DNA of 38,226 nucleotides from Anaerolineales bacterium (GTDB lineage Bacteria; Chloroflexota; Anaerolineae; Anaerolineales; Villigracilaceae): the NCBI GenBank assembly GCA_029933275.1, contig JAOZOM010000002.1, positions 1-38,226 on the forward strand. Reading direction: 5' to 3'. The notes beneath the pieces are model-generated. The model had not been told where the DNA came from. It ran no database searches and saw only the letters and a list, made by a program, of their open reading frames with translations. Below, one piece after another: positions 1 to 38,226 of the stretch (the stretch's first letter is position 1; each line of letters opens with the position of its first letter). The translations under genes and the position numbers were made by a program.

Positions 1-22
1 ATTTGTCGTAAAACAAGGACAT

Positions 23-56
23 GAAATCCTAGTTTTTAGCTAAAAACTAGGATTTC
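23..56. other. Perfect 16-bp inverted repeat downstream of the R-M operon
   Basis: gaaatcctagttttta (23-38), 2-nt spacer, taaaaactaggatttc (41-56); no adjacent T-tract. Confidence 0.7.
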
Positions 57-116
57 GTGCTCTTAAACATTTATTAAAACCTATTTAGTAATGAGCCGCT
101 AGTTTTCGCTAAAAGG

Positions 117-1409
117 TTATTTTTTCTGCATTACTACAATATATTCTTTAGTCATGGTATTTTCTAACTTGCCTTTTTTGTTACTCGGGCTGTTTTTAGA
201 TGGCATACGCTTATTTGGGATAGAGCGAATAAATGTTTCTATGTACTCCATACCAAAACACTCGAAAAAATCTCTAATAACAATATTGGTGGGCAAAACT
301 ATCCCTGCAACTTTTCTGTTTCCAACCACATAACAGGAGTAGCCTCGTGGTTTGATAACCTTAGCTACATTTTTCATTGAGGCATACAAATCATCATAAA
401 AAGATACAACTTCTAAGGCTCGTTTTTCGTTGCTTAATCGTATCTCTTCAATTTTTTCGTTTAGAGCTTCTGAAGGAAATTTTGAGATTTTTGTACTTCT
501 ACTTCCTCCCATCAAGTTTCTATCAATTTGGGCAGGTTCTTCAAGTTCTAACCAGGCTGCTGATAATCGAGAGTATTGCCCATAAGCAACTGTTGTTCGA
601 GAATCTCCGTAGGGTGGCGAGGTAACTACAATGTCAACACTTTTAGGTGAAAGAATTTCATGTGGAATATTCTCTCCAGAATTGAAACCATAAATTTTTG
701 CAAAAGGAGGGCTTTTGAAATTGTCAATAATAGCTTTATATTGTTTTGCCCCTTTAAAATTTCGCTGAAGTTTTTCAACCATGATGCCATAAACATCAGG
801 AGAAAATTTTTCTAACTTTTCTTTACTATAGCGATAGAGTTTGAATTCACCATTACGAGTGTTTGAGCTTTCTCGAACGGTTTCGCTAAATGCAATTTGA
901 AAAAATAGTTGTGTCGTATCATTTTTTATTTCTTTTATAAAAGAGCGAATTGTCAATAATGATTGAATAACTTCTGGTTTAAACCAAAACAATAAATTAG
1001 TAATCCCATAAATTTCTTGTGGCTCTTTGATTTTGGACAACATATCTCCAAGAGCAACGCGATTAAATTGAGTGATTAAATTTCCAACATCTTCAATACA
1101 AAAAGGAGTTGTTTTTGCTCTTGCTATAAGCCTTGCAAGAGGATTTAAATCTGTTCCGATAGAATTAATTCCTCGTATATTAGCTTCAACAAGAGATGTT
1201 CCTGTTCCGCAATAAGGGTCAAATAAAATGCCAGATTCACGTCCAAATAAATCAAACAGTTTGCCTGCGATTTGTGGAATCATGCGCGCAGGATAATCGT
1301 GATAGCAATGTGTTAGTTCACGAGTTTTTGCTTTGCGAAAAGTCCAATCATCAAGATTTGTAGACTTTTCATGTTTCTGTAAAAAAGCTAGTTGGGCTTC
1401 CGCTAACAT
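117..1409 (-). CDS. DNA methyltransferase of a type II R-M system, probably N4-cytosine specific
   Basis: Motif I-like FDPYCGTGTSLVEA and motif IV TSPPYGDS (SPPY fits m4C enzymes); adjacent to an MvaI/BcnI-like endonuclease ORF. Confidence 0.85.
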   Translation of the reverse strand: MLAEAQLAFLQKHEKSTNLDDWTFRKAKTRELTHCYHDYPARMIPQIAGKLFDLFGRESGILFDPYCGTGTSLVEANIRGINSIGTDLNPLARLIARAKTTPFCIEDVGNLITQFNRVALGDMLSKIKEPQEIYGITNLLFWFKPEVIQSLLTIRSFIKEIKNDTTQLFFQIAFSETVRESSNTRNGEFKLYRYSKEKLEKFSPDVYGIMVEKLQRNFKGAKQYKAIIDNFKSPPFAKIYGFNSGENIPHEILSPKSVDIVVTSPPYGDSRTTVAYGQYSRLSAAWLELEEPAQIDRNLMGGSRSTKISKFPSEALNEKIEEIRLSNEKRALEVVSFYDDLYASMKNVAKVIKPRGYSCYVVGNRKVAGIVLPTNIVIRDFFECFGMEYIETFIRSIPNKRMPSKNSPSNKKGKLENTMTKEYIVVMQKK

Positions 1410-1410
1410 T

Positions 1411-2091
1411 TTATAAATCCTTTACTTCTGTAAAGAGCAAAGGTAGTTTCCCCACATGTACACGAAAACCGGTCCCATGATTGCGAGCACTTGTTTCTCT
1501 TTCATGAAGACGTAAGTCAATCAGGATATTCTCGGAAAGAATCTGGTTGCGAACAACCTCTTTTGATGTTCCTGTTAAAAATTGTGCACGGTCAAACTTG
1601 AACCATTCTCTCCCTCCACGCATTTCACTAAAGGCACTTACAAAAATCAAAGCAGGTAGTTTATTTATAAATTGCTCTGCCAATTCTTCTAATTGCCACT
1701 CAGCAACAACCTCTCCCGAAGTATGTCGTACTGCAATTGAATCATCATTAATATCTAAAAACAATCGAGAACTATTTGGTTTTTGTGACATCGTGAAATA
1801 CATTCCGAGTCTGCCATTATCATCAGGCGTACCATATTTCTTGATCGCTTCAAGAGGATTCATTTTCCATGCTTTGCGATTGAATGTAAAAAGCGTAATC
1901 ATCGAGGAGGAGTTGATACGATGCGCTTTAAGCTCAATCTCCCCCAAATCAGGAGCGGATATGTTGTTTTCAGGTATACCAAGCAACTCTTCTAGCGTAT
2001 ACCCTATCCCTGTGTTGCCACGTCTTTTTGATTTAATCCAGCCCATTGCTTTTATTTCTTCAAATTTTGTCACAAATTCTGTTAGATTCAT
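1411..2091 (-). CDS. MvaI/BcnI-family type II restriction endonuclease
   Basis: PD..EIELKAHR catalytic-type motif, GIGYTLEELLGIPEN, ILIDLRLHE...RNHGTGFRVHV. Start chosen at MNLTEF; the ORF extends to 2145. Confidence 0.85.
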   Translation of the reverse strand: MNLTEFVTKFEEIKAMGWIKSKRRGNTGIGYTLEELLGIPENNISAPDLGEIELKAHRINSSSMITLFTFNRKAWKMNPLEAIKKYGTPDDNGRLGMYFTMSQKPNSSRLFLDINDDSIAVRHTSGEVVAEWQLEELAEQFINKLPALIFVSAFSEMRGGREWFKFDRAQFLTGTSKEVVRNQILSENILIDLRLHERETSARNHGTGFRVHVGKLPLLFTEVKDL

Positions 2092-2249
2092 ATCGTGCTT
2101 TCCCTTTATTCTTTGGATGAAGCTATTATACAGTACGATACTCAAGGGGTATACTATTTTAATTCACCTAGTACCTGAATTTCTTCTAAAGCTAAGATTT
2201 CATTATTTTTGCCAAAAAAACAATCTGCTAAATCTATGGATAAGAAACC

Positions 2250-3434
2250 ATGAACCCAAATTTCATCAAACCCCGTTACGACTCAGGTGGCTTTGCCCAC
2301 CTTCCCCTCCGTATTCAAGAAATCTTCGCAGAAAAAGAATACGAAACCGTCATCTTCTTTTTCATAGACGGATTCGGCTGGCGGTTCTACCAAGAATTTA
2401 AGGAACATCCCTTTTTTACCGAGCTTGGCGGAAAAGTACAAAAAATCACCTCCCAATTTCCCTCCACCACAGCGGCGCACGTCACCACTTGGCACACGGG
2501 GATGCCCGTTGGTGAGAGCGGCGTTTTCGAGTGGACTTATTACGAACCGAAACTCGATGCCCTCTTCTCCCCGTTACTCTACTCCTTTGGCGACACAAAA
2601 GAGCGCGGCACCGCCGCTGAGAGCGGAATCCCGCCCGAAGCTCTCTATCCGACCGAAAATATCTATCCCGCCCTCTCCGCACTCGGCGTGGAGGCTCATA
2701 TCTTCCAGCATCGTGAATTCACCCCCTCGCCTTACTCTGATGTCATCATGGACGGCGCAAAAGTGCATGGCTACCACACCCTCCCCGAGGCAATGGTCAA
2801 TTTGCGGATTCTGCTGGATGCGTCACGTCAGCCGCGTTATATTGGATTTTATTTTGGGGATGTGGATGGAATCATGCACGAGTACGGACCTGTCTCGGCT
2901 CAAGCGCGGGCGGAAATTGAGACTCTCCTCGATACGCTCTTGAAACAATTCTTGCTCCCGTTAAAAGAGCATCCCCGTGGAGAGACGCTTTTCCTGCTCA
3001 CCGCCGATCATGGTCACGTCGAAGTTGACCCCGAAACGACTATTTACCTTAACCGTGACCCAAGATTCAGTGGCGTAGAAAAGTTCTTTAAACGGAATCA
3101 AGCCGGAAACACGCTCGCCCCGGCGGGTTCGGCTCGCGATATGTTTTTGTACATCCAAGATGATTTGCTAGATGAGGCTCAGGAGTTCCTCCAATCCCGC
3201 CTTCTCGGCAAAGCAGATGTGGTCAAAACGCAAACTTTGATTGAAGCGGGCTATTTCGGAGAAAACATCTCAAAGACCTTTCTCTCGCGTGTCGGGAATT
3301 TGGTTATTCTCTCTTATCGTTATCAATCTGTTTGGTGGTATGAAAAGGGTAAGCACGAGATGAATTACTACGGGCATCACGGCGGGCTGACGGCGCAAGA
3401 GATGGAAATCCCGTTGATAACTTGTGAGTTTTAA
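2250..3434 (+). CDS. Alkaline phosphatase family protein / type I phosphodiesterase-nucleotide pyrophosphatase
   Basis: FFIDGFGWRF, QFPSTTAAHVTTWHTGMPVGESG, FGDVDGIMHEYGP and LLTADHGHVEV metal-site motifs. Confidence 0.85.
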   Translation: MNPNFIKPRYDSGGFAHLPLRIQEIFAEKEYETVIFFFIDGFGWRFYQEFKEHPFFTELGGKVQKITSQFPSTTAAHVTTWHTGMPVGESGVFEWTYYEPKLDALFSPLLYSFGDTKERGTAAESGIPPEALYPTENIYPALSALGVEAHIFQHREFTPSPYSDVIMDGAKVHGYHTLPEAMVNLRILLDASRQPRYIGFYFGDVDGIMHEYGPVSAQARAEIETLLDTLLKQFLLPLKEHPRGETLFLLTADHGHVEVDPETTIYLNRDPRFSGVEKFFKRNQAGNTLAPAGSARDMFLYIQDDLLDEAQEFLQSRLLGKADVVKTQTLIEAGYFGENISKTFLSRVGNLVILSYRYQSVWWYEKGKHEMNYYGHHGGLTAQEMEIPLITCEF

Positions 3435-3500
3435 AATGCTTTAAGGTACAATAGCATTCACTTTCTTAGCTACTGTTACCTTTAACAGGATCCAATAATC

Positions 3501-4076
3501 ATGATTGCTCGTATATCACATATCTCTACTTTTTCTAGTGTTGCGCGAGAGCATTTAAGAACACTACTGTTGGCAGAAGAAAATCTTGACAAAGTTAAGA
3601 ATGATGAAGAAAAATATCTTCTTGAAGAGATCGTATCTAAGGATGCGATGATCGTTATTCTTTTCTCAGCTACTGCTCTTGAAGCATATATTTATGATTA
3701 CGCAGCTCGTTATTTTTCAGATTCTTTTGTTCGTAACTACATTGATAAATTAGATATTATTGGAAAGTGGGTTCTGATTCCACGTCTCATTACAGGAAAA
3801 GAATTACCTCGTGATAGAGAATGGTTTTTTCTGTTAAAAGAAATAATACGGAAACGGAACAAGCTAACGCATCATAAATCTTCTGAAATTCCAAGCAGGG
3901 TAGAATACGCGAAAAAGCATGTGGAAAGACTTCACGATGAAGGTGAACAAATGATTAGAATGGCTAAAGAATCTATTCGATTATTGGATATGGTTGTTGA
4001 TGTAATCACTGAAAATAACCCAAATGAGTATCCTTGGGTAGAGACATATTTTAGAAAACTAGATATAGAGGAGTAG
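3501..4076 (+). CDS. HEPN-like domain protein, function unknown
   Basis: All-alpha predicted sequence with RNKLTHH (R-X4-H) motif typical of HEPN proteins; stops 3 bp before ssb. Confidence 0.55.
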   Translation: MIARISHISTFSSVAREHLRTLLLAEENLDKVKNDEEKYLLEEIVSKDAMIVILFSATALEAYIYDYAARYFSDSFVRNYIDKLDIIGKWVLIPRLITGKELPRDREWFFLLKEIIRKRNKLTHHKSSEIPSRVEYAKKHVERLHDEGEQMIRMAKESIRLLDMVVDVITENNPNEYPWVETYFRKLDIEE

Positions 4077-4079
4077 ATA

Positions 4080-4532
4080 ATGTCATATCATACAATGATT
4101 TTAGTGGGGCGACTTGGAAAAGATCCTGAAATGCGCTATACCCCCAGTGGAACAGCAGTAACAAATTTTTCTGTCGCCGTTGACGACAGCTATACAAATA
4201 ATAACGGAGAACGAATAAAAAGAACAATTTGGTTTCGTGTTGCTGCTTGGGGAAAGCTCGGAGAAGTATGTAATCAATACTTGGAAAAAGGTCGTATGGC
4301 ACTTGTTGAAGGGCGCATGACCGTAGATGCCGCCACGGGCGGTCCCCGCGTCTGGACGGGACAAGATGGCTCACCGCGCGCATCTTATGAAGTCACTGCA
4401 CAAAACGTGCGCTTCCTCTCATCTCGAAACGAAAATCAGCAAGTATCAGATAGTAGAGGTGGAGGCGATGCCAATTACGGTCAACCCAACGATGCGATGA
4501 CACCTCCGTCCGATGAAGATATTCCATTTTAG
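4080..4532 (+). CDS. ssb: Single-stranded DNA-binding protein
   Basis: MILVGRLGKDPEMRYTPSGTAVTNFSVAV OB-fold signature and acidic C-terminal tip DEDIPF. Confidence 0.95.
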   Translation: MSYHTMILVGRLGKDPEMRYTPSGTAVTNFSVAVDDSYTNNNGERIKRTIWFRVAAWGKLGEVCNQYLEKGRMALVEGRMTVDAATGGPRVWTGQDGSPRASYEVTAQNVRFLSSRNENQQVSDSRGGGDANYGQPNDAMTPPSDEDIPF

Positions 4533-4541
4533 AGCGAAACG

Positions 4542-4877
4542 ATGACCATTAAACCACCCGTCCAACCGACCAGAATCGCGATGGACGTATCCCCAGAACT
4601 ACAAACGACCTACGCTAATTTGGCGCGGATTGCTCATTCTCCAGCAGATATTGTGCTGGAGTTTGCGCATTTATTGCCGGGATTGAAGAAAGCGAAGGTT
4701 AGCTCCCGCGTCGTGATGACTCCTGTCAGCGCAAAGTTATTGCTCAAGGCTCTCAACGATAATTTGGCACGTTACGAAGCCGCTTTTGGCGAGATTATGC
4801 TCCCTAAGAGCAACTCTCTAGCGGATAATCTCTTCAAACCCTTTTTATCGCCTGATTCTGGAGAAAAGGAAGACTAA
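4542..4877 (+). CDS. DUF3467 domain-containing protein
   Basis: YANLARIAHSPADIVLEFAHLLPG...RVVMTPVSAKLLLKALNDNLARYE resembles DUF3467. Confidence 0.75.
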   Translation: MTIKPPVQPTRIAMDVSPELQTTYANLARIAHSPADIVLEFAHLLPGLKKAKVSSRVVMTPVSAKLLLKALNDNLARYEAAFGEIMLPKSNSLADNLFKPFLSPDSGEKED

Positions 4878-5518
4878 TGCAAAATCTTGAAGCCGTTGCC
4901 GACCAGATTCGGGAAATTTTTGATAAACAAAGTACCGCACGAGACCAAGCTCTTACGCAATCTCGTGCGTTGATTCGACATTGTGCCCTTGCCATCCGTG
5001 CCGTCCATCGCGATGACCTCGAGGTGATGAATGAGCATCTCGAAAAAGCAGCCTCTTTAGCAAAAACCTTCAAAGTTGACCTTGCTGAGCATCCTGACCT
5101 TTATCATACAGGCTATACCCAAGATGCGCTCAAAGAATTTGTCGAGGCTAAAGTGACTTGTGCCTTAATCAAAGATCAGCCCCTTGTCACCCTCGATGAA
5201 TTGGATGTTCCGCACGATACTTATCTCAAAGGTCTCTCCGAAGTGATTGGCGAGTTGCGGCGGCGCACCCTAGATGAATTGCGGAACGGTTATTCTGCCG
5301 AGTGTGAACGTCTGCTCAACCACATGGATGAAATCTACGCGGTTCTCGTCACAATGGATTATCCGGACGCGATCACGCACGGGTTACGTCGCCAAACCGA
5401 CATCGCCCGTAGTATCATCGAACGAACGCGCGGTGACATCACCTTTAGTTTGCGTGGCGAGCATCTCGAAAGAAAAATCGCCGAACTTAGCGCACAGCTT
5501 GGAGTCGCAGAAGAATAA
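4877..5518 (+). CDS. Translin-family protein
   Basis: Helical protein with RDQALTQSRALIRHCALAIRAVHR, DLYHTGYTQDALKEFVEA, YLKGLSEVIGELRRRTLDELRNG and DYPDAITHGLRRQTDIARSIIERTRGDIT, resembling translin/TRAX. Confidence 0.75.
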   Translation: MQNLEAVADQIREIFDKQSTARDQALTQSRALIRHCALAIRAVHRDDLEVMNEHLEKAASLAKTFKVDLAEHPDLYHTGYTQDALKEFVEAKVTCALIKDQPLVTLDELDVPHDTYLKGLSEVIGELRRRTLDELRNGYSAECERLLNHMDEIYAVLVTMDYPDAITHGLRRQTDIARSIIERTRGDITFSLRGEHLERKIAELSAQLGVAEE

Positions 5519-5523
5519 AAATA

Positions 5524-5637
5524 TCCGCAGATTTAGCAAATCACACAGTTTTTTTGTTTTTCTCCGTTTTGCGGAGAAAAACCATCTGCTAAATCTGCGG
5601 AACTCGTGCTGAGCTTGTCGAAATATCTGCGGACAAG
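5524..5637. repeat. Nested inverted-repeat intergenic element
   Basis: Outer arms ccgcagatttagca (5525-5538) / tgctaaatctgcgg (5587-5600), perfect 14 bp; inner arms gtttttctccg (5556-5566) / cggagaaaaac (5572-5582), perfect 11 bp; followed by gtgctgagcttgtcgaaat. Confidence 0.8.
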
Positions 5638-5653
5638 AAAAAAGGAAAAGAAA

Positions 5654-6280
5654 ATGGCAAAGGCAGGAAAACGATTTCCTCTTCTGATTTACGAATACAC
5701 CCTCAGCAAATGGTATCCTGCTACGCTTACCTTGAGCATTTTCCTTTTTATCCTTTGGTGGTTCCAACCGAGTTATCTCAAAACACCTCCTAAAAACGAC
5801 CTGCAAGAATACGTTTTCCTTTTTATGAGCGGGATAGCATTAATCATGACCATCTTTATTTTTGTCATGCGAAAATCTGCTTACGTGCGCCCCTACAAAA
5901 AATACCTACGCCTTTCAACCCCTTTTCTAAAACTCAATATCTCCTATAAACGGATTATCAAAACCAGAGCAACAGAAATGAGCACCCTTTTTCTGTCCTC
6001 TAAACTCTCCAACTGGCAACGCGAATCTATGGCGTATCTTCTCAGAAAAACTGCCCTTGTCGTTGACCTGAACGCTTTCCCGATGCCTCTCCCCATTTTG
6101 CGTTTTTTCCTCTCTCCATTTTTCTTCAAAGATAAAACCCCTCATTTCGTTTTCCTCGTTGAAGATTGGATGCGTTTCAGCACAGAAATGGAAAGTTTCC
6201 GCTCAGGGGGAGATATTGTTGCGAAAAAAGAAAAAGGCGACATCAACTCCATCCTATCCGCCATCTCTCGCGACAAATGA
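5654..6280 (+). CDS. Hypothetical membrane protein
   Basis: ORF with two predicted TM segments (YPATLTLSIFLFILWWF; YVFLFMSGIALIMTIFIFVM); start placed after the intergenic repeat. Confidence 0.6.
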   Translation: MAKAGKRFPLLIYEYTLSKWYPATLTLSIFLFILWWFQPSYLKTPPKNDLQEYVFLFMSGIALIMTIFIFVMRKSAYVRPYKKYLRLSTPFLKLNISYKRIIKTRATEMSTLFLSSKLSNWQRESMAYLLRKTALVVDLNAFPMPLPILRFFLSPFFFKDKTPHFVFLVEDWMRFSTEMESFRSGGDIVAKKEKGDINSILSAISRDK

Positions 6281-6705
6281 AAATCTATTTTGCTTGTTCG
6301 ATTACGGGTGGGCGCGAGTATGAGGCTAATTATCAAGCCATCACGCGTTTCTTATTGGATACGGGACACGAGGTCCCGACCGCGCATTTGGCTGAATCAA
6401 ATATCCTCGAAGTGGAGCAGGTCGTCATCCCCAGCGACGTTTACGCGCGTGACGTGGACTGGATTCTGACCAGCGACATTCTCATTGCTGAGGTCAGTGT
6501 TCCCTCGCATGGAGTCGGCTACGAAATCGGATTTGCGCTCAATGCGGGCAAACCCGTCCTCTGTCTCCACGATGCGGGGAGGAAGGTCTCGAAGATGATT
6601 ATAGGAAACCCGCATCCGCTGTTAAAAATAAAAGCCTACGATAATATCTCGCAGACTTTCAAAGAAATCAATGAGTTTGTGAAGATAGTCACTAAAAGCT
6701 CGTGA
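6277..6705 (+). CDS. DNPH1-like 2'-deoxynucleoside 5'-phosphate N-hydrolase / nucleoside 2-deoxyribosyltransferase family
   Basis: IYFACSITGGREYE...RDVDWILTSDILIAEVSVPSHGVGYEIGFALNAGKPVLCLHDAGRKVSKMI; ATGA overlap with upstream ORF. Confidence 0.75.
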   Translation: MKIYFACSITGGREYEANYQAITRFLLDTGHEVPTAHLAESNILEVEQVVIPSDVYARDVDWILTSDILIAEVSVPSHGVGYEIGFALNAGKPVLCLHDAGRKVSKMIIGNPHPLLKIKAYDNISQTFKEINEFVKIVTKSS

Positions 6706-6793
6706 CCTTCAACTTTGTACATTATCGCACAATAGAGTAGAATGCTTGTGGAGACAAAAAGACATACTCCTCCCGTCTCCTCCTTTGGCGAAA

Positions 6794-6825
6794 GCCTCCG
6801 CTATGACACTCCGTCTAGCGGAGGC
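6794..6825. terminator. Hairpin between convergent genes, possible bidirectional terminator
   Basis: gcctccgcta (6794-6803) / tagcggaggc (6816-6825); no strong T-tract. Confidence 0.45.
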
Positions 6826-6839
6826 ATTGCATTTAAAGG

Positions 6840-7748
6840 CTAAACCAAAAACAACATCGCTACGCCTGCCATAGCGAGGAGAGTCCCGATGATTGCTCCC
6901 CAGCCAAAGCGTTCTTTGAAGATGAAGTAGCTAATCGGCAGAAGAAAGATCGGCGAGAGGGAGGTGAGCGTGCTAGCAACCCCAACTTCGACGCGTTGGA
7001 TGGCAAAAAGGGAGAGGGTTACGCCGAGAAAAGGTCCGGAGAAGGCGCCAGCGGTGGTGAGGAGGAATCCTCTTGGGTTTTCGCGCAAGGTCTGGAGGGT
7101 GCTTTTGATTTGCCCCTGAAAAAAGGTGATGATCCAGAGCAGAATGGTCGCGACAAGCACTCGTATCAGATTAGCGGAGATGGGGGAGAAATCACCTCCG
7201 AAGCCTTTTTTCGCGAGAACGAGACCGGTAGCCTGTCCAATTGCCGCGCCCAAGCCTAAGAGTATCCCACGCCCGTAGACACGCGCGTCCCCGCTCTTTC
7301 CACTTCCCTCCATTAAGACCCAAGCTATTCCTGCTACAGTAATTAGGATGCCAAAAACTTGTCCGCCCGAGAGGGTTTCGCCGAGAAATACCCACGCTTC
7401 TAACGCGGCGAAGATGGGGGCGAGACTCATCATCAGCATGGCGATGCGAGGTCCGACAAGGACGAAGGACTGAAAGAGGAAAATATCGCCCAACACCAGC
7501 CCGATTGCGCCGGAGAGACCAAACCAGAGCCAACGCTCTGGTGCGGCATTTAGGGGGATAAGTGTGCCGAGTGTGAACCAATGTGTGGAGGCAAGGAAAA
7601 TAACCGCAATAACGAGACGTGTGCGATTAACAACAAGTGAACCTATTCGCCTTCCGGCGGCGGTGAAAACAGTTGAGCCAAAAGAAAAGCTGAGTGATGT
7701 TGCGAGTGCAGCGAGTTCGCCAAGGTATGCTTCCAAGAGATGCTCCAA
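6840..7748 (-). CDS. EamA/DMT-family transporter
   Basis: Ten hydrophobic segments with duplicated EamA pattern (FAALEAWVFLGETLSGGQVFGILITVAGIAWV; PIFLLPISYFIFKERFGWGAIIGTLLAMAGVAML). Confidence 0.85.
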   Translation of the reverse strand: MEHLLEAYLGELAALATSLSFSFGSTVFTAAGRRIGSLVVNRTRLVIAVIFLASTHWFTLGTLIPLNAAPERWLWFGLSGAIGLVLGDIFLFQSFVLVGPRIAMLMMSLAPIFAALEAWVFLGETLSGGQVFGILITVAGIAWVLMEGSGKSGDARVYGRGILLGLGAAIGQATGLVLAKKGFGGDFSPISANLIRVLVATILLWIITFFQGQIKSTLQTLRENPRGFLLTTAGAFSGPFLGVTLSLFAIQRVEVGVASTLTSLSPIFLLPISYFIFKERFGWGAIIGTLLAMAGVAMLFLV

Positions 7749-7871
7749 AGAATGAGTTGGGATGTACTTAGAAGTTTACAACTTGGAAGGAAGATGAAAG
7801 ATTGCAACTGTCTGGCAAAACACACATTTTCAGGAAGGTAAAAAAACCTTTTTTCGTCTATAATTAGCCCC

Positions 7872-8717
7872 ATGACAATAAAAGAACATCTCATCGTTTG
7901 GCGTAACGCTTTAAAAGAAAGTTTTTCTCTTGATTCTATTCTTGCCGCGGCGGGGACAGCCTATTTTGCTTTCTTTTCTTTTTTTCCGCTCATTCTTTTG
8001 CTCGTAGCGGTGGCAAGCCGTTGGTTTGATCCGCTGTGGGTGGAGAGTGAGTTGATTGCTCGGCTTGAGTTTATTGTTCCTGGGGTTGCCAATTTGCTTG
8101 GAAAAAATATTGCCAAAGTAATTGAAGCGCGCTTCTCTGCTACCGCAACCGCGTTAATACTCCTCGCGTGGGCTAGCTCCTCTCTTTTTAGCATCATCAC
8201 ACGAATTTTAGATAGAATCTGGAGCGGGGAAGATGTCCGCTCGCGGATGCGTTATCGGGGTTTGGCGTTACTTCTTGTGGGGATACTCAGTATTGTTGTT
8301 TTAACCTTTCTTTTTATCAGCATTTGGATTATCCCCTTGCTCAAAAGCATACTCCCTGAGTTTCCGCTACTTCTTTACCAAAATTTGGGCTTTCTCCTTT
8401 CTGTCTTGGTCAATATCATTTTATTTGTCATGCTTTATCGATTTCTCCCCCATGCCAGCCCGAACTGGCACGATATTTGGATTGGAGCAACTGCCGCAGG
8501 CACTATCTGGGCAATTGCAAAACGTTTTTTTGTTGGCTATACCGCTCGTTTTCTCTCCACCTCGAACTTGGTATACGGTTCGGTCTCTACGATCATCGCA
8601 TTTTTGGTTTGGGTTTATTTCAGCGGGCTAATTTTCTTCTTCGGTGCGTATTTGGGGAAAGGATACCGGCAACACAAATTAGCAAAGGAAGAGGAAATAA
8701 AAAATCCTATTCTCTAA
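7872..8717 (+). CDS. YihY/BrkB-family inner membrane protein
   Basis: AAAGTAYFAFFSFFPLILLLVAV, YRFLPHASPNWHDIWIGATAAGTIWAIAKRFFVGY, YGSVSTIIAFLVWVYFSGLIFFFGA. Confidence 0.9.
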   Translation: MTIKEHLIVWRNALKESFSLDSILAAAGTAYFAFFSFFPLILLLVAVASRWFDPLWVESELIARLEFIVPGVANLLGKNIAKVIEARFSATATALILLAWASSSLFSIITRILDRIWSGEDVRSRMRYRGLALLLVGILSIVVLTFLFISIWIIPLLKSILPEFPLLLYQNLGFLLSVLVNIILFVMLYRFLPHASPNWHDIWIGATAAGTIWAIAKRFFVGYTARFLSTSNLVYGSVSTIIAFLVWVYFSGLIFFFGAYLGKGYRQHKLAKEEEIKNPIL

Positions 8718-9282
8718 ATTCTTCAACCTGATAAATCAAGACTTCTAGCTTTTTTTGTTCCCAAAGATGCGGTGATGCCCCCATTTTTTGACAAAGATGA
8801 CTCAGGAAATCGCGCGCGTTTGGAAGTTGCTCCCATACCTGTGGCAAAAAGGTTGCTCGTCGGCTTCCATCCGTTAAAACGACCCCATCAACATTGGGGC
8901 GGAGTTTGTGGAGGAGGTCTTCGGCATCCGCGTAGTCTAATGACACGGGGGCGGTGAGACGCGAGATCTCAATCTCAATCGAATCCAACTCCTCGAGCTG
9001 GACTTGGGGAAAGCGATAATCATTTAACGCCGCGGCGAGCGCATGTTCTCGCACATCTTCCACAAGAGGTTGGTAGGCTTGGAGCGTACCGATACAACCG
9101 CGTAATTGCCCATTAACGGTGAGAGTGACGAAAGTCGCCCCATCCGCTTGGAGGAGGGGAGTCTGTTCGGCGAGCGCGTTTAACGGAGGAAGTTTTTCGC
9201 CACGTAATTTCAACTCAAGGCTTTCACGAGCGATTTTGAGTAAGGTTTCTTTTTCTTGGGAGGTGAGCTGATTGGTATTCAT
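8707..9282 (-). CDS. AMMECR1-domain protein (AmmeMemoRadiSam system protein A-like)
   Basis: GATFVTLTVNGQLRGCIGTLQAYQPLVEDVREHALAAALNDYRFP...DGVVLTDGSRRATFLPQVWEQLP; start at MNTNQL. Confidence 0.85.
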   Translation of the reverse strand: MNTNQLTSQEKETLLKIARESLELKLRGEKLPPLNALAEQTPLLQADGATFVTLTVNGQLRGCIGTLQAYQPLVEDVREHALAAALNDYRFPQVQLEELDSIEIEISRLTAPVSLDYADAEDLLHKLRPNVDGVVLTDGSRRATFLPQVWEQLPNARDFLSHLCQKMGASPHLWEQKKLEVLIYQVEEFRE

Positions 9283-9531
9283 AAGGGAGGCAAGTTTAGG
9301 GTCATGCCCGAAGTGCTTTTTCGAGTGCAGGCAGGCGGAGCGGTTTCTTATCCAAATTTCCCCTCCTGCATAGCGGGAGTTAGAAGGGTCATTTTTCTTC
9401 ATCATATATCCATAAGAGATGCGCGTCAAGTTGAAATCACACTTTCTTTATCCGAAATCGTTCCTTGCTATTTTTAAGGTTAATAAGGTACTATTTAAAA
9501 GGTGTTTTCGTATGATAAGGAGTAGGCAATT

Positions 9532-10341
9532 TTGAAAGATATTCGCCAATCAAGTTCGAGAAAAGGGAGAGAGGCTTCGCCGCGTGTTTTTCCGGTTATC
9601 TTGGGGGTTGCTTTTTTGATGGCAACTCTTTTTGCTGCGTGGACTCCACGAGGGCTTTTTTCGGGGAATCTTTCTGAAAAGCTGGCGATGATGCTGACCG
9701 CCCAACCGGATGCAAACCCAACTTTGAGCGGAGGGGATTACCCACGATTGCGCATCGGGATTGTTTCTGGGCATTGGGGATATGATTCTGGTGCGGTTTG
9801 CTTAGATGGAAACGGTGAGGTAACTTTAACTGAAGTAGATTTGAATTTGCAGATTGCAACTCTTGTACAACAAAAACTAACACAGAGCGGTTTTCAGGTG
9901 GATTTATTGCAGGAATTTGATCCGCGTTTAGATGGTTATAATGCGGTTGCGTTGGTTTCTATCCATAATGATTCTTGCGCTTATATTGACGAAAATGCGA
10001 CGGGATTTAAGATCTCTGCCGCGATGGATACGCGAGATTTGAACCGCGCCGCGCGTCTGACAGGTTGTTTGCGTGACCGTTACGAACGCGTGACTGGTTT
10101 GCATTTTCATTCGGGGAGTATTACTTCGGATATGCGCGAGTACCACGCTTTTAATGAAATCAGCGATACGACCATCGCGGCAATTATTGAAGCGGGATTC
10201 ATGAATCTCGACCGCGAGATTTTGACCCAACATCCTGATATTATTGCAGAGGGAATTGCACAGGGGATTGAATGTTTTGTGAATAACGAAAGCATTGAAT
10301 CAACACCTGTGCCAACTATTTCACCAGTTTCCACGCCATGA
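9532..10341 (+). CDS. N-acetylmuramoyl-L-alanine amidase (Amidase_3)
   Basis: IGIVSGHWGYDSGAVC, VSIHNDSC, IIEAGFMNLDREIL; TTG start, N-terminal TM/signal. Confidence 0.8.
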   Translation: MKDIRQSSSRKGREASPRVFPVILGVAFLMATLFAAWTPRGLFSGNLSEKLAMMLTAQPDANPTLSGGDYPRLRIGIVSGHWGYDSGAVCLDGNGEVTLTEVDLNLQIATLVQQKLTQSGFQVDLLQEFDPRLDGYNAVALVSIHNDSCAYIDENATGFKISAAMDTRDLNRAARLTGCLRDRYERVTGLHFHSGSITSDMREYHAFNEISDTTIAAIIEAGFMNLDREILTQHPDIIAEGIAQGIECFVNNESIESTPVPTISPVSTP

Positions 10342-11456
10342 CTCAAAAATCGTCTGCGGCAAGAGAAGCGATCCGGCTTTCTCGGATAGCTCTACAAAAG
10401 GGAGAGAAGGATGCCGCGCGTTCTTGGGCAGAAAAAGCCACCGCTCTTGCGCCCGAACTTGAAGAGGGATGGTTGCGCCTCGCGGCGACATCTCGCCCGC
10501 AATTGAGTATTCATTATTTGGAACGCGCATTGGCGATTAATCCGCAAAGTGAACGGGCGCGCAAGGGGATGATTTGGGCAAAGAAACGACTCAGCCTTTC
10601 CCGCTCGAAAGTGGAAGAGATGACTCCTTCTCTTGGAGAAGAGGCAAAAACAGAAAAAACGCAGCCAACACGAACGCAGAGAGTAGGCGTTCCGCTTTCT
10701 CCTCCTCAACTCATCATCGAAACAGAACCAGTAAAAGATGCGGTAGAGAAGAATAAATTAAGTTTTTTGCAGCGATCATTCATCGCTTTTTTATTGATAG
10801 TGTTACTTATTCCAGCAATTTGGTCTTTGACTTCGCAAACCACTTCTTTTGCGTCGGCGTTTAATGCCCCGCCTACCGCCACCGAAGCGCATTGGGGTGC
10901 GGCTGAAATCAATAAGCCAACTTATACCCCCTCCCCAACAGCGACTTTTACCCCAACGCCCACGCCGACTTTTACGCTTACACCAACCCCTACTGATACA
11001 GAGACACCCCTTCCGACCAATACGCTCCGCCCCGCGAATACGGCTATCCCCGCGCCGGTGGTAGATTATGCCTCTGGCGGGGCGAAATATGTTCTCGTGG
11101 ATATTTCTGAGCAGCATCTTTACGCGTATGAAGGCAACACGCTGGTTTTCAGCTTTGTCGCCTCGACCGGAATGAATAATGCCACAGCAACGGGCAATTT
11201 TAGCGTGCTGAATAAAATCCCCAGTGCGTATGGCGCGACTTGGGATATTTGGATGCCCTACTGGCTCGGCATTTATTGGTCGGGGACTTTGCAGAACGGG
11301 ATTCACGCGTTGCCGATCATGTCGAACGGAGCAACTTTATGGGCGGGTTATTTAGGCACACCGATTTCCTATGGTTGTATCGTGCTAGGCTCTTATGAAG
11401 CCCAATTACTTTATAATTGGGTAGATGTTGGCACACCGGTAGAAATTCAATGGTAA
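10338..11456 (+). CDS. L,D-transpeptidase (YkuD) with N-terminal TPR-like region, TM and T/P-rich linker
   Basis: YVLVDISEQHLYAYEGNTLVFSF...ISYGCIVLGS; linker TPSPTATFTPTPTPTFTLTPTPT. Confidence 0.85.
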   Translation: MTQKSSAAREAIRLSRIALQKGEKDAARSWAEKATALAPELEEGWLRLAATSRPQLSIHYLERALAINPQSERARKGMIWAKKRLSLSRSKVEEMTPSLGEEAKTEKTQPTRTQRVGVPLSPPQLIIETEPVKDAVEKNKLSFLQRSFIAFLLIVLLIPAIWSLTSQTTSFASAFNAPPTATEAHWGAAEINKPTYTPSPTATFTPTPTPTFTLTPTPTDTETPLPTNTLRPANTAIPAPVVDYASGGAKYVLVDISEQHLYAYEGNTLVFSFVASTGMNNATATGNFSVLNKIPSAYGATWDIWMPYWLGIYWSGTLQNGIHALPIMSNGATLWAGYLGTPISYGCIVLGSYEAQLLYNWVDVGTPVEIQW

Positions 11457-12523
11457 ACGATAGAGATATTCAAGCTCAGGATGCGTTAAAAAAAGCGCGC
11501 GCGGCACTCCGTCAGGGCGATAAAAAAGCCGCGTATGCGTGGGCGAAACATGCCGCAAAATTAGATCCAGAATTTGAAGATTCGTGGCTTATTCTTGCCG
11601 CGGTCTCAAAGCCTGAGATCAGCATCAAGTTTTTGCGGCGGGCATTGCGGATTAATCCGAACAGCCAACGTGCAAAAAAGGGCATGGCTTGGGCTGAAAG
11701 CAAACTGTCTCTGCAACGGAAGCCCGCGCAGGTCACGCGCGCCCCGTTGCAAGCCATTCCCAAAAAGAAACAGAAGAAAAATCGGCTTCCTTTCGTCATC
11801 CTAGCAGGATTTCTCCTCCTTTGTCTCGCGGGGGGTGCATTTTTAGCCTTAAACCCCTCCCCTGTGAAAGCTCTTTTTGGCGAAGCGCCGACCGCGACCG
11901 CATCTATCATCTCGCAGCATTGGGCGCAGGGGACAATCGCCAAGCCGAGCTATACCCCCTCGCCGACCGCAACGTTTACATCTACGCCGACTTTTACGCC
12001 AACGCCTTCTTTTACCCCTACGCCGACCTACACGCCTACCTTTACCCCGACTTTCACGTCCACGCCAACGTTTACGCCCACAATTACAAACACGCCGCCT
12101 CCCACGAACACTTTTTTGCCCACAAATACCGCCGTGCCTCTGCCGACTAACCCGCCCCCTGTGAGCGGAGGCGAACATTGGATCGAAGTCAATCTCAGCC
12201 AGCAAATGCTTTACGCCTATGCGGGCAATACGCTGATGAATTCTTTTCTCGTTTCTACCGGTTTGCCGCAAACCCCCACCGTTACGGGACATTTTTACGT
12301 TTACCTTAAATATGTTTCGACCACGATGACGGGACCGGGTTATTACCTCACGAATGTTCCCTACACGATGTATTTTTACAAAAGCTATGGCATTCACGGC
12401 ACTTATTGGCATAATAATTTCGGCTACCCGATGAGTCACGGATGCGTCAATATGCGTACCAGCGAAGCCGAGTGGCTTTATAATTTCTCTCCGATGGGGA
12501 CTTTGGTCTACATCCATTATTAG
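11450..12523 (+). CDS. L,D-transpeptidase (YkuD) with TPR-like region, TM and T/P-rich linker
   Basis: IEVNLSQQMLYAYAGNTLMNSFLVSTGLP...YGIHGTYWHNNFGYPMSHGCVNM; N-terminal half paralogous to preceding ORF; 7-bp overlap. Confidence 0.9.
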   Translation: MVNDRDIQAQDALKKARAALRQGDKKAAYAWAKHAAKLDPEFEDSWLILAAVSKPEISIKFLRRALRINPNSQRAKKGMAWAESKLSLQRKPAQVTRAPLQAIPKKKQKKNRLPFVILAGFLLLCLAGGAFLALNPSPVKALFGEAPTATASIISQHWAQGTIAKPSYTPSPTATFTSTPTFTPTPSFTPTPTYTPTFTPTFTSTPTFTPTITNTPPPTNTFLPTNTAVPLPTNPPPVSGGEHWIEVNLSQQMLYAYAGNTLMNSFLVSTGLPQTPTVTGHFYVYLKYVSTTMTGPGYYLTNVPYTMYFYKSYGIHGTYWHNNFGYPMSHGCVNMRTSEAEWLYNFSPMGTLVYIHY

Positions 12524-12524
12524 C

Positions 12525-13571
12525 ATGTCTCCCTTTTTGGATTCTCTCTCTCGGCGCGATTTTCTCAAACTAGCGGGATTAAGCATTGCCAGTTTTCTGA
12601 CTCCTTTGAATTGGACGGAAGCGCACGCGGCTCAAGGCTTGTTTCCAGATCAAGATGGCAGAGTCGCGAAGAAAACCACCCAACTCTTCGAGAGTCCCAG
12701 TTTTGATTCGGAACCGCTTAAAGAGCATTGGCGCGATATTATCCTCCCCATCACTGGCATCGCTATCAGCGAAGATAAGACCGCCTACAACCGCATCTGG
12801 TACAAAATTGGAGCGGAGGGATTTGCCTACTCCGGCGACATCCAACCCGTGCAGACGCGGTTAAATAACCCCATCCGCGAACATCCCGAAGAGGGCAGTC
12901 TCGCAGAAGTGACCGTCCCCTACACTGATGCCCGCAAAGAAGCGAACGAAGACGCGAAAATCATCTATCGTCTTTACTACGAAACCACGCATTGGATTAC
13001 TGAAACCGTCATAGATGAAAATGCGCAAGAAGTCTGGTATAAATTGCGTGACGATAAAGAAAACGAGGCGTTTTATTATGTCCTCGCTAAACATTTACGC
13101 ATTATCTCCGCGGAAGAACTCTCTCCGATTTCACCGAATGTGCCGGAGTATAAAAAATCTATTGAAGTGCGCCTTCAGCAACAATTGGTGGTCGCTTACG
13201 AGGGCTTGCATCCCATTTTTGCAACGCGCATCTCAGCCGGTACGCGCCGTTATAATGGGAGCTACTACACGCCTGAAGGAATTTTCAAAACTTACTACAA
13301 ACGTCCTAGCCGACACATGGCGGCAGGCAATCTTGCCAATAGCGGCTACGATTTGCCCGGTGTCCCTTGGGTTTCTTATCTCACCGAAAGTGGAATTTCC
13401 TTTCACGGCACTTATTGGCATAATGACTTTGGCTATCCTCATAGTCATGGTTGTATTAACCTCTCCGCACAAGCTGCAAAATGGCTTTACCGTTGGACAA
13501 GTCCTGTTGTAAAACCGGAGAGAGAATATGTTTACGGATATGTAGGAACGCGTGTGGAGATTGTCGCGTAA
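12525..13571 (+). CDS. Tat-signal L,D-transpeptidase (YkuD)
   Basis: Twin-arginine SRRDFLKLAG signal; HGTYWHNDFGYPHSHGCINLS. Confidence 0.9.
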   Translation: MSPFLDSLSRRDFLKLAGLSIASFLTPLNWTEAHAAQGLFPDQDGRVAKKTTQLFESPSFDSEPLKEHWRDIILPITGIAISEDKTAYNRIWYKIGAEGFAYSGDIQPVQTRLNNPIREHPEEGSLAEVTVPYTDARKEANEDAKIIYRLYYETTHWITETVIDENAQEVWYKLRDDKENEAFYYVLAKHLRIISAEELSPISPNVPEYKKSIEVRLQQQLVVAYEGLHPIFATRISAGTRRYNGSYYTPEGIFKTYYKRPSRHMAAGNLANSGYDLPGVPWVSYLTESGISFHGTYWHNDFGYPHSHGCINLSAQAAKWLYRWTSPVVKPEREYVYGYVGTRVEIVA

Positions 13572-13752
13572 AAAAATACGGCTCTTTAGGACTTTGAGGT
13601 AATTTTTCAAAAAGAATCCACGAAGACACATGAATTTACACGAAGAGTGAGAGAAATCCATGACTAAAATTGTGGCTTTGGCTGTACTCTACCTGAAATA
13701 CGAAAGACCCAAAAATACGCAATACGAAATCTCCTCACCTCATCTACTCTTT

Positions 13753-14802
13753 ATGAAAAACTTACCCTCAACCTTTACCCGCCGAGACTTTCTCAAATTT
13801 AGCGCGGCGGGCGCGTTAAGCCTCCTATTTGCTGAATTGGGGCTGGATCAAGTCTATGCTGGCGCGCCGCCTCTCCAAAAACAGGGGCGCACAACGTGGA
13901 GCAGTCTCACTATTTACGATAAACCCTCTTTTAACGGTACCGTGCTACACGTCTACGGTCGGGATGTTGTCTTGCCAATCACCGAAGAATTGATTATCGA
14001 AGACGCACAAGCTTATAATCCGATTTGGTATCGCATCGGAGACGAGGGATTTGCTCATTCGGCATATCTCCAGCCGGTTTACACCTCCTATAATCTTCCC
14101 GTCCACAACCTCCCCGAAAGAAAAGTTCTCGCCGAAGTGACGATTCCCTTTGTGCCGGTACGTTTAGGGGCGAGTTATTTCTATAAACAAAAACTGCGCT
14201 ATTATTACGGGACAACACATTGGGTTGATAAAATAATCCAAAATGAGAATGACGGAACGTATTGGTATAGAATCTTCGATAGACAGGTCAAAACCTACTT
14301 TTTTCTTCCCTGCTACAGCCTGCGGATCATTCCTGACGAGGAGCTTGCTCCCCTTTCTCCGAAGATTCCTCCCGAAGACAAATCCATTTTCGTTGATCTT
14401 GCCGCCCAAACAATGGTTGCTTACGAAGGCGATACACCCGTAATGACCTCACGCATCGCCAGCGGATGGGGAAACACCCCTACGCCAACGGGAGAATTTA
14501 GCACCTACCATAAAGCTCCCTCTGTCCACATGACCGATGGCGCGGGAGACGCGGCAAATTACGATTTACCCGGTGTTCCTTGGGTCTCGTTTTTCACCGG
14601 AAACGGCGATTCTTTCCACGGCACCTATTGGCATAACGATTTCGGCGACCCACGCAGCCATGGCTGTGTCAATACGCCCGATAATGTGGCGAAGTTTATT
14701 TATTTATGGTCAAACCCCACCGTCCCGCCAGACGAGGATTACCTTCATCTCCCCGGTCAAGGGACACGGGTCACAATTGTTGAAGGAAATATAGAAAGCT
14801 AA
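13753..14802 (+). CDS. Tat-signal L,D-transpeptidase (YkuD)
   Basis: FTRRDFLKFSAAGALSLLF signal; HGTYWHNDFGDPRSHGCVNTP; start at MKNLPSTF. Confidence 0.9.
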   Translation: MKNLPSTFTRRDFLKFSAAGALSLLFAELGLDQVYAGAPPLQKQGRTTWSSLTIYDKPSFNGTVLHVYGRDVVLPITEELIIEDAQAYNPIWYRIGDEGFAHSAYLQPVYTSYNLPVHNLPERKVLAEVTIPFVPVRLGASYFYKQKLRYYYGTTHWVDKIIQNENDGTYWYRIFDRQVKTYFFLPCYSLRIIPDEELAPLSPKIPPEDKSIFVDLAAQTMVAYEGDTPVMTSRIASGWGNTPTPTGEFSTYHKAPSVHMTDGAGDAANYDLPGVPWVSFFTGNGDSFHGTYWHNDFGDPRSHGCVNTPDNVAKFIYLWSNPTVPPDEDYLHLPGQGTRVTIVEGNIES

Positions 14803-14815
14803 AAAGGAGATTTTC

Positions 14816-15391
14816 ATGTACTCAGCTTTTACGCATAATAAATACCTACTCAAACGTCAGGCTCTCGCCATGACGGGCAAATTCCGCTTTTACGATACTA
14901 GTGGAAATTTGGTCATGTTTAGTCAGCAAAAAATGTTCAAACTACGAGAAGATATTCGCGTTTATTCAGATGAAACTAAAACGCAAGAAGTCCTTACTAT
15001 CAAAGCGCGTCAAATTGTTGATTTCTCTGCCGCTTACGATGTAGTTGATGCCACCACCCAAGAACAGGTTGGCACCCTCCGCCGCAAGGGATTAAAATCG
15101 ATGCTCCGCGATGAATGGGAAGTTTTGAATCCTGCCGGGCAGGTTCTCGGCTCGCTCTTTGAAGATAGCATGGGACTCGCCTTAGTACGGCGTTTCTTAG
15201 TCAACCTGATTCCCCAAAATTACGATATCACCATTGGGCAAACACGCGTCGCGGATTTGAAACAACGCTTCAATCCTTTCCGCTACGAACTTGATCTCGA
15301 TTTCAGCATGGATACTGCCAATCAACTAGATCGCCGTCTTGGCATCGCCGCGGGAATTTTGCTTGCCGCCGTTGAAGGCAGACAATCTTAA
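14816..15391 (+). CDS. LURP-one-related / phospholipid scramblase-like protein
   Basis: YLLKRQALAMTGKFRFYDTSGNLVMFSQQKMFKLREDIRVYSDETKTQEVLTIKARQIVDFSAAYDV pattern. Confidence 0.75.
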   Translation: MYSAFTHNKYLLKRQALAMTGKFRFYDTSGNLVMFSQQKMFKLREDIRVYSDETKTQEVLTIKARQIVDFSAAYDVVDATTQEQVGTLRRKGLKSMLRDEWEVLNPAGQVLGSLFEDSMGLALVRRFLVNLIPQNYDITIGQTRVADLKQRFNPFRYELDLDFSMDTANQLDRRLGIAAGILLAAVEGRQS

Positions 15392-15394
15392 GCA

Positions 15395-15814
15395 ATGGCA
15401 AAAGAACCTCTCTTTCTCGGTCTCGTTGTGGACGAGTTTGATCGTCCCGTAGGAAGTGCGTTCATCGGCTCGGAGCCTTGCTACGTTGTGGATGATGACG
15501 GTTTTCGCCGTCATATCCCCTCCGAGCAGATTGATCGTCAAGTTTTGGCGAAAATGGGTGAGTTGATTCAAGGACACGAAGACCTTCTCGGCGAGCAAAC
15601 CGCTAAAATGCTTGGACAAGATGATATTTTCTCGCGCGCCATGATCCAAAAACAACTGGAGAATATCGAAGAGCAATTTGAGACCATCATCCAAGCGGGC
15701 ATCCCTGAAGAGGGACGTAGCTATATGGGTATGATGGGCTTCAAAATTGTCATTGATGTTCATGGCGAAGTTTTGCGCCTCGACCAGCCCAGCGGCTTAC
15801 CGGAAGATGAATAA
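15395..15814 (+). CDS. Conserved hypothetical protein
   Basis: 4-bp gap after the preceding gene, followed by a terminator; no family recognised. Confidence 0.65.
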   Translation: MAKEPLFLGLVVDEFDRPVGSAFIGSEPCYVVDDDGFRRHIPSEQIDRQVLAKMGELIQGHEDLLGEQTAKMLGQDDIFSRAMIQKQLENIEEQFETIIQAGIPEEGRSYMGMMGFKIVIDVHGEVLRLDQPSGLPEDE

Positions 15815-15819
15815 AGTGT

Positions 15820-15865
15820 ATATTGCGTAATTTCTAAAAAATTACGCAATATGTAATCTTTTTTT
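15820..15865 (+). terminator. Rho-independent terminator
   Basis: atattgcgtaattt (15820-15833) / aaattacgcaatat (15839-15852), then gtaatcttttttt. Confidence 0.8.
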
Positions 15866-16049
15866 CCTAGTTCTAACGGAATTTGTGGTTTGGCAAAAAA
15901 CAAGCGCAAACAAACTTTTGTACACGGATTTCAAGGAGTTACACGGAAAAAACGCTCAATATTGAACACTTTTCCTTTTCAAAAATTCTCCGTGAAATCC
16001 GCGTTATCCGTGTACAAACCGTAAAAAACGGTAGAAACAGTTTTTTTCC

Positions 16050-16052
<3 letters not shown>
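15866..16052 (+). repeat. Dispersed leader repeat, copy A
   Basis: Near-identical to reverse complement of 30781-30984; internal 12-bp inverted arms ttgtacacggat (15918-15929) / atccgtgtacaa (16006-16017); ends at the ATG of the next ORF. Confidence 0.9.
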
Positions 16053-18588
<2,536 letters not shown>

Positions 18589-18589
<1 letters not shown>

Positions 18590-20451
18590 TGAGTGTGCTA
18601 AAAAAAAGGGAAAGCTCGCAGAGCTTTCCCTTTAATTTAAAAGGAAAAGAAGATTTTTTTTCTTTAATGGGCGGATTTCTTTACTTCATCCAACTTTGGA
18701 TTTATGCCCATTCAACCTTTTCAAGGTTAGACGAAAGTGCCTATATTTATAAGGGCTATTTATTCGCAACGGGACAATACGAACCTTTTGGTCCCGGGCT
18801 GTGGACGAATAAAGGTCCTTTCTCTTTTCTAATCCCCGGCTATATTCAACGTTGGTTTGGACCCGGCTTAGGTCCGGCGCGTTATTTTGCTGTTTTTCTT
18901 GCTCTTCTTACACTTTTTGGTGTTTGGTTCACGGCTCGGCGGCTCAGCGGGAAAACTTGGGGCATGGTCGTTGTTTGGCTTTTCGTTTTTACCCCCGCAT
19001 TTGCCAAGTTATATAGTCCCGCCCTTTCTCAGGGATTAATTGCCTTAATGCTCACGGGGGTACTTGCCCTCTCTCTCGGCGGAGACCGCCCGCTTTGGCA
19101 GCTTTCACTGAGCGCAGCTCTAGCGGGATTAATGCTCTTAACACGGCAAAATATGGTTTTGATTTTGCCCCTGCTCATTATATATATCTTTTGGCAATAC
19201 GGACGCAAGGCGGGATTATGGTCTCTTTTTTTCGGTGGGATGGTTATTTTTCTTGGGCATCTCTATTGGTGGCCCCAAATCATGCAACTCTGGAGACCGT
19301 GGCTACCGGAAAAATTAGCTCTTTGGGTGCAATCTTTATATCTTCCCGTTGGTAGCGATATCGGAGGTCCACACGGGAGTTTTGACCCCAGCATTTTAAA
19401 TCGCATCTCGGCTTTCTTTCTCGCATTTCGTTTATATGGCATTATTCTTATTGGGATTATCGTCAGCTTTTTCTTATGGCAGAAAAAATGGAAGAATAAA
19501 AAAGCCTTTCGTGATGCCGTATTTTTAGCGGTCTTATATTTGATTCTCTTTTTTATGCACGCTTGGGCTAGTTTAGGGAAAAATTATTGCGTCTACTGTT
19601 TCCCCTCCTATCTCGGATTTTTCAATATCAGCGGGATATTCTTAATTCTAATTTCTTTCCCCTCGTGGAAAAAATCCCTCCCAAAATATAGCTATCCTCT
19701 TCTCATCATCCTGATTTTGACCCTTAGCGTAGGGATTGCATTCTCCGCTTCGGAAGACATCGGGAAATTACTTGTCAAAACCCATATTCCGCGGATGAAA
19801 GCAGGGCATTTTCTTACGGGAAATGTGGATTTAATGACTCTTTTGCTCAACAAATTCCAATTGAGCAAAAGCCTCACCCGTCAATATGCTTCGGTCGTTA
19901 TAGGGCTTTCTGTAGGACTGATCTTTTTAGCGGGTATTCTCTTTTTGAACATTAAAAAGAAAGCCAACTTTGGCTATTTAGCCCTCGTTTCATTTTTGGT
20001 ATTTTCTTTTTTTGCCTCTCCCCTCATCGCAGGAAGCCATGCGAAACGAGAATATGCTTACGGTGATATGATTGCCGCCTACGAAGACGCAGGCAGTTAC
20101 CTCGCCGAGTATATCCCCGCCGGAAGCCTGGTTTATTGGAAAGGAGGCAACTCTCTATTGCCCCTTTTATATATTCCGGGTGGGGTTGAAATTTACGCAA
20201 CCCAATTAAACGCTTACAATAATATAAAATATGGCGGAGACTCGGAAGCCCTCCTAAAACTGGGACTTTGGAATTTTGAAATGGATGCTCAATGGAGAAC
20301 CGAAGCCGATTATATTGTAATGATTAGCTATATTTACAGTGATGAATGGGCGGCTTTTCTTTCGCCCGATAAATTTGAAGCCTACCCACCCTCCTCCATC
20401 TTACTTGAAAATAGACCGGATTCCTTCTTGCGCGTTTTCAGGAGAAAATAA
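18589..20451 (+). CDS. Polytopic GT39-like membrane glycosyltransferase
   Basis: FSRLDESAYIYKGYLFATGQYEPFGPGLWTNKGPFSFLIPGY near N terminus and many TM segments. Start may be 18667 (MGGFLYF) rather than 18589. Confidence 0.75.
18604..18640 (+). terminator. Intrinsic-terminator-like hairpin after gmd
   Basis: aaagggaaagctc (18605-18617) / gagctttcccttt (18621-18633), perfect 13-bp stem, 3-nt loop, then aattt. Confidence 0.65.
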
Positions 20452-21398
20452 TGAACCTATCTTTAGTCATCCCGATTTACAACGAAGAAGAAAGCCTCCC
20501 CTTGCTTTTTGACGCGATCCACAACGCCTTAGATTCTCTCTCCCGTACATGGGAAGTGATTCTCGTCGATGATGGCAGCCGCGATAAAAGCCTCGATGTG
20601 CTACGAGACCTCGCGAAAAAAGACCCCAAACATATCCGCGTGGTGGCGTTTCGGCGCAATTTTGGTCAAACCGCCGCGATTGCCGCGGGGATAGACCATG
20701 CAAAAGGTGAGATTATCGTTCTCCTCGATGCTGACCTCCAAAACGATCCCGCCGATATCCCTATGATGCTGGATAAACTGGATGAAGGTTACGATGTCGT
20801 CAGCGGATGGCGTATTAATCGGCAAGATACTTATATCACCCGTACCCTTCCCTCTAACCTCGCCAACGGACTGATTTCACGCGTCACCGGAGTCGAACTC
20901 CATGATTATGGATGCACCCTCAAAGCCTATAGACGCGAAGTCCTCACGGGCTTCCGTCTCTACGGAGAAATGCACCGCTTCATTCCCGTTTTTGCTCATG
21001 CAGTTGGCGCAAAAATTGTCGAAGTCCCCGTTCACCACCATGCCCGCCAATTTGGGGAGGCAAAGTACGGCTTGGAGCGTACCTTCAAAGTTCTTCTCGA
21101 CCTCTTTACCGTCAAATTTCTTCTCAGCTATTCCTCCAAGCCTATCTATCTTTTTGGCGGCACAGGCATCGGCATCATCGCCCTCAGTGCGGCTCTTTTG
21201 ATTTTCTTGGCAATCAGGCGGCTATTTTACGGAATCTCCGTTTTTAGCTCGCCCCTTTTCCCCATTAGTGCCATGTTCTTCATCATGGGTTTTCAATCTA
21301 TCCTCATGGGGTTAATCGCCGAATTACAAGTTCGCACTTATCACGAATCTCAGCATAAGCCGACCTACACCCTCCGCGAAACTATCAATATCGAATAA
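20451..21398 (+). CDS. Glycosyltransferase family 2 (DPM1/GtrB-like)
   Basis: LSLVIPIYNEEESLPLLFDAI, VILVDDGSRDKSLDVL, FGQTAAIAAGIDHAKGEIIVLLDADLQNDP; two C-terminal TM segments. Confidence 0.92.
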   Translation: MNLSLVIPIYNEEESLPLLFDAIHNALDSLSRTWEVILVDDGSRDKSLDVLRDLAKKDPKHIRVVAFRRNFGQTAAIAAGIDHAKGEIIVLLDADLQNDPADIPMMLDKLDEGYDVVSGWRINRQDTYITRTLPSNLANGLISRVTGVELHDYGCTLKAYRREVLTGFRLYGEMHRFIPVFAHAVGAKIVEVPVHHHARQFGEAKYGLERTFKVLLDLFTVKFLLSYSSKPIYLFGGTGIGIIALSAALLIFLAIRRLFYGISVFSSPLFPISAMFFIMGFQSILMGLIAELQVRTYHESQHKPTYTLRETINIE

Positions 21399-22519
21399 TG
21401 CGTATCCTCGTCCTCATTCACGAATACCCACCGGTTGGCGGCGGTGGCGGTCGCGTTGCTCAAGATATAGCGGAGGGATTAACCCAACGCGGACACGAGA
21501 TCGTTATCATCACCTCCCATTTTGGCGATTTGCCAAAAGATGAATTTGTGGATGGAATCCGAATCATCCGCGTCCCTTCGTTACGAAAAGAGGCATTCCG
21601 AGCAGGATTTCCCTCAATGGCTGCCTACCTCCTTTCTGGATTTTGGGCTGGCTTCCGTTTAATCGGCAAATGGCGACCCGATGCGATTCACGTTCATTTT
21701 GCCGTCCCAGCCGGAGCCTTGGCGTGGGCGTTATCGAAGCTCAAAAGAATCCCCTATCTCCTCACCGCGCATCTCGGCGATGTGCCGGGCGGTGCGCCCG
21801 AGAAAACGGGAAAATGGTTCAGGTGGATTTTCCCCCTCAGCAAGCCAATTTGGCGAGACGCGGCTCAAGTTGTTGCCGTAAGCGAATTTACACGTCAGCT
21901 TGCGCTGAAGCATTATCCGGTTGAGATTTCCGTCATCCACAACGGCGTGGATTTAGACGCGCTGAATCCCCATCCAATCCAAATCCAAACAACACCACGC
22001 CTTATTTTTGCGGGGCGGCTGATGAAACAGAAGAATCCTCTTCAAATCATCCGTACGCTTGCCAAGCTCCAAGACCTTGATTGGGAATTTACTTTTCTCG
22101 GTGACGGACCTTTGCGCTCAGATTTGGAGAATGAAATTGCTCGTTATCAACTCGAAAAGCGGATTTCCCTGCACGGCTGGGTCACCCCCGAAGAAGTAAT
22201 TGCCGAGTTTGCTCAAAGCGACATCCTTTTTATGCCCTCTCTTTCGGAGGGGCTACCCGTTGTTGGCGTTCAGGCACTCGCGATGGGTTTGGCTCTTGTT
22301 GTCAGCAATATCGGCGGTTTTGTGGATTTGGTAAACGAGGGCGAAAACGGCTTTTTGGTAGATGAGCCGGGAAAATACGAGGCGCACCTTCGCCGCTTGT
22401 TGCTTGATGCGGAGGAGCTTCTTGCCTTCAGAAAAGCCAGTCGCAAAAAAGCAGAAGAATTTTCACTAGAGAATATCATTACGCATTACGAAGAAACTTT
22501 TTTAAGAAGAGAAAAATGA
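21398..22519 (+). CDS. Glycosyltransferase family 4
   Basis: HEYPPVGGGGGRVAQDIAEGLTQRGHEI, PRLIFAGRLMKQKNPLQIIRTLAKL, DILFMPSLSEGLPVVGVQALAMGLALV. Confidence 0.92.
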   Translation: MRILVLIHEYPPVGGGGGRVAQDIAEGLTQRGHEIVIITSHFGDLPKDEFVDGIRIIRVPSLRKEAFRAGFPSMAAYLLSGFWAGFRLIGKWRPDAIHVHFAVPAGALAWALSKLKRIPYLLTAHLGDVPGGAPEKTGKWFRWIFPLSKPIWRDAAQVVAVSEFTRQLALKHYPVEISVIHNGVDLDALNPHPIQIQTTPRLIFAGRLMKQKNPLQIIRTLAKLQDLDWEFTFLGDGPLRSDLENEIARYQLEKRISLHGWVTPEEVIAEFAQSDILFMPSLSEGLPVVGVQALAMGLALVVSNIGGFVDLVNEGENGFLVDEPGKYEAHLRRLLLDAEELLAFRKASRKKAEEFSLENIITHYEETFLRREK

Positions 22520-23472
22520 CAACTCATCCCAAAAATTTTGCTGCAATTGGTGTTGCGGGTTATATTGCCCCTCGCCACCTAAAAGCCATCCAAGATACGG
22601 GCAATAAACTAATTGCCGCTACTGATATTACTGATTCTGTTGGTATTTTGGACCGGTATACTCAAGATGTGCGCTTCTTCACCGAGATTGAGCGGTTCGA
22701 CCGTCATCTCGAAAAACTGCGCCATCGCTCCGAAGAGGAGCGCGTTCACTACGTTAGCATTATGACCCCGAATTACCTCCACGATGCCCATTGCCGCCTC
22801 GCTCTTCGTATAGGCGCAACCGCGATTTGCGAAAAGCCGCTCGTCATCAACCCGTGGAATATAGACCAACTTGCTCATGTTGAAGAGGAATATGAGGGCA
22901 AAATAAATACGATTTTGCAATTGCGTGTTCATCCCGCACTGATTGCGCTTAAAAAGAAATTAGATGCGGACTCTTCGGGCAAGCAACATGATGTTTTGTT
23001 GAGTTATGTTACCTCGCGCGGACCTTGGTATCACGTCTCGTGGAAAGGGGATTACGAAAAATCGGGCGGCGTAGCCACCAATATCGGCATACATTTCTTT
23101 GATATGCTCCAATGGCTTTTTGGCAAACCCGACATGCTCAAAGTCTATCGTAATGAGTCGACTAGCATGTCAGGTTTTATCGAATTTGAACGCGCTCAGG
23201 TGCGTTGGTTTCTCTCTGTAGATGAGAATGATCTCCCCATCCCGATTGAGTCGGGTAAACCGAAAACCTACCGCTCGATTACCGTAGATGGCGATGAAAT
23301 TGAATTTTCGGGCGGATTTACCGATTTGCACACCGTTGTTTACGAGCGTACTCTAGCGGGGCAAGGTTTTGGGCTAAACGATGCTCGTCCCTCGATTGAG
23401 TTGGCGTATAAAATTCGCAACACGCCGCTCTCTGCAATTGATGTACTGGCACATCCTTTCTTGAAGAAGTAG
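22516..23472 (+). CDS. Gfo/Idh/MocA oxidoreductase, WbpB/WlbA-like (UDP-GlcNAcA 3-dehydrogenase-like)
   Basis: AAIGVAGYIAPRHLKAIQDTGNKLIAATDITDSVGILD, FFTEIERFDRHLEKL, PNYLHDAHCRLALRIGATAICEKPLVINPWNID. Confidence 0.85.
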   Translation: MTTHPKNFAAIGVAGYIAPRHLKAIQDTGNKLIAATDITDSVGILDRYTQDVRFFTEIERFDRHLEKLRHRSEEERVHYVSIMTPNYLHDAHCRLALRIGATAICEKPLVINPWNIDQLAHVEEEYEGKINTILQLRVHPALIALKKKLDADSSGKQHDVLLSYVTSRGPWYHVSWKGDYEKSGGVATNIGIHFFDMLQWLFGKPDMLKVYRNESTSMSGFIEFERAQVRWFLSVDENDLPIPIESGKPKTYRSITVDGDEIEFSGGFTDLHTVVYERTLAGQGFGLNDARPSIELAYKIRNTPLSAIDVLAHPFLKK

Positions 23473-23560
23473 CTTACTCTTTTCCTCCTCCCACACCTCC
23501 CTAAAGTAGACGAAATCAACCGCCTCGTGTATGATGTTACTATAATGATAGGAGAAAATC

Positions 23561-24460
23561 ATGGATTTCGGAAAAATTCTTAAAAACGCATGGAAAACTG
23601 TTTGGACGCATAAGGTTCTTTTTTATTTTGGTTTCTTAATGGGGATTCCAAGTATCTTGATGGGAATCATTATGGGGGGCATCTTCTTTTTCCTGACCGA
23701 AGATAATATCTTCGCTTTTGTTGACCATCCGGAGAGGACACCTCTTTTTCTTATTTTATACTTCGCCTTTATCATCATCTTTATCATTTTTTCCTATGTG
23801 ATGACAACTTTAAGTTTCGCCGGTGTTTTTAAGGGGACATTAGACCTGCAAGGTAAAAAAGATAGCTTGTCTTTTAGTGAGTTATGGACTGCCACCCTTC
23901 CCTATTTTGGACGAGTTTTGGGCGTGCTCTTCATCATTTTCCTTGCCATATTTATTCTCGTTATGATTCCTATATTTTTAGGCATCTTTGTTGGTGCGCT
24001 AACCGCGGGAATAGGATTCTTATGCTTGATGCCTCTTTTCTTTTTGATCATTCCTTTGGAACTTGTCGGATATCTTCTCGCATCCGTAGCGATGGCAGCA
24101 ACCGTAGCCGAAGATTTGGGCGTTTTCGATGCGCTTCGGCGCGCGTGGGAGGTGGTTAAGAAAAAATTCTGGATTCTCGTACTGATGACCATCATCCTCG
24201 CCTTTCTCCAATGGGCGGCGAGCATGATTGTGATGATCCCGATGCAATTTGCTCAAATGGCATTGATGTTTTCCTCTGATTTCCTAAATAGCACAGACCC
24301 GAATACCTTTTTTCGCCCCGTCTCTATTCTTATTCTTCTTTTCATGCCCTTAATTGCCCTCGTGCAATCATTGGGATTAACCTATGCCAACGCCGCTTGG
24401 ATGTTGACCTATCTCGAAGTTTCCGCGCCAGAGACGGATGAAATTATCTTTGACGTTTAA
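23561..24460 (+). CDS. Polytopic membrane protein of unknown function
   Basis: Multiple long hydrophobic segments and DALRRAWEVVKKKFW, common in DUF/GDPD-membrane-domain-like proteins. Confidence 0.7.
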   Translation: MDFGKILKNAWKTVWTHKVLFYFGFLMGIPSILMGIIMGGIFFFLTEDNIFAFVDHPERTPLFLILYFAFIIIFIIFSYVMTTLSFAGVFKGTLDLQGKKDSLSFSELWTATLPYFGRVLGVLFIIFLAIFILVMIPIFLGIFVGALTAGIGFLCLMPLFFLIIPLELVGYLLASVAMAATVAEDLGVFDALRRAWEVVKKKFWILVLMTIILAFLQWAASMIVMIPMQFAQMALMFSSDFLNSTDPNTFFRPVSILILLFMPLIALVQSLGLTYANAAWMLTYLEVSAPETDEIIFDV

Positions 24461-24515
24461 TTTTAGCTTACCGAACAATCCCCAGAAATCGCAAAAGAAG
24501 ATACAATTATTGAAT

Positions 24516-26417
24516 ATGCGTAAAGTTATTTTTGCAATATTCTTAACTACTATCCTAGTAGCAGGAGGGTTTCATGCTCGCGCCCAAGAAGCCGCACGAG
24601 TGGAGATCGTCCAAGTAAACGCGGATTCTTTTCCCACGATAACCGCTCTTTTAGACGTATATGATGCGGAAGGTAGGTTTGTCTCAGCTATAGGCGCGGC
24701 AAATATCACCGTCTTAGAAGATGGGCAATCCATCCCCCTCACCGAACTTAACGAGCAAGAAATTGGTGCGCAAATTGTCGTGGCAATCAACCCCTCTCCG
24801 CCGATGGATACGCGCGATTCTCTCGGCATCTCGCGCTATGATCGCGTGGTTGAAAAATTGCGCCTGTGGGCAGAAAATCGTCCCCTTGAGCCGCAAGATA
24901 AACTCAGCCTTGTCTCCACTGCGGGGCCTCTGCTTGTCAACGCGACCCCCAGCGAATGGCGGAACAGCCTCGTCTCCTACCAACCTGATGCACGTGCCGC
25001 CATCCCCAGCTTGCAATCCCTATCTTTTGCTTTAGACTTAATCGAAGGCGAGCAAGATACCCCGCTGGGGATGAAACACAGCATCCTCTTTATCACCTCC
25101 CATCTCCCCGACCAAGCAACTGTTACAGAATTAGAAAATCTTACCGAGCGCGCCCTGCTTCTCAACACGCGCGTCAATGTTTGGCTGATTGATACAGATG
25201 CTTATTTCGCCCATTTCAGCGCAAACTCGCTTAAATCTTTAGCCCTCCAAACCGGCGGCAAATATTCCGCTTTTTCCGGCATCGAAGTTTTACCCGATCC
25301 TGAAAATTATTTTACTCACCTACGGCATCTCTACACCCTCAGCTACGAATCCCGCTTGACAAGCGGCGGCTCTCATCGCATCGCCGTGCAGGTCAAATTT
25401 GGCGAACTTGACCTTCTCTCTCCCGACCAGAGTTTCGGGCTGGATATTCAACTGCCCAACCCCTTCCTCCTCGCCCCGCCCGCACAAATTGTGCGCCAAG
25501 CCCCCGAAGAAGACCCCTATAATACCGAGATCCTCCTCCCTGCCGAGCAAGAAATTGAGTTTCTAGTCGAATTTCCGGACGGGCATCAACGCCCAATCAA
25601 GCGCGCCACCCTTTTCGTTGATGAAGAAATAGTCGCCGAAATCACCTCGCCGCCGTTTGAGAAATTTTACTGGGATTTGGATAAATATATCAGCAGTGGT
25701 GAACATTCTCTCCAAATCGAAGTGGAAGATTCGCTGGGATTAACAAGGATGAGTTTAGGCGTACCGCTCACGATAACCATTATCCAGCCTCCCAGCGGTG
25801 CACTTGCCTTTTTTGGACGGAATGGATCGCTCTTGACCTTAGGCGTGATCACGGTATCCGGGCTTTTTTTGGTGGCAATTCTCTTGGTCGGCGGAAGACG
25901 TAGCCTCCAAACTTTCTCGGAGAAACGAAAAGCAAAAGCGGCATCCCATGACCCGGTTACCCAGCCTATCCCCGCCACCAAACTGGATGAAGGGAAAAAG
26001 AAAGGGCGCGTCCCGATGCCTTTTTCTGGGTGGGCGCGTGGGCAAAAGCAAATTAAAGCCGTAGCTTATCTGACACGTCTTAACGGGCAGGGCAATTCGG
26101 GCGCGGGGACACCGATCCCGCTTACGGGCGAAGAAATGATTTTTGGTTCCGACCCAGTGAAAGTCGCGTTCGTCCTCGATGATCCATCCATCTCTCCCAA
26201 ACACGCAGTTTTAGTCCGCGATGAAGAGGGGCATTTCCGCCTATCCGACCAAAATTCTATTGCAGGGACTTGGGTAAATTTCGAGAAACTTGACACACAG
26301 GGCAAAATTCTGGCACATGGAGATATCATTCATATTGGCATTTTGCGCTATAAATTTGACCTTGCAAAGCCACCTGTTTCAAGATCACCGAAAATTCAAA
26401 TTGAGGAGGCATCGTGA
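24516..26417 (+). CDS. Membrane protein with extracellular VWA-like region and C-terminal cytoplasmic FHA domain
   Basis: Signal peptide MRKVIFAIFLTTILVAGGFHARA; VWA-like ILFITSHLPDQATVTELENLTERALLLNTRVNVWLID; TM LTLGVITVSGLFLVAILLVGG; FHA FGSDPVKVAFVLDDPSISPKHAVLVRDEEGHFRLSDQNSIAGTWVNFEKL. Confidence 0.85.
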   Translation: MRKVIFAIFLTTILVAGGFHARAQEAARVEIVQVNADSFPTITALLDVYDAEGRFVSAIGAANITVLEDGQSIPLTELNEQEIGAQIVVAINPSPPMDTRDSLGISRYDRVVEKLRLWAENRPLEPQDKLSLVSTAGPLLVNATPSEWRNSLVSYQPDARAAIPSLQSLSFALDLIEGEQDTPLGMKHSILFITSHLPDQATVTELENLTERALLLNTRVNVWLIDTDAYFAHFSANSLKSLALQTGGKYSAFSGIEVLPDPENYFTHLRHLYTLSYESRLTSGGSHRIAVQVKFGELDLLSPDQSFGLDIQLPNPFLLAPPAQIVRQAPEEDPYNTEILLPAEQEIEFLVEFPDGHQRPIKRATLFVDEEIVAEITSPPFEKFYWDLDKYISSGEHSLQIEVEDSLGLTRMSLGVPLTITIIQPPSGALAFFGRNGSLLTLGVITVSGLFLVAILLVGGRRSLQTFSEKRKAKAASHDPVTQPIPATKLDEGKKKGRVPMPFSGWARGQKQIKAVAYLTRLNGQGNSGAGTPIPLTGEEMIFGSDPVKVAFVLDDPSISPKHAVLVRDEEGHFRLSDQNSIAGTWVNFEKLDTQGKILAHGDIIHIGILRYKFDLAKPPVSRSPKIQIEEAS

Positions 26418-27517
26418 TTCCTGCTGAACGCGCGCATCTTTTTGTTGCCGCCCTGAGCCATAGGGGAATGAAAAAAGGCAAAAATAACGAAGATCGTTAT
26501 GCGATTTCTTCTTATTATTTGGCAGAGGATGACGATACACCTCTTCTTTTTGCGATTATTGCGGACGGCGTTGGCGGGCATCTTGCCGGCGAAGTTGCCG
26601 CCGAGATGGTGGTGGATTATGTGAGCCAAGCGGTGGCTGAGAGTGACGCAAAGAACCCGTTGACGATTATTGAGCAAGCGGTGATTGGCGCTAGCCAAGC
26701 GGTGAATAATCTTGCGGCGGAAGATGAACGAAAATATGGGATGGGGGCGACTTGCGTCTGTGCGTGGATTATTGATAATCGGCTTTATACTGGTTCGGTG
26801 GGCGATTCGCGTTTATATCTGATGCACGGGGCGACTATCCAACAATTGACAACCGACCATACTTGGATTCAAGAGGCGTTGGATAAGGGGATTTTGACAC
26901 CGGAGCAGGCGCGCACCCACCCTAACGCGCATGTAATTCGACAATATGTGGGTGGAAAAAATCTCCCCCAAGTGGATTTTCGACTTCGTTTACATTCTGA
27001 CCCTGCTAATAAAGATGAGAAGGTAGACGCGAGGCGGAGTAATCAGGGCTTGCCATTAAAAGCGGGGGATACCCTGCTTTTATGTAGCGATGGTTTGACT
27101 GATTTGGTTTGGAATGATGAGATTTTAGAGATTGTTCGTTCAGGAAAAGACCTTGAGAGCGCAGCGAAAACGCTGATTAACACGGCAAATGAGCGCGGTG
27201 GACACGATAATATCACGGTAATTTTATTATCCCTTCCCCAAGACGGGACGAAGCGGAATTTTAAGAAATTTTTACCGTGGATTATTGCAGGTGGAATCAC
27301 TTTGCTAATTGGGCTTGCTATTTTTATTGGATTTGTTTGGCACCTTGTACAGCCGATTGAGACTCTTACGCCAACGGTCACGCCAACTGTTGTAGTAGCT
27401 CCTGAATTATCCCTAACGCCGGAATTCACTACGCCGTCTACGCTGTTTCCATCCCCCACTGAGATTAGTGCAACTTATACCCCCTGGCCCACAAATACGC
27501 CCCAGCCGGTTGAGTAG
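26414..27517 (+). CDS. PP2C-family Ser/Thr protein phosphatase with C-terminal TM and T/P-rich tail
   Basis: LFAIIADGVGGHLAGEVAAEM, GMGATCVCAWIIDNRLYTGSVGDSRLYL, LLLCSDGLTDLVWNDEI, GGHDNITVILL; GTG start overlapping preceding stop. Confidence 0.92.
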   Translation: MIPAERAHLFVAALSHRGMKKGKNNEDRYAISSYYLAEDDDTPLLFAIIADGVGGHLAGEVAAEMVVDYVSQAVAESDAKNPLTIIEQAVIGASQAVNNLAAEDERKYGMGATCVCAWIIDNRLYTGSVGDSRLYLMHGATIQQLTTDHTWIQEALDKGILTPEQARTHPNAHVIRQYVGGKNLPQVDFRLRLHSDPANKDEKVDARRSNQGLPLKAGDTLLLCSDGLTDLVWNDEILEIVRSGKDLESAAKTLINTANERGGHDNITVILLSLPQDGTKRNFKKFLPWIIAGGITLLIGLAIFIGFVWHLVQPIETLTPTVTPTVVVAPELSLTPEFTTPSTLFPSPTEISATYTPWPTNTPQPVE

Positions 27518-27556
27518 ATTCGGCGGTCGGTAAATCAGAAGGGTAGGAAATCGGTA

Positions 27557-27623
27557 ATTAGTCAACCAGTAGGTCAGTAGACTAAGATAAAGAAAAAAGA
27601 CATCCCAAATTAGGTTGACTAAT
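27557..27623. repeat. 11-bp inverted repeat between convergent genes
   Basis: attagtcaacc (27557-27567) / ggttgactaat (27613-27623). Confidence 0.6.
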
Positions 27624-27657
27624 CTATGCGTTATCGCGGAGGCGGTGACGTGTTTTT

Positions 27658-30600
27658 TTAAGGCGTATCTGTCGGAAGGGGAGTCTCGGTTGGGGGAATG
27701 GGGGTATCGGTGGATGTTTCAGTGGGGAGGGGCGTATCCGTTTCGGTGGCGGACTGGGTTGGAGACGGGGTTTCTGTCGGAATGGGAGTTTCGGTGAGCG
27801 TAGCGGTGGGAACGGGGGTAAGGGTAGATGTTGGAGACGGGGTCGCGGTTGGGGTCGGCGTGGGCAAGTTCAAGGTCACGAAAATAATTCGCTCGGCGAT
27901 TGCATCGCCTTTGGCTCCGTGTAGAGTCAATCGCAGAGAAAAATTCCCATTAGATAATTCATCCAGCATATCCCAGGTGGCTAATTTTTCGGTGGTTTTA
28001 TATTCGGCGTTGCTTTCTTCGACCAGCACAATCCATTTTGAGGGAGCTTTTCCTTTGCCGTATTCTAAAGACCAGTTGCCAAAATTGCCGCTGGCGGTGA
28101 CGATGCCGAGAATATTGATGCTCATTTTATCAATCTCACCGCCATCTTTAGGATTGGTAATTTGTAAATCGGGTTGCGGATCGTTTTTATTGCACTCCCG
28201 ATTGGGGGCAAAACTGATTTTTTTCGGGAAACCGTGCGATTCGAGCCAACTTTTTCCGTCATTTGTGCCTAGCCATTTTCGCGCCCAAGAATCTTCAACG
28301 CGCATGACCATTTTTTCTTCGGTGAATTCATTGCAGACAGAAGATGCTTCAAGTCCTGTCCAAGTATCGAGAGTGACTTTGCGCCATAAATCCGCCCCGG
28401 GAGGGAGAGGCAATTGGTCTTCTGCGAAGATTTCGGTTGTTTTTCCGCTTTTGCAATAATTCGAAGGTTCCGTGCCGGAGATGGTACAAATCACTTTGTT
28501 GACAATGCTTTTGGGGCGCGTGAAATCTCGCACAATGCCCCCCGTAACTTTTGGGACAGCCGCTTGCATAAATTGCGACCAAATCGGAGCCGCACCACTC
28601 AAGCCGGTGGAATGAATCATCGGGGTATAGTCGGCATTGCCCACCCAAACACCTACGGCAAGATCGGGGGTATAGCCCATTGTCCAATTGTCGCGGAAGT
28701 CGTTGGATGTGCCAGTTTTCGCCGCGGCGGGGAAAGGAAGATGCAGCGCGGAGTTAGGACCGAACATCCACGTTCGTGCGGCATTATCGGACAAAATAGA
28801 GGAGATTAGGTAGGCGTGTTCCGGACGAAGAACTTGCTCCCCTTGTGGAGGCGTATATTCGTAAATAAGCTCCCCGTTGTGGTCGAGTATTTTGGTAATT
28901 GCTACCGGCGGGATGCGAATGCCCTCGTTCGCCATCACAGCAAAAGCACCCGTCATCTCCAACAAGCTGACTTCGCCGCCGCCCAGCGTGAGGGCGAGTC
29001 CGTAATCGTCGCGAGTGAGGGTGGTGATGCCGAGACCTTCCGCCATTGCAACCATGCCTTCTTTTTCTTCAGTTTCGGGATTATCGTAAATGCCAACAAA
29101 ATCGAGAGTCTTCACCGCGGGGATATTGAAAGAGTTGGCTAAAGCAACGCGCAAAGTAACCGCTCCGTGATATTTGCCATCATAATTGACCGGTTTATAG
29201 GGATCGCGCGGGTCATCGGGATTGCCCGAAGGCGGGAACTCGGAGGGGACATCCCAGATTAGGGTTGAGGGTGTCCAGCCTTTTTTAAACGCGGCGAGAT
29301 AGGTGATTGGCTTAATCGAGGAGCCGGGCTGACGAGTTGGACTGGTTGCCATGTTGACTTGTCCTGAAATGGCGGCGTTTTCAAAATCAGGCGAGCCGAC
29401 CATTGCGAGGATTTCCCCCGTATTCGGGTCTATCGCCACTAATGCCCCGTTTTGGACATTGCTCCCGCTGAGGGCGTTAATTTGGTTTGTGACCAAATTT
29501 TGGGCAATATCTTGCAATTCCGGGACGAGGGTAGTGTAAACGGTGAAGCCGGAGCGATAAATGGTTTGTGCATCGTATTCCTCTTCCAAAATCCCGCGCA
29601 CATAATTGACCCAATGTGGGTAGCGCATGGAGATATTTGGCGGGGAGAAGGTGTGATTTTCAATATCTTCTACCGCTTGTGCTGCTTCTACTGCTCCTAC
29701 GCAAATGCGCTCATCGCTGTTGCTAACTTCGATGCAACCTTTTTCTTCGCTTAAAAGATAGGTGAGAAAAACTACGTCGCGGTGACGGAGAAGAGTCTCT
29801 TCGCGATTGGTGTAAATATCGTGTATCGCAGGCGATTGAGGCAAACCGGCGAGAAAACTTGCTTCGGCTAAAGTGAGCGCATCCGCAGTAGTGTTGAAAT
29901 AAGTTTCTGCGGCGGCTTCAATCCCGTAAGCGAGATTGCCGTAATTGACTTCGTTGAGATAAAGTTCCAAAATCTCATCTTTACTGTAGCGGCGCGTAAT
30001 CTCTGCCGCGAGCATGATTTCGCGCGCTTTCCGCCTATAACTTTGCTCGTAGCGTTCTTCTTGTGAGAGAAGCAACATCCGCGCCAATTGTTGGGTGATG
30101 GTCGAAGCACCGGAGACGATTTTTCCGCTGGTGTAATTTTGCCAAAGCGCGCGCGTCAGGGCGATGATGTCAAAGCCGGGGTGGTTATAAAATTCTTTAT
30201 CTTCGGTTGCAATGGTGGTTGCCACCAAAAGCGGAGAAATATCCTCCAGCGGAATATAGGTGCGGCGTCCCGCGTTGGGATCGAGAATCTCGTAAAGGAT
30301 ATGCCCCTCACTATCGAGGATGCGTGTTGTCTCAAAACTAGATGCGTGTCCTTGTAAATTGTTTACATCAGGTAGAGTTGCCGCGATTTGTTTATATTCG
30401 TAGAGGATATAAGAGCCGCCCGCAATACCCGCTAAAACAATCCCAAAGAGCAAAATGATGATACCGCGTAAAAAACAGCCCCAGTTGACCTTTTTCCCGT
30501 TGAAAAAGTTTTTTCGCTTTGCTGAATTGGGAGGCGGTTGAGTCGGCGGGTGAGTAGGAAGCGGTTGAGAAATAGGGTTAAATGCTGTAGGCGAGACACG

Positions 30601-30783
30601 CGTTGCACCTATATCCACCTCGTCTACGCGTTGGGGGAGGTGGTTGAGTAAATCGGGCTGAGTCTCTTCCAACGCTTCCGCAGGTTGGGAAGGGTAGGGC
30701 GGGACGGGGAAATCTGCCCGCGTTTCCTCTTCGGAGGCAATTAAGCGGTGGAGGTAATCATCTTGGTTTTCGGGGTTTGACAT
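27658..30783 (-). CDS. Class A penicillin-binding protein (GT51 + transpeptidase) with T/P-rich C-terminal tail
   Basis: ATEDKEFYNHPGFD, GASTITQQLARML, RRKAREIMLAAEITRRYSKDEILELYLNEVNYG; GSSIKP (SXXK), AAKTGTSNDFRDNW (KTG). Confidence 0.95.
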   Translation of the reverse strand: MSNPENQDDYLHRLIASEEETRADFPVPPYPSQPAEALEETQPDLLNHLPQRVDEVDIGATRVSPTAFNPISQPLPTHPPTQPPPNSAKRKNFFNGKKVNWGCFLRGIIILLFGIVLAGIAGGSYILYEYKQIAATLPDVNNLQGHASSFETTRILDSEGHILYEILDPNAGRRTYIPLEDISPLLVATTIATEDKEFYNHPGFDIIALTRALWQNYTSGKIVSGASTITQQLARMLLLSQEERYEQSYRRKAREIMLAAEITRRYSKDEILELYLNEVNYGNLAYGIEAAAETYFNTTADALTLAEASFLAGLPQSPAIHDIYTNREETLLRHRDVVFLTYLLSEEKGCIEVSNSDERICVGAVEAAQAVEDIENHTFSPPNISMRYPHWVNYVRGILEEEYDAQTIYRSGFTVYTTLVPELQDIAQNLVTNQINALSGSNVQNGALVAIDPNTGEILAMVGSPDFENAAISGQVNMATSPTRQPGSSIKPITYLAAFKKGWTPSTLIWDVPSEFPPSGNPDDPRDPYKPVNYDGKYHGAVTLRVALANSFNIPAVKTLDFVGIYDNPETEEKEGMVAMAEGLGITTLTRDDYGLALTLGGGEVSLLEMTGAFAVMANEGIRIPPVAITKILDHNGELIYEYTPPQGEQVLRPEHAYLISSILSDNAARTWMFGPNSALHLPFPAAAKTGTSNDFRDNWTMGYTPDLAVGVWVGNADYTPMIHSTGLSGAAPIWSQFMQAAVPKVTGGIVRDFTRPKSIVNKVICTISGTEPSNYCKSGKTTEIFAEDQLPLPPGADLWRKVTLDTWTGLEASSVCNEFTEEKMVMRVEDSWARKWLGTNDGKSWLESHGFPKKISFAPNRECNKNDPQPDLQITNPKDGGEIDKMSINILGIVTASGNFGNWSLEYGKGKAPSKWIVLVEESNAEYKTTEKLATWDMLDELSNGNFSLRLTLHGAKGDAIAERIIFVTLNLPTPTPTATPSPTSTLTPVPTATLTETPIPTETPSPTQSATETDTPLPTETSTDTPIPPTETPLPTDTP

Positions 30784-30984
30784 AGTTTTTTACTGTTTCT
30801 ACCGTTTTTTGTACCCAAAGGGCATAGATGGTTTATACACGGATGACGCGGATTTCACGGAGAATTTTTGAAAAGGAAAAACGTTTAATATTGAGCGTTT
30901 TTTCCGTGTAACTCCTTGAAATCCGTGTACAAAAATCTGTTTGCGCTTGTTTTTTGACAAACCACAAGTTCCGTTAGAACTAGG
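30781..30984 (-). repeat. Dispersed leader repeat, copy B
   Basis: Reverse complement aligns with 15866-16052 over nearly its whole length; ends at the ATG of the PBP gene. Confidence 0.9.
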
Positions 30985-31014
30985 TTTTTTATGATTAAGG
31001 AGATCTCAAAAATG

Positions 31015-31485
31015 TTACTCTGGCTTCGATATTACCAAAGTATTCCAACTCCCCTTCATCACGGTTTCATCATTTTGATTCTTCACATCCATTTGCAAGA
31101 TGACCGAACCGCCGCCCAGACGCTTCATCGCCTTGGTCGCGGTAATTTCCATCTCAACGTGAATCGTATCGCCAAGGTAAACCGGCTTCGTGAACTTCCA
31201 ACCGATGATCTCGCGGAACGCCATCACCGTCCCTTCGAGGACGCCGGTGCGGAGGGCTAAACCAGAAGCTATCGAAAGCCCCAGCAAGCCATGAGCCACG
31301 CGCGCCCCGAAAGGCGAATTTGCGGCATACTGCTCATCGGTGTGAATCTGGTTGAAATCGCCGGAAAGTCCCGCGAATCCAACCACGTCGCTTTCGGTAA
31401 TCGTCCGTCCGGGCGAAATCATCTTTTGCCCAACTTCAAACTCTTCAAAATACATACCGCGCGCGGCGGGAATTATAATAGGCAT
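31015..31485 (-). CDS. MaoC-family dehydratase
   Basis: YFEEFEVGQKMISPGRTITESDVVGFAGLSGDFNQIHTDEQYAANSPFGARVAHGLLGLSIASGL hot-dog hydratase signature. Confidence 0.92.
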   Translation of the reverse strand: MPIIIPAARGMYFEEFEVGQKMISPGRTITESDVVGFAGLSGDFNQIHTDEQYAANSPFGARVAHGLLGLSIASGLALRTGVLEGTVMAFREIIGWKFTKPVYLGDTIHVEMEITATKAMKRLGGGSVILQMDVKNQNDETVMKGSWNTLVISKPE

Positions 31486-31599
31486 AAAAATTTCCTCTGG
31501 GAACTCCTTTCCTGTAAAAGGGAAGGTTGGGGATGGGGTTTCTTCTTGATTCTAGCACAAAACCTTTGACCTCCCCCAAATTTAGCGTACAATAGCTTT

Positions 31600-33972
31600 A
31601 TGCGAAAATGGAACCTAGGCTCTCCCGACCCAATTTCTTTAACATTGGCGGCAGATGCCCGCTTCACCTCTCTCGACTATAAGAACGACCATATTTGGGA
31701 ATTAGAATTTGGAGGCAGTGAACCTGCTGCTATCGCCATTAGGACGACTTACGGACTGCGGGCGCGAGCAATGCGGATTTTTCCGCGCTTTAGCGAAGGC
31801 GGCGACCCGATCAGCGATCCCGCTGCCTTCGTGACCCCGCCGCGGGTTACCGCTTTTTATGCCAATTTTCTGGAAATTAGCTTTTCTCCGTTAAAAGACC
31901 TCGACATCATCGCCGAATACTGGATTCCGGATTCTCATACGCTCAGTTGTCGCCTAACCCTGCTCAATCGTTCTTCTGAAGAACGCGAAATCGGGATTGA
32001 ATTAGTCGCGGTTTTATCTCCGCTCGAAGGCAAAATTTTTCAACCCGAACAGATGCAAGCGGTCAATGTCCTTGCTGGCAAAACGGGAGATCTCGTCCCT
32101 GTCATCTTCCTGACGGGCGGACCCGCACACGGCTCGTCTCCCCATCCCTCTCTCAACCTAAAATTGGCACTTGGCTCTCGCGGCAAGCGTAGCGTTACTT
32201 GGGCGCAAGCCGCATTAGCAGAAAAAGAAGATTCCTTTGAGTTAGCGCGCAAAACCCTCACCCGCCAATGGGACGCTGAGCGCGCTCGCATTGAACTGAC
32301 CAATGCCAGCCAAAGCATCGACATTGAAACCGGCGATCCCGCGTGGGACGCGGCTTTTGCCCTCAGCCAACAAGCCGCCTTTCGCCTCTTCTTCAACGCG
32401 AGCGATGATTTGCCGCATCCCAGCTTTGTTTCGGCGCGTTTGCCCGATCATGGTCATTCCCTCACCGAAGATGGGAGCGATTACACCTCAAGCTGGCGCG
32501 GACAAACGCCCCTCGAAAGCTATTATCTCGCCAGTCTGCTCCCCGGCATCCCCGAGATGGGGCAGGGATTGGTAAAAAACTTTCTCGCCGTCCAAGATGA
32601 AAAGGGCGTAATTGACCATAAACCCGGTCTCGCAGGACAACGCAGCAAAATTCTCGCCGCGCCTTTGCTCGCCTCCCTCACGTGGAAGCTCTATCAAGAA
32701 AGTCAAAACCAAAATTTCCTTGCCGAAAGCTACCCTGCCTTGCAAAAATTTTTCTGGGCATGGTTCAACTCCGAACACGACCGTAACCACGATAACCTCC
32801 CCGAATGGGATCACCCCCTCCAAACTGGTTTTGAAGACCATCCCCTTTTTAGCCGATGGCATCCGTGGTCACGCGGCGTGGATATTTCCACTGTTCATAG
32901 CCCCTCGCTTTTCGCCGCACTCTATCGCGAGGCGCAATCCCTCGCCAAAATCAGCGAAATAGTCGGCAAAAAAAACGACATCGCCGTTCTTAAAGTGCAA
33001 AGTGACCTCCTGCTTAAGGGGCTACAAGCCTGCTGGGAACCGCGTTCCTCCTCTTTCAAACATCTTGACCGAGATAGCAACCTCGCCCAACGCGGCAAAA
33101 TTCTCATCCGCCAAACAGGGGGCGGCGAAATTAAGCTTAAAGAGAGTTTCGAGAAACCAATTCGCTTATTAATTGAGATCCGCGCCAAAGACCACGCCCC
33201 GCGCCGTCCGGGTGCCGAAATTAGCGAATTTGTCACCAAAGCCGGTGATGATGAGTTCCTCGCTCCGCTCGACTTCAAACCCACCCACGCGGGGTCTGTC
33301 GCTACGAGCAAAAAGGTCTATACGAAAATCGGCAAAATCACGATAGATGATGTGGGCGAAGAAGATAAAATTATTATTCGGACGGTAAACTTAAGCGCGG
33401 ATGACCAAACTCAGCTTCTGCCCCTTTGGGCAGGGATGTTGGATGAACAGCAAGCGCGGACGCTCGTGAGCCGAACATTATCCAATGCGGATAGATTTGA
33501 TCGTCCCTTTGGCTTGCCAGCCTGCCCCAGCCCCCCAACGAAAGCAGCGGAGGCGCTCTGTCTTAGCGTTCACCTCCCCTGGAATCAATTTGTCATCGAG
33601 GGGATGCTCGCCTACGGCTACCAAAGCGAGGCAACGCGGCTCTTTGCCCATCTAATGAATGGGATTATCCAAAATCTTCAAGAGAATAATGCTTTTTACG
33701 AACGATATAATGCCGAAGTTGGCACTGGTGTCGGCGAGCGAAACGCGCTGGTTGGCTTGGCTCCGGTCGGTCTTTTTTTGCAGATTCTCGGCGTGCGCAT
33801 TCTCTCCTCAACGCGCGTCCGGCTGGAGGGCGTAAACCCCTTCCCCTGGGTGGTGAAACTGCGTTATCGTGGTTTGGAGGTTGAACGGGGAATGTCGACG
33901 ACCAAGATTACCTTTCCAAATGGCAAGCAAGCTGAGGTCACGGACGAGGCTCCGTGCATTGTGTCCATTTAA
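31600..33972 (+). CDS. MGH1-like / GH63-like (alpha/alpha)6 glycoside hydrolase
   Basis: YTSSWRGQTPLESYYLASLLPGIPEMGQGLVKNFLAVQDEKGVIDHKPG, LPEWDHPLQTGFEDHPLF, LCLSVHLPWNQFVIEGMLAYGYQSEATRLFAHLM. Confidence 0.7.
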   Translation: MRKWNLGSPDPISLTLAADARFTSLDYKNDHIWELEFGGSEPAAIAIRTTYGLRARAMRIFPRFSEGGDPISDPAAFVTPPRVTAFYANFLEISFSPLKDLDIIAEYWIPDSHTLSCRLTLLNRSSEEREIGIELVAVLSPLEGKIFQPEQMQAVNVLAGKTGDLVPVIFLTGGPAHGSSPHPSLNLKLALGSRGKRSVTWAQAALAEKEDSFELARKTLTRQWDAERARIELTNASQSIDIETGDPAWDAAFALSQQAAFRLFFNASDDLPHPSFVSARLPDHGHSLTEDGSDYTSSWRGQTPLESYYLASLLPGIPEMGQGLVKNFLAVQDEKGVIDHKPGLAGQRSKILAAPLLASLTWKLYQESQNQNFLAESYPALQKFFWAWFNSEHDRNHDNLPEWDHPLQTGFEDHPLFSRWHPWSRGVDISTVHSPSLFAALYREAQSLAKISEIVGKKNDIAVLKVQSDLLLKGLQACWEPRSSSFKHLDRDSNLAQRGKILIRQTGGGEIKLKESFEKPIRLLIEIRAKDHAPRRPGAEISEFVTKAGDDEFLAPLDFKPTHAGSVATSKKVYTKIGKITIDDVGEEDKIIIRTVNLSADDQTQLLPLWAGMLDEQQARTLVSRTLSNADRFDRPFGLPACPSPPTKAAEALCLSVHLPWNQFVIEGMLAYGYQSEATRLFAHLMNGIIQNLQENNAFYERYNAEVGTGVGERNALVGLAPVGLFLQILGVRILSSTRVRLEGVNPFPWVVKLRYRGLEVERGMSTTKITFPNGKQAEVTDEAPCIVSI

Positions 33973-34017
33973 CTGTCCAAATTCAAGAGAACAAGGGGAC
34001 TCTATCGGGAAAAAATT

Positions 34018-35916
34018 ATGGAAGAACTCGCACATACGATTATTTCAGCAGAACGGGTCGTTTTGCTTTTGCTACTCATCGCCCTATTGGTTTCCATTGT
34101 GGCGAAGCGTTTCCGTTTGCCCTATACGGTTGGGTTGGTCATAATTGGTTTGATTTTAACTTTTTTCTCTGATAAGACCTTAGAAATCTCCCCCGAGTTG
34201 ATTATGGGGTTATTGGTTCCGCCCTTGATTTTCGAGGCTTCTTTTCATATTCGCATTGATGATCTGCGGCGTGATTTTGGGTTGATTATGCTTCTCGCTA
34301 TTCCCGGCGTGATTATGACAACGCTGCTGGTAGGTGGCGCAATCCAGTGGGGAACGGGGATGGCAATTTCTACAGCGTTGGTTTTCGGCGCGCTGATAGC
34401 GGCAACTGATCCTGTCGCTGTGGTGGCACTGTTTAAACAATTGGGGGTTCCAAAACGCTTGCAGATTTTGCTCGAAGGAGAAAGCCTTTTCAACGATGGC
34501 ACCGCGATTGTGATGTTTGGGCTAATGTTGGATATTGCGTTAAAAGGAAGCTTTGTTCTAAATGAAAGTCTGATTGACTTTGTACGCGTGGCGGGCGGAG
34601 GCGTTTTTGTTGGTGTAATTTTAGGATTACTCACATCTCAAGCTATTAGGCGAATTAACGATCCTCTTGTTGAGACAACTATTACAACTATTCTGGCTTT
34701 TGGCGCATATATTTTAGCGGAAGATTTGCATGTTAGCGGTGTGCTGGCGGTTGTGATGGCGGGCATTGTTAGTGGCAATATCGGACCGCGCGGTATGTCG
34801 CCTACGACGCGAATTGTTGTGAATAATTTTTGGGAATACGGTGCTTTTCTAGCGAATTCTTTAATCTTCTTGATTATCGGATTAACAACCGATTTACAAG
34901 TTTTACTGGATAATTGGCAGGCAATTGGGGTCGCCATTTTGGCAATTTTAGGGGTACGTGCAATAAGTATTTATGGTTTTTCCCTGTTTGGAAAGGATAT
35001 TCCGCTTAAGTGGAAGCATGTCCTTTATTGGGGCGGATTGCGCGGTGCAATCGTGCTTGCGTTGGCATTGAGTATTCCAACGAATTTTCCTGAGCGAGAA
35101 CGTCTTTTGGCAATGGCTTTCGGCGTAGTTTTATTTACATTGTTAGTACAAGGTTTTTCGATGGATGCGCTGGTCAAAAAGTTGGAATTAGTCAAACGGA
35201 CTGAAAGCCAAATTGAATACGAACGCCGCCATGCTCGCTATATTTCTAATCGCTCTGCTTTTGAACACCTTGAAAATATGAGCAAGCAAGGGCTACTCTC
35301 TGCACATATTTGGAGCCAGATGAAAGCTATTTTTCAAAAACGCGAGCTTTTCTTAATTGGTGCTTTGCAAGAAGTGCTTTCAAAAAACCCTTCTGTTGAA
35401 ATCGAGGAGTTAGATACTGCCCGTCAGGAGGCTTTGCGCGTTCAACGCTCTGCTATTGGACGATTATTTCGAGATGGGATGATTTCAGAGGATATTCACG
35501 AAGAACTGATTAGCGAGGTAGACCAAGCTCTCACAGAAGAACATGTGAATTGGTCGCAGCTTTTGCAAATGGGATCGGGGGAGAAATCTAAGATTACAAA
35601 AATGATGGTGGTTATGATTCAAGAAGATGATTTTGAAAGTGCGCTAAAAGGTTTAAGCAGTGCCGGTTTTGGTGTAGATCGTTTGCCTAGCACAGGCGGT
35701 TTTTTGAGCCAGCATAACGTCACTTTGCTAATCGGTATCCCCGAAAACCGAGAAGCGGATATTGTGCCGGTTTTAGAGAAAAACTGTAAGAAGCGCATCA
35801 AATATATCCGCACGCCTTTAGAAGGAGCGTTTCTGCCCTTTTCCCGCCCTGTCCCCGTAGAGGTTGGCGGTGCGACTATTTTTACCTTTGAGATAGAGGC
35901 TTACCATGAATTCTAA
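34018..35916 (+). CDS. CPA1-type Na+/H+ antiporter with C-terminal DarA-like (PII-like cyclic-di-AMP receptor) domain
   Basis: Antiporter core: FGALIAATDPVAVVALFKQLGVPKRLQILLEGESLFNDGTAIV. C-terminal ~105 aa (about 35599-35913) KMMVVMIQEDDFESALKGLSSAGFGVDRLPSTGGFLSQHNVTLLIGI...RPVPVEVGGATIFTFEIEAYHEF matches the DarA/PstA pattern. Confidence 0.88.
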   Translation: MEELAHTIISAERVVLLLLLIALLVSIVAKRFRLPYTVGLVIIGLILTFFSDKTLEISPELIMGLLVPPLIFEASFHIRIDDLRRDFGLIMLLAIPGVIMTTLLVGGAIQWGTGMAISTALVFGALIAATDPVAVVALFKQLGVPKRLQILLEGESLFNDGTAIVMFGLMLDIALKGSFVLNESLIDFVRVAGGGVFVGVILGLLTSQAIRRINDPLVETTITTILAFGAYILAEDLHVSGVLAVVMAGIVSGNIGPRGMSPTTRIVVNNFWEYGAFLANSLIFLIIGLTTDLQVLLDNWQAIGVAILAILGVRAISIYGFSLFGKDIPLKWKHVLYWGGLRGAIVLALALSIPTNFPERERLLAMAFGVVLFTLLVQGFSMDALVKKLELVKRTESQIEYERRHARYISNRSAFEHLENMSKQGLLSAHIWSQMKAIFQKRELFLIGALQEVLSKNPSVEIEELDTARQEALRVQRSAIGRLFRDGMISEDIHEELISEVDQALTEEHVNWSQLLQMGSGEKSKITKMMVVMIQEDDFESALKGLSSAGFGVDRLPSTGGFLSQHNVTLLIGIPENREADIVPVLEKNCKKRIKYIRTPLEGAFLPFSRPVPVEVGGATIFTFEIEAYHEF

Positions 35917-36187
35917 GAATATGAAAATGCTCATTGCGATTGTTCGTGATGCTGATTTGGATAAAATTCTGAACGCGTTACTCGATGAGAATTTCCGTGT
36001 GACGCGCATCGCCTCCAGTGGCGGATTCTTCCGTCGCGGCAACGCAACATTGATGATGGGAGTAGAAGAGGAGAGAGTGGATGAGGCTCTCAATATCATT
36101 CATGATCATTGTACGCCCTCTCTTGACCTCGCGGTTAAGCACGCAACCGTTTTTGTGCTGGATGTAGACCGTTTCGAGCAGATTTAA
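35906..36187 (+). CDS. Stand-alone DarA-like cyclic-di-AMP receptor
   Basis: MKMLIAIVRDADLDKILNALLDENFRVTRIASSGGFFRRGNATLMMGVEEERVDEALNIIHDHC; overlaps the antiporter stop by 11 bp. Confidence 0.85.
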   Translation: MNSKNMKMLIAIVRDADLDKILNALLDENFRVTRIASSGGFFRRGNATLMMGVEEERVDEALNIIHDHCTPSLDLAVKHATVFVLDVDRFEQI

Positions 36188-36253
36188 GGCTAATGTGTAT
36201 TGCGTATTCCTTATTTTTTAGGCAATCCGAAATATGGGGGTAAAAACTTTACC

Positions 36254-37072
36254 CTAATCCTGTTCCTGACTCCGCCATGCTTGCCATTTGAGCAGATAAT
36301 TTTCTAGCCACGCGACAATCCCATATAGCACAAGAGCCAAGACGATCAAAGCGAAAATAGCGACGAAGACCAGCGCGGTATCGTATTGCCCGCGCCCGAC
36401 GTTGATTAAAAACCCTAGCCCGCGATCTGAACCGACAAATTCGCCGACCACCGCGCCGATGACCGAGAGTGCGGCTCCAATCCGCAAGCCGCCCAAGAAG
36501 ATGGGTAATGCAGCGGGGATTTCGAGGTAGCGCAATGTTTGCCAACGAGTGGCGCGTAGGGAGCGCATCAGATCGTGCAAAGCGGAGGGGACTTCGCGCA
36601 CGCCGACAACGGTATTGACTAAAACGGGGAAAAAGACAATTAACGCGCAAATGAGAACTTTTGAGAAGATGCCCGGTCCGAACCAGATGACCAGTAGAGG
36701 TGCGATGGCGACAATTGGCACGGCTTGACTAGCAACAAGATAGGGAGCCAAGAGCCGCTCAAAAAGCCGAGATTTGGCAAGCAAGTATCCTAACACAGTC
36801 GCCGCGGCGGTTCCTATTAAAAGCCCCAGCAGTACCTCGAGCAGCGTTACGCTAGTGTGGCGAAGCAGGCTTCCATCCGTGAGAGAGCGAGCGAAGCGAA
36901 TCCCTACATCTGAAGGGGTGGGGAGGATAAAGGCGGGCAAATCAGTTAGGGAGACGGCCAATTGCCATCCCGCTAACGCAAGAAAAAGGGAGAGAAGCGC
37001 AATCCAAAAAGACCCTAAGGGAGGGTTGCTACGAGTTGTTTTTTTAAACTTTCTGGTGAGATTGATATTCAT
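36254..37072 (-). CDS. ribX: ABC transporter permease, probable riboflavin transporter permease RibX
   Basis: BPD-type permease (VASQAVPIVAIAPLLVIWFGPGIFSKVLICALIVFFPVLVNTVVGVREVP); downstream of an FMN riboswitch. Start MNINLTRKF at 37072; the ORF extends to 37123. Confidence 0.75.
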   Translation of the reverse strand: MNINLTRKFKKTTRSNPPLGSFWIALLSLFLALAGWQLAVSLTDLPAFILPTPSDVGIRFARSLTDGSLLRHTSVTLLEVLLGLLIGTAAATVLGYLLAKSRLFERLLAPYLVASQAVPIVAIAPLLVIWFGPGIFSKVLICALIVFFPVLVNTVVGVREVPSALHDLMRSLRATRWQTLRYLEIPAALPIFLGGLRIGAALSVIGAVVGEFVGSDRGLGFLINVGRGQYDTALVFVAIFALIVLALVLYGIVAWLENYLLKWQAWRSQEQD

Positions 37073-37084
37073 GGTAATAAAAAA

Positions 37085-37118
37085 TGCTCCACAAGAATTT
37101 CCTTCGAGGCGTGGAGCA
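37085..37118 (-). terminator. Second terminator-like hairpin next to the ribX start
   Basis: Minus strand TGCTCCAC-(18 nt)-GTGGAGCA followed by TTTTTT. Confidence 0.55.
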
Positions 37119-37147
37119 GGCATAGCGGCAAGGCGATGGCTGCGCTA

Positions 37148-37179
37148 AAATAAAAATCCCGAAAACTTTCGTTTTCGGG
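37148..37179 (-). terminator. Intrinsic terminator in the FMN riboswitch expression platform
   Basis: Minus strand CCCGAAAAC-GAAA-GTTTTCGGG followed by ATTTTTATTTT. Confidence 0.8.
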
Positions 37180-37220
37180 GCGTAGGGACAGCCAGCACTG
37201 GCGCGCCAGAACTGCGTAAA

Positions 37221-37360
37221 AAACCTTCTTCTATCCGGACTATAACCGTCGGCTTCGGAGTTTCACCGAATCATGTACTTCGCGTTTGCTCAGCACTCGT
37301 GGGCTGTATACCGCAAGGGCATAACACCACCGATCGGGACTTTCACCCTGCCCCGAAGGT
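37221..37360 (-). ncRNA. FMN riboswitch (RFN element)
   Basis: Minus strand ACCTTCGGGGCAGGGTGAAAGTCCCGATCGGTGGTGTTATGCCC...ATTCGGTGAAACTCCGAAGCCGACGGTTATAGTCCGGATAGAAGAAGGTT contains the conserved RFN blocks and P1 closure. Confidence 0.95.
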
Positions 37361-37524
37361 AAATTGAATTGTAAATAGATTATAGCAGGCTATTAGGGCG
37401 CGTCAATATGTGTTTTGTTATATTATTAGTTAGGTGGTCGGATAGTTAATTTGCTTCCTTTTGTATTGCCTCAAGTTAAACGGAAGCAAGCTTAAAACGC
37501 GTACGTAGCGGGTTTTCATCCTAT

Positions 37525-37555
37525 AAAAAAAGAGCAGACCAAAGTCTGCTCTTTT
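37525..37555 (-). terminator. Rho-independent terminator of the citrate synthase gene
   Basis: aaaagagcagac (37528-37539) / gtctgctctttt (37544-37555); T7 tract on the minus strand. Confidence 0.85.
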
Positions 37556-37576
37556 CTATTTTAAAATCTATCTTTT

Positions 37577-38226
37577 TTATCCAGCCGCGATATCTTCCAA
37601 CATCTTAGTGGAAAGTGATTTCGGGCGTTCAATCGGTTGACCGAGTGCGCGAGCCCAAACATAGTTGGCGGTTACGCCGAGGGCGCGACCTACGCCGAAG
37701 AGAACGGTGTAGAAGTCGAATTCGGTGATGCCGTAGTGATATTGAAGTGAGCCGGAAATCGCATCCACATTGGGCCATGGGTTCTTGGCTTTGCCTTGTT
37801 CTTTCAACACAGGCGGGACAACTTTGTTCATCACGTTAGCGACTTTGAAGAGTTCGTCGTCAGCGAAGTGAGCTTTTGCATACTCAAATTGCGCGGTGTA
37901 GCGGGGGTCGGGAACGCGGAGAACGGCGTGTCCGTAACCGGGGATAACTTTGCCGCTGTTGAGGGTTTCCCAGCAGAAGGCGTTCATTTGCTCTTCGTCG
38001 GGGGCGCCGTCAAATTTCTTCTGGACATCCATCAGGAAGGCTAAGCAGTTTTGATTTGCCAAACCGTGTAGCGGACCTGCAAGTCCGTTCATCGCCGCGG
38101 AGAAGGAATAGTAGGGATCAGCCAAAGTGGAGCCGACTAAGTGCATCGCATGAGCGGAGACGTTTCCGGACTCATGGTCAGAGTGCAGGATGAAGTACAA
38201 GCGAGCCATATCTTCATATTCTTTGG
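37577..38226 (-). CDS. gltA: Citrate synthase, eukaryotic/mitochondrial-like type (5' end truncated by window edge)
   Basis: [102 protein letters not shown]; frame stays open to the window edge (..[11 protein letters not shown]). Confidence 0.92.

Follow-up and report, generated by a model that had tools for sequence, protein, structure and literature searches.

What does a receptor of the DarA/PstA type, known for binding cyclic di-AMP (c-di-AMP), control when it forms the C terminus of a cation/proton antiporter? A 2021 paper presents DarA as a target protein whose function is unknown (PMC7900238), and a 2015 paper on PstA calls for the identification of PstA binding partners (PMC4475381). 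The locus that raises the question lies in a 38,226-nucleotide stretch of DNA from an Anaerolineales bacterium (the window, contig JAOZOM010000002.1), in which two genes overlap: LONG, named for the fused-type, B-loop-bearing DarA domain, and SHORT, the B-loop-less copy. The first-pass annotation had described an antiporter with a DarA-like C-terminal domain and a stand-alone paralog overlapping its gene by 11 bp. Both open reading frames, LONG of 632 amino acids (aa) and SHORT of 93 aa, were confirmed at exactly the coordinates below.

31600-33972, plus strand: glycoside hydrolase (MGH1-like/trehalase-like), 45 bp upstream of LONG (PF22422, 4e-19; PF01204, 5e-6)
34018-35916, plus strand: LONG, predicted CPA1 Na+/H+ antiporter with a C-terminal DarA/PstA-type domain (PF00999, PF06153, TIGR00831, and matches of the AF2 model)
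34018-35181, plus strand: transmembrane antiporter part of LONG, containing the N159-D160 pair of CPA1 (SLFNDGTA), which does not vary among 20 fused orthologs
35203-35574, plus strand: cytosolic helical linker of LONG, residues ~396 to 519 (AF2 secondary structure; conserved among fused orthologs)
35599-35913, plus strand: DarA domain of LONG, half-site B and B-loop region kept, half-site A degenerate (PF06153, PDB sequence matches, pocket residue table)
35906-36187, plus strand: SHORT, stand-alone B-loop-less DarA paralog, half-site A kept (PF06153, 5.4e-27; AF2 pLDDT 86.6; Foldseek matches to PstA/DarA)
35906-35916, plus strand: overlap of the LONG and SHORT reading frames, 11 bp, ATGAATTCTAA (from the sequence)

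The overlap suggests translational coupling, and the gaps between LONG and SHORT in relatives are typically short or negative. No c-di-AMP (ydaO) riboswitch was found near the operon, and promoter and terminator scans gave no excess over shuffles. The sole Rfam match in the window was an FMN riboswitch elsewhere (RF00050, E value of 1.8e-23, at 37219-37364 on the minus strand), upstream of an ABC transporter permease gene (36254-37123, minus strand); this position suggests that the permease is part of a flavin-precursor or related transporter.

Residues 20 to 388 of LONG matched PF00999 in Pfam (E value of 5.6e-76), and the NCBIfam model TIGR00831 (a_cpa1) matched above its cutoff. Together with the ND pair, the functional role of which is established for CPA1/NhaP proteins, these matches give LONG the sequence features taken to define CPA1 membership, which is thus predicted from its sequence to be a CPA1 antiporter exchanging Na+ or K+ for H+. 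In the same frame, residues 528 to 631 matched the c-di-AMP receptor family PF06153 (CdAMP_rec) with an E value of 7.9e-20 and 71.5 bits, against a cutoff of 27. No TrkA_C/RCK_C domain was found in LONG with Pfam, and the TrkA_C matches of the genome sit on other contigs. The AF2 models of LONG and SHORT are monomers; that of fused LONG, of moderate confidence (pLDDT, 71; pTM, 0.57), shows an all-helical membrane part, the helical linker, and then a domain with the PII-like order of strands and helices at moderate pLDDT. In Foldseek searches, its best PDB matches were SLC9C1 and SOS1, followed by NHE1 and the archaeal NhaP proteins PaNhaP and MjNhaP1. In SLC9C1, a cAMP-responsive exchanger, and in SOS1, the CPA1 membrane part likewise precedes an extensive cytosolic regulatory region, made up of helical and cyclic-nucleotide-binding-type domains, but they are eukaryotic, and their receptor domain is of the CNBD type and not PII-like.

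The stand-alone gene also scored above the PF06153 cutoff, so that the Pfam search proposed for both regions (residues 528 to 632 of LONG and positions 35906 to 36187) came out positive throughout. Its best stretch covers only profile positions 1 to 65, which indicates that SHORT lacks the B-loop; in LONG, the B-loop is present but shorter than in characterized DarA/PstA proteins. Searches of PDB sequences returned PstA of Listeria (4rww) and S. aureus (4d3g/4wk1) and DarA of B. subtilis (4rle) both for the LONG domain (4e-16 to 2.5e-15) and for SHORT (1e-19 to 2e-16), and Foldseek with the SHORT model listed PstA/DarA first (3m05, 4d3h, 4rle, 4rww, and 4wk1) and classical PII proteins thereafter. 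With the DarA model NF058593, LONG scored 76.5 and SHORT 94.6 bits, both below the equivalog cutoff of 140 bits; the two are therefore members of the PF06153 family and not DarA equivalogs. Furthermore, all 98 SHORTs in a tree of 205 domains formed one clade (SH-aLRT, 98). The earlier description of SHORT as a second DarA copy thus holds at the level of the family, but SHORT belongs to a distinct B-loop-less subfamily and is no standard DarA.

The pair is not peculiar to this genome. Among 40 relatives, which are not independent samples, PF06153 was present in 36, in nearly every case with a short copy a few bases behind a full-length one, and in about half of the relatives, including all nine genomes of the genus, the full-length copy lay within a frame of 589 to 702 aa. 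A scan of genomes with the SHORT alignment yielded at least 80 loci, besides 135 weaker matches; among the matches listed, all loci kept were titled Chloroflexota or a subgroup thereof. LONG was directly upstream of SHORT in 110 of 118 cases (counting the window plus every locus from L034 onward), or in 110 of the 115 that were informative. Of the eight SHORTs with no adjacent LONG, three are at contig ends and five are real (L075, L076, L090, L113, and L121); the sequence upstream of SHORT extends for only 731 bp at L076 and 287 bp at L121. The adjacency of SHORT to LONG, fused or not, is thus conserved across Anaerolineales-type Chloroflexota.

The search for antiporter-DarA fusions that had been suggested for Chloroflexota was productive: CPA1 transmembrane sequence was in frame with the LONG DarA domain in 26 of 98 distinct pairs, which, together with the long open frame in every genome of the genus, shows that the fusion is no assembly artifact. 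Fused and unfused LONGs were separated by four changes on the 205-domain tree, at least three of them forced by the starred branches, so that fusion or fission occurred several times. LONG and SHORT were not found joined in a single natural chain. In other families of Chloroflexota, frames of 509 to 592 aa enclosing canonical DarA were considered as further fusions and were read instead as GC-rich open-frame artifacts, having a GC content of 0.70 to 0.73, start codons near the domain, and no transporter-like sequence before it.

The source draft genome (2.38 Mb, 83% complete) contains no PF06153 copies other than these two. A diadenylate cyclase, the absence of which was to count against a c-di-AMP receptor, is present as a single CdaA-like gene of 303 aa followed, by inspection, by a YbbR/CdaR-like gene, and a diadenylate cyclase was found in 39 of the 40 relatives.

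How the two copies might share a ligand is suggested by the pocket residues. In PstA, c-di-AMP is bound between subunits by two half-sites on neighboring monomers: monomer A contributes R26 (in S. aureus), T28, G47, and Q/H108, and monomer B contributes F36/L37 of the T-loop, N41, and F99, plus G94 of the B-loop in Listeria (PMC4475381, PMC4316997). The Kd was not measurable for the T28A and GGFL-AAAA mutants, and binding by N41A was ~26-fold weaker (PMC4316997). Half A was accordingly scored as T28 with Q, H, R, K, or N at position 108, and half B as GGF at positions 34 to 36, N41, and F99. By this rule, the canonical DarA proteins of Chloroflexota were complete as homomers in 27 of 27 cases. 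The counts for the pairs describe a pattern and are no blind test, because the rule was set after the window residues and a first table (31 LONGs and 32 SHORTs, included in the 98 pairs) were known and the other pairs, although new, are related: half A was complete in 97 of 98 SHORTs, 25 of 98 LONGs, and none of the 26 CPA1-fused LONGs, and half B was complete in 77 LONGs, including 25 of the 26 fused ones, and in 32 SHORTs. Read in the same way, a pocket with half A from SHORT and half B from LONG was complete in 77 of 98 pairs (25 of 26 fused) and incomplete in 21, one of them fused, while the reciprocal interface was complete in 13 pairs (0 of 26 fused), the LONG homomer in 12 (0 of 26), and the SHORT homomer in 32 (15 of 26).

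The window follows the same division. LONG keeps the half B residues G34, G35, F36, L37, N41, G94, G95, A96, T97, and F99, and its half A is degenerate (G26, D in place of T28, and E108). SHORT has R26, T28, GGFF, N41, G47, F99, and Q108, with KH in place of GG94-95. Across the pairs, T28 is retained in half of the LONG sequences, so that half A often counts as lost through residue 108, which is E instead of H, Q, or R. On the trees, T28 was never lost in SHORT and changed eight times in LONG, and N41 changed seven times in SHORT and three times in LONG. With the contacts of half A lost (T28 to D and residue 108 to E), the fused LONG domain by itself is unlikely to act as a c-di-AMP-binding homotrimer. 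The first-pass annotation had held that loss of contact residues in both copies would speak against c-di-AMP binding; fused LONG has indeed lost half A, but SHORT keeps T28 and a donor at position 108. The idea that the reciprocal site is closed by LONG E108 pairing with R95 of SHORT was judged only suggestive, R95 being common with either E or Q at position 108.

The main rival to a shared pocket, a rival that we regard as unlikely, is that a SHORT homotrimer binds c-di-AMP by itself and docks on, or releases, fused LONG in the manner of GlnK on AmtB, with LONG, itself unable to bind ligand, acting as the receptor of that sensor. The pocket residues of the window SHORT allow this, as do the 15 fused-pair SHORTs with both half-sites satisfied, provided that GG94-95 is ignored, and the orphan SHORT genes show that SHORT is not always in need of an adjacent LONG. 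Moreover, S. aureus PstA with the B-loop deleted still bound c-di-AMP in lysate (PMC4316997). However, N41 is missing in 59 of 98 SHORTs and GG94-95 in all 98, and it is precisely the complementary half of the pocket that LONG conserves, something that a mere docking partner would not require.

A different ligand for the pair, either ATP/ADP/AMP or another dinucleotide, appears quite improbable. It would account for the loss of the B-loop and for the basic residues R/K9, R26, R38, and R/H95 in SHORT, since basic residues occupy positions 94 and 95 in place of the canonical GG in nearly all SHORTs and R38 is present almost without exception, and SHORT has a weak match to the P-II family PF00543 (6.7e-4, below the cutoff); the PstA residues that read c-di-AMP (T28, G47, F36, and the donor at 108) are nevertheless near invariant in SHORT, and nearly all relatives have the cyclase. 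It is very improbable that the antiporter carries its DarA domain just for structure or assembly, as a decaying receptor with no ligand role: half A is lost in most LONGs and in all fused ones, and fission or fusion recurred on the tree, but GGFL, N41, GGA, and F99 are still conserved in fused LONG, and SHORT is retained beside it.

The preferred reading is that the two genes form one c-di-AMP-controlled cation/proton antiporter with a heterotrimeric switch, in which LONG would be the output and SHORT would complete the predicted pocket; we see it as evenly poised between right and wrong. A stricter form, with slightly less than an even chance of being correct, holds that the heterotrimer is obligate, that each paralog has half a pocket, that free SHORT completes the trimer and creates its only working site, and that the unfused version operates beside other transporters. 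LONG, fused to the CPA1 transporter, would be the output subunit with the B-loop and half-site B, and SHORT would supply half-site A; because trimers of the DarA family bind c-di-AMP between neighboring subunits, such a heterotrimer would offer a single functional pocket, located where SHORT(A) meets LONG(B). CPA1 proteins are dimeric transporters, and a plausible stoichiometry of two LONG domains, from an antiporter dimer, and one SHORT would make a trimeric sensor compatible with a transporter of this kind. The ligand would reposition the LONG domain and the helical linker, altering Na+(K+)/H+ exchange in one direction or the other and thereby coupling it to the c-di-AMP osmotic/K+ signal. 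The mixed trimers that had been proposed at the outset are strengthened by the half-site split, and the alternative offered with them, competition by SHORT, fits worse than completion.

A plausible path to this arrangement is gene duplication, followed by loss of the B-loop in one copy; the other would then have lost half A, locking both together. Elsewhere in the phylum, two loci in another family of the same class (L164/L165, in genomes G276 and G208) have a complete canonical-type DarA with a short copy 22 bp on, and solitary B-loop-less short copies occur at L178 to L181, L184, and L185.

Upstream contexts were tallied automatically, by nearest matching gene, for the 78 pairs of the set from L063 on. 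LONG was fused to CPA1 in 21 pairs, 15 of these behind a glycoside hydrolase, and in another 29 a glycoside hydrolase was the only such gene ahead of LONG. CPA2 and/or a further PII-like gene preceded LONG in nine pairs, an ArsB/CitMHS-type transporter in three, and a separate frame matching CPA1 in three; 12 pairs had other contexts, and one lay at a contig edge. The cases with a separate CPA1 frame give no independent support: at L069 and L081, a second LONG-SHORT pair stands in tandem behind a fused CPA1, and the L077 copy is frame-split. The glycoside hydrolase, a conserved upstream neighbor with or without the antiporter, resembles mannosylglycerate hydrolase/trehalase, and a predicted role in osmolyte metabolism would fit. 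At L134:4193-4549, L094:4263-4640, L079:6504-6866, and similar loci, CPA2 antiporters are separated from LONG-SHORT by a third PII-like gene (~120 aa); one copy matched PF00543 weakly (4e-4), and another had no Pfam or NCBIfam match.

GlnK-AmtB and SbtB-SbtA are systems in which a PII-superfamily sensor controls a membrane transporter, but their sensors are separate homotrimers on trimeric transporters, whereas in LONG a covalent link joins the sensor to a CPA1 transporter. SbtB is also treated in PMC13249358. The c-di-AMP-regulated K+/H+ antiporter CpaA likewise joins a cation/proton antiporter to a c-di-AMP-receptor-type domain, but through RCK_C (PMC10243994) rather than a PII-like DarA-family domain with a separate second subunit. 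B. subtilis DarA and the PstA proteins of S. aureus and L. monocytogenes share with this pair the PF06153 profile, the fold, the T-loop GGFL, and, once LONG and SHORT are counted together, the pocket residues; they differ, however, in being homotrimers that stand alone, with a long B-loop and complete pockets, while in the present pair an antiporter carries one copy, no B-loop is present in the other, and the half-sites are divided between them. No prior report of a DarA-antiporter fusion or of a split or heteromeric DarA receptor was found in the part of the open literature that was searched. The covalent CPA1 fusion, present in many genomes, names a candidate direct target for DarA/PstA proteins, cation/proton exchange, and makes the question of their output testable in one purified protein pair, and the half-site split predicts a heteromeric PII-like receptor of asymmetric, single-site design.
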